From the NCBI GenBank assembly GCA_003151335.1, contig PLXE01000080.1, positions 19,620 through 83,619 of the forward strand: DNA of 64,000 nucleotides, in the 5' to 3' direction. Shown here piece after piece: positions 1-64,000 of this stretch. The position numbers and the translations under genes were made by a program. The stretch is from Acidobacteriaceae bacterium (GTDB lineage: Bacteria; Acidobacteriota; Terriglobia; Terriglobales; Acidobacteriaceae). Under the pieces are notes generated by a model. It ran no database searches, had not been told where the DNA came from, and saw only the letters and a program-made list of their open reading frames with translations. Position 1 is the stretch's first letter, and the number at the start of each line of letters is the position of its first letter.

Positions 1-1
1 C

Positions 2-49
2 CAGTCGGCGCTGGCGGAACGGTGCCGCCAGATGGCCGAAGCGAGCTGA
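2..49 (+). CDS. C-terminal end of a CDS entering from the left edge (…QSALAERCRQMAEAS*)
   Basis: Open frame from base 2 ending in TGA at 47-49; too short to identify. Confidence 0.35.
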   Translation, partial: QSALAERCRQMAEAS

Positions 50-164
50 CAACATTCCAACCCATTACGGGTAGCTAGCTGCGCGGGCTGGCCTTTGCGG
101 TTACGTCTCTTGGGTTGCAAAGTGCGAGCTTAGTGCCTTCGCGCTAGGTAGAGCGGTTAGTGGA

Positions 165-1475
165 ATGAGTGATGAACCGGCCGGAGCCCGACACGCATCC
201 GGCCTAAAGGTCCAAGAAGAATCTCAGCGATCGAGGGAAGGCATGAGTTCTAGGCGGCAGAAAATAATACTGATTGTTGCAACTACTGTAGCTCTGCTCG
301 TCCTGCTCGGCATTCTCGTCTGGCAGCGGCGCGGTTCACCCGAGCGATGGAACACCTTTCTGGTCGGCGACCCACGCATGGGCGCACAAACCTTCCGGCA
401 AAAGGGATGCAGCGGGTGCCATTCCGTTCTCGGCGCTGGCGCGAAGCTAGCTCCCGATCTGGGTTTGCAGGGGGCGGCAGGGTCCAGCATGAACGAGTTG
501 GTTACCCAGATGTGGAATCACGCGCCACGCATGTGGAAACAATTGAAGATCAGCAGCGTGAGTTTCCCCCAGTTTACGCCCGAAGAGATGGCCAACCTAT
601 TTGCCTACCTTTATGTCACCTGCTACGACGACGAGTCGGGAAACCGGGCCCACGGAGAGCTCCTATTCACACAGAAAGGGTGCATCCGCTGCCATTCGAT
701 CGGTGAAAACGCGGGAGGCAATGTCGGGCCCAATCTGAGCGAAATCGGTCCCGTGGTTACGCCGATTTTTTGGTCGCAAACCATGTGGAACCATGCCCCT
801 GCGATGCAAGCCCACATGCACGAACTCAACATGGCTTGGCCCCAATTTGAGGGAGAGCAGATGAACGATCTGCTGGCCTTCATCCGCTACGCCCGAGGGG
901 GGCCAGAGCGGGAGTCCGACGTACTTCCAGCGAACCCGCGCCGCGGTTGGGCTTTGTTTCGCGAAAAGGGATGCATCGCCTGTCATGCCATTCGCGGCGA
1001 AGGCGGAACCGTAGGCCCCGACCTCGGATCGGATCGCCCGTTACCTCGCACTCTGACCCAGACGGCAGGCCTGATGTGGAATCACTCTCCGGAGATGTGG
1101 GCAGCCATGAAGACCAAGGGCATCGAGCGCCCCACTTTTGAGGGAGGGGAGATGGCCGATCTGATCGCATTCCTTTATAGCGTGCGCTATTTCGAGCTCG
1201 GAGGCTCACCCATCGTCGGACAAGAGCTATTCAGCGAACGCAAGTGCAGCCAGTGTCATGGAAGCGACGCGCATGGGGGAAGCATCGGCCCGAACCTGAG
1301 GAAGGCGGGCAAGGTCTATACACCGGTGAACTTCGCCCTGGCTCTGTGGTCTCATGGACCGCGCATGTACGCGAAAGCCGAGGAGATGGGTCTGGGATGG
1401 CCCAGTTTGAACGAGGGTGACCTGAGCCATTTGTTGGCTTTCTTGAACAGCTCCCCCGTCCAGGATAAGCGATGA
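165..1475 (+). CDS. Tetraheme c-type cytochrome made of four tandem monoheme domains, N-terminal membrane anchor
   Basis: Four CxxCH motifs (CSGCH, CIRCH, CIACH, CSQCH), each followed by a W(N/S)HxPxM motif; one N-terminal hydrophobic helix. Confidence 0.9.
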   Translation: MSDEPAGARHASGLKVQEESQRSREGMSSRRQKIILIVATTVALLVLLGILVWQRRGSPERWNTFLVGDPRMGAQTFRQKGCSGCHSVLGAGAKLAPDLGLQGAAGSSMNELVTQMWNHAPRMWKQLKISSVSFPQFTPEEMANLFAYLYVTCYDDESGNRAHGELLFTQKGCIRCHSIGENAGGNVGPNLSEIGPVVTPIFWSQTMWNHAPAMQAHMHELNMAWPQFEGEQMNDLLAFIRYARGGPERESDVLPANPRRGWALFREKGCIACHAIRGEGGTVGPDLGSDRPLPRTLTQTAGLMWNHSPEMWAAMKTKGIERPTFEGGEMADLIAFLYSVRYFELGGSPIVGQELFSERKCSQCHGSDAHGGSIGPNLRKAGKVYTPVNFALALWSHGPRMYAKAEEMGLGWPSLNEGDLSHLLAFLNSSPVQDKR

Positions 1476-1822
1476 ATGGCGATGGACATCAACTCGCCCG
1501 CTGACCTCGCTGCGTGTGCCGTGCGGACCGAGAACGGCGCGAGTTAGTTTGGCGAAGCACAATCACAGCTGCTGGTGATTGGCATCACTGCCTCGTGTGA
1601 ATCGCGAATGTTATCTTGCCGCCACCTTCAACAGAGATGAACGTTCGTTCGAAGGTGCTTTTGGTCGTTCTCTTGGATGTGGCAGGGGGAACTCGTTCAC
1701 GTACGTCTTGCGTCAGGGCAGAAATTGGTGACCCTATGACTGTTTGGCTACGTCTGCCGGCAGTCCGCCATGGTCTCAACATCTTTAGCAGTTACAAGTC
1801 ACTGTACCTAGGGAGGGTTTGA

Positions 1823-2131
1823 ATGAAACGGATGTTACCTTGGTTATTGCTCGTCGCCTTTATCGTCGCCGTCAATTGTTTCGCGGATTCCGATAGCGCG
1901 GCTCTCTTCAAGTCCAAATGCGCCATGTGTCACGGGCCGGACGGCACGGGAAACACGATGGGGCAGAAACTCGGCGTCAAGAGCTACAAATCGCCTGATA
2001 TTCAAAAGCAGTCGGACGGCGATCTGAAGAACGCCATCACCAACGGCAAAGGCAAGATGCCGGCCTACAAGACCCTTACACCTGAACAAGTGGACGGACT
2101 GGTGAAGTACGTACGTGAGCTCGGCAAATAG
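1823..2131 (+). CDS. Monoheme class I cytochrome c, secreted
   Basis: Signal peptide, CAMCH heme motif, MPAYKTLTPEQVDGLVKYVREL C-terminus typical of small cyt c. Confidence 0.9.
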   Translation: MKRMLPWLLLVAFIVAVNCFADSDSAALFKSKCAMCHGPDGTGNTMGQKLGVKSYKSPDIQKQSDGDLKNAITNGKGKMPAYKTLTPEQVDGLVKYVRELGK

Positions 2132-2145
2132 GGGGTAGGCTTTCG

Positions 2146-2628
2146 ATGTCGTCGGCACCCGATACAAGCGCAGCGGCTAAGCCCGCACCTGCGGACTTGC
2201 CGCGCCGCCGTTTTGTCAACATCCTGCTGGGAACCGGCCTGCTGGCCTCGGCCGCCTCGTTCCTCTATCCTGTTTTGCGCTATCTGGTCCCACCCAAGCT
2301 TCCCGACTTGGGTGGCGACGCCGTACTTGCGGCACGTCTTTCGGAGATGAAGCCCAACACCGCGAAAACGTTTCGCTTCGGCACCCGTCCCGGGTTGCTG
2401 GTGGAGACGAGCGCGGGCGAATATCGCGCCATGTCGGCGACCTGCACCCACCTGGGCTGCACGGTGCAGTATCGTCCCGATCTGCGCGAGATCTGGTGCG
2501 CCTGCCACAACGGCATGTACGACCTGAACGGCCGCAACATCTCGGGGCCGCCACCGCGTCCGCTGGAGGCGTTCGAGGTCCAAGTCCGCGGCGACGAAAT
2601 CTTTGTGCGACGTAAGCAGGAGGCTTGA
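2146..2628 (+). CDS. Rieske 2Fe-2S protein of a cytochrome bc complex
   Basis: CTHLGC … CACHNG Rieske motifs, N-terminal RRRF plus TM anchor. Confidence 0.93.
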
Positions 2629-3716
2629 TGGCGGGCCCGGTTGCAAGCGTTCGCGCATGGTTCGACGAACGGTTCCCTCTGGACGACCTCAAGGCGCTGG
2701 CGCAAAAGAAGAAGGTCCCGGTACACCATTACTCGTACTGGTATTTTCTCGGCGGCATGACCCTGTTCCTATTTGGGGTGCAGGTCCTCACCGGCGCTTT
2801 GCTATTGCTGTATTACCGCCCTGGAGCCGACGAAGCCTTCGAGAGCGTGCAGTTCATCATGACCCAGGTGCAGTTCGGATGGCTTATCCGGTCGGTGCAC
2901 TCCTGGTCGGCGAATCTGTTGGTCTTCATGGCCTTCGCCCACCTTTTCAGCGTTCTCTTTCTGAGGTCTTACCGAAAGCCGCGCGAGCTGACCTGGGTGA
3001 GCGGCATACTGCTGCTGTTCCTGATGCTGGGTTTCGGCTTCAGTGGATACCTGTTGCCCTGGAACACGCTGTCGTATTTCGCGACCAAGGTGGGCACGGA
3101 AATACCAGCGCAAATCCCCATCATCGGGCGTCCCGTTCTGTTATTCCTTCGCGGAGGCGAAGACATTACCGGTAGCACTCTGACGCGGCTCTACGGGTTT
3201 CACGTCGCCATATTGCCGGCACTGGCGACCGTGCTGATCGGCTTGCATCTGGCACTGATTCAGTGGTTCGGCATGAGCGTGCCGCCCGGGGTGGAAGCGA
3301 AGTGGCGAGCCACTCCTGAAGACCGGAAGGAAATCCGCTTCTTCCCCAACTTCGTGCTGCGGGAATTGATGGCCTGGTACGTGGCATTGGGGCTTCTCGG
3401 CGCCCTGGCGGCGCTGTTTCCGTGGGGCCTCGGGGTGAAGGCCGACCCGTTTGCCTCAGCTCCGGCGGGCATCAAGCCAGAGTGGTACTTCCTTTTCATG
3501 TTCCAGACCCTAAAGCTGATCCCTGCGAAGGTCCTCGGCATGGACGGCGAGATGTTGGGCATCCTGGCGTTCGGAGTGGTCGGAGCCGTGGCTCTGCTGC
3601 TGCCGTTCCTCGACCGTGAAAAGCCTTTTAAGACGCGGCGTTGGATCACCGGGTTGGCTTGTGTCTTTCTCGGTTACATGGCGGTTATGACCGTCGACGG
3701 CTGGGTGGCAAAGTGA
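2628..3716 (+). CDS. Cytochrome b (b6/subunit IV-like fused) of a bc complex
   Basis: Two His pairs in TM helices ([31 protein letters not shown]), PEWY motif in [20 protein letters not shown] overlaps the Rieske TGA. Confidence 0.93.
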
Positions 3717-3722
3717 GGCTGC

Positions 3723-4991
3723 ATGATTAAGGTTCGCGATTCCGTGACATGCAGGCTAGGGGCCGTAATCGTTGTGGCTGCGTGGCTGATTGGCAACGGG
3801 CTGATAGCTTTCGCGCAGACCAAGAACTCCTGTCTCGATTGCCATTCCAATTTGCCGGAGCCGCTGGGTGTCAGCGTGGAGACTTACGGCCAGAACATCC
3901 ACGCCCAGAAGGGGCTTACCTGCGCGGCGTGCCATGGTGGCGACGCCAGCAGTGATGATCCGGAAAAGGCCATGAGCCGGGCGGCAGGATGGAAGGGCAA
4001 GATCGAGCGCAAGCAGATTCCCGAACTTTGCGCCTCCTGCCACGCCGATGCCGAGCGCATGAAGAAGTACAACCCCAGCCTGCGCGTCGATCAGTTCCAG
4101 CAGTACAAGACCAGCGTGCACGGAATGAAGTGGGCCAAGGGCGACAATAAGGTCGCGGTGTGCACCGATTGCCACGGCGTGCATGACTTGCGCGCCCCGT
4201 CGGATCCGCGCTCGAAAGTGCATCCTATCAACATCGCCACCACGTGCTCGCGTTGTCATGCCGATGCCGAGTACATGAAGCCTTACGGCATCAAGACAGA
4301 CCAGTTCGCAAACTACGAGCAGAGTGTGCACCATGATGCCATGGTGGTACGAGGCGACCTGAGTGCGCCCACCTGCACTACCTGCCATGGCAACCACGGA
4401 GCGACACCCCCGGGGGTCGCCAACGTGACCAATGTCTGCTCGAATTGCCACGTCTTCCAGGCTCAGTTGTTCCAGACCAGCCCCCACAAGGACGCGTTCG
4501 CCGCGATGGGATTCCCGGGTTGTGTCACCTGCCACAGCAATCACGCAATCAAGGCTCCCACCGACGAAATGATCGGTGCCGGCCCCAAAGCCGTGTGCAT
4601 GAACTGTCACACCGCGGGAGATGCCGGCTCCATGCAAGCGGAAGCCATGCATGCTCAACTGACGAACCTGGCATCGGCGATTGCTGCCTCCGACGAATTA
4701 CTCAGCCGGGCCGAACGGCAGGGCATGGAAGTCAGCCAGCCCAAGCTGCAGCAGACACAAGCGCGCGATGCCCTGTTGAAGGCGCGGGTCGCGGTGCATG
4801 CCTTCCGCGACAGCGGATTGAAGCAGGACACCGATGCCGGACTTGCGACCACAAAACTGACGTACGTGGCTGGGCAGAAGGCGATGCAGGAATGGAGATT
4901 CCGGCGTGTCGGGCTGGGGCTATCGCTGGTGCTGATCGCCCTCACGCTGGTGGGGCTGGGGTTCTATATCAGGAGATTGGAACAGAAGTGA
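3723..4991 (+). CDS. Nonaheme c-type cytochrome with C-terminal TM anchor
   Basis: Nine CxxCH motifs (CLDCH, CAACH, CASCH, CTDCH, CSRCH, CTTCH, CSNCH, CVTCH, CMNCH), signal peptide, C-terminal hydrophobic helix. Confidence 0.92.
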   Translation: MIKVRDSVTCRLGAVIVVAAWLIGNGLIAFAQTKNSCLDCHSNLPEPLGVSVETYGQNIHAQKGLTCAACHGGDASSDDPEKAMSRAAGWKGKIERKQIPELCASCHADAERMKKYNPSLRVDQFQQYKTSVHGMKWAKGDNKVAVCTDCHGVHDLRAPSDPRSKVHPINIATTCSRCHADAEYMKPYGIKTDQFANYEQSVHHDAMVVRGDLSAPTCTTCHGNHGATPPGVANVTNVCSNCHVFQAQLFQTSPHKDAFAAMGFPGCVTCHSNHAIKAPTDEMIGAGPKAVCMNCHTAGDAGSMQAEAMHAQLTNLASAIAASDELLSRAERQGMEVSQPKLQQTQARDALLKARVAVHAFRDSGLKQDTDAGLATTKLTYVAGQKAMQEWRFRRVGLGLSLVLIALTLVGLGFYIRRLEQK

Positions 4992-5100
4992 GGGGCCCCA
5001 CTCTGCGATTCACCGGTGTACTGGACCGCCCAGTGGGTCGTCCTGAACCGCGATGAGTTCCCAATTTCAGGGACTGGGTGTGAGAGAGGAGTGTTGTCCA

Positions 5101-6332
5101 TGACAACGCTAAATCGACGCAAAGAGCTTCTCTTTTGGATCCCTGCAGCACTGATTCCCGTAGCCTTAATGGTAGCCGTGTTCATGCAGGTGCGCCGGCC
5201 GACCACTACCCGCCGCGCACTCTACATTATCGGTGAACCCGCCAAAGGCGCCGCGCTGTTTTTTGGTGACAAGCAATGCGGCATTTGCCATTCCATCAAC
5301 GGATCAGGGGGACGCGTCGCCCCGGATCTCTCCGGAAAGCACCCCGGTACTCCCGCCATGGGCTGGCTGGTGACGGTATTGTGGAACCATGGACCTGGCA
5401 TGTGGCGGCAGATCCGCCAAAAGAACGGGCCTTATCCCCAGTTGAACTCGCAAGAAATGGCGGACATCCTTGCGTACTTGTACCAGGCGAGCAGCCTTGA
5501 TCGTGCCGGGGACCCCAGCGCTGGCCAGCGGGTATTCAACGAGAAGGGCTGTGTCCGCTGCCATTCGGTGGGCGGGACGGGCGGCAAAAAGGCGCCCGAG
5601 CTGTCGGGGATCACCGCCGATGGCGACTCGAACGCCTGGACACGCGCCATGCTTAACCATGCCGGGTCGATGATTGCTCCTATTACCAGCACCATCGGAC
5701 AATGGCCCCAGTTCACCGGTAATGAGATGAATGATCTGATCGCGTATGTAAGCCTCAGCTCTCCCCATCCAGCGGCCAACCCACGCCAAATACCCGGCAA
5801 TGCAGAGCGGGGTTGGGGTGTGTTTCAGGGCCGATGCATACAGTGCCATTCCGTACGCGGGCAGGGTGGCAGCGTGGGTCCGGAACTGGGGCCAGAGCGT
5901 GATCTTCCACTCACGACCGGGCAGTTTGCCAGTGTTCTGTGGAACCACGCCCCAGCGATGCTTCGTCAAGGCCGCGAAAACGGGATTCCTCCTCCCGTTC
6001 TTCAGGACAACGAGATGGCGGACTTGCTAACGTTTCTGGCGAGCCTGCGCTACTTCGAGCCCACCGGGTCTCCCTTGGTCGGAGAGCGCATTTTCTCCGA
6101 GCGCGGTTGCGCTGCTTGCCATGGCCATAGGGCGGAGGGCACACAGATTGGGCCTGCGCTTAAGTCGAACACCGAAGCTTTCACCACTGTTTCCTTCACC
6201 GCCGCTCTCTGGCGGCATGGTCCCCGCATGATTGATCGGGCTGAGGAATTAGGCATACCCTGGCCCACTCTGAAGGCCACCGACATAGGAGATCTGGTGA
6301 GTTTTCTGAACGCCCCTGCGCCCCCGAAGTGA
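5101..6332 (+). CDS. Tetraheme c-type cytochrome, paralog of 165..1475
   Basis: Four CxxCH (CGICH, CVRCH, CIQCH, CAACH), same repeat layout; ORF track starts upstream but MTTLNRRKELLFWIPAAL is the likelier start. Confidence 0.9.
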
Positions 6333-6621
6333 GCATCTGGCTAGCCTGCGGGAAAGCCACCGTAGTTGGAATTCTGGTCGGAGAAGGAACAACATGGAAT
6401 TCCGAACATGTTGGCCCAACTCAGCAGGTGCCGGGATGAACCCGTTTCCGACTGAATAGGCTACTGAATAGGCGCCTCAACGAAATCTCCGTCGAGGGAG
6501 GGTCGAGCCACGGGCTGGCAAAACCGACCCAGCACCTCCCCAAACCTCCGTCTCGGGCCGCGATCAAAGTATTTGGTTTCGCCGTGGTACCCTGTTGCTG
6601 CCTCAAGAAGGAGGAGGAGTC

Positions 6622-7056
6622 ATGAAGGTCCTCGCGGGAATTGACGATTCGAAGTCCTCCGGAGACGTGTCAAGGGCCATTGTTGCGCAGTTTCGGACCG
6701 AGAATACGGAGGTCCGAGTCTTGCACGTGTTGCAGGCGAGTGCGCCAGCCCCACCGCAAATGGCGTCAGGCTACGCTCCCGAGTTGGAAGATCAGAAGAA
6801 GCCGGCCCATGAGTTGGTTGAGCGCATAGCGAACGGCCTGCGTAGCGCAGGATTCAAGGTGGACACCGCCGTCGAGGTAGGTGACATTAGAGAGACGATC
6901 ATCGATTCCGCAGCCGAGTGGGGTGCCGATCTGATCGTCGTTGGTTCGCATGGGCAGAGCGCCATCCAGCGTTTCTTGCTTGGCAGCGTTGCAGAATTCG
7001 TCGCTCGCCATGCCAAGTGCTCGGTAGAAATCGTTCGCGCGCCAGTGAGTATCTGA
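6622..7056 (+). CDS. Universal stress protein (UspA family)
   Basis: MKVLAGIDDS start, VGSHGQSAIQRFLLGSVAEFVARHAKCSVEIVR C-terminal nucleotide-binding motif; GGAGGAG SD. Confidence 0.9.
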   Translation: MKVLAGIDDSKSSGDVSRAIVAQFRTENTEVRVLHVLQASAPAPPQMASGYAPELEDQKKPAHELVERIANGLRSAGFKVDTAVEVGDIRETIIDSAAEWGADLIVVGSHGQSAIQRFLLGSVAEFVARHAKCSVEIVRAPVSI

Positions 7057-7248
7057 CGGAAAGGAAGACTACCCGACTCTTATTTTCTGACGAACTCACG
7101 GGCAAGTGGCTCAGACCCGGTCGAAGCTTTCCCCAGAGGCCGTCCTGGCCACCGCGACAGCAATATTCCAAGTGTAAAATTGTTCTACTACGCTGCACGT
7201 GACCATCTTTCTGTTGGCAAGCTCCACGCGGATCATAGGCTGTTCCCA

Positions 7249-9330
7249 ATGAGAGCCAGAGATCGCAGAAGTGATTCCTCGCGCAGCTCTGCGCGCTCCA
7301 GGCGGCAACGGTTTCTTTGGGAACTTTTCGCCGTGATCGTCCTTGTTGGCGTTGATGTCTCGGGGCAGAGCGGGGCGCCGCTGCTCCGCTACAAACTGCA
7401 CGTCGGAGATCATCTCATCTATCGCGAGGTGTTCGAGCGCCAAGGCAAGTCTTCGGACCAGACGTTCCGGACGCGCACCGTGTTTAGCAACGATGTCGTC
7501 GTGCTCGACGAAGCCGGGGGTGGGGTACTGGTAGGCATCCAGCGTAACCGGCAATCGGCGGAAATGCTGGAGTTCCTGGAGCACGGCAAGAACAGGCTCG
7601 CCCAGGAAACTGCAAAGTTCAAGGCGCGCATGGCCAAGCGCTCGCCGCATTTCTTCGACGCTAATGTTTTCTCTGCGACCGGCGTGCCGCAAGCTCCGTT
7701 CACGACGGTGCGGGAAGTCACCAGCAAACTGCTCTATGGAATTCCTGAGATTCTGCCCTTGCCTGCCGGCCCGGCGCAGACTGGCGCCGAAATGCAGGGC
7801 CGGCCGTCCGGCCTGACGGTTGCCTTGCTACGCTTCGAGCCAGCTTCCGGCGAAGCATGCGCAGTCTTCGCAGACAGCGGGACGCGCACGGGGCTGCATC
7901 TAAGCTACACTTTCTGCCCGCAGCAGGGAATATTGACCAAGCTGGAGTTCACCGGAGACACCCACGAATTTGGCGATTCCATAATCCACGAGCGAATGAC
8001 ACTCGAGCTATTAGAAGTGCGCCACGGCGAAACTCCGGCATCGTGGCTGGCGAACCCGCAAGTGCAACAAGGCGCGCTCAGCGCTTATCTCATCGCTGGA
8101 GTGGCAGCTCCCGACCCGGAAACGCTGGCGACCCTGTTACGCACTGGCTCGCCCGAGGTACAGGCACTCACTCTCGCCAGCTACTATCAGAAAAAACTAG
8201 CCCCGCCCCAGGGCCTGCTCACCCCTTTGCTTAGCAGCAATGACGCCGAAGCGCAGCGTATCGCGTCACGCTTTCAGGCGATACCCTCCGAACCGCCAAG
8301 TGGCCTCTGCCCACTTCCGGCGCGGCACTACCAACGTCAGAAGCCTGGCACCACGCTGAGAACCATGACCGCAGCGCCATTTGACGGCGTGCCCTTCATG
8401 GTTCATGTTCCGCTGGATTACCGCGGCGACCAACCGTTCCCGCTGCTGATCTACCTGAGCGGCGGCAGCGGACAGGCCTTCGACGCCGCGCTCACGGCGG
8501 AAGACGTGGTGCGGCATTCTGGATTCCTGGCGGTCTACCCCAATGCGGCCGGCGCGATGTGGTGGGAACAGAAGCCGACGGCGATGGTGGACCAGCTGCT
8601 TCTGGAGATTTTGCGCTGCTACAACGTCGATACCAACCGCATCTACCTTGCGGGGTTCAGCAATGGCGGGAGCGCGGCCTTGTACTTCGGCACGCTGTGG
8701 CCTGGCCGCTGGGCCGCCATTGCGTCTCAGATGGGCGCGGGAGTCAATTCTCCCAGTGGTGAGACCCTGCCGCTGAAGAACCTTCTCAACATTCCATTGC
8801 TGTTTCTGCACGGTGATAAGGACTTGCTCATTCCAGCCTCGGCCTCGGTCAGCACCTACGACGAACTGCGCGGCTTGCATCCGCGTGTCCCTCCGGAACT
8901 GCACATCCTGAAGGACCGCGGACACGAAATTACCTTGTCTGCAGACGACGGCTTCACCATGCCCTTTCTGGAACGCTTCGTTCGGGATCCATTTCCCCGC
9001 ACCATCGCGATGAAGATTACCAGCCTGACTTATCCGCGGCGCTATTGGATAGAAGTGCTGGAGAAAGATGGGGGCGCTTCCGAAATCAACGGCCGCATTC
9101 TTCCCGACAACACGGTCGAGATCAAGACGAAGAACGTGCGCAAACTGCGGCTGCTGCTTCGGCAGGAGCTATTTGGCTCGCCCGCAGCCATTAGCGTTCG
9201 CATCAATGGCAAAGAGCAACCTGCGCGGCAGTTGAAGGCGAATTGCGATCTGTTCGCTCAGAGCGCAGAAACGTATGGCGATCCGCTGCTCGGGTACACG
9301 GACGAGATCGTAATTAACGTGCCGAAATAG
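7249..9330 (+). CDS. Secreted alpha/beta-hydrolase (PHB depolymerase/esterase-like)
   Basis: IYLAGFSNGGSAALYFG nucleophile elbow, LLFLHGDKDLLIP, signal-like N-terminus. Confidence 0.7.
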   Translation: MRARDRRSDSSRSSARSRRQRFLWELFAVIVLVGVDVSGQSGAPLLRYKLHVGDHLIYREVFERQGKSSDQTFRTRTVFSNDVVVLDEAGGGVLVGIQRNRQSAEMLEFLEHGKNRLAQETAKFKARMAKRSPHFFDANVFSATGVPQAPFTTVREVTSKLLYGIPEILPLPAGPAQTGAEMQGRPSGLTVALLRFEPASGEACAVFADSGTRTGLHLSYTFCPQQGILTKLEFTGDTHEFGDSIIHERMTLELLEVRHGETPASWLANPQVQQGALSAYLIAGVAAPDPETLATLLRTGSPEVQALTLASYYQKKLAPPQGLLTPLLSSNDAEAQRIASRFQAIPSEPPSGLCPLPARHYQRQKPGTTLRTMTAAPFDGVPFMVHVPLDYRGDQPFPLLIYLSGGSGQAFDAALTAEDVVRHSGFLAVYPNAAGAMWWEQKPTAMVDQLLLEILRCYNVDTNRIYLAGFSNGGSAALYFGTLWPGRWAAIASQMGAGVNSPSGETLPLKNLLNIPLLFLHGDKDLLIPASASVSTYDELRGLHPRVPPELHILKDRGHEITLSADDGFTMPFLERFVRDPFPRTIAMKITSLTYPRRYWIEVLEKDGGASEINGRILPDNTVEIKTKNVRKLRLLLRQELFGSPAAISVRINGKEQPARQLKANCDLFAQSAETYGDPLLGYTDEIVINVPK

Positions 9331-9363
9331 GTCCGAGGTTTCGCCGCCGCGCGAGGCCGGTTC

Positions 9364-9510
9364 TTAGTAGACGCCGCTGCGGTAGATAACCCACCAACTG
9401 ACGATCAGTGCCGCCACGGTTTCAGCTACGGCCCACCACAATGGCAGGAAGAATGCCCCCAAGCCAAGGAGAGTGAACAGTAGCCAAAAGGATTTTTTCT
9501 GATCGTCCAA
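9364..9510 (-). CDS. 48-aa small membrane protein (candidate), TTG start
   Basis: ORF LDDQKKSFWLLFTLLGLGAFFLPLWWAVAETVAALIVSWWVIYRSGVY*, two hydrophobic stretches, directly downstream of the HAD gene; not in ORF track. Confidence 0.5.
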   Translation of the reverse strand: MDDQKKSFWLLFTLLGLGAFFLPLWWAVAETVAALIVSWWVIYRSGVY

Positions 9511-9532
9511 AGAAATTTACGCCGCCGCTCGC

Positions 9533-10423
9533 TCAATCGACGATGGCCACGTCGGCCCGCTCTTCAGCCGGAGCGAAGCTGGGAACGATGGTCAGGACAT
9601 CGGTCTGCACCTTGTCCCACTGCTGAATGAGCAGACCCTTAGCTTCGAACAGATTGCGAATCGAATGCGAGTCCCAGCCCACCACCTCTTCCAGGATGGG
9701 AACGAGGATGGCCAGTGCGCTGTCGCTGATCACGGAACGCTTGGCAATGGGCGCCAGGTACGGGTTCTCGGAAACGGCAATGGTGAAGCCATCGCGCCGA
9801 TTCACGTGCAGCATGACATGGATGTCGGAGCTGCCATCGCCGACATAGACGATGCGGTCGGGCCCGGTCCTAAGATTTTCGAGCAATTGGTCGATAACCG
9901 CGACCTTGCCGTATCCGGCAGTCACCTGAAGGATTCGTTCGATTTCACCGTGCTTGTTGTATTCAAACTCCGTGCCGTAGATATGATCGGCGGGGATAAT
10001 GCCCTCGAGCGCCGAGCGAATCACTTCCACCGGGCCAGCCGAGATCACGTAGAAATCGAAGTGGTAGCCCTCAACTTCCTCGGAAAGGAAGCGGTAGAGC
10101 AAGTCAATATTCGGCTTCAGACGTACCTGCTTGCCCGCTTTGTAGAGATGCTCAGGACGCACCTTGGAGCGAAACTCAGGATCGTGCAGCAGAAGATAGG
10201 CGAGCTCGCCTCCCTGCTGGACGAGGTTCAGCTTGGCCATCCCTGTGGCCTTGCGCTCGAATTCAGCTTCTGAAATGCCCAACAGCTCGGCCAAAACGTA
10301 CCCCGAGTCGTTAAAGCTCAGGGTCTGGTCAAAATCGCTGGCAAATATATATCGCTTCTTAGGATGTATTTTCTCTATCATGCTTTCGGGTTCGGGTTGA
10401 TGGTTCTGCTGGTATAAATTCAA
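9533..10423 (-). CDS. HAD-superfamily phosphatase (phosphoserine phosphatase-like)
   Basis: [11 protein letters not shown] motif [11 protein letters not shown] motif. Confidence 0.8.
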
Positions 10424-10600
10424 ACCCAGATCCTCTCTAAGAATGTATGTATGGGATATGTATTAGATTCCCCGGTCGGGTCGAGAGTTGATGAAATTGC
10501 GGTAGATTCTTTCGATAGCAGCTATCCTGAGTGTTTATTGTAAGATACGTGGCGTGTCAGAGCGAAGAATTGGCGGAAATAACACTACGGAAGGAAAATC

Positions 10601-11935
10601 ATGAAAACTTTGTGGTTGGCAGCGGCGTGCTTGATTTTGGCAGCGAGCGGGTGGGCGCAGTCAGTGGGCGAGGCCCCACTTTCCGCCCAGGTCGATTCGG
10701 TTTATCCGCAGGTGGAGACGTTGTATATGGACCTGCACCGGCACCCCGAGCTGTCGCTGCATGAGGTCAATACCGCAGCAAAGCTGGCTGCGCGGCTGCG
10801 CGAACTCGGCTATGACGTGACCGAGAAGGTCGGTGGAACGGGCGTGGTTGGCATTCTTCGCAACGGCGCCGGCCCAACGGTCATGCTGCGTACCGAGCTG
10901 GACGCACTTCCGGTTGAGGAGAAGACGGGGCTGGCGTACGCCAGCACAGTCCGCACCAAGGACGACGCAGGTCATGATGTGCCCGTAATGCACGCCTGCG
11001 GGCATGACATCCACATGGCCGCATGGGTGGGGACGGCCACCATTATGGCGCACAGCAAGAGCGAGTGGCATGGCACGCTGGTGCTGATCGCGCAGCCTGC
11101 CGAAGAACGCGGCCTGGGCGCCAAGAACATGATTGCCGATGGGCTGTTTACGCGCTTTCCCAAACCTGATGTTGGGGTGGCCTTGCATACGACCAACAGC
11201 CTGCCGGCCGGCGAGGTTGGCTTCACTCCGGAATACGCGGCGTCGAATGCCGATACCGTAAACATCACGATTTACGGCAAAGGCGGCCACGGAGCCAGCC
11301 CTGAATCCACCGTGGACCCGATCGTCATCGCCGCTCGCGTGGTCCTGACGTTGCAGACCATCGTGTCGCGCGAAACTAAGCCGGGCGATCCCGCCGTCAT
11401 TACCGTCGGCTACATTCAGGGAGGCACCAAGAGCAACATCATTCCCGATGAGGTCCACCTTGGCCTGACCGTTCGCTCATACACGCCGGACGTCCGCAAG
11501 CATCTGCTGGCGGCAATCGAGCGCGTCGCCAAGGCAGAAGCGCAGGCGGCGGATGCTCCGAAAGCGCCGCTGGTGCAAGTCGTGGAATCCACGGATTCGC
11601 TCTACAACGATCCCAAGCTGGCCGAGCGGCTCAGCCGGGCGCTGACTCAGGCGCTGGGAGCCGGACGAGTGCAGAAAGAGCCGCCCATCATGGCTTCGGA
11701 AGACTATTCCTATTTCGTCGAGGCCGGTGTGCCCTCGTTCTATTTCTGGCTTGGCGTTGCCGATCCCGAAAAGTTCAAAGAAGCGAAGGCCAGCGGAGTT
11801 CATCTTCCGTCGAACCATTCGCCGTTCTTTGCGCCCGACATGGAGCCCAGCCTGAAGACGGCTATCGAGTCCGAGGTCGCGGTGCTGCGGAGCTTAATGG
11901 CCCCCAGCAATAACGCTGGTGCAGGGCTACACTGA
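10601..11935 (+). CDS. M20 family amidohydrolase/peptidase, secreted
   Basis: HRHPELSLHE, HACGHDIHMA, QPAEERGLGA motifs; signal peptide. Confidence 0.92.
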   Translation: MKTLWLAAACLILAASGWAQSVGEAPLSAQVDSVYPQVETLYMDLHRHPELSLHEVNTAAKLAARLRELGYDVTEKVGGTGVVGILRNGAGPTVMLRTELDALPVEEKTGLAYASTVRTKDDAGHDVPVMHACGHDIHMAAWVGTATIMAHSKSEWHGTLVLIAQPAEERGLGAKNMIADGLFTRFPKPDVGVALHTTNSLPAGEVGFTPEYAASNADTVNITIYGKGGHGASPESTVDPIVIAARVVLTLQTIVSRETKPGDPAVITVGYIQGGTKSNIIPDEVHLGLTVRSYTPDVRKHLLAAIERVAKAEAQAADAPKAPLVQVVESTDSLYNDPKLAERLSRALTQALGAGRVQKEPPIMASEDYSYFVEAGVPSFYFWLGVADPEKFKEAKASGVHLPSNHSPFFAPDMEPSLKTAIESEVAVLRSLMAPSNNAGAGLH

Positions 11936-12019
11936 ACCATAAGAAATTGCGCTGCCGACCTTCGTTGGTTTTGATATCCTCCGCAAGGACGATTTCAGAA
12001 CTGGCAGGAAAAACCCGCG

Positions 12020-12367
12020 ATGAAAATTCTTATCCTCACTACGGACCAGGAGTTGGCGCTCTTGCGCCAGCGGGCCCTGGAAACCGCCGGCCACGAAGTG
12101 GTTGCGATCATGACCGAAAAAGAGGCGCTGGAGGCGCCGGACAATCCAGACCGCGTCGATGTGATTGTGGTCTGTCACCGGCTGCCCGATGCTACCGCAA
12201 GAAAAGTGATCCGGCTCTTCCACGAACGCCATCCGGAGAGCAAAGTCGTGTACATCGTCCATCTTTATGGCGAGTGGCCCGAGGTGGAGGCCGACCGATA
12301 CGTGGTTGGGGCCGACGGACCGGACGCACTGTTGCGCGTGATCAGCGAGGTCCAGCCCACGATTTGA
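12020..12367 (+). CDS. Stand-alone receiver-like domain protein
   Basis: REC-like alpha/beta pattern MKILILTTDQELALLRQRALETAGHEVV; phosphoacceptor position appears substituted (VVCHRLPD). Confidence 0.6.
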   Translation: MKILILTTDQELALLRQRALETAGHEVVAIMTEKEALEAPDNPDRVDVIVVCHRLPDATARKVIRLFHERHPESKVVYIVHLYGEWPEVEADRYVVGADGPDALLRVISEVQPTI

Positions 12368-12500
12368 ACTGCAACCTCGGTGAAATTGTGCTACAAACAC
12401 TGCACCACTTTCGGTGCGACCCGTCTAGGGGTCAACCGGGAGAGTATTTCCACAGGACGGGGTTCATAGGGCCAAAGGGCCGAACCGGGTGAGGTGCCAC

Positions 12501-12608
12501 ATGGATGTAGTTACGATTGCGGTGGTCGGCGTGATTTTGATCAGTTACCTGATCGGGACGTTGACCAGCTCGGTGGACACCGAGCGCGAGCTGCCGCACC
12601 GCTATTAG
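12501..12608 (+). CDS. 35-aa single-TM small protein (candidate)
   Basis: MDVVTIAVVGVILISYLIGTLTSSVDTERELPHRY*, ATG preceded by GAGGTG; not in ORF track. Confidence 0.55.
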   Translation: MDVVTIAVVGVILISYLIGTLTSSVDTERELPHRY

Positions 12609-12880
12609 AGCGGCAGGGACCTGAGGCGGGTAAGTCATTCGCTTGAATTATGCCGCACCTCTTCCTTTTGCTTCGGCAAGGCGCACTAGAACCGCCGCTT
12701 CCTCAGCAGGCGTATAATCAAAGAAGTGGGGTTGTCTTCTGCGGGTTCCCCCTCCAGCGCCTTCCGTTACCGACGAAGGTGTACTCTTCAGCCCTCCTTA
12801 CAAGCGTACTTCGCAAACACCAAGACAGCCACGACCTTCTTTTGCCGGGGGACTGCGCAAGGAATCGCAGGAGGAGCGCG

Positions 12881-13417
12881 ATGATAACCGCATCAAGTCT
12901 CGCCGATAAGACCGTTCAGCTTAAGAAGTGCGTTCTACTCATGGACACGAATTCCGAGCGGCGGGCCCTGCGCAAGAAAATCATGGCATTGCACGGCGTG
13001 GACATGATCGGCGCCAGCGACCTCGAGGAGGCAGGGTTGGTTTGGCATCCGGACCGCTATGACATGGTGCTGATTGACATCCGCCGGGATTACCACGGCG
13101 CCCTCGCCTTTCGCGATGAGATCAAAAAGGACAGCCCCGACCAGATTGTCGCTTTCCTGGTCGGTCGCCCAGACTTTGTTGCGCTTCAGCCCTTTCCCGG
13201 TTCCTATGTTCCCGAAGCACACGGAATGGAATGGGGAGAGTCGCTGCGTAACGCGGTGAGGGAAGGTTGCGAGCTGCTGCCGCAGAGGAATGGGTTCGTG
13301 GAAGCCAGTTGGCGCATCGCCGCGGCCAAGACGCGCAATGGCCCACAGAGCCAGACCAATTCCGTGGAAGAAACTTTTCGCGCGGCGGCTGAACCTGTGT
13401 TGCAAGAAATAGCCTGA
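12881..13417 (+). CDS. Response-regulator-receiver-like protein
   Basis: CVLLMDTNSERRALRKKIMALHG…YDMVLIDIRRD; GGAGG SD upstream of ATG 12881. Confidence 0.6.
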   Translation: MITASSLADKTVQLKKCVLLMDTNSERRALRKKIMALHGVDMIGASDLEEAGLVWHPDRYDMVLIDIRRDYHGALAFRDEIKKDSPDQIVAFLVGRPDFVALQPFPGSYVPEAHGMEWGESLRNAVREGCELLPQRNGFVEASWRIAAAKTRNGPQSQTNSVEETFRAAAEPVLQEIA

Positions 13418-13461
13418 TAGTACAGTTTTGCCCGACGCTTCAATAATTCATGGAGGACACA

Positions 13462-13953
13462 ATGACCACGACACCGCAATCTCTGCCTGTGCAGAACGTC
13501 CAGCTCAGCCAAATTCTGGAAAGCGCTGTGATTGTGAACTGGAGTGACCTGGTGCAAGTGACAACCGGGGGCTTGCTGCAGGTCGAATATCACATCGGCG
13601 GCGGGCTTTCCGTGGACAGCCTGAAAATGTGGTGTAAGACCGCGCGCGGATACTGGAGCCTGATCTGCGATTACTCCGTGAATCCCGGCTGGTCGAGTGG
13701 TCCACGCTTCAGCAACGGCTTTCATTCACGCGATCTCGGGCGCCTTTTGGAGTCGATCATGCTGAATCAGAACCTGTTCCAGCATGCTTCCGAGGTCAAC
13801 AGCAACGTCGTGATCCAGATCAGTCCCCCCACGCAGGAAGAAATCGCAGCCGCCAAGCTGCAAATGGCCGAGGCTTTCCCCGCGCCGGTTCCCACCTTGC
13901 GTAAAGCGGGTCCCCGCCTCCGGATCCAGGTCCCATCCCCGGCGCTACTCTAA
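13462..13953 (+). CDS. Hypothetical protein
   Basis: ATG after TGGAGGAC; coherent codon usage; no recognised family. Confidence 0.6.
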   Translation: MTTTPQSLPVQNVQLSQILESAVIVNWSDLVQVTTGGLLQVEYHIGGGLSVDSLKMWCKTARGYWSLICDYSVNPGWSSGPRFSNGFHSRDLGRLLESIMLNQNLFQHASEVNSNVVIQISPPTQEEIAAAKLQMAEAFPAPVPTLRKAGPRLRIQVPSPALL

Positions 13954-14216
13954 GCGCGACGACGCTCACAGATGATCGCGAGGATTGACCAGTGCTGAGG
14001 GAAACTCCCAGTACCTTGCGACCCTCTGCGCTGGAAGCGGTAAACTCGTTGTGCTAGCATTCTAAGTTTGTGCAGTTTCACCATGCGCAAGCCGGCATGG
14101 TGCCCCGCCTTTTTGCCTCGCCGGCAACCTCGGGGTTGTGCAAGCACGATCGCGTGCTACTGGGGAGCAATGCCTCTGAGCGCCAGGTGGAGCGGATCAC
14201 TCGAAGGAGTCCATAG

Positions 14217-16322
14217 GTGAAGAATTACGAAGGCGTAAACATCCGCAACGTCGCCCTGATCGGGCATTCCCATTCGGGCAAAACTTCCCTCGCCTCGGCG
14301 ATGCTTTTCACTGCCGGCGCCACCCAGCGCTTTGGCCGGGTCGATGAAGGCACCACCGTCACCGATTACGACGAAGAAGAAGTCTCGCGGGCGATGTCTA
14401 TCTCCGCCGCCACCGCTTTCGTCGAGTGGGGCAAGACCAAGATCAACCTGATTGACACCCCCGGTTTCAATATGTTCATCCACGAAGCCGAGATGGTGAT
14501 GCCTGCGGTGGAAGCCGCCTTGGTCGTGGTGGACGCGGTCAGCGGCGTCGAAGTAGTGACCGAGCGGATTTGGCATTACTACGACCGGGTCGCGTTGCCG
14601 CGGGTCATCGTGTGTACCCGCACGGACCGCGAGCGTGCCGACTTCAATCGCGTCATGGAATCACTCACTACGGCCTTCGGTCGCACGGTTGTGCCGGTGC
14701 AATTGCCTATCGGCTCCGAGAAGAGTTTCACCGGCGTGGTGGACCTGGTGAAGATGCAGGCCTACACGTACGAGATGGGCGGCAACGGCAAGTCAACCGT
14801 CGGCCCAATTCCTGCCCACATGGAAGAGCAGGCGAAGGCCGCGCACGAGCGCCTGGTGGAGCTGGTGGCGGAAGGCGACGATGCGTTGATGGAGGAGTTC
14901 TTCGACAAGGGCACGATCGCCGAAGAGCACATTATCGCCGGGCTGCACAATGCCATTCGCGAGGACAAGATCTTCCCCGTTCTTTTCGCCTCAGGTCTGG
15001 GCAACATCGGCACCGACGAAGTACTCGACTTCATCGTGAATTACATGCCGACAGCGGTCGAGCGTGGCGAAGTAAAAGCCGCCGCCACCGCCAACAATGG
15101 CGAGCCCGCAACCCGCAAGATCAGCGACTCCGAGCCCCTCTCGCTATTCGTATTCAAGACCATCAGCGATCCGTTCTCGGGACGCATCTCCTTCTTTAAG
15201 GTTTATTCCGGCGTGCTGAAGAACGACGCGAGCCTGCAAAACTTCAATCGCGGCGGCTCCGAAAAGTTCGCCCACCTTTCGATCATGCAGGGCAAGACGG
15301 CGGTCCCGGTCAACGAACTCCATGCCGGCGACATCGGCGCAGTTGCCAAGTTGAAGGACACCCTGACCGGCGATACCCTGGGCGACAAGGGCGCTCCAAT
15401 CCAGTATCCGCAAGTCACCTTCGCCGAACCGGCGATCACGTTCGCTATCGAGCCCAAGACCCGCGCCGACGAAGACAAGCTGAGCAATGGCATCCACAAG
15501 CTGATGGAAGAGGATGCCATGCTGCGCTTCTTCCGCGATGCCCAGACCAAAGAGTTCCTCATCGCGGGCACCGGCCAGCAGCACATCGAGGTCGTCGTTT
15601 CAAAGCTTAAGAACCGTTATCACACCGAAGTGAACCTCAAAGCTCCCAAGGTTCCCTACCGTGAGACCATCCGTGGCAAGGCCGACGTGCAGGGACGCCA
15701 CAAAAAACAGAGTGGCGGACACGGCCAGTTTGGCGATTGCAAGATCAAGATGGAGCCCATGCCGCGCGGCGGCAACTTCGAGTTTGTCAATGAGATCTTC
15801 GGCGGCGCGATTCCCAAGAACTATATTCCCGCAGTCGAGAAGGGCATCGTCGAAGCCGCACAACGCGGCTTTCTCGCCGGCTTCCCGGTGGTTGACTTCA
15901 GGGTCATCCTTTACGACGGCTCCTACCACGACGTGGACTCCAACGAATTGTCGTTCAAGACTGCGGGCCGCATCGCCTTCCGCAAGGCCATGGAGCAGGC
16001 CAAGCCCACGCTGCTGGAGCCGATCATGAATGTCGAGATCACCATTCCTGACGAGTTCGCCGGCGGCATCATGGGCGACCTGAACAGCCGTCGCGGCCGC
16101 ATCCAGGGCATGGACAACAAGGCTGGCAAGACCGTCGTGAAGGCTGTGGTGCCCATGGCCGAAATGTTGACCTACGGCACCGACCTGACCTCGATGACGC
16201 AGGGCCGCGGCAGCTTCTCGATGGAAATGGACCACTACGACTTCGTCCCCGCGCTGCAGCAGGAGAAGATCATCGCAGCCGCCAAGGCCGAGCGCGGCGA
16301 AGAGGTCGAGGTGGAAGAGTAG
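14217..16322 (+). CDS. Elongation factor G-like translational GTPase
   Basis: GHSHSGKTS (G1), DTPG (G3), EF-G domains II-V (e.g. GHGQFGDCKIKMEP, GGIMGDLNSRRGRIQGM); GTG start. Confidence 0.93.
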   Translation: MKNYEGVNIRNVALIGHSHSGKTSLASAMLFTAGATQRFGRVDEGTTVTDYDEEEVSRAMSISAATAFVEWGKTKINLIDTPGFNMFIHEAEMVMPAVEAALVVVDAVSGVEVVTERIWHYYDRVALPRVIVCTRTDRERADFNRVMESLTTAFGRTVVPVQLPIGSEKSFTGVVDLVKMQAYTYEMGGNGKSTVGPIPAHMEEQAKAAHERLVELVAEGDDALMEEFFDKGTIAEEHIIAGLHNAIREDKIFPVLFASGLGNIGTDEVLDFIVNYMPTAVERGEVKAAATANNGEPATRKISDSEPLSLFVFKTISDPFSGRISFFKVYSGVLKNDASLQNFNRGGSEKFAHLSIMQGKTAVPVNELHAGDIGAVAKLKDTLTGDTLGDKGAPIQYPQVTFAEPAITFAIEPKTRADEDKLSNGIHKLMEEDAMLRFFRDAQTKEFLIAGTGQQHIEVVVSKLKNRYHTEVNLKAPKVPYRETIRGKADVQGRHKKQSGGHGQFGDCKIKMEPMPRGGNFEFVNEIFGGAIPKNYIPAVEKGIVEAAQRGFLAGFPVVDFRVILYDGSYHDVDSNELSFKTAGRIAFRKAMEQAKPTLLEPIMNVEITIPDEFAGGIMGDLNSRRGRIQGMDNKAGKTVVKAVVPMAEMLTYGTDLTSMTQGRGSFSMEMDHYDFVPALQQEKIIAAAKAERGEEVEVEE

Positions 16323-16352
16323 TTGTCAGTTATCAGTCGTCAGTTGCCAGTT
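16322..16352. repeat. Heptamer-periodic array
   Basis: GTTGTCA GTTATCA GTCGTCA GTTGCCA; starts at EF-G-like stop codon. Confidence 0.7.
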
Positions 16353-16353
16353 T

Positions 16354-16414
16354 GTCATCCCGACTGAGCCCGCCATGGCGACCGAGCGGAGAGGACCTGC
16401 TTTTCGCCCCTTGT
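16354..16414. repeat. GTCATCCCGA…GGACCTGC dispersed element
   Basis: Shares ends and central GGCGACC with copies at 19500 and 63600. Confidence 0.7.
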
Positions 16415-16543
16415 TCTCGCGGTTGATGCCTATCTCCGGCACATCACTCTGAAACGCCACTCAAGACTACGGAACTTTCTTCGACGCTTCCCGTATTTCA
16501 AACTGTAAGCGATCTCCAGCACGCGCGGGCAGCGCGACAAGAA

Positions 16544-16909
16544 ATGAGGCAGGCTATGGATGGAGACATCATCGGCTTGGTGGCAGTAATTATGCTCTTT
16601 GGTATTCCCCTCGCGGGGATGTACACGTATTACCGGGTGCGCAAGCTGCGCACCGAAGAACGCCTGGCGGCATTGGCGCGCGGGCTCAGCGTTCCCATGG
16701 AGCCCGAGCTTTCTCAGACCGCTCGTTCTCGCCGGGCAGGCATCCTGCTGGTTAGCGCGTCGATCGGCTACACCGTCGCATTTGCGCTGATCGCACGCGC
16801 CGAACCCGACGCTTGGGTCGCTGCGGCTTTCGGCGTAATTCCGCTGGCAGTCGGCCTGGGCTTCTTCCTCGATTCAACCCTCGTACGCCGGGACCTGCGG
16901 GCCTCCTGA
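16544..16909 (+). CDS. Hypothetical membrane protein (DUF6249-like)
   Basis: Three hydrophobic segments, RKLRTEERLAALARG motif. Confidence 0.6.
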   Translation: MRQAMDGDIIGLVAVIMLFGIPLAGMYTYYRVRKLRTEERLAALARGLSVPMEPELSQTARSRRAGILLVSASIGYTVAFALIARAEPDAWVAAAFGVIPLAVGLGFFLDSTLVRRDLRAS

Positions 16910-16953
16910 AGGGAGGCCACGCAGGTGGTATGAGCGGCTGCTAACAAAGTCGA

Positions 16954-18422
16954 CTAAAAGTTCCTCGTTGCCATCTTCTGCCGCAGCCGGTCTTCAATCC
17001 CCAGCGAGCAATCGGGATTGACATTCTGGATGTAGATATCATTCTCGCCGTTGCGGTCGTCCTCCCAGGTCAGTGCCGACAACCCGGAGGAAGCGATGCC
17101 GGCCGCCAGACGCGACTTATCCGATGAAGCCGACGACACTGGGAATTGTGCGCACACTGTACTACCGGTTCCGTCCAGCTTGATTGCCTGGATGGTTCCC
17201 GACCCGAATCCCGGCTGATCGAACCAGAAGACCAGCGCGCCCGGGCCGATCTGTACGTTCTCCACGAAGATCTGCGAATCTGACCCCAGAGGCACAATCG
17301 TCAATCCACTGTCGCTCCACTGGCGGGCTCCCGCCGAATTGAACTTTTGCCCGGAGACCCCATTGGTGAACTGGTTGGAATCCTCTTCCGTCCAGAACAG
17401 GAACGTCTCCTGCGTCGCTGGATTGTACGATACGGACGGCGAGACCCTCACGTTGAATGCGTTGGTCGATCCCACCGAACCGTTGTGCCCGAAGGCCTCA
17501 GTTCCATTCGACAGAATGTGCTGCGCATAGACCTGCAGACTCGGACTGTTGCTGTACCACGAAAACACCGCGCCCCCGGCGCCGTGGGAACGAAGTAAGG
17601 GAACTCGCCAAATTGCAGGGAGCCGCCATCGAATACCTTCACGTGTCCCGAGCCCCACAGCAGGTGGCCGCTGGAAGAAACCTTATTGGCGTAGAGGTAG
17701 GCATTGCTGCCGAAACCGTGATTGCGCACCCAGGAGACGATGACCGATCCGTTGTCCGAAGCGTGCAAATCCGCCAGCGAGTAGTTGTAGCCAGACTCGC
17801 TGATGGTGATGCCATAATCGAACGCGGTCGCTCCTATCCACAACGGATTACCGTTGGCGTCGAGCTTCTGCAATACCACGCTGCTGTCCTTGGTCCAGGC
17901 CACCACGATTCCGCCATCGCTGGTGGCAGCGATTTTCGGCGCAGCGTGAAAGCCTGGGTCCCAGGTCAGCGCCACACCGGACGGTCCCCACAGCGGCTGC
18001 CCGGAGGCGCTCATCTTGGTGGCCGTCACCTGCGGATTGTTGGGGTCTTTGCGATCGTCAAGGAATGCCAGCAGGGCGTTTCCATTTCCGTCGATGTCGA
18101 GGCCGTAGTCTTCGGTGGAGCTCAAGGTCAATTTGGCGACCTGGACACCGTCGTGCGGAAATTGCTCCACCCCATTCGCACTGAGCATCTGGTAGTAAAC
18201 GTCGTAACCGTTCGGCGGCGGATCGTTTGGATTGTTATTGAACCAGCTCACATACCAACTGTTATTTGGCAGTGGAAGTAGTTTCGGCTGCACTTGGTCG
18301 GCGCCAGAGATATTCGACAGGTCAAGATTCTGGGAAGGATCGGAAGACCACTGGGCCCACGCGCCCGTAGCCAGTGTGAGTCCAAACGCAAACACGGCAA
18401 AAATACGGATAAAGCATTTCAT
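16954..18422 (-). pseudogene. Secreted repeat (beta-propeller-like) protein split by a frameshift
   Basis: ORFs 17448..18422 and 16954..17658 carry continuous homologous-style sequence in different frames; signal peptide at 5' end; junction at G5 tract 17573..17577. Confidence 0.75.
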
Positions 18423-18611
18423 TGACGCTCCTCTGCCCTCGAAGGGGCATCTTGCATTTTACCTAAGGACTTCGCTCGAAGTCGCGAATTGATCGGAGCG
18501 TCGCAACAGGTCCGGGACAGCAACTGCCCCCCGACCAAGTCCCCTGACTACTCTTCTCCGTTTGGCCTCATCCGCCCGCTGCGCAAATATCGATTGTGCC
18601 AGCCCAGGGAT

Positions 18612-18734
18612 TCACTCAACAGGTGCGGAGTGTGGCGTCCATACGAGGGCGGCAGCTTCTTCGGCGCTCATGATGCGACTGGCCAGTGTGGGGTTCAGGA
18701 TTCGGGAAGTCGTAGAAACAGGGACGGTAGACAT
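18612..18734 (-). pseudogene. Truncated N-terminus resembling acetyl-CoA hydrolase/CoA-transferase
   Basis: MSTVPVSTTSRILNPTLASRIMSAEEAAALVWTPHSAPVE*; the RI-NP-L-S-R-MSAEEAAAL pattern matches that family's N-terminus. Confidence 0.5.
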
Positions 18735-18864
18735 AGCATGAGTGCCTCTTATGTATTAGGAAGTCGGGGAGAGCCCAACCCTTAACGATAGAAGTGTGGT
18801 GAGCGGGGGGTCTGTGAGGTGGGTCACGGGGGCCGCGCTTGACAGCCGGAAATCTATCGCCGAC

Positions 18865-19470
18865 TTAAGCGGGTTCCAGGTTGAGCGCTCGCCGGAACGA
18901 GCCGCGCTCATTCTTGATCTTCTCTTGCAGCAGCATGATGGCGTAAATCAACTGCTCCGGACGCGGAGGACAGCCGGGCACGTAAACATCGACGGGAATC
19001 CACTGATTCACGCCCTGCACCAGAGCGTAATTGTTGAAAACGCCTCCCGAGGTCGCGCACGCTCCCATCGAGATGACCCATTTGGGTTCCGGCATCTGCA
19101 TATAGAGTTCGCGGATCACCGGCGCCATCTTCTGCGAGACCCGGCCGGCAATGATCATCAGGTCCGACTGCCGCGGCGAGGGGCGAAAAACCTCGGCGCC
19201 AAAGCGGGCGATATCGAAACGCGAGGCGCCCATCGACATCATCTCGATGGCGCAGCAGGCCAGGCCAAAGGTCATCGGCCAAATCGAATTCTTCCGCACC
19301 CAGTTTACGACCGCATCCATCGAGGCCATGAGGACGCCTTCGTGCTGCTGCTGACCAAACGTGGCCCGCAGAATCTGGCCGCGGCTCTGGTCCGATCCAA
19401 CAAGGTTGTCGAAGCGCTCTTTGCCAGGCTCAGGATTATCGAAGTGTTGGGGGCGGTACTCGGTCGTCAT
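18865..19470 (-). CDS. nuoB: NADH-quinone oxidoreductase subunit B (NuoB), solitary
   Basis: [38 protein letters not shown]…MGAC…[17 protein letters not shown]. Confidence 0.93.
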
Positions 19471-19499
19471 TTCGGTTAATTATACCTGTCTCTTTCGGT

Positions 19500-19552
19500 T
19501 GTCATCCCGACTGAGGTCGCCGCGGCGACCGAGCGGAGGGACCTGCTGTTTC
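19500..19552. repeat. GTCATCCCGA…GGACCTGC dispersed element with perfect 16-bp palindrome
   Basis: GTCATCCCGACTGAGGTCGCCGCGGCGACCGAGCGGAGGGACCTGC. Confidence 0.75.
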
Positions 19553-19580
19553 TTTCATTGCAATCATCTTTCAGCACCAG

Positions 19581-20603
19581 CTACGGCGTGAGCACCACCT
19601 TGCCGAACTGTTCGCTCCTGGCCAGGTACCCATGCGCTGCGCGAGTTTCACTTAACGGGAAGGTGCGGTCCACGACTGGCTTCAGCTTGCCCGCGAAAAC
19701 ATGCTTGAGGACCTCCTCCAACTCACCCATTGCGCCCATGTACGTTCCCAGCAGCGAGAGCTGCCGCGAGAACAGGAAACGAAGATCAAGGTCGCCCTGA
19801 AAGCCCGTTGTGGCGCCGCAGGTCACCAGCGTTCCCCCGTTTTTCAGCGATTTCACGCTCTCCTTCCATGTCGCCTGGCCAACGTGCTCGAAGACGATGT
19901 CCACACCGCGGCGATTGGTGATGCGCTTCACCTCGTCGGCGATTTTCTGCTTGTAATGATCGATGGTGTGGTCGGCGCCGAGTTCGCGGGCTTTCGCCAG
20001 TTTCTGCTCATCGCCGGCGGTGGTGATCACTTCGGCCGAAAGCATCTTGCAAATCTGGATTGCGGCCGAGCCCACTCCCGAACCCGCGCCCAAAACCAGC
20101 ACCGTTTGTCCTGCCCGCAATTGAGCGCGTCCGACCAGCATGTGCCACGCGGTAAGGAAGACCAGTGGCACACTCGCCGCCTCCACGAACCCCAGCGAAT
20201 CGGGGATCGGGATGACATTCACGCGCGGCACGGCAATCAGTTCGCAATTCCCTCCGTCCACACCGGCACCCAACACGTTGAACTGCGGGCAGAAATTGTG
20301 CCGTCCGTTGTTGCACTGCTCGCAATGGTTGCAGAAGACCATGGGCGCCAGCAGTACCCGCGTGCCCGGCTTAACGTCGGTGATGTACTCGCCGCACTCG
20401 ACAACCTCGCCCGCGATGTCGCTGCCCAGGATGTGCGGAAACTTCACGCCCGGCAGGCCCATGCGGACCCAGATGTCGAGATGGTTCAGCGCACAGGCGC
20501 GGACCCGGACCAGCACCTGGTCCTCGCGCAACTCCGGGTCAGGAATCTCCTCGTACTTGAGCACTTCCGGATCGCCGAACTCATGAATGCGAACTGCTTT
20601 CAT
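19581..20603 (-). CDS. Zinc-type MDR alcohol dehydrogenase/quinone oxidoreductase
   Basis: MKAVRIHEFGDPEVLKYEEIPDPE, ILGSDIAGEVVECG, C-x2-C-x2-C-x7-C, VLGAGSGVGSAAIQICK. Confidence 0.92.
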   Translation of the reverse strand: MKAVRIHEFGDPEVLKYEEIPDPELREDQVLVRVRACALNHLDIWVRMGLPGVKFPHILGSDIAGEVVECGEYITDVKPGTRVLLAPMVFCNHCEQCNNGRHNFCPQFNVLGAGVDGGNCELIAVPRVNVIPIPDSLGFVEAASVPLVFLTAWHMLVGRAQLRAGQTVLVLGAGSGVGSAAIQICKMLSAEVITTAGDEQKLAKARELGADHTIDHYKQKIADEVKRITNRRGVDIVFEHVGQATWKESVKSLKNGGTLVTCGATTGFQGDLDLRFLFSRQLSLLGTYMGAMGELEEVLKHVFAGKLKPVVDRTFPLSETRAAHGYLARSEQFGKVVLTP

Positions 20604-20677
20604 TATCGTTCCTCTCTTCTATCAAGCAGTGCGAGTGGAACTCACCTTCCATATTCTCGTTTACAAGACATCGGGTT

Positions 20678-20821
20678 TGTAACAGGGCACGACTTTAGTC
20701 GTGCCGATCCAGCGCCGCAAAAGTCTGGGCTTTAGGCCCTGCAAAACCGGACCTGCCAGGGGCTGAAGCCCAGGTCGTTATGAGCCCGCTTGCGGCACGG
20801 CTGAAGCCGTGCCCTGATACA
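20678..20821. repeat. REPIN-like nested pairs of inverted hairpins
   Basis: Outer GGCACGACTTTAGTCGTGCC (20686..20705) and GGCACGGCTGAAGCCGTGCC (20794..20813) flanked by TGTAACAG/CTGATACA; inner CTGGGCTTTAGGCCC / GGGGCTGAAGCCCAG. Confidence 0.8.
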
Positions 20822-21196
20822 AAGCGATTGTGCAACAGGTCGCAGTTCCGAAATAGTCACCTTTTATGGTGCGTCAGGAACGTTCTCCAAGTGTAGAGTT
20901 GCCATATCGCTTGCAAAGCAAGTCTAGCATCCGGTTGTGCCCAGCTTCTGCCGATGCTGTCTCCAGACGGAGACCCTTCCCCGGCAATCGTCAGTTTCCG
21001 GTTTGGCCGTGACTCGACCGCGACAGGAGGATTGCGGTCTCTTCCTCAACGCTACGAAGAAAGGTAAGCAGATAAAAGACACGGGAAATCCTGGCCTTGA
21101 GGCGTGCTCACGCTTGTGCAGTCCGTTTCGTCATTACGGGTGTGCTCACAATCGTTTCTCCTTATGCGAGGAACTGGAATCAAGGGTGCATGCGCC

Positions 21197-22126
21197 TCAG
21201 ATCGGTCCTCGAGAGCGGCGCAGCCGGACCGCTGCGGCGAGGAAGGCCGCGGCGATTGCTAAGCCGATCCACAGACCCGGGCGGAGAAGGAACTGGTCCG
21301 GCGCAATCGGTGTCAGCGAAGCCATCGACATCGGGTCCCCGGTGGGCGCGGTTCCCTCCGGGCCGCCCATGAAGCGGTACTGGAGCAGCGCGCCGAAATA
21401 CGAGGTGTTGAAGGCGATCTTCTCGACCAGTCCGATGGCGAGCAGGGGCAAGGTGGCCCACAGGAATGGCGCGCGCCGCGACCAAGCCGAGACCAGCAGC
21501 AGCCAGCCCCAAAACGGCGCCCACCATAGCCCGTGGAGCGCCACCAGGTGGTAGAGGAGCATCAGCCACATCTGGAATAGCGCCAGATGGCCCCACAGGG
21601 TCGCGATGCTGAAACCGCTTCCCAGCAGCCTGGCGCTGCCGATCAGCAGCATGATGGCTTGCGTGACCACGGTGATGGCGAAGGTGAGCAGCGGGATAAT
21701 CACCAGCGGTATGCTCGCCTTCGCGAGCACAGACGTGAGATCGGAAACCGGCAGAGACTTCCAGAACAGGACGCTGCGATCGCGACGTTCGCCGTAAAGC
21801 GCGTCCAGGCAGTAGAACACTCCCACGACGGAGGTGGTGAACATGAGCAGCAGGGCAGCAAACGTGTACGGCTGCTCGATGAGTTGGTGCTGCCGCATCG
21901 GGTCGAGCGCGGCGGCCTGCATCTTGGCCGGCAGGCGAACTGTGCTGATCAGGAATCCCAGCAGAATCAGCACCGCGACGGCCAGCGGCGCCAGATAGAT
22001 GGAACGGTTCTCCCACAGTTCGCGTCGCAGCGACCAGTACATGCGCCGAGTCGCCGAAATGGGCGTGGCCGCGCTGACCTGCGATCCGAGGGAAGACTCG
22101 GGGATGGCGTTGGCTTGAATATTCAT
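21197..22126 (-). CDS. ABC transporter permease
   Basis: Multiple TM segments, ALYGERRDRSVLFWKSLPVSDL; ATG overlaps upstream ATPase stop. Confidence 0.85.
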   Translation of the reverse strand: MNIQANAIPESSLGSQVSAATPISATRRMYWSLRRELWENRSIYLAPLAVAVLILLGFLISTVRLPAKMQAAALDPMRQHQLIEQPYTFAALLLMFTTSVVGVFYCLDALYGERRDRSVLFWKSLPVSDLTSVLAKASIPLVIIPLLTFAITVVTQAIMLLIGSARLLGSGFSIATLWGHLALFQMWLMLLYHLVALHGLWWAPFWGWLLLVSAWSRRAPFLWATLPLLAIGLVEKIAFNTSYFGALLQYRFMGGPEGTAPTGDPMSMASLTPIAPDQFLLRPGLWIGLAIAAAFLAAAVRLRRSRGPI

Positions 22127-22998
22127 TGCGCCGCTCCTTGTGCCTGGCTGGCCTGGTTGCCCATCACGGCAACGAACAAGTCGGCGATGCTGGGTGTCCG
22201 CACCTCGCCAAATCCAGCCAGTTGCTGGCGATCGACAGCATCGAACAGCAGGATGCTGCGGCCGAACACCTGGCGCTCGAGCATCGGCTTGAGCGCCCGT
22301 GCTGCCGCGACCTGCTCGGGATGCACCGTCACTTCCATGTAGCGCGACTCGACCTCTTCCATGCTGCAATTGAGCACGATCCGACCGCGGTCGATGAACA
22401 TGAGATCGGTGAGGACGTGCTGGACCTCTTCCACCTGGTGGGTGGTCACGACGATGGTGCGGCTGCGATCGAAGTAGTCGTTCAGCAGGGAATCGTAAAA
22501 CTGCTTGCGATACAGGATATCCAAACCCAGCGTCGGCTCGTCCAGCACCAGCAATCTGGCGTCGATGGCCATTACCAGAGCGAGGTGCAGCTGGGTCACC
22601 ATGCCCTTCGACAGTTCCCTGACCCTGCTGGCGCGCCGGATGGTGGTCTTCGCAAGAAAAGCTTCCGCCTTGACGCGATCGAATCGCGGATGCACGCCGG
22701 CGACATAATCAAGAACCTGCGAGACCCTGATCCAGCGTGGCAGCACGGCGACATCGGCAATGAAACAGACATCGCGCATGAGCTGGTCGCGCTCAGTCCA
22801 GGGGTCACGTCCGAGCACCTTCAGCTCTCCCTGGTACGGGGTGAGGCCGAGGATGGCGTCGAGCGCGGTCGTCTTGCCTGCGCCGTTGGGACCGATGAGC
22901 CCGAGGATGCGGCCCTCTTCAACCCGTAGATCGACACCGTCCAGCGCGATCGTCGTGCCGTAAGCCTTGCGGAGGCCGCGAGCTTCTATGCATGTCAT
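22123..22998 (-). CDS. ABC transporter ATP-binding protein
   Basis: GLIGPNGAGKTTALD Walker A, LSKGMVTQLHLALVMAIDARLLVLDEPTLGLD. Confidence 0.93.
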   Translation of the reverse strand: MTCIEARGLRKAYGTTIALDGVDLRVEEGRILGLIGPNGAGKTTALDAILGLTPYQGELKVLGRDPWTERDQLMRDVCFIADVAVLPRWIRVSQVLDYVAGVHPRFDRVKAEAFLAKTTIRRASRVRELSKGMVTQLHLALVMAIDARLLVLDEPTLGLDILYRKQFYDSLLNDYFDRSRTIVVTTHQVEEVQHVLTDLMFIDRGRIVLNCSMEEVESRYMEVTVHPEQVAAARALKPMLERQVFGRSILLFDAVDRQQLAGFGEVRTPSIADLFVAVMGNQASQAQGAAQ

Positions 22999-23002
22999 GG
23001 CT

Positions 23003-23422
23003 TCAGCCCTTCTCCTTGGAAGGATTCGGCTCGGTGGATTTCGACGGTGTGGCGTCAGCAGACGACCGGCTGGTCGCCCCCTTCAGAAGCTCTTCCGCCG
23101 TCAGGCCAAGCCGCTGAATGGTTGCGTGGATGCGTGGCCACTCTTCGCCGAGAAACTTCTGCCGTTCGCCTTGCAGCAACATGCTGCGTGCGCCGGCATT
23201 GATGAACATGCCGAGGCCTCGTCTGGTTTCGACCAACCCCTCGTCCACCAGTTCTTGATAGCCCTTCAGGACCGTGAGCGGGTTGACCCGGTATTCAGCC
23301 GCGACATTGCGCACCGAGGGCAGCGAATCGCCTTCCTTGAGCACGCCGTCGAGTATCATCGCCACCACGCGGTCGCGCAGCTGGCGGTAGATCGGCTGAC
23401 TGTCGTTCCACTCACGGTCCAT
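23003..23422 (-). CDS. GntR family transcriptional regulator (YtrA-type)
   Basis: PIYRQLRDRVVAMILDGVLKEGDSLPSVRNVAAEYRVNPLTVLKGYQELVDEGLVETRRGLGMFI. Confidence 0.9.
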   Translation of the reverse strand: MDREWNDSQPIYRQLRDRVVAMILDGVLKEGDSLPSVRNVAAEYRVNPLTVLKGYQELVDEGLVETRRGLGMFINAGARSMLLQGERQKFLGEEWPRIHATIQRLGLTAEELLKGATSRSSADATPSKSTEPNPSKEKG

Positions 23423-23471
23423 CAGGTTATCCAGAAAACTCTCACCAGACCTTAACAGAGATATTGCTTCC

Positions 23472-24068
23472 TTAGTTTTTCCGGTGCAGGTCAAAATGCG
23501 CGTGCATCGGCTTGTCGCCTGGCATCATGTAGGTCCAGTCCTCGGTGTGGTGGTTTGCATCAATGATGGTGAACACGGCGTGGTGCATGTGTCCGCGTTG
23601 CGTGCCACCGGAAATATCGACCAAATCGAATTCCACCGTCTTGCCGTCTGGCGAGGGTCTGGCCACCATCCGCGGCCGGTTCCCGGCGTCGCAGTAATGA
23701 ACCAACGTGAGGCGATCTCCGTCCAGATACAGCATGGTGAGCGGATGATCGTAACGAGTCGGGTCGTCCGGCACTCCCACTGCGTACATTTCGTGCACGA
23801 GCGCGTTTCCTCGGGAAGTCACGCGCATCGAGATCTCCCCGGGCACCTTGTCGTCGAGGTCGGGCATCGGCGGGTCGAGGGTCAGCTTGGCAGTCCAGAC
23901 ACCAGCCAGAGTTTTTATGGAGTCGAAAGACTTTTGTGCGTCGGACATCGGCGCGGGATTGTCGACGGCCTTGTGTGCGTGTGCGTCGGACTGCGCGAAA
24001 GCCACGGCGGAGAGCGACATCAAAGCAGACATCAAAACAATGGACAGCGCAAAACGAGGTGATTTCAT
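23472..24068 (-). CDS. Secreted hypothetical protein (DUF1579/heme-binding-like barrel)
   Basis: Signal peptide; LAGVWTAKLTLDPP … DWTYMMPGDKPMHAHFDLHRK. Confidence 0.55.
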   Translation of the reverse strand: MKSPRFALSIVLMSALMSLSAVAFAQSDAHAHKAVDNPAPMSDAQKSFDSIKTLAGVWTAKLTLDPPMPDLDDKVPGEISMRVTSRGNALVHEMYAVGVPDDPTRYDHPLTMLYLDGDRLTLVHYCDAGNRPRMVARPSPDGKTVEFDLVDISGGTQRGHMHHAVFTIIDANHHTEDWTYMMPGDKPMHAHFDLHRKN

Positions 24069-24167
24069 GTTTATTCTCCTCACGAAGTTCATTTCTTGTT
24101 TGCTCTCGGGCCAGGGTTATTCGCTGACGTCGATGAGCGCAAATGAACTCTGCATGTTTTATACTGC

Positions 24168-24199
24168 TATAGTTAACTATAACACTATGCGCATGTCAA
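24168..24199 (-). promoter_or_regulatory. Promoter with palindromic operator
   Basis: TTGACA (24194..24199) -17 bp- TTAACT, overlapped by perfect palindrome TATAGTTAACTATA (24168..24181). Confidence 0.6.
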
Positions 24200-24371
24200 G
24201 CAGTTTCTGATTTTTCGTGTAAGCCGCCATCCGCATAAGGACAAAGGGCCCTCGTGGCCCCGCTGGCGCGACCAGCATTTCGCTTAATCGGGAGCTCGGG
24301 CCTGCCCGCCCGAGAAACGGCCAAATCCTGATTAGTCGGCAACCCGACAACTGATCCGCTGCCACCCCTTC

Positions 24372-24533
24372 AGAGACTGTGTCGCAACCCATATTGGTTT
24401 GCGGGAGTGGAAGGAATCACACAAAATTCAGCCCCGAATGGGGCGGAAGAGCTTAACCAAGCGCCTCAGCGCTGGGTAAAGTGGGAAATGTGACCTAGTC
24501 CGTAGGGACGACAGAGGTTGCGACACAGACTCT
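24372..24533. repeat. Compound multi-hairpin intergenic element, copy 1
   Basis: Terminal inverted repeat AGAGACTGTGTCGCAACC / GGTTGCGACACAGACTCT (1 mismatch) enclosing AGCCCC..GGGGC, AGCGC..GCGCT-GGGTAAAGTGG and GTCC..GGGAC hairpins. Confidence 0.75.
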
Positions 24534-24584
24534 TCAGCCCTTTGACTTTGGCGCCAAGCATCTAAATAATTGAACTCATCCGCC

Positions 24585-25457
24585 ATGGACATCTACGAGC
24601 AGATCGTTGAGCTTCGCCGCCAGGGACGCCGCGGTGCTGTGGCCACCATCACCAACGTCCGCGGTTCGATCCCGTCGTTCCAGACCGCGAAGATGCTGGT
24701 GCGCGACGATGGCTCCATTGTGGGCACCATCGGCGGCGGCTGCGTGGAAGCCGAGGTTTGGCAGGTCGCGCGCGAAGTGATGGAAGAGGAGAAGCCGCGC
24801 TCGCTGACTTTCAACCTCAACAACAATCCTAAGTACGACACTGGCCTGGTCTGCGGCGGCACACTGGAAATCTTCATCGAACCGGTGCTTCCGCCCGCGC
24901 TGCTCTACATCTTTGGCGCCGGCCACGTCGCCTATAACCTGTATAAAGTCGCGGCGATGGCCGGCTTCGACGTGGTCGTGGTGGATGACCGCGAGGCGTA
25001 CGCCAACCGCGAGCGTTTCCCCGAGGCGCGCGAAGTGATTGCCCGCGATTTCGAGCTGGCGACGGCGCAACTGAATCCGCCCGAATCGTCGTACATTGTC
25101 ATCGTTACGCGCGGGCACCGCGACGACATGCGCGTGCTGCGCTGGGCCATCAATACGCGCGCGCGCTATCTCGGCATGATTGGCTCACGCCGCAAGACCA
25201 TCTCCATCTACAAGGAACTGGAGAAAGAAGGGATACCCGCCGAGAAATTCAAGGACGTGCATGCGCCCGTGGGTCTTGAGATCGGCGCGGTCACGCCGGA
25301 AGAGATCGCGGTTGCCATTGTGGCCGAGATGATTGCCGTCCGTCGGCACGCGCTGACGGAAGTTCCCAGCAAGATGTATTGCTACCCTCTCGGTAACGCT
25401 GCCGCGCATGATGAGCAGGATGCGGCCATCGAAGAAGGTCCCGGCCACATTTCGTGA
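24585..25457 (+). CDS. XdhC/CoxI family protein
   Basis: GSIPSFQTAKMLVRDDGSIVGTIGGGCVEAEV, YIFGAGHVAYNLYKVAAMAGFDVVVVDDRE, MIGSRRKT. Confidence 0.92.
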   Translation: MDIYEQIVELRRQGRRGAVATITNVRGSIPSFQTAKMLVRDDGSIVGTIGGGCVEAEVWQVAREVMEEEKPRSLTFNLNNNPKYDTGLVCGGTLEIFIEPVLPPALLYIFGAGHVAYNLYKVAAMAGFDVVVVDDREAYANRERFPEAREVIARDFELATAQLNPPESSYIVIVTRGHRDDMRVLRWAINTRARYLGMIGSRRKTISIYKELEKEGIPAEKFKDVHAPVGLEIGAVTPEEIAVAIVAEMIAVRRHALTEVPSKMYCYPLGNAAAHDEQDAAIEEGPGHIS

Positions 25458-25461
25458 CCGT

Positions 25462-26898
25462 CTATCGCCGGTTGTCCGTCTGTGGCTCGGGATGGATGAG
25501 TACGCGGAACAACTCCGGCAGTTCCTGGCGAAATCGGCTTTCCATCGTGGTCTGTATGTCGTGTACGCGCGAGAGTGGCAGATCGTCGTTCATGGTGCAA
25601 TGCAGCGACAGGTAGAGCCGCCCGCCAACCCGTTTGAACACAAGATCGTGCATGTCCACGACTTCAGGAAATCCCTCCCTCACCTGTTGTAGCCGGTCTT
25701 CAAAGCCCGGCGCGCGCACCAGCCCATCGCTGGTTTCAATGGTTGCCGGTTCGCTCTCGATGTGGGTGAGAATGCTGGAGATCTCGGCTACCTCCTCCTT
25801 CATCTCGCTTTCCAGGCGGGTGACGCGATCGTGTGCCTCCTTCAGGCTGAGTTTTTCGTCGAGTTCAACATGCTGCTCCACATGCAAACTGCCGCCGAGG
25901 TCCTGCACGCTGATGTCATGCACGTTGAGGTTGTTGCGCGTGGCCACCGCCCGAATCCGGTCGAAGAGGCTCTCCTGCCGGCTGGCCCGCGAAACCGCGT
26001 TCACCACCACGTCGGCATCAGGCAGAACGGCGCGGATGCGGGCGGCAACTTCGTTGGAGACCTGCTCCGACTTCTGGAACGTCACATTGCGCGACATGGC
26101 CACGGAGACGTCGGCGAAATAGTGGCTGCCGCCCCGCCTGATCCGCACCCGATCCACTTCCAGCACGCCGTTCACACGATAAACTTCTTCGATAATCCGG
26201 TTGCGCACGCCGGCGGGAGCGGCGTCCAGCAACGCGTCAATGGTCTGCCGTGCCAGGCGCCAACTGACGTACACCACAATGCAAGCCACGCACAGGGCGG
26301 CGATCGCATCGGCCTTCGCCAGTTCGGGCCGCGCGTACCATCGTCCCGCCAGCACCAGGGCCAATCCCAAAATGACGACCGCGCTGGACCAGATGTCGGT
26401 GCTGAAGTGCAGGGCATCGGCGTGCAGCGCCTGGCTGTCATACTTGTCGGCTATGCGCCGCAGGCGGCGGGAACGCCAGTAGTCCACCACAATCGACGTT
26501 CCCATGACCGCAAATGCCCAGATGCTGGGCTCAATGTGGACGAAATGAAAGAAGAGACGCTTCAATGCCTCATATACGATCCAGACGCAGGTCAGCAGCA
26601 ACAAGCCGGTTTCGAGAAAAGCGGAGAAGCTTTCGATTTTTCCGTGGCCATACTGGTGATCGGCATCGGCGGGTTTGTCGGAGACGCGGACCGAAAAATA
26701 CGTGATGGCCGCCGCCACCAGATCGAGGCCGGAGTGCGCCGCCTCGGAGAGGATGCCCAGACTGCCGGTCGTCATGCCGACCATTGCCTTCAGCAGCGTG
26801 ATGGCAACTGCGGCATAGATGGAATTGAGGGCGACCGCTTTCTTCTCCTGCCTCATGCCCGCGGTCGCGACCGACTCCGCCATAGTTCGATTATTCAC
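25462..26898 (-). CDS. Cation diffusion facilitator transporter with extended C-terminus
   Basis: GSLGILSEAAHSGLDLVAA, DHQYGHGKIESFSAFLE, DALHFSTDIWSS; long repeat-like cytoplasmic tail. Confidence 0.9.
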   Translation of the reverse strand: MNNRTMAESVATAGMRQEKKAVALNSIYAAVAITLLKAMVGMTTGSLGILSEAAHSGLDLVAAAITYFSVRVSDKPADADHQYGHGKIESFSAFLETGLLLLTCVWIVYEALKRLFFHFVHIEPSIWAFAVMGTSIVVDYWRSRRLRRIADKYDSQALHADALHFSTDIWSSAVVILGLALVLAGRWYARPELAKADAIAALCVACIVVYVSWRLARQTIDALLDAAPAGVRNRIIEEVYRVNGVLEVDRVRIRRGGSHYFADVSVAMSRNVTFQKSEQVSNEVAARIRAVLPDADVVVNAVSRASRQESLFDRIRAVATRNNLNVHDISVQDLGGSLHVEQHVELDEKLSLKEAHDRVTRLESEMKEEVAEISSILTHIESEPATIETSDGLVRAPGFEDRLQQVREGFPEVVDMHDLVFKRVGGRLYLSLHCTMNDDLPLSRVHDIQTTMESRFRQELPELFRVLIHPEPQTDNRR

Positions 26899-27038
26899 CT
26901 TCCGCTTAAATCCGCAAGCTCTGAACTACCCGCCTGAAGCTAGCTTCTGACGACAGTCCGCCTGAATGTGATACATTTTTGTATCCATCTACCTGCTCCG
27001 CCTGAGGGCGGCATTTATTCCTGGAGGAACACCACTAC

Positions 27039-28193
27039 ATGTCACGCTCTACTTTCCTGGTTGTTGCGCTTTCGTGTGCTCTTAGCTGTGCCGCCTATGG
27101 CCAGAAGCCGAGTTCGAACCAAGCCCCTGCTGCACCTGCGGCGTCCCCGGCGACGACGCAAAGCTCGCCGCCGCCTTCCGGTACTGGCGCACCTGCAGGT
27201 CCCGCAAACGCCGACGCCACCAAGGTCCCCATGGATGAAGCGGTCATCACTCTGAAAAATGTCTGCCAGCCCAAGGCTGGCGCCACAACGCCGCCCCCCG
27301 GTTGCGTAAGCGGCATGACGCGCGAGCAGTTTGAGAAGATGATCACCGCGCTACAACAACCCGACAAGCCCCCCATGCCTTTCGAGGTGAGGCGCAACTT
27401 CGCCTCGCAATACGCGAAAATGCTGGTCTTTGCCGACGCCGCCCGCGAGCTGAATCTGGAGAACGATCCTCGCTATGTGCTGATTTTCCAGTTTGTCAGA
27501 AATCAAATCCTGACCGACGCCCTGAACCAGCACATCGTCCAGGAGTACTCGCATCTTCCCGATCAGCAGATCGAAGACTATTACAAGCAGAACCCCAAGA
27601 AGTACGTGGAAGCCACGCTGCAGCGCATCATGGTCCCGCGGGCCGCCGCCAGCGGCGACAAGCCCAAGCCCAACGAGGCCGAGGAAAAAGCTTACGCGGA
27701 CAAAATCAGGGAGCGCTGGGTCGCGGGTGAGGACCCGGCTAAGTTGGAAAAAGAAGCGATGGAGCACGCCGGTCTCACCAATTCCCCGCCTGATGTCAAT
27801 CTCGGCGCGCGCCGTCCCGGCACCTTGCCGGAAGCCCATGAAGCGGTCTTCGAGTTGAAACCCGCGGAGGTTTCCCAGGTGTTTTCCGACCCTGGATCGC
27901 TCTACATTTACAAGGTGGTTTCGTTTCGCCAAGTTCCGCTCAGCGAAGTTAAGGCGACCATCTCGTCCACTTTGCAGCGGCAAATGATCACCGATAAGAT
28001 TGAACAGATCCAGAAGTCGGCGACCATAGTCCTCAACGATGCTTACTTTGGGCCGGAGACGCCGCCGACCGTCCATCAAACCATCATCACCCCAAAGGGA
28101 GCCGCAGGTGCTAAGCCGAACTCAGGATCGGCTCCGCCGAATCCCACTGCAACGCCTGCTCCGGCGCCGAAACCGGAGGCGCCTCCAAAATAG
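27039..28193 (+). CDS. SurA/parvulin-like peptidyl-prolyl isomerase, secreted
   Basis: Signal peptide; Pro/Ala linker; PPIC-like segment LQRIMVPRAA…LGARRPGTLPEAHEAVFELKPAEVSQVFSDPGSLYIYKV. Confidence 0.75.
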   Translation: MSRSTFLVVALSCALSCAAYGQKPSSNQAPAAPAASPATTQSSPPPSGTGAPAGPANADATKVPMDEAVITLKNVCQPKAGATTPPPGCVSGMTREQFEKMITALQQPDKPPMPFEVRRNFASQYAKMLVFADAARELNLENDPRYVLIFQFVRNQILTDALNQHIVQEYSHLPDQQIEDYYKQNPKKYVEATLQRIMVPRAAASGDKPKPNEAEEKAYADKIRERWVAGEDPAKLEKEAMEHAGLTNSPPDVNLGARRPGTLPEAHEAVFELKPAEVSQVFSDPGSLYIYKVVSFRQVPLSEVKATISSTLQRQMITDKIEQIQKSATIVLNDAYFGPETPPTVHQTIITPKGAAGAKPNSGSAPPNPTATPAPAPKPEAPPK

Positions 28194-28195
28194 TC

Positions 28196-29248
28196 ATGCC
28201 GCCGGAACGAACTGTCCTGGTCACCGGGATCGCGGGGAATCTGGGCGCCCGGTTACTGCCGTTGCTTTCCGATTTTCACGTGGTGGGCGTGGACATGCGC
28301 CCACCCGGCAGTTCCGGCCTGGCGAGGTTCGAGCAAGCGGATCTGGGCCGTGAGCCGTCTTGCTGGCAACTCATTGGGTTGCTGCGGGAAACCGGTGCGC
28401 GGTCCGTAATTCATCTGGCGTTCGTTTTCGATCCCCAACGCTCCGGCATCTCGGACCTGGAACGGATGTGGCAGATCAATGTCGCTGGCACGGCGCGGGT
28501 CATGGAAGCCGTAAGCGTCGTCAATCGCACCGGCGGCCAAATCAGGCAGTTCATTTTTCCCAGCAGTGTCGCGGTGTACGGTCCGGAGACCGCAGGGCCG
28601 GTGAAAGAAGAAGCTCCGCTGCGCGCCCACACGCTGCCCTACGCCATTCACCAACGCGAGTGCGACGAGGTGGTCCGCTACCGGGCCGAGAGCCTCGGCG
28701 ACTGTCACACTTATATTGTGCGCCCTCACATTCTTGCGGGCGCCAGTGTGCAGAATTACATGATGGGAGCGTTGCGCGGGACTCCACTGGGCAGCAGCAA
28801 ACGCGCCGCCCGCATGCGGGCTGCGAGCAAGCGGTTGCCCTGGTTGCTGCCTCGCGGCACGAGATATCTGGAGAAGCGCTTCCAGTTTGTACACGTGGAC
28901 GACATGGCGCGATTGCTGGTGCACCTATTGAACCGGCCGGCCAGCGATCCGTCACTCACCATTTTGAACGTTGCCGGTCGCGGAGAAGCCATCACCGTTC
29001 AACGCTGCGCTGAGATAGCGCAAGCCAAGATCAAACGTGTTCCCACACGGGCCGCGTGCCACGCCGTCCTCCGCCTGTTGTGGAAGCTGGGGATTTCCTC
29101 GATTCCCCCCGCCGCTCTGCCCTACCTGATTGGCTCGTACACCATGGATACCACCCGGCTGCAGCATTTCCTCGGGGATGAGTACGCCCGCGTTATTCAA
29201 TTCACCATGGAAGATGCGCTGCGCGACAGCTTTAAGAACAGTGGCTAG
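28196..29248 (+). CDS. NAD-dependent epimerase/dehydratase family protein
   Basis: VLVTGIAGNLGARLLPLL Rossmann motif, IFPSSVAVYG. Confidence 0.88.
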   Translation: MPPERTVLVTGIAGNLGARLLPLLSDFHVVGVDMRPPGSSGLARFEQADLGREPSCWQLIGLLRETGARSVIHLAFVFDPQRSGISDLERMWQINVAGTARVMEAVSVVNRTGGQIRQFIFPSSVAVYGPETAGPVKEEAPLRAHTLPYAIHQRECDEVVRYRAESLGDCHTYIVRPHILAGASVQNYMMGALRGTPLGSSKRAARMRAASKRLPWLLPRGTRYLEKRFQFVHVDDMARLLVHLLNRPASDPSLTILNVAGRGEAITVQRCAEIAQAKIKRVPTRAACHAVLRLLWKLGISSIPPAALPYLIGSYTMDTTRLQHFLGDEYARVIQFTMEDALRDSFKNSG

Positions 29249-29300
29249 TGGTCAGGGATCAGCGGTTAGGGGTTGGGGATCAAGGGTTAGGGGCTAGAAA
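29241..29300. repeat. Heptamer-periodic array
   Basis: GGCTAGT GGTCAGG GATCAGC GGTTAGG GGTTGGG GATCAAG GGTTAGG GGCTAGA; includes SDR stop codon. Confidence 0.7.
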
Positions 29301-29334
29301 CCAACTTGCCTGCATTATTCATGAACTTTGAATT

Positions 29335-29466
29335 GTCATCCTGAGCGGAGCGCCCGCAAAAGGATTTCCGACCCGCTGCTTTTCGGGGGCCCCAACGAGC
29401 GCTGCCTTTGCGCCCGTTGGGGTGATGTGCGGGTCGGGCGGGCGCGCAGTCGAAGGATCTGCGGTT
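29335..29466. repeat. Dispersed GTCATCCTGAGCG…GTCGAAGGATCTGCGG element with internal long hairpin
   Basis: Same end sequences at 63708..63740; nested stems including CCCCAACGAGCGC-tgccttt-GCGCCCGTTGGGG (29390..29422). Confidence 0.7.
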
Positions 29467-29519
29467 CTATCTGTAGCGGTGTCCGTTCACTTCTGTCACG
29501 CCGTAACGCGACTGGAAAA

Positions 29520-29560
29520 CTAATCCCTAATCCCTAGCCCCTGACCCCTAGCCCCTATTT
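29520..29560. repeat. Heptamer-periodic array (opposite orientation)
   Basis: CTAATCC CTAATCC CTAGCCC CTGACCC CTAGCCC CTATTTC; includes ubiE stop codon. Confidence 0.7.
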
Positions 29561-30352
29561 CTTCCCCCGATACAATCCCGCAATCCCAAACGTGTAAGGC
29601 GTCCACGTCACTTCACGGAAACCGGCGGCGCGCATTCGCTGCAACATCTCTTCCGGAGACGGAAAGCGCAGTACGGACGCGGGCAGATACGCATACGGAC
29701 CGCGCACGCCGGAAATGAGCGTGCCAATGCCCGGCAGCACCCGCCGAAAGTACACTCGATACAATTTGCCGATCACACCCTTGGGCTCGCCGAAATCGAG
29801 AATGCCCATCTCGCCCGGGGGCGCAAGCACGCGGTAAATCTCGGCCAGTCCACGATCATAGTTGGCGAGATTGCGAAAACCAAAAGCGGCGGTCACCAGT
29901 TGAAATTGGCCCTCGGCAAACGGCAAGTTCAACGCGTCAGCCTCGACCCAGCGGATGTTCCTGCCGGCGGACTTCTGCTCTGCGCGCACCAGCATGGCGT
30001 GCGAGAAATCGACCCCGAAGATTTGCGTGGCGGCGCCATTCATGGTGGTCAAGCGGCGATGCAGGGCAAAGGCCATGTCGCCCGTCCCGCAGCACAGGTC
30101 GAGCACCTGCGCGTCAGGGCGTTGCAGCACCTCGCTGAAGAGGCGGGCAGTGCGGTTCCACCATACCCGGTCGATGTTCATCGAGAGCACGTGGTTCAGC
30201 AAGTCATAGCGAGGTGCGATCGACGTGAACATATCGCGCACCGCCTCGGCGGCCGATGCTTCGTCTCGCGCTCCGGCCGGGGCAGCGCCCACGATGCGCT
30301 GATGAGTCGGGCGAGCCGAGGGTCCGAGCGGCGACTTGTCGTCCTGGGCCAA
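29555..30352 (-). CDS. ubiE: Ubiquinone/menaquinone biosynthesis methyltransferase
   Basis: APRYDLLNHVLSMNIDRVWWNRTA, VLDLCCGTGDMAFAL, FGFRNLANYDRGLAEIYRVL. Confidence 0.93.
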   Translation of the reverse strand: MAQDDKSPLGPSARPTHQRIVGAAPAGARDEASAAEAVRDMFTSIAPRYDLLNHVLSMNIDRVWWNRTARLFSEVLQRPDAQVLDLCCGTGDMAFALHRRLTTMNGAATQIFGVDFSHAMLVRAEQKSAGRNIRWVEADALNLPFAEGQFQLVTAAFGFRNLANYDRGLAEIYRVLAPPGEMGILDFGEPKGVIGKLYRVYFRRVLPGIGTLISGVRGPYAYLPASVLRFPSPEEMLQRMRAAGFREVTWTPYTFGIAGLYRGKK

Positions 30353-30354
30353 CG

Positions 30355-31500
30355 CTATGCCTCTGACAACTTCTTGATTTCTTCGACCGCTTCGATGACC
30401 GCCTGTGTCGAAACGCTATTGACCACTTCGACCTTGCCGATCCCCGTCGGCAGAACGAAATGCGGCACACCGCCAACCGTTTTCTTGTCGGAGAGAAGCC
30501 GCCTGACGATACCTTCGCTGTTTACCTCAACCCTTGGCAAAGGCGCGTACGCGCGTACCAGCCCAATGATCCGTTGCGCAGTGAGCGAGTCGGTCATCTG
30601 CATTGTGGCCCCAATCATGGTGGCGGCAATCATTCCCCAGCCCACCGCCTCGCCATGAAGGAACTGCTTATAATCCGTCTCCGCCTCCAGCGCATGCCCG
30701 ATGGTGTGTCCAAAGTTCAGGATGCGCCGTTCGCCGCTCTCCCGTTCGTCAGCGCTCACCACGTCCGCCTTCACGCGAATACATTCCGTGATCAGCGTCT
30801 CCAACAGCGCGCCGTCACGGCGCAGCAAAGCGTCGCGCTGCGATTCCATCAACTCGAAGATGGCTGGGTTGCGAATCACGCCATACTTCATTGCCTCGAA
30901 CAAGCCGGAGCGGTACTCACGCTCTGGCAGCGTCGCCAGCACATCAGGATCGGCAAGCACCGCGAGCGGCTGATAAAAGGTCCCGAGCAGGTTTTTGCCC
31001 GACTTCAGGTTCACTCCGGTCTTGCCACCGATCGCCGAATCAACCTGCGCGAGCAGCGTCGTCGGTATTTGCACGACGGGAATTCCGCGCATGAAGATGG
31101 ACGCGAGAAACCCCGCGACATCGCCCACCACTCCACCGCCCAGCGCCAGAATCACCGACCGGCGGTCGGCGCCGCGACTCACCAGTTTCGAGGCGAGTTT
31201 TTCCAGTTGCGAGAGAGTCTTCGAGCGCTCTCCGTCTGGCATCTCGATGATTTCGACTTTGCGCCCGGCCTGGCTAAAACTCTTGCGCAGGATGTCGCCC
31301 CACGGCTTGCGCACGGGCGCCTGCGTCACCACAAAAACGCGCCAATCCAGAGGCACAGTAAGGCTCAGTGCGGCGGCCGCCGAGCGCAACAAGCCTCGCT
31401 CAACCAGCACTTCATAGGATCGTGACGAGGTGTGAACTGGGATGCGAGTCAAGGTTCTAGTGTAAAGGATGAGAGTTGCTGCTGCACTCGCTCTGTGCAA
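30355..31500 (-). CDS. aroB: 3-dehydroquinate synthase
   Basis: ALGGGVVGDVAGFLASIFMRGIPVVQIPTTLLAQVDSAIGGKTGVN, LNFGHTIGHALEAE; exact start uncertain. Confidence 0.95.
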   Translation of the reverse strand: MHRASAAATLILYTRTLTRIPVHTSSRSYEVLVERGLLRSAAAALSLTVPLDWRVFVVTQAPVRKPWGDILRKSFSQAGRKVEIIEMPDGERSKTLSQLEKLASKLVSRGADRRSVILALGGGVVGDVAGFLASIFMRGIPVVQIPTTLLAQVDSAIGGKTGVNLKSGKNLLGTFYQPLAVLADPDVLATLPEREYRSGLFEAMKYGVIRNPAIFELMESQRDALLRRDGALLETLITECIRVKADVVSADERESGERRILNFGHTIGHALEAETDYKQFLHGEAVGWGMIAATMIGATMQMTDSLTAQRIIGLVRAYAPLPRVEVNSEGIVRRLLSDKKTVGGVPHFVLPTGIGKVEVVNSVSTQAVIEAVEEIKKLSEA

Positions 31501-31589
31501 TTCCCCATTTGGTTTGGCCGTCTCATATACCGAATCCCGCGCTCCGTCTGCGTGCTACCATGAAGCCGTTGAGACCACAGTTAGCGGCC

Positions 31590-33167
31590 ATGAAAGCTCT
31601 TCCTTCCGAAACCGATTTCATCGTGGTGGGCGCGGGCATCGCCGGTCTGCGGGCCTCGGTGGAACTGGCGTCCGCAGGACGCGTCCTGTGCCTGGCGAAA
31701 CGCGAGGTCACGGAATCCAACACGCAGTACGCACAGGGTGGCATCGCTGCCGCGCTTAGCGATGACGATGAAGTCCGCCTCCACCTGGAGGACACGCTCA
31801 AGGCGGGCGACGGCCTGTGCAACGAAGAGGCTGCGCGCATCCTGGTGGAAGAAGGCCCGCCCCGTATCGAGGAGCTCATCGCGTGGGGTACGGAGTTCGA
31901 TCGCGCCGGCACGAAGATCGCGTTTACTCGCGAGGGGGCGCATAGCCGCAACCGCGTGCTGCACGCCCACGGCGACTCCACCGGGCGGGAAATTGGCCGG
32001 GCGCTCTTTCTGAAGGCCTCGGCTGTGAAGGAGATCACCTTCCGGGAATTCGAATTTACCACCGACTTGCTGGTGCGCGACGGCCGCGTGGTTGGGGTCC
32101 GCCTTCTCGACCCCTCGGGCCAATCGCACGAGATCATTGCCAGCTCCACATTGCTCGCCACCGGCGGCTTGGGCCACGTTTACAGCGACACCACCAATCC
32201 CTCGGTTGCAACCGGGGACGGGGTTGCCATGGCGCATCGCGCCGGCGCCGAGATCAGCGACATGGAGTTCGTGCAGTTCCATCCCACCGCGTTGTACCTG
32301 AAGAACGCTCCGCGGTTCCTTTTGTCGGAGGCGCTGCGCGGCGAAGGCGCATATCTGCGAAACATTGAGCTGAAACGCTTCATGCCCAAATACCACGAGT
32401 TGGCGGAACTGGCTCCGCGTGACGTGGTGGCCCGCGCGATTGCACATGAGCTGGAGATGGTAAAGCGTCCCGATGCCGCCGTGTATCTCGACCTCACCCA
32501 CCTGCATGCCGACCGCGTGCGCAAACGTTTTCCCACCATTTACTCCACGTGCATGGAGTACAACATCGACATTGCTACCGAACTGGTTCCCATTCGTCCG
32601 GCAGCGCACTATGCCATGGGCGGCGTGCGCACCGATCTCCGCGGACAAACTTCCCTCCCTGGCCTCTATGCCGCTGGGGAGGTGGCTTGTACCGGCGTGC
32701 ACGGAGCCAACCGGCTGGCCAGCAATTCGCTGCTGGAAGGTTTGGTGTATGGAGCACGCGCTGCTCAGGACATGCGTGAGCATCTCCAGTCGCCTCATCA
32801 CCACGCAGCGAGTGCAGCAGCGAAGAATACGGCAGCACCCAGCAATGGACAGGCCGCACAGGTCGAGGGTTTCATCAAGAAGGTGCAAGCCCTGATGTGG
32901 CAGTACGTGGGCGTGGTGCGCGACGGAAAAGGCCTGCGGCAGGTCGTCTCGGAGTTGAGCGAGTTGCAGAAGCAACAGCCCACCTCGGGCGATCGTCGTT
33001 CGCACGAGGCGGCGAACATACTACAGGCCGGACTGCTGATCGCCCGCTCGGCGCTGGCCCGGGAGGAAAGCCGCGGCGCTCACTATCGCCTCGACTTTCC
33101 CCTGAAGAATGACGCGAAATTCCACAAGCATTCCGTGGTTAGCGGCGACAAGATCCGCTTCGAATAA
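31590..33167 (+). CDS. nadB: L-aspartate oxidase
   Basis: DFIVVGAGIAGLRASVELA, ESNTQYAQGGIAAAL, AHYAMGGVRTDLRGQTSLPGLYAAGEVACTGVHGANRLASNSLLEGLV. Confidence 0.95.
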   Translation: MKALPSETDFIVVGAGIAGLRASVELASAGRVLCLAKREVTESNTQYAQGGIAAALSDDDEVRLHLEDTLKAGDGLCNEEAARILVEEGPPRIEELIAWGTEFDRAGTKIAFTREGAHSRNRVLHAHGDSTGREIGRALFLKASAVKEITFREFEFTTDLLVRDGRVVGVRLLDPSGQSHEIIASSTLLATGGLGHVYSDTTNPSVATGDGVAMAHRAGAEISDMEFVQFHPTALYLKNAPRFLLSEALRGEGAYLRNIELKRFMPKYHELAELAPRDVVARAIAHELEMVKRPDAAVYLDLTHLHADRVRKRFPTIYSTCMEYNIDIATELVPIRPAAHYAMGGVRTDLRGQTSLPGLYAAGEVACTGVHGANRLASNSLLEGLVYGARAAQDMREHLQSPHHHAASAAAKNTAAPSNGQAAQVEGFIKKVQALMWQYVGVVRDGKGLRQVVSELSELQKQQPTSGDRRSHEAANILQAGLLIARSALAREESRGAHYRLDFPLKNDAKFHKHSVVSGDKIRFE

Positions 33168-33172
33168 ATCTG

Positions 33173-34126
33173 CTACGCGGCTTTCTGTTTTTTCTTGGGA
33201 AACAACAGCGACAAGAAAATCGAGATCAGCAAAACCCCGGCGACCACGCCGAGCGCGACGCCGATAGGAATCTGGACGTAACTCGAGGCCAGCATTTTCA
33301 CGCCGATAAAGATCAGAATCAGCGATAGGCCGTAATGCAGGAAGTGGAAAACTTCGATCATTCCCGCCAACGCAAAGTAGAGAGAGCGCAATCCAAGAAT
33401 CGCAAACACGTTGGACGTATAGACGATGAACGGCTCGCGCGTCACCGCTAATACCGCCGGAATGGAGTCGGTTGCAAACAGCACGTCGGTCGTCTCCACT
33501 ACGATCAGCACCACCGCCAGCGGGGTCGCATACCGCACCAGCCCGCGTCGCACGAAAAACTTGCCCTCAAAATCTTTAGTCAGCGGGAATAGCTTGCGAA
33601 AGCCGCGCAGTACCAGGTTCGACTCAGGGTTGATCTCCTGATCTTTTTGGCGGAACAGTTTGATGCCACTGTAGATGAGAATCCCGCCGAAGATATAGAT
33701 GAACCAGTGGAAGCGGTTCAGCAGCGTGATGCCCGCGACGATGAAGATGGCGCGCATGAGCAGCGCGCCCAGGATGCCCCAGAACAGCACGTCGTGCTGA
33801 AAGTGTCGCGGGACCTGAAAGTAGCGGAAGATGAGCAGAAAGATGAACAGGTTATCGGCACTGAGGGACTGCTCGATGAGGTAGCCTGTGATGAACTCCA
33901 GCGACAACTGGGAGTTGGGCCGGGCATGGCTGCCCACCATCGTGTGTCCGAAAAAGTAAATCAGGACAGCGAAGCCCGCTGCCAGCGAAATCCAAACCAG
34001 CGTCCAGCCCATGGCCTCGCGAAAGCCCACCACGTGCTTGCTGCGGTGGAAGACGCCCAAGTCGAGCGCCAGCATCGCTAACACGAACAGGTTGAACAGA
34101 ATCCAGAAGAGCCAGTTCGAAGGCAT
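33173..34126 (-). CDS. TerC/Alx family integral membrane protein
   Basis: LALDLGVFHR, LIEQSLSADNLFIFLLIF, VETTDVLFATDSIPAVLAVTREPFIVYTSNVFAILGLRSLYF. Confidence 0.93.
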   Translation of the reverse strand: MPSNWLFWILFNLFVLAMLALDLGVFHRSKHVVGFREAMGWTLVWISLAAGFAVLIYFFGHTMVGSHARPNSQLSLEFITGYLIEQSLSADNLFIFLLIFRYFQVPRHFQHDVLFWGILGALLMRAIFIVAGITLLNRFHWFIYIFGGILIYSGIKLFRQKDQEINPESNLVLRGFRKLFPLTKDFEGKFFVRRGLVRYATPLAVVLIVVETTDVLFATDSIPAVLAVTREPFIVYTSNVFAILGLRSLYFALAGMIEVFHFLHYGLSLILIFIGVKMLASSYVQIPIGVALGVVAGVLLISIFLSLLFPKKKQKAA

Positions 34127-34165
34127 GGCAGAGTCTCGGAACAGCCATTCTATCTGGCGGGCTGA

Positions 34166-34373
34166 AGAGCGTGTGTGAGAACTCGTTTTGCGTCGGCACG
34201 GTGGGATGATTGCGCAAAAGCCGAGCCCCACAGGGGAGAAATAATACTAGCCCTGGGCGTAACCGGGGTCCCCGACAAGCGCCGTTTTTTGCGCTCGTTG
34301 GGGTGGTTGAGCCCTGGGTAAAGTGGAAAATAGATCCGAGTCCCTTCAGGGACGGCACAATTCTCACACATCC
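34166..34373. repeat. Compound multi-hairpin intergenic element, copy 2
   Basis: Ends AGAGCGTGTGTGAGAACT / AATTCTCACACATCCTCT inverted; shares AGCCCTGGGTAAAGTGGaAAAT and GAGTCCC..GGGACGGCACA core with copy 1; contains extra hairpin 34270..34303. Confidence 0.75.
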
Positions 34374-34505
34374 TCTTAACCCCGCAATGGTCTTTTCGAC
34401 GGGCTGGCGATTTCCACCTACAATAGAGCCAGCGGCCTCGTCCGCGTTATACCGGCTCCCCACCTGGAGCTGTCATCACTTCAGCCATCAACGAAAGGAA
34501 TCATC

Positions 34506-35033
34506 ATGGCCCGGCAACCCGGCGTTTATGCCACCCTGGACACCAGCGAAGGAACCATTGTCTGCCGCCTCTTCGAGCAGGAAGCGCCCATCACGGTGAA
34601 AAACTTCATCGAGCTGGCGGAAGGCGCGCGCGAATGGACCCACCCGCACACCAAGACCAAGAGCAAAGCTCGGCTGTACGACGGCACCATCTTCCATCGC
34701 GTGATTCCCGACTTCATGGTCCAGGGCGGAGACCCGACCGGCACCGGCATGGGCGGCCCCGGCTACCAGTTTGAGGACGAGACCAAGGGCTCGCCGCACA
34801 AATTCGACAAGCCCGGCAAGCTGGCCATGGCCAACTCCGGCCCCGGCACCAACGGCTCGCAATTCTTCATCACCGTCGTGCCGACGCAGTGGCTAACCGG
34901 TAATCACACCATCTTCGGCGAAGTTGTCGAAGGCCAGGACGTGGTGGACAAAATCACCAAGCTCCCGCGCAACCGCCAGGACAAGCCCAACAAGGATGTG
35001 GTGCTGAACGCAGTCAAGATTGAGCGGGTGTAA
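34506..35033 (+). CDS. Cyclophilin-type peptidyl-prolyl cis-trans isomerase
   Basis: [63 protein letters not shown]. Confidence 0.95.
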
Positions 35034-35246
35034 AAGCAGTTTCGAGTTTCAAGTGGCTCGGATTCTTGATCTCCCATCCTTTCGCCAAATGGGGGTAAAA
35101 GGAATCGGGAACACAGCACGTGATCGCAGAACGGGTCAATCTTGGCGCGTGTGTGATTCAGCCTCTGCGATTCGGGCGCCGGGTGCCCCACTCAAGCTGA
35201 TTTTGCTTGAGTGGGGATTTTGACGTTCGCGTCCTGCTCGCGAGTA

Positions 35247-36338
35247 TCACTTCTTTCTGATGAGTTCGTCGAACAGCTTCTCGTACTTCTCCGCAATCAC
35301 GTCCCAGCGATACAGTGCATCGGCGCGCTGTTTTGCGCGGGCGGCCAACTGCTGTCGAGCGGCAGGATCATCGAGCAGCGACTGCAATTTCGCAGCAAGG
35401 TCCTCTTCCGACTTCTCATACTTCACCCCGGCATCGCCCGCGGTCTCGGCGTTCTCTGGGGTATCGAGATAGAGCACCGCATTGTTCGCGGCCATCGCTT
35501 CGATCAGCGCGGGATGAACTCCGCCGATCTCGCAAGCGAAGACAAAAACTCCCGCGTGCTTCTGCAACGCCCAATATCCATCGCCATAGATCGCACCGGT
35601 GAAGCGCACGCGCTCATCGCCCAGAGATTTCATGCGCTCGAGATAGCCGGGATCGTAGGGATTGTCGCCCACCACGACCAGCGGCCAGTCGCTGCGCACG
35701 TTGCGCCAACTGCGCAACACGAGATCGGGATTGTTCTCCGGCTCAAGACGGCTGACATACAGCACGTAGCGGCCTGATTCGAGATTGAAGCCGTTCAGGC
35801 TGTCGTTGCCCGCCGGCATCTCGGAGCCGTAGCCGATGACCGTGGACTCGCTGCCATATTTTGCGAGGTAGTAATCATGGATCGCCCGCGCGTCAGTCAC
35901 CAGGCGAGTCGAACTGAACGACGACATCCATTCGCAGAGGTGCAGCACCTGCGCGCCCAGGCCCTTCCACTTCTCGCGCTTGCGGTCGAGGCCATCGACG
36001 TTGAGCACCACCGGCTTGCCGAAGAGCCTCGGAATGTAGGCGAACGGGCTGTTGGCCACGTTGCACAGCAGCACGACATCGGCGTCGCTGAAGGCGACGC
36101 GCACGGCTGCGAAGAAAGTGCTGACCCAGGTGTCGAGGTGCTTTTGATGAAGGCTGGGGACGATCACCCGGCGCACGCGCCGATCGTACACGTCGTCCGG
36201 CCGGACGAACGCTCTGCGGCAGTACACGGTGACCTTGTGTCCCTGGTCGGCAAAGCGCGAGCTGATCTGCTCGGCAAAACGCTCGAAGCCGCCATAGCGG
36301 TTGGGAATGCCGCGAGTACCGACGATGGCAATCTTCAT
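35247..36338 (-). CDS. Glycosyltransferase (DUF1972/GT4-like)
   Basis: MKIAIVGTRGIPNRYGGFERFAEQISSRFADQGHKVTVYCRR. Confidence 0.9.
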   Translation of the reverse strand: MKIAIVGTRGIPNRYGGFERFAEQISSRFADQGHKVTVYCRRAFVRPDDVYDRRVRRVIVPSLHQKHLDTWVSTFFAAVRVAFSDADVVLLCNVANSPFAYIPRLFGKPVVLNVDGLDRKREKWKGLGAQVLHLCEWMSSFSSTRLVTDARAIHDYYLAKYGSESTVIGYGSEMPAGNDSLNGFNLESGRYVLYVSRLEPENNPDLVLRSWRNVRSDWPLVVVGDNPYDPGYLERMKSLGDERVRFTGAIYGDGYWALQKHAGVFVFACEIGGVHPALIEAMAANNAVLYLDTPENAETAGDAGVKYEKSEEDLAAKLQSLLDDPAARQQLAARAKQRADALYRWDVIAEKYEKLFDELIRKK

Positions 36339-36370
36339 GAGAATTCGCTTCTCGGCTATGGCTTGGCACG

Positions 36371-36405
36371 CTGACTACTGGCCACTGGCTACTGGCTACT
36401 GCCCG
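36371..36405. repeat. Heptamer-periodic array
   Basis: CTGACTA CTGGCCA CTGGCTA CTGGCTA CTGCCCG; supplies end and stop of GT2 gene. Confidence 0.7.
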
Positions 36406-37399
36406 TTGCCTTCTCCGCGTCTATTGCGCGAGGAGCATTGCAAAACCACCATAGCAAATCCCGGTCAGAAACCTTGCGGCGCGACTGAATGATCGCGCGC
36501 TTGCGGCGAACGCTCGTACGTACTCGCCAGGGATAAGCCAGTGCCGACAGCATTCGTTGATCGCGCAGCAGCGCGTAGCCGACGGTCATCATATCGCGCC
36601 ACGCCACCGGCAGAAACAGCCGCCAGCACAGCCATCCCGAGGCATTCTTGCCGCGCATAAGAAACCGGTTCTTCACCGAATGCCAGTTGATGACCAGCGG
36701 CAAGTCTTTTCGCCGCTCGGGCGTGACCCGGCGCACATGCCAAGCCACTGCTGCCGGCGTGTACAGGCACTTCCAGCCCATCACTTGCGCGCGCCAGGCC
36801 AGGTCGCCGTCTTCACGAAACGCGAAAAAGTCCTCATCGAAGAATTCGCCCTCGACCGAAACATCAGCGATGAAGTCGCGCCGGAACAGCACGGCCGCGC
36901 CGCTGGCGCCGAAGACGTACTGCGGGCGATCATACTGGCCGCGGTCAGCTTCTTCAGCCCCGCGGTCAAGATGGCGCATGTTGCGGGTGAAATAAATTCC
37001 CGTGGAATCGAGGATGTTGCTTCGGTGTTGTTCGGCGACGGGGTCCCAGCGCAATAATTTTCCGCAGACTGACCCGGCATCGGGATGCGCTTTCCCTCCA
37101 GCCACCATCTGCGTGATGAAGTCGGCACTGAGCACGACGTCGGGATTAAGGCAAAGCACCCAATCTCCGCCTGCTGCGCGGATGGCCTGGTTCTGTCCGG
37201 CAGCAAATCCAACATTGCGCTCGTTGTAGATCACTCGCCACCGTGACTCGGCCTGACGCAACAGCTCTCGCGTGCCATCGGTCGACGCGTTGTCCACAAT
37301 GATGACCTCGAGTTCGCGGTAGTCCTGCTGCTCGATCGAGGCAAAGCACGCGTCGAGATATTGCGCCGAATTCCAAGTGACGATTGTGACTGAGACCAT
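36389..37399 (-). CDS. GT2 family glycosyltransferase
   Basis: MVSVTIVTWNSAQYLDACFASIEQQDY…EVIIVDNASTDGTRELL…RNVGFAAGQNQAI. Confidence 0.93.
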   Translation of the reverse strand: MVSVTIVTWNSAQYLDACFASIEQQDYRELEVIIVDNASTDGTRELLRQAESRWRVIYNERNVGFAAGQNQAIRAAGGDWVLCLNPDVVLSADFITQMVAGGKAHPDAGSVCGKLLRWDPVAEQHRSNILDSTGIYFTRNMRHLDRGAEEADRGQYDRPQYVFGASGAAVLFRRDFIADVSVEGEFFDEDFFAFREDGDLAWRAQVMGWKCLYTPAAVAWHVRRVTPERRKDLPLVINWHSVKNRFLMRGKNASGWLCWRLFLPVAWRDMMTVGYALLRDQRMLSALAYPWRVRTSVRRKRAIIQSRRKVSDRDLLWWFCNAPRAIDAEKATGSSQ

Positions 37400-37400
37400 T

Positions 37401-37498
37401 GGTAGTGCGGGCCTTCAGGCCCGCTTCAAGCTCCCGCGAAATCTCTGGCTGCGTTCTGCATTGCCGTTTGGACGCCGGCCTGAAGGCCGGCTCTACCC
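37401..37498. repeat. REPIN-like inverted hairpin pair
   Basis: GCGGGCCTTCAGGCCCGC (37407..37424) and GCCGGCCTGAAGGCCGGC (37474..37491), flanked by GGTAG and CTACC. Confidence 0.75.
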
Positions 37499-37522
37499 GG
37501 ACGCAAGAATCCGCACAGACCT

Positions 37523-38956
37523 CTAGTATGCTCCGCGTCCGGAAAGGACGATGGGAATGGTGCGCAGGAAGATCTTGAAATCGAGCCACAGCGACCAGTT
37601 GTCAATGTAGGTAAGGTCGAGCTGCATCCAGCGGTTGAAGTCCACGTGGTTGCGGCCTTCCAACACCCAGGTGCAAGTCAGGCCGGGGCGCATGCGCAAA
37701 CGCCGCCGCTGCCAGTCTTCATACTGCTCCACCTCTTCGGGAACAGCGGGCCGCGGTCCGACGAACGACATGTCACCCCGCAAGATGTTCCAAAGTTGCG
37801 GCAACTCGTCAAGGCTGAAGCGGCGCAGCCAGCGTCCCACGGCGGTGATGCGGGGATCGTCGCTGATCTTGAAGACGGGACCGTCGAGCTCGTTCAACTG
37901 GTGAAGCTCGGCGCGCATCTGTTCGGCGTTGTTGATCATGGAACGGAACTTGTACAACATGAAGCGGCGGCCGCCCAGCCCGCACCGGGTCTGGCGAAAC
38001 AGCACCGGACCGGGCGAAGTCACCCGGATCATGGCCGCGATGCAGAGCAATACCGGCGAGAACACGACCAATACTGCGAAGGAGAATGCCGCATCGAAGA
38101 TACGCTTGAAAAACAGCCGCAACTCGCTGTCGGGTGCGCTCGACAGGCTGAGCAGTTGCACATCGCGGAACTTCTCGATATAGATCCGCGAGTAGGCGGC
38201 CGGCAAAAATTCCAGTTGTACTCGCGTCCTCATCCCGACATCGGCGCAGTGCTGCATCACCGGCTCCAGCCGGGCCAGCTCCTGCATGTTCACGGCAAAG
38301 ACAATCTCATCCACCACTTCCTGTTGCAGAATACCGCCCAGTTCCTCGATGCGATGAACTCTGTACCCGCCCAGGTCCTGGAGCGAAGCATCGCTTGAGT
38401 TGGGATCGACAAAGCCGATCAGCCGCAGCCCCATCCCCCAACTCTCCTCGATCAGGGCCGCCATTTCGCGGGCGCGCGGACCGCAACCCACGATCAGCAA
38501 GTAGTGGTAACGCTTGAGCCGATCGCGCATCCAGGAAACGCCCGAGTACGTCACCGCCCGGCCTATCACCAGCAGGACGAAATCCACCGCGCCGATCAGC
38601 AGGACATAGGTCCGGCTCACGTCCACGCGGCGAAATAGATACAAACCGGCATAAATCACTACCAGCACCACGCCGAGTTGGCTGACGATGTTCAGAATGA
38701 GCTGGATCGGGTTGCTGAGTTCGAGATCGCGGTAGAAGCTGGAAAAATATCCGACCACCGCCCAAGTAATCACAAAGGCGGCCAGCAGCGGCAGATAATG
38801 GCTGAAGGGATAAATGCCGGGCAATCGCCGGCTGAAAAAATCGAAGTGCACCAGCAGCGTGCGCAGCAGATACGCGACCACGAAGGAGGCGCAGGTCACT
38901 CCCAGGTCGTGCATCAATGTGATCGAGCTTAGAAGCTTGGAACGACGATCAAACAC
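37523..38956 (-). CDS. Polyprenyl glycosylphosphotransferase (exopolysaccharide initiating sugar transferase)
   Basis: LFRQTRCGLGGRRFMLYKFRSM, LRRFSLDELPQLWNILRGDMSFVGPRPAVPEE; five N-terminal TM segments. Confidence 0.94.
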   Translation of the reverse strand: MFDRRSKLLSSITLMHDLGVTCASFVVAYLLRTLLVHFDFFSRRLPGIYPFSHYLPLLAAFVITWAVVGYFSSFYRDLELSNPIQLILNIVSQLGVVLVVIYAGLYLFRRVDVSRTYVLLIGAVDFVLLVIGRAVTYSGVSWMRDRLKRYHYLLIVGCGPRAREMAALIEESWGMGLRLIGFVDPNSSDASLQDLGGYRVHRIEELGGILQQEVVDEIVFAVNMQELARLEPVMQHCADVGMRTRVQLEFLPAAYSRIYIEKFRDVQLLSLSSAPDSELRLFFKRIFDAAFSFAVLVVFSPVLLCIAAMIRVTSPGPVLFRQTRCGLGGRRFMLYKFRSMINNAEQMRAELHQLNELDGPVFKISDDPRITAVGRWLRRFSLDELPQLWNILRGDMSFVGPRPAVPEEVEQYEDWQRRRLRMRPGLTCTWVLEGRNHVDFNRWMQLDLTYIDNWSLWLDFKIFLRTIPIVLSGRGAY

Positions 38957-39149
38957 AGTAACTGCCGTTGCTTACAGTTGGACGTTATCGCCTGGGAATC
39001 CGCTGCGTACCGCACCATGACGTCAGCGAAATTGGCGCAGAAACCAAATAGGACCTGACGCGAGGACAAGTGCCCTTCCTACTCTAGCAGCATTTCTAAG
39101 CTTTATACCATTGGTGTAGGCTACTTGATTAACCTGGAAAGCTTCCTCG

Positions 39150-40685
39150 ATGGTGCCCGGACAGCAAGCTTCTATGACCGAAGTCGCACGCCGGCCGGAT
39201 GGTCCCCTCCGATCCTCCCAAGCGGCACGTTGGGTACGGTGGCTGGAAGGCCTCATCTTTTTCTTCCTGATTCTCTTCGCCATCCTTCTGCCGCACTCCA
39301 TCAAAGGAGCGCGGTACGCCTGGATGGCTGCGGGCTTGCTGTGGCTCGCCAAGCTGGCGATCGAGCGCAAGCGTCCGTTTCCGCAGGCCCTTTCGGCGCC
39401 GCTCCTGGCCTATATCGTTTTGAGCGGAATTTCGACCGCGCTCTCGCCCGATCCATACCTGAGCTGGCCTCGCATGAAAGTCGTGTGCCTCGTGTTGGCC
39501 GGAACCGTGGTTGCACAGAACCTGCAACGGCTCTCGCAGGTGCGCGTCCTGGTGCTGTTGTTACTGCTTTCAGGGCTTGCCGCAGCAGGCTTTACGGCTT
39601 GGCAATACACCTACGGCGTGGGAGTACAGGTGAAGTACCTCGTGCCGACGGCGGACTTGTATCGCGCGGGGATTCACCCTGGTGACATCATTACGCATAT
39701 CAATGGCCGCTCTGTGCATACTCCGGAGCAACTGACCAAGGTGGTAGAGCAGAGCCGACCGGGAAGCATGCTCCGCGTCAACTATCTGCAAGGGGAACCG
39801 TTTCACAAGCGAGAAACATTTCTCACTCGCGAACAATTTGTGACGAGCGGATTGGGTACCCCATACCTCCAATTGGCCCGTGGCAAGCCCGGCCGTGCGC
39901 AAGGCACGCTGGGGCACTACATCGTCTTGGCCGAGATGCTCATGCAACTTGGCTGCCTGGCATGGGCCATGTTGCTGAGTGTGCAACCGCACAGATGGGG
40001 CGTTCGAGCGTTCTTCGCCATCGTGTTCCTGGCGCTGACGGCGGCACTGCTGGCTACGCAAACGCGGGCCGACATCGCAGGACTGGCAGCCGGTTGCGTC
40101 GTCGCGCTCTGGCTGCTGGGACGAAAGCAGGCCCGAATCTGGGCTTTCGCCGGCGTGGTTTTGCTCTTGCTCCTGGCGACGTTGTGGATCCACCACACTC
40201 GGAGGCTGGACTGGGTCAGCCCGGCCGACCCGGGGACGCATTTCCGGGTGTTGATGTGGGAAGACGGAGTGCGTCTGGTCCGGCAGCATCCATGGTTCGG
40301 GGTTGGGATGGATACCATCTTCAATCACTGGCAGGAGTGGAACATTCGCGCCTTCGCCCTGTATCGCGTGATCTATCACTTCCACTCCGATTACATCCAG
40401 ATCGCCGTGGAGCGCGGCCTTCTCACCCTGGCAGCATGGTTGTGGTTCGTCGTGGCGTATGTGGTTTTTCTGGTTCGCCTGCTGCGGCGGACGCGCGAGC
40501 ATAGCCGTTTTGCGACCGGTCTGGTGGCAGGCGTGCTCGCCGCCTTTGTCGGCTACCTGGTTCCCTCAACCGTGCAGTATTGCCTGGGCGACGATCCGCT
40601 GGTGATGATCATGTTCTTCTACTTCGGGCTGGCCGTCGCGATCGAGCGCATGCTGAAGACGCCGGGAGCGGTGGATGTTCCGTAA
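39150..40685 (+). CDS. O-antigen ligase/polymerase family protein with embedded PDZ-like segment
   Basis: Polytopic; TQTRADIAGLAAG and GVGMDTIFNHWQEWN…HFHSDYIQIAVERGLLTL Wzy/WaaL-type signature; PDZ-like LYRAGIHPGDIITHINGRSVHTPEQLTKVV. Confidence 0.85.
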   Translation: MVPGQQASMTEVARRPDGPLRSSQAARWVRWLEGLIFFFLILFAILLPHSIKGARYAWMAAGLLWLAKLAIERKRPFPQALSAPLLAYIVLSGISTALSPDPYLSWPRMKVVCLVLAGTVVAQNLQRLSQVRVLVLLLLLSGLAAAGFTAWQYTYGVGVQVKYLVPTADLYRAGIHPGDIITHINGRSVHTPEQLTKVVEQSRPGSMLRVNYLQGEPFHKRETFLTREQFVTSGLGTPYLQLARGKPGRAQGTLGHYIVLAEMLMQLGCLAWAMLLSVQPHRWGVRAFFAIVFLALTAALLATQTRADIAGLAAGCVVALWLLGRKQARIWAFAGVVLLLLLATLWIHHTRRLDWVSPADPGTHFRVLMWEDGVRLVRQHPWFGVGMDTIFNHWQEWNIRAFALYRVIYHFHSDYIQIAVERGLLTLAAWLWFVVAYVVFLVRLLRRTREHSRFATGLVAGVLAAFVGYLVPSTVQYCLGDDPLVMIMFFYFGLAVAIERMLKTPGAVDVP

Positions 40686-40712
40686 TGAATCGGTTCGCTC
40701 CGTCTGACGCGG

Positions 40713-41612
40713 TCACTTTCTAGCCCCGATAATCTTCCATTGCCATTCGATCACGTCGCCGAAGTGGCGTACTACGAACTGGGGGTCGTGGCCCCCGGAA
40801 TAGATGTGGAACTCGTGGGGAACGCCTCGCGAATTCAGCAGTTGGTCCAACCGCTGCGCTCCCTGTTCGAAGCCATAGTCGTCGTTGTTGCCAACATTGA
40901 AGTAGATCTTCATCCGCTTCAGGCTTGCGGCGCTGTCGCTTCGCGCGAAGTAGAAGACGTTGTTGCGCTCAAAGTACGCGCGACTAAAGGGCGAACCGAA
41001 GACATCGCCCATCAGCGACCCGGGAGAGCCCGGCCCGCCAGCGGTAAAGTCCTTCGGCAGATCGCCAATCAGCGCTGGCATCTGCGCACTCACCGCGGCA
41101 AACTCGTCCGGATACTTGAAGGCCAGACGCAACGCTCCATAGCCGCCCATCGAAACACCGGTAATGCCACGGGTAGCGCGGGTACCTTCGGCGCGGTACT
41201 TCTTCTCCATCTGCGGTATGAACTCCTTGATGAAAAAGTCCTCATACTTCACTTTGCCGTTAGCAGAGTTTAGATAGAACGTGTGCCCTCCGCTGGGCGC
41301 AAGCACGATGAAATCCCCAACTTTACCTTGGCGCCGCAGTTCGCCAATCACGTCCCATCCGCCAAAGTTCAGCAGGGACTGCTCGTTGTCGCCGAGACCA
41401 TGGAAGTAATAGAGCACCGGATACTGACGCGTTTTGTCATGATCGAAGCTGTCCGGCAAAAACGCGCAGTAGCGCACCGGCCGGTCGAGGATGCTTGATT
41501 TGATGACCGAGCACTCGGCGCGACCCTGCGCGTGCAGCAGAGGGGCAAGCCACAGAACAATCAGCGTGACTGCAATGCGAGTGATAAGAAACCTGGGTCT
41601 GGATGGGCTCAT
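40713..41612 (-). CDS. Secreted esterase (esterase D/feruloyl esterase-like)
   Basis: YPVLYYFHGLGDNEQS, GITGVSMGGYGALRLAFKYPDEF. Confidence 0.88.
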   Translation of the reverse strand: MSPSRPRFLITRIAVTLIVLWLAPLLHAQGRAECSVIKSSILDRPVRYCAFLPDSFDHDKTRQYPVLYYFHGLGDNEQSLLNFGGWDVIGELRRQGKVGDFIVLAPSGGHTFYLNSANGKVKYEDFFIKEFIPQMEKKYRAEGTRATRGITGVSMGGYGALRLAFKYPDEFAAVSAQMPALIGDLPKDFTAGGPGSPGSLMGDVFGSPFSRAYFERNNVFYFARSDSAASLKRMKIYFNVGNNDDYGFEQGAQRLDQLLNSRGVPHEFHIYSGGHDPQFVVRHFGDVIEWQWKIIGARK

Positions 41613-41615
41613 TCG

Positions 41616-43004
41616 TTATTCGTACTTCAGTGTCTGCACCGGATCGAGTTTGGCGGCACGGCTGGCCGGATACAAGCCCGCCAGCAGGCTCACCACAATC
41701 GAGAACGCGATGGCCGCACCGATCAGCCACGGCGGCAGAATCCACACGGCCTCCGCTGGCAGTTGATGCCGGTGCAGGTAGATTCCTGTGCCCACATTGA
41801 TGGCTTTGCCAATGGCAAATCCCAATGCGATGCCGAGCACACCGCCAAAGAAGCCCAGCGCGCCGGCTTCGGCAAAGAACAGGCGTTTCACGTCTCCGTC
41901 GCTGGCGCCGATCGCCTTCATCACGCCAATTTCGCGCCGCCGTTCCAGCACCGCCATCACCAGCGTGTTGATAATCGCCAGCGTTGCCACGGCCAGCGCC
42001 AGCGAGCCGAAGATGCCGAGGAAGAGATCGAGCACGGTGAAGAAGCGGCGCAAGCTCTTGGTAGCATCCAGCACCGAGAACGTGCGAAAGCCCAGCTTGT
42101 TAATGGCGTCCTGCACCTGCGCGACCTTGCCAGGGTCTTTCACGCGCACCGTCAGCGTCATGTAGGTCTTGCCGCCCCCGCCGCGCAACGAGCTGCGCAT
42201 GTCGCTGAACTGCGCCATGTTCAGCTTCTCGGTGAGATCGACCGGCAAGAAAATACGCCCACGGGAAACCGTTCTCATGCCGCCGTAGGGCTCTTCCTCG
42301 ATGATGCCTACCACTTTGAGCTTCTGGGTCTTGCGCACCACGGAGAAGCCGAAGTCATCGCCTGAGGTTGCATTGCTTCCGCCGGCAGGAGTGCCCGAAA
42401 GCTGCGGGCGGCCTGCCGATTCTGCATCCGGCGCCAGCGCCTGGCGTTCTCCGTAGCGCAGGGTCACTTCCTGTCCGATCAGCCCCTTGGGGTCCTTCGG
42501 ATCAATCTCCTTGGCAAAATCGTTTAGCAGGATGACTTCCTCCGCCGATGGGCCGGAGAAAAACTTGCCTTGCAGGTTGTCGAACGCCTCGTTCTCCCGG
42601 GCCGACATGGGCAAGCCCGTCACGAACCCGAAGTGCGTCTGCCCAGCCGAGACAATCTCACCCATCACGCGAATTTCGGGTTCGACTTCGGTGACGTACT
42701 GCAGATGCGTCATTTTGGCGCGCGCCGGTTCGTCCAGCACGGGCGCATTTTCCGGATGCTCGGTCTTCTGGTCTTCCTCCCGATCGAAGCCGCGGAAGTC
42801 CTGCTTGGAAGTCACGAACACGGTGTCGAACATCCCTGAGCCAGCCAGGCGCCGGGTCGCCAATTGCTGCAAGCCGACGCCCAGCGACAGCATGGCTACC
42901 AGCGATGCCACTCCGACAGAAATTCCGACGGTCGTCAGCCCGTTGCGCAATTTCGACTGCCGCAGGTTGCGCACGGCGAGTTCGAACAGATCGTAGCCCT
43001 TCAC
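41616..43004 (-). CDS. ABC transporter permease, MacB/FtsX-like
   Basis: N-terminal VRNLRQSKLRNGLTTVGISVGVASLVAML, C-terminal ERRREIGVMKAIGASDGDVKRLFFAEAGALGFFGGVLGI. Confidence 0.92.
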   Translation of the reverse strand: MKGYDLFELAVRNLRQSKLRNGLTTVGISVGVASLVAMLSLGVGLQQLATRRLAGSGMFDTVFVTSKQDFRGFDREEDQKTEHPENAPVLDEPARAKMTHLQYVTEVEPEIRVMGEIVSAGQTHFGFVTGLPMSARENEAFDNLQGKFFSGPSAEEVILLNDFAKEIDPKDPKGLIGQEVTLRYGERQALAPDAESAGRPQLSGTPAGGSNATSGDDFGFSVVRKTQKLKVVGIIEEEPYGGMRTVSRGRIFLPVDLTEKLNMAQFSDMRSSLRGGGGKTYMTLTVRVKDPGKVAQVQDAINKLGFRTFSVLDATKSLRRFFTVLDLFLGIFGSLALAVATLAIINTLVMAVLERRREIGVMKAIGASDGDVKRLFFAEAGALGFFGGVLGIALGFAIGKAINVGTGIYLHRHQLPAEAVWILPPWLIGAAIAFSIVVSLLAGLYPASRAAKLDPVQTLKYE

Positions 43005-43717
43005 GCCAGGGCCTCCTGCGAGAGCAGCTTGCCGTCAGCGAGAAAGACCAGCCGCTGCGCAAATCGCTCGGCCAGCGCGCGTTCATGCGTCACCATGACC
43101 ACCGTCATTCCCAGCGAAATGCTCAAGTCGCGAATCAGGTTCAGGATGTCCTCCCCGGTGCGGCTGTCGAGATTCCCGGTAGGCTCATCGGCCAGCAGAA
43201 GTGACGGACGATTGGCCAGTGCCCGCGCCAGCGAAACCCGCTGCTGCTCGCCGCCCGAGAGCTCCGAAGGCCGGTGCTCCAGGCGTTTGCCCAGCCCAAC
43301 CTGCTCCAGCGATTCGCGCACGCGCTGCCCCCGCTCGGCACGGTTCACCTCCGCAAAACGCATGGGCAGCTCAACATTTTCAGTAATGGTCATGGACGGG
43401 ATGAGGTGAAACGCCTGGAAGACCATGCCCACATCATTGCGGCGATAGGCCGCCAGTTCTTCCGACGACATCTTGGCCAAGTCACGGCCTTGCACAAGCA
43501 CCGAGCCGGAGCTGGGGCGGTCAAGTCCCGCCAGCAAGTTCAGCAGGGTCGATTCACCCGACCCCGATTGCCCAAGCAACGCCACAAACTCGCCGCTTTC
43601 GATAGTGAGGGAAATACCGTCCACCGCGCGAATGATGCCGCCGCCCATCGGATAATAACGACAGACGTTGAAGGTCCGTACCGCCGGCGCTGCTGTGGAG
43701 ATTGAAACGGAATTCAT
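43001..43717 (-). CDS. ABC transporter ATP-binding protein, LolD/MacB type, Walker A Lys replaced by Glu
   Basis: GQSGSGESTLLNLLAG; LSGGEQQRVSLARALANRPSLLLADEPTGNLD; start MNSVSISTAAPAVRTFNV. Confidence 0.9.
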   Translation of the reverse strand: MNSVSISTAAPAVRTFNVCRYYPMGGGIIRAVDGISLTIESGEFVALLGQSGSGESTLLNLLAGLDRPSSGSVLVQGRDLAKMSSEELAAYRRNDVGMVFQAFHLIPSMTITENVELPMRFAEVNRAERGQRVRESLEQVGLGKRLEHRPSELSGGEQQRVSLARALANRPSLLLADEPTGNLDSRTGEDILNLIRDLSISLGMTVVMVTHERALAERFAQRLVFLADGKLLSQEALA

Positions 43718-44267
43718 GTGCACTCGATTCGATGCTACTACGGCACGTCCCGGCGCAAAGCGCGCGCACGTTCGCACTCACTTGCGGGATACGAAAAAGG
43801 AAGCGCCTTGGCTCCCTGGTTTCTGTAACGATTTGTAAACACCCGCCGGTGGCTAACGCTGATTGTCGTGCTGCTGTTTGCCTCGCTCAACGGTACGCGC
43901 GGCTGCGTCCCCCGGCCGAATCGCCGGCGGTGGATGGCGCTGCTCTCGGCTGCCATCTTCCATGCATCGCACGGCTACGGAGGCGTCTTCGCACCCCTCT
44001 CATCGAAAAGTTATCAATTATTATTTGGGCTCCTCGACTGGCGGCGAAAGGGCCTTCGCCGGAGACTGATGGCGCATGCCAGACACGACGCGTTCAGTGG
44101 AGTTATCTTGCGAATGCTAAAATAGCCAGTGTTTATGCACCTTTCACGCATACCTGACATTGACGACGCCAGCGCGAAGATGTCAGTGTGAGAGTTGCTG
44201 GGGGAAGCGGAGCCGGTGAGCGCCTTCCCGCGGAGCCGAGTTCTGCACTTTGCTGCGCGTTTTTTGC

Positions 44268-44296
44268 TTGACTATTTTTTTCATTAACTCTATACA
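44268..44296 (+). promoter_or_regulatory. Sigma70-type promoter
   Basis: TTGACT (44268..44273) - 17 bp - TATACA (44291..44296). Confidence 0.65.
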
Positions 44297-44364
44297 ACTA
44301 ACAAATTGCGATGAATTTTTTGTCGCAATGTTTCCATGACAAATGGAAGGGAGAATAGAAAACC

Positions 44365-44418
44365 ATGGCAACAAAAAAGGCTGCAAAGAAGAAGGCCGCA
44401 AAGAAGAAGAAGCACTAA
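44365..44418 (+). CDS. 17-aa lysine-rich peptide MATKKAAKKKAAKKKKH
   Basis: ATG with GGAAGGGAG SD, flanked by a strong promoter and terminator; below ORF track cutoff. Confidence 0.6.
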   Translation: MATKKAAKKKAAKKKKH

Positions 44419-44438
44419 CTCTTCTTGGACCTTAACCG

Positions 44439-44467
44439 GGGGGCGCGCAAGCGTCCCCTTCGTTTTT
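44439..44467 (+). terminator. Rho-independent terminator
   Basis: GGGGGCGC-GCAA-GCGTCCCC followed by TTCGTTTTT. Confidence 0.75.
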
Positions 44468-44576
44468 GCGCTGCACCGCCGGCCCGCCCGTCGTTTCCAC
44501 ATCCTGCTGCAGACGGAGAATTGCTGCTCCCGGCCCAGCCGGCACACTTACATCTCTTGCGCCTGCCGGGATGTGC

Positions 44577-44810
44577 TTACTCAACCGCGACCTTCGTACC
44601 CTTCTGGCCCTGGCTCGACAAGTGCTCAATGCGCTCGTTGAGGACTTCCCGGATCGCCTTGAGGAACTCGACGCGTGAGTTCGCCAAGTGCTGCCGGACA
44701 GCGGGCGAAACCCCCAGGAATTCCCGTACGGTGTCCACGATCTCGCGGCAGGGGCAGTTCTGATAAACGTGTTCACTCGTCTGTGACTGGTTCTTCGGTG
44801 GCTGTTTCAT
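44577..44810 (-). CDS. Hypothetical protein linked to ArsA-type ATPase
   Basis: 77 aa ORF overlapping upstream ArsA stop (ATGA-type overlap). Confidence 0.65.
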   Translation of the reverse strand: MKQPPKNQSQTSEHVYQNCPCREIVDTVREFLGVSPAVRQHLANSRVEFLKAIREVLNERIEHLSSQGQKGTKVAVE

Positions 44811-45997
44811 GGTATCTCCTTCATCTCGACCGTGAGGACTTTGCTTTCCAGTTTTGCACGGGATGGCAACAGGGCCGCCATCGATCGCGGCAGCCCAATA
44901 TGACGGCGGAACGTGCCGATCTGCACCACGAGTTCGTCGCCTTTCTTAAACAGTTCGACTTCGCCCTTGGTGGCGAAAGGCAGAAGCACGCGGATCTCAT
45001 AAACGCCGTTCTGTTTCCCGAAGGTGTAGGGTTTCTCCGTTCGGGTCACGGCTGACGGATCTTCGCCCTCAGCATACAGCACGCGCGCTAGGTCCTCCAG
45101 CCGCTGCTTGCCCAGGACCTCATGCGCGAACAGTGGTACCTTCTTGACCGGCACGGGCGCAAAGTACTCCTCGATTTCGTGCACCATCGTGTTCTGCGAG
45201 GTATGCCACTCATTGAACCAGGCATCCATCACTTCGGTTGGAAGCACACGGTTCACAATGACTGCGTCCACGGTGAGGCCATGCAGAGAGAAGTACACGA
45301 ATGCCCGTTGCGTCTCCCGCAGCACCATCTTCTCCGGATTCGTGATCAGCCGCACGCTGGTAATCTGCGGGTCTTCCATGATTGCGTTCACACCCTCCAA
45401 CTTGCCGAACAGGTCCCGGATGTTGCCAAAGTAGGCGTCGGGCGGCAGCTCGAACGGCGCCACCCGGTTGGCGATCGGCCGCACCGCCTTGAGCAGATTA
45501 CGCTGGAAGGGGAAGATGTGCTTCATGTACCAGTCGAGGGTTGTCGGCATGCTGATGAAGCGCATGGATTCCGCGGTGGGCGCGGCGTCGAGCACGATGA
45601 CGTCGTAACGCTTCTCGCGCCGGTACTGATTGATGTACATCATGGCGCTCAGCTCTTCCATGCCGGGCAGAATGGCCAGTTCTTCCGCCTCTACACCGCT
45701 GATGCCCGTGGTGCGCAGCACAGAGCTTACATAGGAGGAGATTTCCTGCCAATGGCGCTTGATCTCTCTCTGGATGTTCAGCTCCTGAATCGAAAGCCGA
45801 TCATTGATCGGCATGGGGTCCGCGGTTTGAACATGGAAGAGGTCGGTGTCGAGATCGAAAGCATCGGCCAGGCTGTGCGCCGGATCGATACTCATCACCA
45901 GCGTGCGGTACTTCAGTTGCGCCAGTTTTAGGCCCGTGGCGGCAGCCAGGCTGGTCTTGCCCACTCCGCCCTTTCCGCTGAACAGCAGGATCCTCAT
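44807..45997 (-). CDS. ArsA/GET3-family ATPase
   Basis: LLFSGKGGVGKTSLAAATGLKLA deviant Walker A; VMSIDPAHSLADAFD. Confidence 0.92.
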   Translation of the reverse strand: MRILLFSGKGGVGKTSLAAATGLKLAQLKYRTLVMSIDPAHSLADAFDLDTDLFHVQTADPMPINDRLSIQELNIQREIKRHWQEISSYVSSVLRTTGISGVEAEELAILPGMEELSAMMYINQYRREKRYDVIVLDAAPTAESMRFISMPTTLDWYMKHIFPFQRNLLKAVRPIANRVAPFELPPDAYFGNIRDLFGKLEGVNAIMEDPQITSVRLITNPEKMVLRETQRAFVYFSLHGLTVDAVIVNRVLPTEVMDAWFNEWHTSQNTMVHEIEEYFAPVPVKKVPLFAHEVLGKQRLEDLARVLYAEGEDPSAVTRTEKPYTFGKQNGVYEIRVLLPFATKGEVELFKKGDELVVQIGTFRRHIGLPRSMAALLPSRAKLESKVLTVEMKEIP

Positions 45998-46130
45998 GTC
46001 AGCATTCTAGAACCTTGGCAGCGCTGAGTCTGCGGACGCACAAATAAGAACACTCATCGCCAAACAGTTCGCCGATCACGCGGCAAACGGAAGACGCTTG
46101 CCGGTCCGTAGCGCGACCGCCTCGTCGTCC

Positions 46131-49100
46131 TCAGTTCGTGCCAGTCTTCGGTGTGTGCGCCGCTTTTCGCTCCCGGGACCGCTGGTAACGCGCGAGGAGC
46201 TCCTTGCGATTCTGGCGTAGGTCCATTTCGGTCGGCGCGGCAGGATAAGGCTTGTTGCCCATCAGCCCTTTCCAGAGAATGCGGTTGTAGTCCGCGAAAT
46301 CCATGCGATCTTCGGATGTGAAATCCATGCCCTTCGTGGCCCGCGCCCAGTACTTCGCGTTGTGGGTCGGCTTGGGCACGATCAGGCTGGCCGGTTTGGC
46401 AGGGAGGGGCAGCTCCGTACCGTAGAGAAACGCCGAAGGAGTGGCGGTAAAGCTCCACGGTGTCGGTGTGGTGTTGAAGATGTCGGCCATGGGCCTGGCC
46501 AGCGCGTCGTTCAGGTTCATCGGCGGGAGCCCCAGGACCTCTTCCATCGTGCGCACCAAGTTGATCGTGTTGTACTGCGCCGAGACCAGCGCTCCGTGCT
46601 TCACGTAGGCGCCCGCCACAAACGCGACACTGCGGTGCGAATCGACGTGATCGCCGGCATCCTGCGAGTCGTCTTCCACTATAAAGATCAGAGTGTTGTT
46701 CGCGTAAATGCTGTTGGCGATTTTCTGGACAAGTAAGCCGACCGCATAATCGTTATCGGCTTGCTGTAGCTCGGGCGTATTCACGCCGTCAATCGCGTCA
46801 GCGAAACTGCCGGTGTGATCGTGCATCAAACGCACCAGGCTCAGCGAAGGAAGCTGTTCTTTGGCGTAATTGGCATCGAAATCTCGCGCCCATTCCGCGT
46901 ACCGGTAATAATCTGGAAACTGGTTATCGAAACCGCGAAAGTACGGATCGGTGTACGGCGTCAGGGAAGCGCTCGCGGGGAAGGCCACCGTCGTGTGGGT
47001 TGAGAACGGGTCCCGGTCGAGAGGTATGGGGACGACGTGGGTTCCGGCCGGCGGCTTCACCGGATAAAGGGTCGTGTCCACGAAGAAACCATAGTTGCGG
47101 ACCGTTAGGTTCGCTCGCAGCGCGGAGTCCCACAAATAGCCGGTATTCACTTCATCGTCCGGTCCGTCCGGCGCAGCCACGTCGGTCTGGCCGGGCAATA
47201 GATCCGGATCGTCCGGTGTGAGTGGGTCGGCGGCCCGGCGTTTGGCGAGGGTCGGAATTGCAACGTTGACATTACGATTCACTCCCTCGGAGTCCAAGCT
47301 CAGGCCGCGTCCCGCGTAGGCCACCGGGAATTGGCGTTCGATCACGTCGGGGGCGCGGGCCGACGTGGTCCAGGGCCAGCCGTCATTGCTGGTTTCGGCG
47401 CTGTCGAAGAAGTTGTCGAGGGTGACGAAGCTGCGCGCCAGGTTATGCAGATTGGGCGTGAGCGGCTGTCCAAACTCAGCCAAATCAGGATCGCCATTGC
47501 CGATTTCCAGATCGCCCAGAATCTGGTCGTAACTGCGGTTTTCCTTGATGATGAAGATAACGTGCTTGACGCCTTGACGCACGGCCGCCATAACTGCGGC
47601 GTCGTTGGCGCTCTCGGTGCTGGAGAACCGGTTGTTCGTGGCTACCTGCGCCGTCAGCGTCGTGAGCTGCGCCGGGCTGGGGCGGGGGAAGCTCTGGAAG
47701 CCTGCTTTGATCAACTGGGGATTGTACTGGCCCGAAGCAACGCAATTTTTGTGGGTCGGCGGTCCGGCGCTATAGCATAAGCCGGGATTCGGACCGGTCG
47801 GCGACTTCCCGTTGACCACATACACCCACTTGCCATCGCCGCTGAAGCTCACCGAGTTCGGATACCAACCCGTCGGGATGAGACCCACCACCTGATCGCC
47901 GCTATTGCTTCCGCCCAGCGCCACCACCGCTATGGAATTCAGATTGCCGTTCGTCACATAGAGTTGCGCCTCATCCGGCGAGAGCGTCACGCTGTTGGGG
48001 TTCGCGCCCGTAAATCGCGTCAGAGCGGAAGGCACTACCGACGCCGGAGCCATCACCGGGATGGTTTCGAGGATCGCATTCTTCGCGGTGTCGATTACGT
48101 CAACGGTGTCCGACTGGTCTTCGACGACATACAGCAGCGACTGGGCCGCGTTCAGCGTCATCTTGCCCGGTTGACCTTTTACTTGGATTCGGGCCGTTAC
48201 CTTGGGCTTCGGCGACAGGCCCAAATTCACCACGTCGATCTCGCGGTCGCGAATGCTTGACACATACGCTGTCGCGCTCGATCCGGTCCCCTTCACCGCT
48301 ACCCAAAAGGGATATTCGCCGCCCGGCGTACCCGCCTGCGAGGGGTCGCTCTTGCCGGGGCGCAGATCGAGTTCCGTTCCCTTCGACCAGTTGCCCAAGC
48401 CTCCATGGAACACCGTTATCGAGTCGTTGTAGTAATTCGCTACTACCAGCGTCTTGCCGTCATTCGAAATGGCCACGCCGGCGGCGCAAGGCTGCACGAA
48501 AACCATGCTGTTTATCGGGACTAATCCGTCGTTGGGCACGGCAAGGCCAAGGCCCGCGCGGTGGCCCAAGGCAAGTTCGGTTCCGGGCCGCTCCACCCAA
48601 GTTCCGTCGGCGCTCAGCGCAATGATGTGGACATTGTCGCCGGCCTTGTCAAAGGGGAAGTCACCCATGCCGCCGGACACGTAAAAGGCCTTGCCGGACG
48701 GATCGAAGGTAATTCCGTTGTAGGTATTTGGAATCTGCACTACCTGCTTCTTGACCGGCGTGTACTTCGAAATGTCATAGATGAACACGTACTCTTTCGA
48801 GTCCGACCATTTAAAAGGTGTGCCGTTAGGGTTGTAAACGCGGTTGTACCCGCTGGTCAGGACCAGCAGGGTCTTGCCATCCGGACTCACTGCGCTGGTG
48901 ACCGCTTGCCCCGCCAGCCAGGCTGGATTGTCGGGCAGATCGGGGTTCATCGGTTCGAAGCGCGAATTTTGGGGCGCTAGCGGTGTAATTTGCTGGCCCA
49001 GGTTGGCCAGGGTCTGCGCCGGGGGCGCGTCAATCGGGGGCGCGTACGATGCATTGAGCGGGTAGCTGTTGCCGGTATGGTTGTCGGCGCTCAGCGGAGC

Positions 49101-49193
49101 GGGAGCTGGCGGCGCTGGTGAGTCGGCGCAGCCTGCGAGTAGCGTCAGGACAAGAACCAGGAACAGCAGCCGTACTACGGTACCTTTATTCAT
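46131..49193 (-). CDS. Lipoprotein: YncE-like beta-propeller plus phosphoesterase domain
   Basis: Lipobox LLAGC; repeated YVTN-like blades (LYVTNGNLNSIAVV, WVYVVNGKS); HVIFIIKENRSYDQILGDL, FIVEDDSQDAGDHVDSHR phosphoesterase motifs. Confidence 0.88.
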   Translation of the reverse strand: MNKGTVVRLLFLVLVLTLLAGCADSPAPPAPAPLSADNHTGNSYPLNASYAPPIDAPPAQTLANLGQQITPLAPQNSRFEPMNPDLPDNPAWLAGQAVTSAVSPDGKTLLVLTSGYNRVYNPNGTPFKWSDSKEYVFIYDISKYTPVKKQVVQIPNTYNGITFDPSGKAFYVSGGMGDFPFDKAGDNVHIIALSADGTWVERPGTELALGHRAGLGLAVPNDGLVPINSMVFVQPCAAGVAISNDGKTLVVANYYNDSITVFHGGLGNWSKGTELDLRPGKSDPSQAGTPGGEYPFWVAVKGTGSSATAYVSSIRDREIDVVNLGLSPKPKVTARIQVKGQPGKMTLNAAQSLLYVVEDQSDTVDVIDTAKNAILETIPVMAPASVVPSALTRFTGANPNSVTLSPDEAQLYVTNGNLNSIAVVALGGSNSGDQVVGLIPTGWYPNSVSFSGDGKWVYVVNGKSPTGPNPGLCYSAGPPTHKNCVASGQYNPQLIKAGFQSFPRPSPAQLTTLTAQVATNNRFSSTESANDAAVMAAVRQGVKHVIFIIKENRSYDQILGDLEIGNGDPDLAEFGQPLTPNLHNLARSFVTLDNFFDSAETSNDGWPWTTSARAPDVIERQFPVAYAGRGLSLDSEGVNRNVNVAIPTLAKRRAADPLTPDDPDLLPGQTDVAAPDGPDDEVNTGYLWDSALRANLTVRNYGFFVDTTLYPVKPPAGTHVVPIPLDRDPFSTHTTVAFPASASLTPYTDPYFRGFDNQFPDYYRYAEWARDFDANYAKEQLPSLSLVRLMHDHTGSFADAIDGVNTPELQQADNDYAVGLLVQKIANSIYANNTLIFIVEDDSQDAGDHVDSHRSVAFVAGAYVKHGALVSAQYNTINLVRTMEEVLGLPPMNLNDALARPMADIFNTTPTPWSFTATPSAFLYGTELPLPAKPASLIVPKPTHNAKYWARATKGMDFTSEDRMDFADYNRILWKGLMGNKPYPAAPTEMDLRQNRKELLARYQRSRERKAAHTPKTGTN

Positions 49194-49386
49194 AATAGCC
49201 GTGGGTCCTTCTTCACAACCATTTCATAGTTGCGACAATCGCTTGGCAGTGACATCAGCCACGGTGGGCGAGTAAAAAAACCGGGCAAATCTCGAAAAGG
49301 GCGATTTTCCAATTCCGGATGCCTTACCGCGGGGATTTTCACCCGTTAAAAGACCAACGCCTTTCGGCGAACTCAATAATCCGCGT

Positions 49387-51192
49387 TTAGTCACTGGGCG
49401 CTACACACGTGAAACTCGCGGCATCTTCACTGCCTGCTGGGCCGCCCGTGTATTGAGCAAACTTCGGATAAGGACACAAGGGGCGGGTTCTGCCAGCAGG
49501 CAGGGCCGTGCTGTTTGGTGAAGTGCCAGCAATCATGGAATCGGGGGCCGCGCCTTTTTCTACCCAGTTGACGATTGCAGTAAGGGGATCGAAGCTGTCG
49601 AGCGCATAACTCCCATGCTCGCAGTGGTTCATCCCGGGAATCAGGAACAGTCTGGCAAAGCTCCCCGTGTCGTTCCCATACTTGGAGGTCAGATTTTCAT
49701 AGTGCTTCACAGTGTCGTACATCGAGAACACAGGGTCGCTCTCGCCGTGATAAAGGATTATCTTTCCATTATTGGCCCTGAATGTGTCCAGGTTCGTCGA
49801 GGTTGCTTCCATATACGTCGTTGCCGACTGGGTAAAAGTAGGATCCGTGGCATTTACCTCGCTATTGAAATCGTCCATTGGCGTGGTGAACATACTCAAC
49901 GAAGGATTTGGTGGCGTCGAGAAGAGATACATCGCTGATTGTGCGCCCTGCGTATCGTTGGCGGCATAGTTTATGGTGACAACATTGTTTGGCATTGATA
50001 TATAACCAAGCGTCCACATCCTCCAATAAACATCGCTAATATCCACATCGTACGGCCAATCCGAGTAGAGTGGGTTCCCCTGAGAATCCACCGGCCCGGC
50101 GAACACATTCTGAATCGCCGAGATCTGCTCAGGAAGCAGGCAGGTCGGGGTCTTCGTTCCCGGGCACTGAAGCGTGCTGAGGCTGGCTGGGTCGAATGCT
50201 TTCTTGCAGGCCGCCATGTTGAAAATCATATTGTCCTGTAGTCCATCGAGGGTGTCACACGCCTTAAGCACGAGTTGCCCTACCAGAGCCAGGTCCGATT
50301 CGCTTGCGCCGGGGATAAGAACAGGATTTCCATTGGGGTCCAGTGTGGTTCCGACAGCCAAAGCTGCCTTTGCGAATTGTTGTGTATCCCATGCCTCAGC
50401 AATGGCGGCGTGAGGAAGCCGAAAGCCGGGATCGCCAGCCACGATTCCGTCGAACATATTGCCCCACCGCTGGCTGGCGACCATAGCCTCCCGCCCGCCG
50501 TTGGAACACCCGATGTAGTACGAGTGGACGGCGCTAGTGCCGAAAAACGACTTCAAGATGGACTTTGCTATAGGAGTCAAAGTGCCAGTCTGCTGGTAGC
50601 CGTAGTCGTATCTAGCCTGGGGGTCATATCCAAACCCATCATTTTGATCAATGTTCGCAGCAGCGGTATGGCCTGAATTCTGAGTTATAACTGCAAACCC
50701 GCGATAGAGTGCCGGCAAAAAGGCAGTGCCCCCGCCCAGGGTCTGACCAACCGCTTCCGCTACCACACCGTCATTCCCACTGCCTCCCGTGAAAAAGAAG
50801 TCACCATTCCAAGTCGTAGGCATCCTCAATTCAAACTGAATGGCATAAATTGGATTCCCTGTTCCTCCGATCAGATTGCCAAACTGATCCATCGGAGGCG
50901 CAGGAACTCCAATGCGGGTGTTCACGGTTCCCTGAATCAGGCAATTCTCAGGCATATCGGGCAAATTTGGATAAGTAGTGGAAGGTGTAGAGTTGGCCGG
51001 CACGAATTCTGCTTTGGTGATCTGAGTATTGGGAAGACTGAGTTGGGCGATGCCGGCACAACTCAGCGCCGGGTCTGGCGGTACTGCGCTGGAACCGCCG
51101 CAACCGCTACTGCAAATGGCGATTGCGATAGCCATGAACGTGAAAAAAGCGAACCTTGCTATCGTCTCTGTTGAGCACCTATTTATCTGCAT
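49387..51192 (-). CDS. Tannase/feruloyl esterase family protein
   Basis: YIGCSNGGREAMVASQRWGNMFDGIVAGDPGFRL, LYHGESDPVFSMYDTVKHYENL, GMNHCEHG. Confidence 0.92.
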   Translation of the reverse strand: MQINRCSTETIARFAFFTFMAIAIAICSSGCGGSSAVPPDPALSCAGIAQLSLPNTQITKAEFVPANSTPSTTYPNLPDMPENCLIQGTVNTRIGVPAPPMDQFGNLIGGTGNPIYAIQFELRMPTTWNGDFFFTGGSGNDGVVAEAVGQTLGGGTAFLPALYRGFAVITQNSGHTAAANIDQNDGFGYDPQARYDYGYQQTGTLTPIAKSILKSFFGTSAVHSYYIGCSNGGREAMVASQRWGNMFDGIVAGDPGFRLPHAAIAEAWDTQQFAKAALAVGTTLDPNGNPVLIPGASESDLALVGQLVLKACDTLDGLQDNMIFNMAACKKAFDPASLSTLQCPGTKTPTCLLPEQISAIQNVFAGPVDSQGNPLYSDWPYDVDISDVYWRMWTLGYISMPNNVVTINYAANDTQGAQSAMYLFSTPPNPSLSMFTTPMDDFNSEVNATDPTFTQSATTYMEATSTNLDTFRANNGKIILYHGESDPVFSMYDTVKHYENLTSKYGNDTGSFARLFLIPGMNHCEHGSYALDSFDPLTAIVNWVEKGAAPDSMIAGTSPNSTALPAGRTRPLCPYPKFAQYTGGPAGSEDAASFTCVAPSD

Positions 51193-51596
51193 ATCCCTGC
51201 GCTCCGATTTGCCACCGCGAGCCGTGCGTTGCGGCTAGTGTTGCTCTTGAGGGTCTGCTGGCCGACCGGCCCTTCCTAAACGATCTGATCTGATACTGCT
51301 GTCTTTTCAGGTGGAACTGGCCTTACCAATCAACTCATGCTGAGGTTCATGCATAAGGTTCAATGCTAGGCAAGTGCTGCCTCGGGGTCTGTGATGTCAA
51401 GTACCTATCCGCACCAAAGTAACCACCTTCTGAGAGCTGACGGCTTCCACCTCATTCCTATTCTGGGACTGAGTAAGCAGATTGGCACCTTCGTAATCTT
51501 GACGTGATTGTGAGGCAGTCGAATACTGAATGGTTAGGGTAGGATCCGCCTGCACCCCGGCGCTCCTGCCCTATTTGTGTTTATGGAGGGGCAGGT

Positions 51597-51641
51597 GTCA
51601 GTAGCCAGTTGCCAGTCGTCAGTAGCCAGTTGTCAGTGGTC
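51597..51641. repeat. Heptamer-periodic array
   Basis: TCAGTAG CCAGTTG CCAGTCG TCAGTAG CCAGTTG TCAGTGG. Confidence 0.75.
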
Positions 51642-51731
51642 GCGTCTCACCGGAGGATGGTCGGCGCCGAGTACCGAAATCGACTGCAACTCCTTATTCC
51701 GGAATATCTTACCCGTAACTATCACGGAATC

Positions 51732-51826
51732 AATATTTTGCGGGGAAACGCGCAAGATATTCAAAACATGGGACTTGCGGCACGATGTAAGTACAATAGA
51801 TCCAATATTTTGCGAGCAAGATATTG
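51732..51826. promoter_or_regulatory. Two related imperfect palindromes in AT-rich leader
   Basis: AATATTTTGCG-N8-CGCAAGATATT (51732..51761) and CAATATTTTGCGAGCAAGATATTG (51803..51826). Confidence 0.5.
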
Positions 51827-51861
51827 ATAACAAAGATTTTATTTTGACGGGGGGGTACCCT

Positions 51862-52284
51862 ATGGATCTTCCAATCTGTGAGCACATTAAACCTGGCGGC
51901 GCGCGCTGCGGCTCGCCGGCAGTACGCGATCATAAATATTGCTATCACCACGCCGGTTTGCGGAGAGCTGTGCCAGCCACCAATCTATTTGTGTTTTTGG
52001 CCAACCCTCATTCCCGGGACGACCCTTACGCGCAGTTCGAGTTGCCGTATCTGGAGGACGGAGCGGCAATCCAGATTGGGTTCATGCAGCTGATCCACGG
52101 TGTGGCGCAGCAGCGACTGGAGCAGTGGCGGGCGAGGATGATTTTGTCGGCTTTGCACGGCGCGGCAGCCAACCTAAGGCAGATGGATGCCTCCACTGCT
52201 TCCTACGAAAAAGTGCAGCCTGAGAAGAAGCAGCCTTCGAGCGTGAAAGTCGGAGAGGTGGAGCAGGAAGGGACTCCATCATGA
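51862..52284 (+). CDS. Small putative zinc-binding protein (Cys/His cluster), unknown function
   Basis: MDLPICEHIKPGGARCGSPAVRDHKYCYHHAG; G-rich SD; the track start at 51577 includes the repeat array and is unlikely. Confidence 0.65.
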   Translation: MDLPICEHIKPGGARCGSPAVRDHKYCYHHAGLRRAVPATNLFVFLANPHSRDDPYAQFELPYLEDGAAIQIGFMQLIHGVAQQRLEQWRARMILSALHGAAANLRQMDASTASYEKVQPEKKQPSSVKVGEVEQEGTPS

Positions 52285-52334
52285 AAGGTTCGGGACGCTT
52301 GCTGAGCTCTAGACTGGCGTCAGATCGTCGCACA

Positions 52335-53366
52335 CTACTTGCTCTGCGCCGCCACCGGCGGCGGGATTTCAACTTTTGCTTCACGCAGATACTTGGCGGC
52401 TTCCTCGGGAGGCGTGGGGTTCTGGTAGAAGCCAGTTCCCCGCTCGAAGCCAGCCGTCTTGGTGAGCCGCGGCATGAACTCGACGTGCCAGTGATAATGG
52501 TCCATGGCTGGCTCCTGGACAGGGGCGGTGTGGACCACCAGGTTATAGGCTGGATTGTCAAGCACCTGGTCAGCGCGCGCCAGGAGGTTCTTCAAGGCCT
52601 TGGCCAACCCCTCATAAACTTGCGATGACGAATTCTCGAAAGCCGATTCGTGCCGTTTGGGCAAGATCCATGTTTCGAATGGGAAACGTGGTGCATAGGG
52701 AGCGAGGGTGAGGAAGCCGTGGTCGTCGGCAACCACGCGCACTCCTGACTCGGTCTCCTGCCGTACGATGTCACAAAAAACGCAGCGCTCTTTGTAAATG
52801 TAATATTGCTTCGAGCCTTCCAGTTCCTCGGCGACATACTTGGGAACGATGGGCAGCGCGATCAGTTGCCCGTGGGAATGCTCTAACGTCGCTCCCGCCG
52901 CTATCCCATGGTTCTTGAAGATGAGGATGTACTTGAAGCGGCGGTCCTTCTTCAGATCGACGATGCGGTCGCGGAACGCCCACAAGACGTCTTCAATGCG
53001 CTTGTCCGGCATGGTGGCCAAGGTAGCGCTGTGGTCTGGCGTTTCGATGATGACCTCGTGCGCCCCAATCCCGTTCATCTTGTCGAACATGCCTTCGGCC
53101 TGCCGGTTCAGGCTGCCTTCGATTCCGAGGGCGGGAAACTTGTTGGGCACCACGCGCACCGTCCAGTCCGACGTGTCGCGCGCCGCTCCGTTGGGGCGAT
53201 ACGCCAGCACTTCGGGCGGCGTCTTGCTTTCGTTGCCGTAGCAGAACGGGCAAAAGCCGCCCTTCAATCTCACCGGCTCACGGGTGAAGTCGGTGGGGCG
53301 TTTGGCGCGATCGGTAGAAATGATTACCCATCTTCCTAGAATTGGATCCTTGCGCAACTCAGGCAC
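52335..53366 (-). CDS. galT: Galactose-1-phosphate uridylyltransferase
   Basis: MPELRKDPILGRWVIISTDRAKRP, CPFCYGNE, DHYHWHVEFMPRL. Confidence 0.93.
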   Translation of the reverse strand: MPELRKDPILGRWVIISTDRAKRPTDFTREPVRLKGGFCPFCYGNESKTPPEVLAYRPNGAARDTSDWTVRVVPNKFPALGIEGSLNRQAEGMFDKMNGIGAHEVIIETPDHSATLATMPDKRIEDVLWAFRDRIVDLKKDRRFKYILIFKNHGIAAGATLEHSHGQLIALPIVPKYVAEELEGSKQYYIYKERCVFCDIVRQETESGVRVVADDHGFLTLAPYAPRFPFETWILPKRHESAFENSSSQVYEGLAKALKNLLARADQVLDNPAYNLVVHTAPVQEPAMDHYHWHVEFMPRLTKTAGFERGTGFYQNPTPPEEAAKYLREAKVEIPPPVAAQSK

Positions 53367-53507
53367 GGCAGACCTCGGTCAAACCACATTCTTATCTTAC
53401 GCAGCGGTGGGCGGCTCGCAAGGCAGTGTAGTTCTTCCGCGAAGAGAATCGCAAGCGGGGGAAGATCAGAGGTTTTGACGAACGCCTGACAGAGCGAGGT
53501 ATGCTTC

Positions 53508-54125
53508 TTGCCAATGTTCGATTTGCGCTCAGGCCAGCACACGACTGCAAGACCACGCGATGAACCTGGCGCGCTCGAGCACCCGCAGGTCACTGGGCAG
53601 ATGATGAAGGGCAGTTCGACATCAACCGCTGTCCCCGGCTGGGGCCTCTGTGCCGTGGGAGTGACCGCGCTCATCGCTACGGTTGTGGCGATGCGTCAGC
53701 GAACCATAAATGGCTGGCTGGCAGTGTGGCTTGCGGAAGCGCTGGTCGCGTTCACCATCGCGCTGTTCAGCATGCAGCGCAAAGCTTGGCGGCAGGGAAC
53801 CGACCTGCTGTCCACTGCGGGACGGCGGCTGTTGATGGGACTGCTGCCGGCCATGGCCGCCGGCGGAGTGCTCACGGCAGCGATCGTCTGGGATGGCTCC
53901 ACGCGGCTGATCCCCGGCGTCTGGTTGTTGCTCTACGGAATCGGCGTGGTGCAAGCGGGCGCGTTTTCGGTGCGCGTGGTGCCCGCGATGGGCATCGTGT
54001 TTGTGGTGCTCGGCGCCATTGCCCTGCCCATGCCGTGGATGTGGGCAAATATTATGCTGGCGGCGGGCTTCGGACTGGCGCACCTCGGCTTCGGAGTTCT
54101 TATCGCCCGGAGGCATGGTGGCTAG
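53508..54125 (+). CDS. Hypothetical integral membrane protein
   Basis: Several TM segments; start uncertain. Confidence 0.6.
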   Translation: MPMFDLRSGQHTTARPRDEPGALEHPQVTGQMMKGSSTSTAVPGWGLCAVGVTALIATVVAMRQRTINGWLAVWLAEALVAFTIALFSMQRKAWRQGTDLLSTAGRRLLMGLLPAMAAGGVLTAAIVWDGSTRLIPGVWLLLYGIGVVQAGAFSVRVVPAMGIVFVVLGAIALPMPWMWANIMLAAGFGLAHLGFGVLIARRHGG

Positions 54126-54326
54126 GCAGAACGTCAATCGCGAGGCGCCGATTCTCAGGTTGCGACCCATCGTGCTGCCACCCTTTCATTGACAATGGCG
54201 GCCCGCGTGGTCTATCCTTAAATCTTTCGTAGTCCTGCGTTTGCCCGCCAGCAAGTTTCCTAGCGCGTTCAGCGCCAGAACTCAGCGGCTCTTTCGCGGT
54301 TTTCAACTATTTTGGGAGATTCACCG

Positions 54327-54770
54327 ATGTCAACCTATTTCCCCAAGGGGGAAATTGCGCGCAAGTGGTTTGTCATTGATGCCGACGGCCAGACTCTGGG
54401 CCGGCTGGCCAGCCGTATCGCGCGCATCCTCTCTGGCAAGGACAGCCCCAAGTACACGCCCTTTATGGACTGCGGGGACCATGTCATCGTGATCAATGCC
54501 GACAAGGTCCGCATCACCGGCCTCAAGGCCGACAACAAGATCTATTACCACTACTCTGGCTTTCCGGGCGGCATCAAAGCCGAGGAATACAAGAAGCGCT
54601 TTCAGCGCAAGCCGGAGCAGATTGTGGAAGAGGCCATCACCGGCATGTTGCCGCATACCAAGCTGGGACGTGCCATGGCCGGCAAGTTGAAGGTTTACCG
54701 GGGCGACAAGCATCCGCACGCGGCGCAGAAGCCCGAAGTCATGGCTGCCGCAGCCGCCAAGCGCGCGTAG
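54327..54770 (+). CDS. rplM: 50S ribosomal protein L13
   Basis: [54 protein letters not shown]. Confidence 0.97.
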
Positions 54771-54854
54771 CGCAATTAAGAGCGAGGCTTGGCCTCGCCG
54801 ATCAATTTTATTGGGAAGGATCAAAGGGGGCACGCGTCTCCCGACGGACAAACG

Positions 54855-55250
54855 ATGGCAGATCAGGTTCAGTACTACGGAACGGGACGCCGCAAGTCGA
54901 GTGTGGCCAGGGTGTTTCTTCGCCCCGGCAGCGGCGAGTTCACGGTCAACGGGAAGCCGTTTGAGGCATACTTCGTGACTGCGGCCCAGCGCATTATGGC
55001 CAAGTCGGCGATGGTGCTCACCGAAACCACCGCCAGCTTCAACGTGCTTTGCACGGTTGACGGCGGGGGCGTGAATGGCCAGGCGGGCGCGGTGCGCATG
55101 GGAACAGCGCGCGCGCTGCAGGAGTTTAATCCCGAGCTGCGGCCCAAGTTGAAGGCCGAAGGCTTTCTGCGTCGCGACGCTCGCGGCAAAGAGCGCAAGA
55201 AGTACGGGCAGAAGGGTGCTCGTAAGCGGTTCCAGTTCTCGAAGCGGTAG
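54855..55250 (+). CDS. rpsI: 30S ribosomal protein S9
   Basis: [29 protein letters not shown]-terminal [17 protein letters not shown]. Confidence 0.97.
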
Positions 55251-55302
55251 CCAGTAGCCAGTAGTCAGTTCGTAAGACTGGCGACTGGATACTGACAACT
55301 GT
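55248..55302. repeat. Heptamer-periodic array with inverted arms
   Basis: GTAGCCA GTAGCCA GTAGTCA GTT … CTGGCGA CTGGATA CTGACAA CTG; includes rpsI stop codon. Confidence 0.75.
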
Positions 55303-55431
55303 ATTTCATTCTTCTCGCACCCGCTGTAAGCGACGAACGGGGCGGGTTACGGGAAAGCAATCCAGAGCGACCCGGCCAGGCGCAACGCGTCGCAGCCGCC
55401 GCAAAGGATGCAAGCCAACCTAGGAGGTAGC

Positions 55432-56307
55432 TTGGCAAATATCACGATGAAGGAGTTGCTCGAAGCTGGCGTTCACTTCGGGCACCAGACGAAACGTTGG
55501 AACCCGAAGATGAAGGAATATATCTTCGGCGAGCGCAACGGAATTTACATCATCGACCTGCAGAAGACGCTGAAGATGTTCAAGGAAGCGTCCAAGTTCG
55601 TGCAGGACATGGCTGCCGAAGGCAAGCTGGTGCTGTTCGTGGGCACCAAGCGCCAGGCGCAGGATGCGATCGCTGAAGAAGCGACGCGCTGCGGCATGTT
55701 CTATGTCAACCAGCGCTGGCTGGGCGGACTGCTCACCAACTGGGTGACCGTGCAAAAATCGGTGAAGCGGCTGAAAGAGCTCGATGAGATGGCCACCGAC
55801 GGCCGTTACGAGCTGCTGCCGAAAAAAGAAGTGGTGAAGCTGGAACGCGAGCGCAAGCACCTGCAGGCCAACCTGGCCGGCATCAAGAACCTGAGCCGCC
55901 TGCCCGACGCGCTGTTCGTGATCGACTCCAACAAGGAGCAGATTGCGGTGAAGGAAGCGCGCAAGCTGGGGATTCCCGTGGTTGCCGTGGTGGACACCAA
56001 TTGCGATCCCAGCGAGGTGGATTACATTATTCCCGGCAACGATGACGCCCTGCGTGCCATCCGGCTGTTCGCCTCCAAGGTTGCCGATTCGGTGGTCGAG
56101 GGTTCGCAGGCTGCCACCGACAAGCAGATGGCAGACATCGCCTCCGGTGTGCAGTACAGCCCGGATGCCGAGGCTGCCGCTGCCAGTCCGGAAGAGGGCG
56201 AAACGGCTGCGGCTCCCGAGGAGACCGGCGAGGCCGAAGAAGTCAGCATGGAAGAAGTGCTGGGCAAAGGTGGCCGGCGCGCCGCCGCTCAGAATACCAG
56301 CGCGTAA
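55432..56307 (+). CDS. rpsB: 30S ribosomal protein S2
   Basis: [44 protein letters not shown] start follows AGGAGGT. Confidence 0.97.
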
Positions 56308-56337
56308 CAACAGTTCGAGACGACGAGTGGTTCCATG

Positions 56338-56362
56338 GCCCGCGCGTCATTGCAGCGCGGGC
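56338..56362 (+). terminator. Terminator-like hairpin after rpsB
   Basis: GCCCGCGC-N9-GCGCGGGC then TGTTTGTT. Confidence 0.5.
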
Positions 56363-56383
56363 TGTTTGTTATAGAAGACGCTT

Positions 56384-56440
56384 TTCGCCCTTCGCTATTC
56401 GCGGCGAAAAGCGAAGGGCGAATGGCGAAGAGCGAAAAGG
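56384..56440. repeat. Heptamer-periodic array with inverted arms, GCGAANN unit
   Basis: TTCGCCC TTCGCTA TTCGCGG / GCGAAAA GCGAAGG GCGAATG GCGAAGA GCGAAAA. Confidence 0.7.
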
Positions 56441-56452
56441 ATTTTCCGAAAG

Positions 56453-57109
56453 ATGAGCACTACAACCGTGAACATTACTGCCGCACAAGTGAAAGAGCTT
56501 CGGGAGAAGACCAACGCTCCCATGATGGATTGCAAGCACGCGCTGACCGAATCCAAGGGCGATATGGAAGGCGCCATTGTCATCCTGCGCAAGAAGGGCG
56601 TAGCCACCGCCGCCAAGAAGGCGACCCGCGCCACCAGCGAGGGCACGGTGACCAGCTACATCCACGCCGGAGGCAAGATCGGCGTGCTGGTGGAAGTCAA
56701 TTGCGAGAGCGATTTCGTGGCCCGCACCGACGACTTCAAGACCCTGGTGCACGATATCGCCATGCACATCGCGGCCACCGATCCGCGCTACATCCGCAAG
56801 GAAGACGTGAGCGCCGATGCCTTCGAAAAAGAGAAGGACATCTACCGCGCTCAGGCGGCCCAGACGGGCAAACCCGCGCCGGTGATCGAAAAGATCGTGG
56901 AAGGCAAGATGGGCAAGTTCTATGAGGAGGTCTGCCTGTACGAGCAGCCCTTCATCAAGGACCAGACCATGACCGTGCACCAGCTTATCGCCACCGTCGT
57001 GGGCAAACTGGGCGAGAACGTCTCGGTGCGGCGTTTTGCCCGCTTCAAGGTGGGCGACGTCGCCGAGACCATCGCCATCAGCAAGGCCGGCGCCGAAGCA
57101 AAGGAATAG
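56453..57109 (+). CDS. tsf: Elongation factor Ts
   Basis: VKELREKTNAPMMDCKHALTESKGDMEGAIVILRKKG, NCESDFVAR. Confidence 0.97.
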   Translation: MSTTTVNITAAQVKELREKTNAPMMDCKHALTESKGDMEGAIVILRKKGVATAAKKATRATSEGTVTSYIHAGGKIGVLVEVNCESDFVARTDDFKTLVHDIAMHIAATDPRYIRKEDVSADAFEKEKDIYRAQAAQTGKPAPVIEKIVEGKMGKFYEEVCLYEQPFIKDQTMTVHQLIATVVGKLGENVSVRRFARFKVGDVAETIAISKAGAEAKE

Positions 57110-57251
57110 CTGCTCGGGCAACCGCGAAATGAGAGGGCGGAGTTTCTTCCGTCCCCCTGCTTTTTAGGTTCAACCGCACAACCATGTCCTAAGGAGGAGC
57201 GCCGCCGGCCCATGCTTGACAAGCGGAATTGTCAACTTCTAACCTCTGGCC

Positions 57252-57434
57252 ATGGAAGTACATCTCAACCCCGAGCAGGCGTCGAAGCTGGCGCAGGAAG
57301 CGATTACCCGCTATCTGGAAGAAGAGGCGCGCTTTCTCGAAGCCGTGAAGCTCGGTGAATCCCAACTGGAGCGCGGCGAGTATCTCACCCACGAAGAAGT
57401 AGGGTCTCGCATCGAGCGCCTCCGCAAGTCTTAA
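57252..57434 (+). CDS. Small antitoxin-like protein, orphan
   Basis: 60 aa MEVHLNPEQASKLAQEAITRYLEEEARFLEAVKLGESQLERGEYLTHEEVGSRIERLRKS, ParD/addiction-module-antidote-like pattern. Confidence 0.6.
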   Translation: MEVHLNPEQASKLAQEAITRYLEEEARFLEAVKLGESQLERGEYLTHEEVGSRIERLRKS

Positions 57435-57512
57435 TGCATCACGTAGCGCGCACACGGCCCGCCCCGCTCCCGTGCTAAAATTTGACCAAATGCTCGCGAG
57501 AGAAGTTTGGTC

Positions 57513-58187
57513 TTGATCGAGATAGCGCCGTCCATATTGTCGGCTGATTTCGCCCGCCTGGCCGAGGATGCCAAGGAGGCTGTGCGAGGGGGCGCCACCC
57601 TCCTCCATGTGGATGTCATGGACGGCCATTTTGTGCCCAATATCACGATCGGGCCTCCGGTGGTCGCGTCGCTGCGCAAAGCGGTGGACGTTCCGCTGGA
57701 CTGCCATCTGATGATCGAGAATCCCGATGACTACATTGCGGCTTTCGCCGACGCCGGGGCCAACTGGATCTCGGTGCATCAGGAAGTGTGCCGCCACCTG
57801 AACCGCACCCTGGAACGGATTCGCAGGCACGGTATGCAGGTCGGCGTGGTCCTCAACCCGGCGACCCCGGTGCAGACCCTCGGCGAGGTGCTCGATCTGG
57901 TGGACTACATCCTGGTGATGTCCGTGAATCCGGGTTTTGGCGGGCAGAAATTCATTCCCGGGGCGCTGGAGAAGGTCCGTAAGCTGGCAACCATGCGCGC
58001 CGCCAAGGGACTGAACTACCGCATCGAAATCGATGGCGGCATAGATCTGGCAACGATTGGACTGGCGGTCCGCGCCGGAGTGGAAATTTTCGTTGCCGGC
58101 AGTTACGTGTTCGGCCACGGCGATCCCGCCCGTAAGGTGGAGGCGCTGTTGAAGGCCGCCCAGGAAGCCACCTTGTTGCGCGCCTAG
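57513..58187 (+). CDS. rpe: Ribulose-phosphate 3-epimerase
   Basis: IAPSILSADFARLAED, HVDVMDGHFVPNITIGPPVV, VMSVNPGFGGQKFIP. Confidence 0.96.
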   Translation: MIEIAPSILSADFARLAEDAKEAVRGGATLLHVDVMDGHFVPNITIGPPVVASLRKAVDVPLDCHLMIENPDDYIAAFADAGANWISVHQEVCRHLNRTLERIRRHGMQVGVVLNPATPVQTLGEVLDLVDYILVMSVNPGFGGQKFIPGALEKVRKLATMRAAKGLNYRIEIDGGIDLATIGLAVRAGVEIFVAGSYVFGHGDPARKVEALLKAAQEATLLRA

Positions 58188-58221
58188 TCGTGGAAAGCAG
58201 TATTTCCCAGAGGTGTTTAGG

Positions 58222-59730
58222 ATGTTTCGTCGCGTCATCATCGCGTTTTCGATAGCCGCCATGCTGCTGACCCTCGGATGCAGCAACAAGAAAGTCCAGA
58301 ATCCCATTGCCCACATCGACTCGAAGCAGCCGGACAAGGTGCTGTTCGACCGCGCCATGGACGCGATGAAGCACAACAAGTACGACGTCGCCCGGCTCAG
58401 CCTGCAGACCCTGATCAATACCTATCCGGATTCCGAGTACGTGGCGCGCGCCAAGCTGGCCATTGGCGACTCCTGGTATGCGGAAGGCGGCGCGGCTGCC
58501 ATGACCCAGGCGGAAAGCGAGTACAAGGACTTCATTACCTTCTTTCCTAATATGCCCGAGGCGGCCGAAGCGCAGATGAAGATCGGCAACATCCACTACA
58601 AGGAGATGGAGAAGGCGGACCGCGATCCCACGCACGCCCGCCGCGCCGAGGAGGAGTATCGCCTGCTTATCTTGCAGTTTCCCGACAGCCCGCTGGTGCC
58701 ACAGGCCAAGCATCGCCTGCTGGAGGTGCAGGAAGTGCTGGCCGATCGCGAGTACATGATCGGGCACTTCTACTTTTTGCGCGAGGTGTATCCGGCGGCC
58801 ATCGCGCGCCTGAAGTCGGTGGCCGATACTTACCCGCTATACAGCGGAGCGGACCAGGCGCTGTACGAATTGGGCAACTCCTACGAAAAGGAGGTTGAGC
58901 TCATCCGCCGCTCGAAACTGCCGGAAGTGTCGAAAGGTGCGTTGATCAAGCAGTACACCGAAGGAGCTATCGCCGCCTACGACCATGTCCTTACCCGCTA
59001 CCCTCTGGAAGCGCGCGCCGACGATGCCAAGAAGCGGTTGCAGGCAATGAAGCAACCGGTCCCACATGCCACCGAGGCCGCCATTGCTCAAGATAAAGCT
59101 GAGATGGCCAGCCGCGGCTCGCTGGGACATTTGGGCAAGTTGATGGAGAACTTTCACAAAGGTCCGGACGTGTCGGACGCCACCAAGGTTGGCGAACCGA
59201 CGCTGGTTGATCCTAAGCAGGTCAGCGCGCCGGATATGGTGCGCGCTGCGAATAGCAGCATCATCGGCAGTCTGAGCGGTTCCAATAAGGTAGGAGTCGA
59301 GCGCGTAGAGAACGGCGCCGTTCCCGCCGCGAACGCTCCCGTTCCGCGCTCTGACGCCGAAGGAGCGGCGCCTGCCGGGCCCATTCCCGCCACGGGCAAT
59401 GCTGCTGGCGCCACCCCCGGGACTGCGCCGGCCGAGCCTGCATCGAGCGGCGCTGGGAATGGCGTACCCTCCAACCCAGCCTCAGACAGTAGCGCAGTTC
59501 CTGAAATGAAGAACGACTTGCAGCCCGCAGCCGCAACTCCTCCGCCCGGTGCGGCTGCTCCGCCGCTTGGACAAGTGAACGAGGCCGCTGCTGCGTCCTC
59601 CAGTTCCGACAACAGCACGCAGCCGGCGCCCGCGGCCAGCAGTGGTTCGGCGCAACAGTCCGCGCCCCCAACCGATGCCAACAAGGAAAGCTCATCGAAG
59701 AAAAAGAAGAAGCATCATTGGCCGTTCTGA
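58222..59730 (+). CDS. bamD: Outer-membrane assembly lipoprotein BamD with long low-complexity C-terminus
   Basis: Lipobox LTLGC; TPR-like DKVLFDRAMDAMKHNKYDVARLSLQTLINTYPDSEY; about 180-residue Ala/Pro/Ser tail. Confidence 0.88.
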   Translation: MFRRVIIAFSIAAMLLTLGCSNKKVQNPIAHIDSKQPDKVLFDRAMDAMKHNKYDVARLSLQTLINTYPDSEYVARAKLAIGDSWYAEGGAAAMTQAESEYKDFITFFPNMPEAAEAQMKIGNIHYKEMEKADRDPTHARRAEEEYRLLILQFPDSPLVPQAKHRLLEVQEVLADREYMIGHFYFLREVYPAAIARLKSVADTYPLYSGADQALYELGNSYEKEVELIRRSKLPEVSKGALIKQYTEGAIAAYDHVLTRYPLEARADDAKKRLQAMKQPVPHATEAAIAQDKAEMASRGSLGHLGKLMENFHKGPDVSDATKVGEPTLVDPKQVSAPDMVRAANSSIIGSLSGSNKVGVERVENGAVPAANAPVPRSDAEGAAPAGPIPATGNAAGATPGTAPAEPASSGAGNGVPSNPASDSSAVPEMKNDLQPAAATPPPGAAAPPLGQVNEAAAASSSSDNSTQPAPAASSGSAQQSAPPTDANKESSSKKKKKHHWPF

Positions 59731-59747
59731 CCGCGAGGTTGGTCGAG

Positions 59748-59775
59748 AGCGCAGCTTCGGCTGCGCTTTTCTTTT
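59748..59775 (+). terminator. Rho-independent terminator after bamD
   Basis: AGCGCAGC-TTCG-GCTGCGCT followed by TTTCTTTT. Confidence 0.85.
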
Positions 59776-59787
59776 GCGTCTTGCCGG

Positions 59788-59824
59788 CTGACTACTGGCT
59801 ACTGGCTACTGACTACTGACTACT
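59788..59824. repeat. Heptamer-periodic array
   Basis: CTGACTA CTGGCTA CTGGCTA CTGACTA CTGACTA CT. Confidence 0.8.
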
Positions 59825-59872
59825 CTTGCCTGTAATATCGAAGTCGAAGCTTCATTCGCAGAACGGATTGCA

Positions 59873-62599
59873 ATGCCTCACGATCTTCCCAAGGCCTACG
59901 AACCGGGCGCCATTGAACCGCGTTGGGCCGAATACTGGGTCCACGAAAAGCTGTTCCACGTGGAACTCCCCACCGACCCTGGCCAGCCCACCTTCACGGT
60001 GACCCTGCCGCCGCCCAACGTCACCGGTAACCTACACATGGGCCACATGTTAGAGCACACCGAGATCGACATCATCGTGCGTTGGAAGCGGATGCAGGGC
60101 CTGCGCACGCTATGGTTGCCAGGCACCGATCACGCCGGCATCGCCACTCAGTTGATGGTGGAGCGCCAGCTCGCGGCTGAAGGCAAGAACCGCCGCGACA
60201 TGGGGCGCGAGGCGTTCATCGCGCGCGTCTGGGACTGGAAGCAGCACTATGGCGGAGTCATTCTGCAACAGATGAAGCGCCTCGGCGCTTCGGTGGATTG
60301 GTCACGCGAATACTTCACCATGGACGAGCGCATGTCGCGCGCCGTGCGCGAGGCCTTCGTGCGCCTGCATGAAGAAGGACTGATCTATCGCGGCAAGTAC
60401 ATCGTGAACTGGTGCCCGCGTTGCGTCACTGCCGTGTCCGATCTGGAAGTGATGCACGAAGACACGCCGGGCAAGATTTACGAAATCCGTTATCCAGTCA
60501 TCGGGTCCAAAGACGAGTACATCGTGGTGGCCACTACGCGTCCTGAAACCATGTTGGGAGACACAGCGGTCGCGGTGAATTCCGCCGACGAGCGCTACCG
60601 TCATCTGCACGGCAAGAAAGTTCTGCTGCCGCTAATGAATCGCGAGATCCCCATCATCACCGACGACATCCTCGCCAATCCTGAGTTCGGGACCGGCGCG
60701 GTGAAGGTCACGCCGTCGCACGATCCCAACGATTTCGAAGCAGGCGTGCGCAACAACCTGCCGCAGATCGACGTGATGAACGAAGTCGCGCAGATGAACG
60801 AGAACGCTGGACCCTACAAGGGACTGGACCGCTTCGAGGCGCGGCAGAAGGTGCTGGAAGACCTCGAGTGCGGCGGCTTTCTGGTCGGAGTGAAGGACTA
60901 TGTTGTCCCGCTGGGAAAGTGTGGTCGCTGCAAGACCATCGTCGAGCCACGGCTTTCGACGCAGTGGTTCGTCAAGATCCAGCCGCTGGCCGACCGCGCC
61001 ATCGAGGTGGTGGAGAACGGCGACGTCAAGTTCGTGCCGGAGAATTACTCCAAGACCTATTTCGAATGGATGCGCAACATTCACGACTGGTGCATCTCGC
61101 GGCAATTGTGGTGGGGACATCGCATTCCGGCGTGGCATTGCAAAGATTGCCCCGAAATCATGGTCGCGCGGGAAACGCCCACCCAATGCACCAAGTGCGG
61201 CGGGAGCCATCTGGAGCAAGACAACGACGTGCTCGACACCTGGTTCTCGTCGGGCCTGTTGCCGTGCTCGGCGCTGGGTTGGCCCGACAGCACGCCCGAC
61301 CTCGACGCGTTCTACCCGACGACGTTGCTGATCACCGGCTTCGACATCCTGTTCTTCTGGGTGGCGCGCATGATCATGATGAACTGCCACTTCATGCGCG
61401 GACACAAGCAGGGCGACGTGCCATTTCACAACGTTTACATCCACGCGCTAGTGCGGGATGCCGAGCGCCAGAAGATGTCGAAGACCAAGGGCAACGTGAT
61501 GGACCCCATCGAGATCATCGAACAGTACGGCACCGACGCTGTGCGCTTCACGCTGGCCTCGATGGCCGCGCCCGGGACCGACATCGCCTTTTCGGAGAGC
61601 CGCACCCAGAGCTATCGCGCCTTCGCCAACAAGATTTGGAACTCCGCACGCTTCCTGTTCATGAACGTGGAACGGGCGCAGGAGTCGGGTTTGTGGTCGC
61701 TGGGTGACTTTCGAGGCTTAGCAACCGACTTCAACGCCAAGGGCGTTTCCGGCTTCAAGGCTGAAACTCTCGACGACCGCTGGATTCTGTCGCGCTTCAA
61801 TCGGGTTGCGCAACAGATGAACGAAGCGCTGGAGACCTACCGCTTCCATGAAGCGGCCCACGTGGTCTATCACTTCTTCTGGGGCGAGTACTGCGACTGG
61901 TATCTGGAACTGATCAAGCCACGCCTGGCTGCCGACGATCGCGAACAGGCCCGGATTGCACACCGAAATCTGATCAGCATCTTCGAAGGCGCGCTGCGCA
62001 TGTTGTCGCCGTTCATGCCTTTCATTACGGAAGAGCTCTGGCATGCCGTGTACGATGGCAAACCGCCGCTCAAATCGATTGCGCTGGCTGCGTATCCCAG
62101 GATTGACCCGTCGCAGGTGGACGCAGACGCCGAAACCGAGATGGCGATCATGCAGGATTTGATCGAAGGCGTGCGCAACATCCGGGCTGAGTTGAAGATC
62201 GAACCCAAGCAGAAGGTGGCCATCGAGATCTTCGCCGACGGCGACATGCGCTCCTTGATCGAGCGCAACCGTGGCGCGGTGGAGCGGTTGGCAAATGTGG
62301 AAGGCATTACCTTCGTGGACTCATCGCTGTCCAAGTCTGCGGGCGCGCGCAGCACTGCCCGCTTCGATGTGCGGGTACTCTATGAGCGCAAGATGGATGC
62401 GACTGCCGAACGCGACCGACTCAGCAAAGAGCTGACGTGGCTTACGCAGGAGTTGACGCGTGCGACAGCGCAGTTGAACAATGACGCCTTTCTTGCCAAA
62501 GCCCCGGCACACGTGGTCGAGGGATTGAGGAAGCGCAAAGGCGAAGTTGAAATGTTGGTCCAGAAGGCAAACGAAGCGTTGGGAGAGTTAGGCGCTTAA
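59873..62599 (+). CDS. valS: Valyl-tRNA synthetase
   Basis: PPPNVTGNLHMGHMLEHTEIDIIVRWKRMQG, KMSKTKGNVMDP. Confidence 0.97.
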   Translation: MPHDLPKAYEPGAIEPRWAEYWVHEKLFHVELPTDPGQPTFTVTLPPPNVTGNLHMGHMLEHTEIDIIVRWKRMQGLRTLWLPGTDHAGIATQLMVERQLAAEGKNRRDMGREAFIARVWDWKQHYGGVILQQMKRLGASVDWSREYFTMDERMSRAVREAFVRLHEEGLIYRGKYIVNWCPRCVTAVSDLEVMHEDTPGKIYEIRYPVIGSKDEYIVVATTRPETMLGDTAVAVNSADERYRHLHGKKVLLPLMNREIPIITDDILANPEFGTGAVKVTPSHDPNDFEAGVRNNLPQIDVMNEVAQMNENAGPYKGLDRFEARQKVLEDLECGGFLVGVKDYVVPLGKCGRCKTIVEPRLSTQWFVKIQPLADRAIEVVENGDVKFVPENYSKTYFEWMRNIHDWCISRQLWWGHRIPAWHCKDCPEIMVARETPTQCTKCGGSHLEQDNDVLDTWFSSGLLPCSALGWPDSTPDLDAFYPTTLLITGFDILFFWVARMIMMNCHFMRGHKQGDVPFHNVYIHALVRDAERQKMSKTKGNVMDPIEIIEQYGTDAVRFTLASMAAPGTDIAFSESRTQSYRAFANKIWNSARFLFMNVERAQESGLWSLGDFRGLATDFNAKGVSGFKAETLDDRWILSRFNRVAQQMNEALETYRFHEAAHVVYHFFWGEYCDWYLELIKPRLAADDREQARIAHRNLISIFEGALRMLSPFMPFITEELWHAVYDGKPPLKSIALAAYPRIDPSQVDADAETEMAIMQDLIEGVRNIRAELKIEPKQKVAIEIFADGDMRSLIERNRGAVERLANVEGITFVDSSLSKSAGARSTARFDVRVLYERKMDATAERDRLSKELTWLTQELTRATAQLNNDAFLAKAPAHVVEGLRKRKGEVEMLVQKANEALGELGA

Positions 62600-62618
62600 G
62601 CCTCCGGGGAGATGGATC

Positions 62619-63497
62619 ATGGATTGGGCAAGCCGCAGGATCACCGCCATCCTGGAAAACGCATTGCAGGAAGATCGCGCCACCCGTGATGCCACCACCT
62701 ACGCGTGCATCGATCCCAACCAGCGCGCCTCGGGCACTATTCTCGCCAAGCAGGACTGCGTGCTCTCCGGGCTGGGCTGCATCCCGCGCATCCTCAGCGT
62801 CTTCGCGAGGCTGGATGGCACCGTCACCTCGCATCCCGAGGTCACCAGCCACACCGAAATCTTCGACGGCGTGCGCGTGCGCAAAGGACAATCGATTGCG
62901 GTCATCGTCCACAATGCGCGGGTGGTATTGTCTTGCGAGCGTGTGATCTTGAATCTCATTCAGCGCATGAGCGGCATTGCTACGCTGACACGCCGCTACG
63001 TGGACGCGGTGGCGGGCACCGGCACCGTCATTTTGGACACGCGCAAGACTGCGCCGGGTCTGCGTGTGCTGGATAAGTACGCGGTGAGCTGCGGCGGGGG
63101 CATCAACCATCGCCTCGACCTCAGCGATGGTGTGCTCATCAAGAACAACCACATTGCGCTCGCCGGTGGGGCGGTGACGACGCTGCAACGCGCGCTGCAC
63201 AATCGCCGCGGCCCGCAGATCGTGGAAATTGAGGTGCGATCACTACAGGAACTCGAGGATGTCCTGGAGCATGGCGCCGAAGCTGTACTGCTCGACAATA
63301 TGTCGCCGGAGAACGTGCGCCAGGCGGTGGAGCGCGTCCGGCAACTGGATCGGGATGTGCCGTTGGAAGCCTCGGGCGGAATCACCCTGGAAAACGTGCG
63401 CACCTACGCCGAAACCGGAGTGAACTTCATTTCGGTGGGAGCCCTGACCCATTCCGCCCCGGCGGTAGACCTCAGCATGAGAATCGCTCCAGCGTAA
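62619..63497 (+). CDS. nadC: Nicotinate-nucleotide pyrophosphorylase (quinolinate PRTase)
   Basis: LDTRKTAPGLRVLDKYAVSCGGGINHRLDLSDGVLIKNNHI, EASGGITLENVRTYAETGVNFISVGALTHS. Confidence 0.96.
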   Translation: MDWASRRITAILENALQEDRATRDATTYACIDPNQRASGTILAKQDCVLSGLGCIPRILSVFARLDGTVTSHPEVTSHTEIFDGVRVRKGQSIAVIVHNARVVLSCERVILNLIQRMSGIATLTRRYVDAVAGTGTVILDTRKTAPGLRVLDKYAVSCGGGINHRLDLSDGVLIKNNHIALAGGAVTTLQRALHNRRGPQIVEIEVRSLQELEDVLEHGAEAVLLDNMSPENVRQAVERVRQLDRDVPLEASGGITLENVRTYAETGVNFISVGALTHSAPAVDLSMRIAPA

Positions 63498-63500
63498 ATA

Positions 63501-63549
63501 GCCTTCAGCTGTCAGCCGTCAGCTTTCGGCTCTCAGCTATCAGCCAACG
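63501..63549. repeat. Heptamer-periodic array
   Basis: CCTTCAG CTGTCAG CCGTCAG CTTTCGG CTCTCAG CTATCAG CCAACGC. Confidence 0.7.
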
Positions 63550-63599
63550 CCGGTATGCGGGTCCTGTCCCGCGTTCGTTGCAGGTGTCTTCGTTGTGGG

Positions 63600-63660
63600 T
63601 GTCATCCCGAGCGACAAGGTCGCCGTGGCGACCGAGGAGTCGAGCGACCTGCCTTTTTCG
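63600..63660. repeat. GTCATCCCGAGCG…GCGACCTGC dispersed element
   Basis: Shares ends and central GGTCGCCGTGGCGACC with 19500 copy. Confidence 0.7.
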
Positions 63661-63852
63661 CATTTACACCACCGTCCGCGAAGCTGAGCAGACCCCAAAC
63701 AGGCTGTCCATCCTGAGAGCGGAGCGAGTCGAAGGATCCCTATATTCCCTACTGATTTTTACCGTGCCGAAGGCCTGCGGTCAGATTCGTTGTGTAATCG
63801 CCTTCCATGAGAAGGCCGGTCGCAGTCAAGTTCTGTTTTGCCTTCCTAGATT

Positions 63853-63980
63853 CCACCTTCCTTTCTTAGCGGCGGGTTTTTCAGAGCGGCCCACAGCCGT
63901 CAAGGGCGCGTATTGTGCGGCGCAGCGAACCCTTGACGGCGCGGACCGCTCTGGGAACATGCCGCTAGATAGGAAGGTGG
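63853..63980. repeat. Long multi-block inverted repeat (possible MITE or structured RNA)
   Basis: Four paired blocks: CCACCTTCCT/AGGAAGGTGG, AGCGGC/GCCGCT, AGAGCGG/CCGCTCT, GCCGTCAAGGG/CCCTTGACGGC. Confidence 0.75.
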
Positions 63981-64000
63981 GCCATGGTCGGCCTGTTCCT

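Follow-up and report, generated by a model that had tools for sequence, protein, structure and literature searches.

In dual-function small RNAs, the RNA part acts by pairing with target mRNAs, as a rule together with Hfq. The enterobacterial SgrS/SgrT is such an RNA; its product SgrT is a 43-residue membrane-protein inhibitor, and most, not all, SgrS homologs carry an ORF of SgrT size, whose sequence is poorly kept (PMC4021124). In Vibrio cholerae, the dual-function RNA VcdRP encodes the 29-residue small protein VcdP (PMC8672173). We describe here, from Acidobacteriota, an RNA and peptide gene that is apparently undescribed so far, and that we read from sequence comparison as probably dual-function, a small RNA joined to a histone H1-like micropeptide.

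The window, that is, the whole 64,000-nucleotide stretch of DNA that was analyzed, belongs to contig C69 of the 4.65-Mb draft genome of an Acidobacteriaceae bacterium. Rfam has no match in the window at the gathering score, and within the block described here it shows nothing beyond sub-threshold chance matches. Among 12 relatives, no Rfam match reached E<=1; we found nothing in the literature on such an RNA in Acidobacteriota. An earlier note on this DNA proposed a compact transcription unit for a lysine-rich peptide, and the promoter, hairpins, Shine-Dalgarno sequence, 17-codon ORF, and terminator that it described are all present where it placed them (Table 1). The TTGAC of the -35 element is retained in aligned relatives, none of which was chosen by its presence. 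We infer a transcription start near 44303.

Table 1. Features of the RNA and peptide gene, in window coordinates.
Feature	Position	Strand	Remarks
-35 element TTGACT	44268..44273	+	family consensus cTTGACa/t, T-tract just 5'
-10 element TATACA	44291..44296	+	17-nt spacer to the -35 element
5' hairpin 1, ATTGCGA..TCGCAAT	44305..44329	+	at or near the RNA 5' end; covariation
uORF	44311..44358	+	present in the window as earlier described
Hairpin 2, TTTCCAT..ATGGAA(G)	44331..44349	+	TCGAT..ATCGA in other clades; covariation
Near-invariant GGGAGAATAG	44349..44358	+	Shine-Dalgarno sequence for the K/A ORF; GGGAG also kept in ORF-less RNAs
17-codon ORF MATKKAAKKKAAKKKKH, putative H1-like micropeptide	44365..44418	+	ATG at 44365, stop at 44418
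GGCAAC at start codon (AUG-GCA-AC)	44367..44372	+	GCA in 137/137 ORFs
Intrinsic terminator GGGGGGCGC-GCAA-GCGTCCCCT and T-rich tail	44438..44467	+	GC-rich hairpin 44438-44459, GCAA loop

By DNA search, 45 of 61 relatives have the block, and an exact-pattern scan of named genomes found at least 117 loci. The named relatives are Terriglobales MAGs (Acidobacteriota); the loci of two of them, L008 and L066, are near-identical. Among the matches listed, all are from Acidobacteriota except L039 and L153, which are one and the same chance match at an XseB-like gene of Motilimonas. In a sample of 250 genomes from the family of the window (Acidobacteriota, Terriglobales), the pattern GGGAGAATAG-N2-8-ATGGCNNNNAAR occurs in 186 genomes, in 132 of the 177 good genomes, and in 64 of 79 genera, with at most two matches per genome and none in the controls. 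The promoter, the two 5' hairpins, GGGAGAATAG, a short ORF rich in Lys and Ala (the K/A ORF), and a terminator, detected at 133 of 135 distinct loci, form a recurring set in this family. The window genome has five copies of GGGAGAATAG, and the one at 44349 is the single copy that precedes a K/A ORF. In an unbiased class-wide sample, a covariance model detected 60 of the 74 genomes of the family and gave only weak matches outside it. One of these, L171 in the outgroup family f5, has the full layout with an 11-residue ORF, MAAKKAKKKKR, and the DNA search had yielded the same layout with a 14-residue ORF in a third family (L019, f3). In another family of the class, L170 (G222) and L168 (G191) have a GGGAGAAT-ATGGC start that leads into K/A/P proteins of 83 and 29-37 residues, which suggests that tail length is free to vary.

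The peptides, 82 distinct ones from 137 distinct loci, are 12 to 30 residues long and are built from Lys, Ala, Thr, Pro, His, Ser, Val, and Gly alone. Lys makes up 54% and Ala 31%, and acidic residues, aromatic residues, and Arg are absent, a composition that agrees with the minimal histone H1-like tail suggested before; from composition, the micropeptide is likely a minimal H1-like nucleic-acid binder. Pfam gave no match, PF07382 (HC2) included, for a 22-residue member, a peptide too short for a powerful test. The earlier note had also proposed a search of related genomes and a comparison of synonymous with nonsynonymous change. The block proved conserved, and nearest pairs of equal length show 202 synonymous against 56 nonsynonymous changes where the expected synonymous fraction is 0.20, with the first five codons biased in these statistics because pattern-selected loci had to begin with MATKK or MAAKK. 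Runs of AAAAAA are avoided within the ORF (45, against 78 in shuffles, with 0 of 500 shuffles as low), as would be expected if slippage on AAA-AAA is harmful. By these measures the K/A ORF is under strong purifying selection, and the peptide is very probably translated.

Hairpins 1 and 2 are conserved as structures. Across 61 distinct sequences, 93% of cells are paired, against 20-42% in slid controls, and both-side changes affect 73 cells, where shuffles give 20. Hairpin 1 has both-side changes at 5 of 7 pairs and is retained by lineages without the ORF; hairpin 2 shows a C-G to G-C exchange in 19 sequences, and is weak or lost in some clades. The idea that these hairpins gate translation is not supported as proposed: both are conserved and covary, but both lie 5' of GGGAG, which is left unpaired in the predicted fold. 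A role in 5' protection or in presentation therefore fits better than sequestration, and hairpin 1, directly after the predicted start site, would be well placed to protect the 5' end. An alternative in which its 3' arm pairs with the start codon was rejected, as it fails in the genus of the window, where the arm is TCGCAAT. The uORF exists as first described, but a regulatory role for it is not supported, for lack of general conservation. An ATG-initiated ORF of at least 8 residues ending at the same TAG occurs in only 36 of 137 distinct loci, its sequences are unrelated between clades and have no Shine-Dalgarno sequence, and within the genus of the window both sequence and start codon differ between species; we reject the uORF as a conserved regulator. 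In a Terracidiphilus-type clade (e.g. L045, L058, L095), hairpin 2 holds a near-invariant 8-residue ORF, MQPIEKGE, which ends at the TAG of GGGAGAATAG and probably arises incidentally from conservation of the hairpin and its loop.

The block is far beyond chance, because the arrangement recurs in so many of the family genomes, the hairpins covary, and substitutions are biased toward synonymous change. On the sequence comparison, it is almost certainly a conserved unit, and the description of it as a compact, autonomous unit encoding a K/A peptide is supported.

Genomes negative for the family pattern were searched again, with the promoter and GGGAGAA alone and then with a covariance model, free of the ORF, of the promoter and 5' region. 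Ten turned out to be ordinary ORF-bearing variants (e.g. with MPAKKK or MAATKKA starts). In 27 genomes the promoter, hairpin 1, GGGAG, and terminator are present and a MATKK-type ORF is absent, having decayed or vanished. These genomes, from three other genera and one further species, comprise 12 of 12 in g50, 11 of 11 in g48, 3 of the 9 in g53 tested with the model, and one in g46. In L209 and L210 a decayed start can still be read as ACG-GCG-AAA-AAG-AAG/TAG. g48 may include Granulicella mallensis and g50 Terriglobus saanensis, and the genome G185 may be Granulicella tundricola. The g48 linker GGGAGCGCAGGCAAACGCAACC(A)AGGCAAAGCA..AAGGCAACACA averages 0.91 identity between species, with 45 of 57 columns invariant, while the flanks on both sides, at 0.32-0.36, are unalignable. 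Because this linker contains 1-nt indels, a conserved reading frame in it is ruled out. The g48 and g50 RNAs are predicted to fold much better than shuffled sequences, with z -6.3 and -4.6, respectively. An 86-row tree of RsmE places the ORF-less lineages inside ORF-bearing ones at two supported places, and G185 is ORF-less among congeners with the ORF, so that the ORF was lost at least three times independently.

A second short element accompanies the RNA. Of 133 ORF-bearing loci, 67 have AGGCAA in the interval from stop codon to terminator, where 9 would be expected, and every ORF-less RNA has one to four copies of GGCAA 3' of GGGAG, one of which, in the g48 and g50 RNAs, is predicted to sit in a hairpin loop. 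At the start codon, the GCA at codon 2 has no exception (137 of 137, against 44% GCA among the remaining Ala codons), which makes AUGGCA fixed and AUGGCAA almost fixed; the invariant GCA could also reflect translation initiation. In the rest of the ORF GGCAA is not favored, and its enrichment there through Ala codon choice was rejected, GCA being rarer before codons that start with A. In the window species the start-codon GGCAA is the only one; its 3' spacer lacks the second copy that half of its relatives have there, and RNA activity is therefore least certain in the window species itself.

As several lineages have retained the RNA after loss of the peptide, RNA and peptide each appear to have a function. 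A role of the RNA independent of the peptide is likely in the ORF-less lineages, and for the window species the balance leans somewhat the same way. A dual-function small RNA gene, which the earlier note had mentioned as a possibility, is now the best-supported reading because of the 27 genomes that keep the RNA without the ORF, and we hold it to be probable. That note had counted as evidence against its proposal any orthologs that retain the RNA and not the ORF, a pure small RNA; the outcome is mixed, as such orthologs exist in those genomes and most lineages keep the ORF under strong selection. Sequence comparison supports a unit that stands on its own, with selection acting on the peptide and also on the RNA where the peptide is missing.

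The main competing account is that the locus is a peptide gene only, a very short mRNA for the H1-like peptide, and that ORF-less lineages re-used its promoter, hairpin, and terminator for an unrelated small RNA. It would suit the strength of coding selection, the same layout around the ORFs of outgroup families f5 (11 residues) and f3 (14 residues), and the missing 3' GGCAA in the window species. However, half of the ORF-bearing loci carry GGCAA between ORF and terminator, as AAGGCAAC(A), close to the version in the ORF-less RNAs; GGGAG and hairpin 1 survive ORF loss in at least three independent lineages; and AUG-GCA is invariant. We regard it as unlikely.

On the dual-function reading, a near-consensus sigma-70 promoter would produce an RNA of about 165 nt with a protective hairpin at its 5' end and the intrinsic terminator at its 3' end. 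The GGGAG Shine-Dalgarno sequence would, in most species, drive synthesis of a short polycationic peptide, almost entirely Lys and Ala, whose most likely role is nucleic-acid binding in the manner of a minimal histone H1-like tail. Separately, the RNA would regulate through GGCAA, unpaired or displayed in a loop between GGGAG and the terminator, and most simply it would be an Hfq-dependent base-pairing small RNA. Granulicella-like, Terriglobus-like, and some other lineages would retain the RNA alone, their peptide having been lost. Hfq is encoded in the host and in 30 of 31 relatives examined, and regulation through GGCAA with Hfq is put forward tentatively. A more speculative version, which we think quite unlikely, has the peptide assist the GGCAA-bearing small RNA as a minimal RNA chaperone or compaction factor, by binding its own RNA, the partner RNA, or nucleic acid of the ribosome or nucleoid; lineages that lost the ORF would have put hairpin-displayed GGCAA motifs in place of the peptide.

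The RNA is found immediately 5' of rsmE, on the same strand, in g48, g50, g53, and one large clade with the ORF, as if it were a leader RNA or attenuator whose terminator controls rsmE in cis, the Lys-rich ORF being a leader peptide. The downstream gene, however, varies in identity and strand between clades: others have convergent genes there (a helicase, a coiled-coil protein), and in the window the next gene downstream is on the opposite strand. The neighbors in the window, a MacB-type ABC transporter pair and ArsA, are common only to L002 and L003, and as neighbors differ between clades, the unit is independent of them. The ancestral neighborhood has a divergent thiolase gene on the upstream side and rsmE or a helicase on the downstream side. 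In g48 (L224-L237), a conserved GTATnCT precedes the ATG of rsmE by about 6-9 nt in 10 of 10 aligned species, which suggests that rsmE has its own leaderless promoter, and the terminator closes the unit in every clade. With these points against it, cis control of rsmE is very unlikely. Elsewhere in the window, a 77-residue ORF (44577-44810, minus strand) overlaps the start of the gene for the ArsA-type ATPase (HSP20-like domain); it has no Pfam match and is conserved in L002 and L003 only.

Lys-rich N-terminal tails occur on larger proteins as well. DUF6496 proteins with long MATKKA/S-type tails are found at L175-L177, L184, L187, L189, L191, and L193-L195; some of their genes have a similar AGGGAGAA(T) ribosome-binding site. 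They appear as weak second matches of the RNA model, and a common ancestry or common control with the micropeptide gene is possible. In ORF-less genera, LigD-like ATP-dependent ligases (L183, L185, L186, L188, L192) also start with MATKK-(A/T/V)-(A/V)-KK, so that a Lys-rich tail at the N terminus recurs as a module in these bacteria.

The micropeptide gene could accordingly be imagined as a drifting relic, the truncated K/A 5' end of a DUF6496-type or LigD gene, given that the same genomes encode both kinds of protein with MATKKA.. starts, that one DUF6496 protein has weak HC2 similarity, and that some have a similar GGGAGAA Shine-Dalgarno sequence; yet the micropeptide is served by a promoter and terminator of its own and is single-copy in nearly all genomes of the family, and strong purifying selection contradicts drift, which makes a relic hardly credible. 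Least probable of all is a CsrB/RsmZ-type sponge, in which GGGAG, with its GGA core retained with and without the ORF, would titrate CsrA: CsrA is absent from the window genome and from all 31 relatives, with positive controls, which refutes the idea for CsrA, and each RNA has one site that is not displayed in a loop, though another GGA-binding protein in its place is possible.

This RNA and peptide gene is kept in most sampled genomes of an abundant, poorly understood family of soil bacteria. In many species the conserved peptide has only 12-17 residues (11 in the outgroup family), below the reach of the usual gene callers. Repeated loss of the ORF offers a natural comparison, Terriglobus and Granulicella against Edaphobacter and Terracidiphilus, that could separate the functions of RNA and peptide, and lets one ask how dual-function RNAs acquire or lose their protein half.

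Among known systems, VcdRP/VcdP likewise joins an RNA regulator and a small protein in a single transcript; RNA, protein, and phylum are all different. Bacterial H1-like proteins (HC2, PF07382; the tails of DUF6496, PF20106) share the low-complexity K/A/P/T composition, and DUF6496 proteins with long MATKKA.. tails are encoded in the same genomes; the micropeptide differs in being the tail alone, 11-30 residues and free of any domain. SgrS/SgrT is similar in its own promoter, small 5' ORF, conserved short element before an intrinsic terminator, and Hfq-encoding host, and in both the ORF is patchy. Here, in a different phylum and with no homology to SgrS/SgrT, the product is an 11-30 residue Lys/Ala polycation, and the ORF is constrained in composition and under strong amino acid selection.
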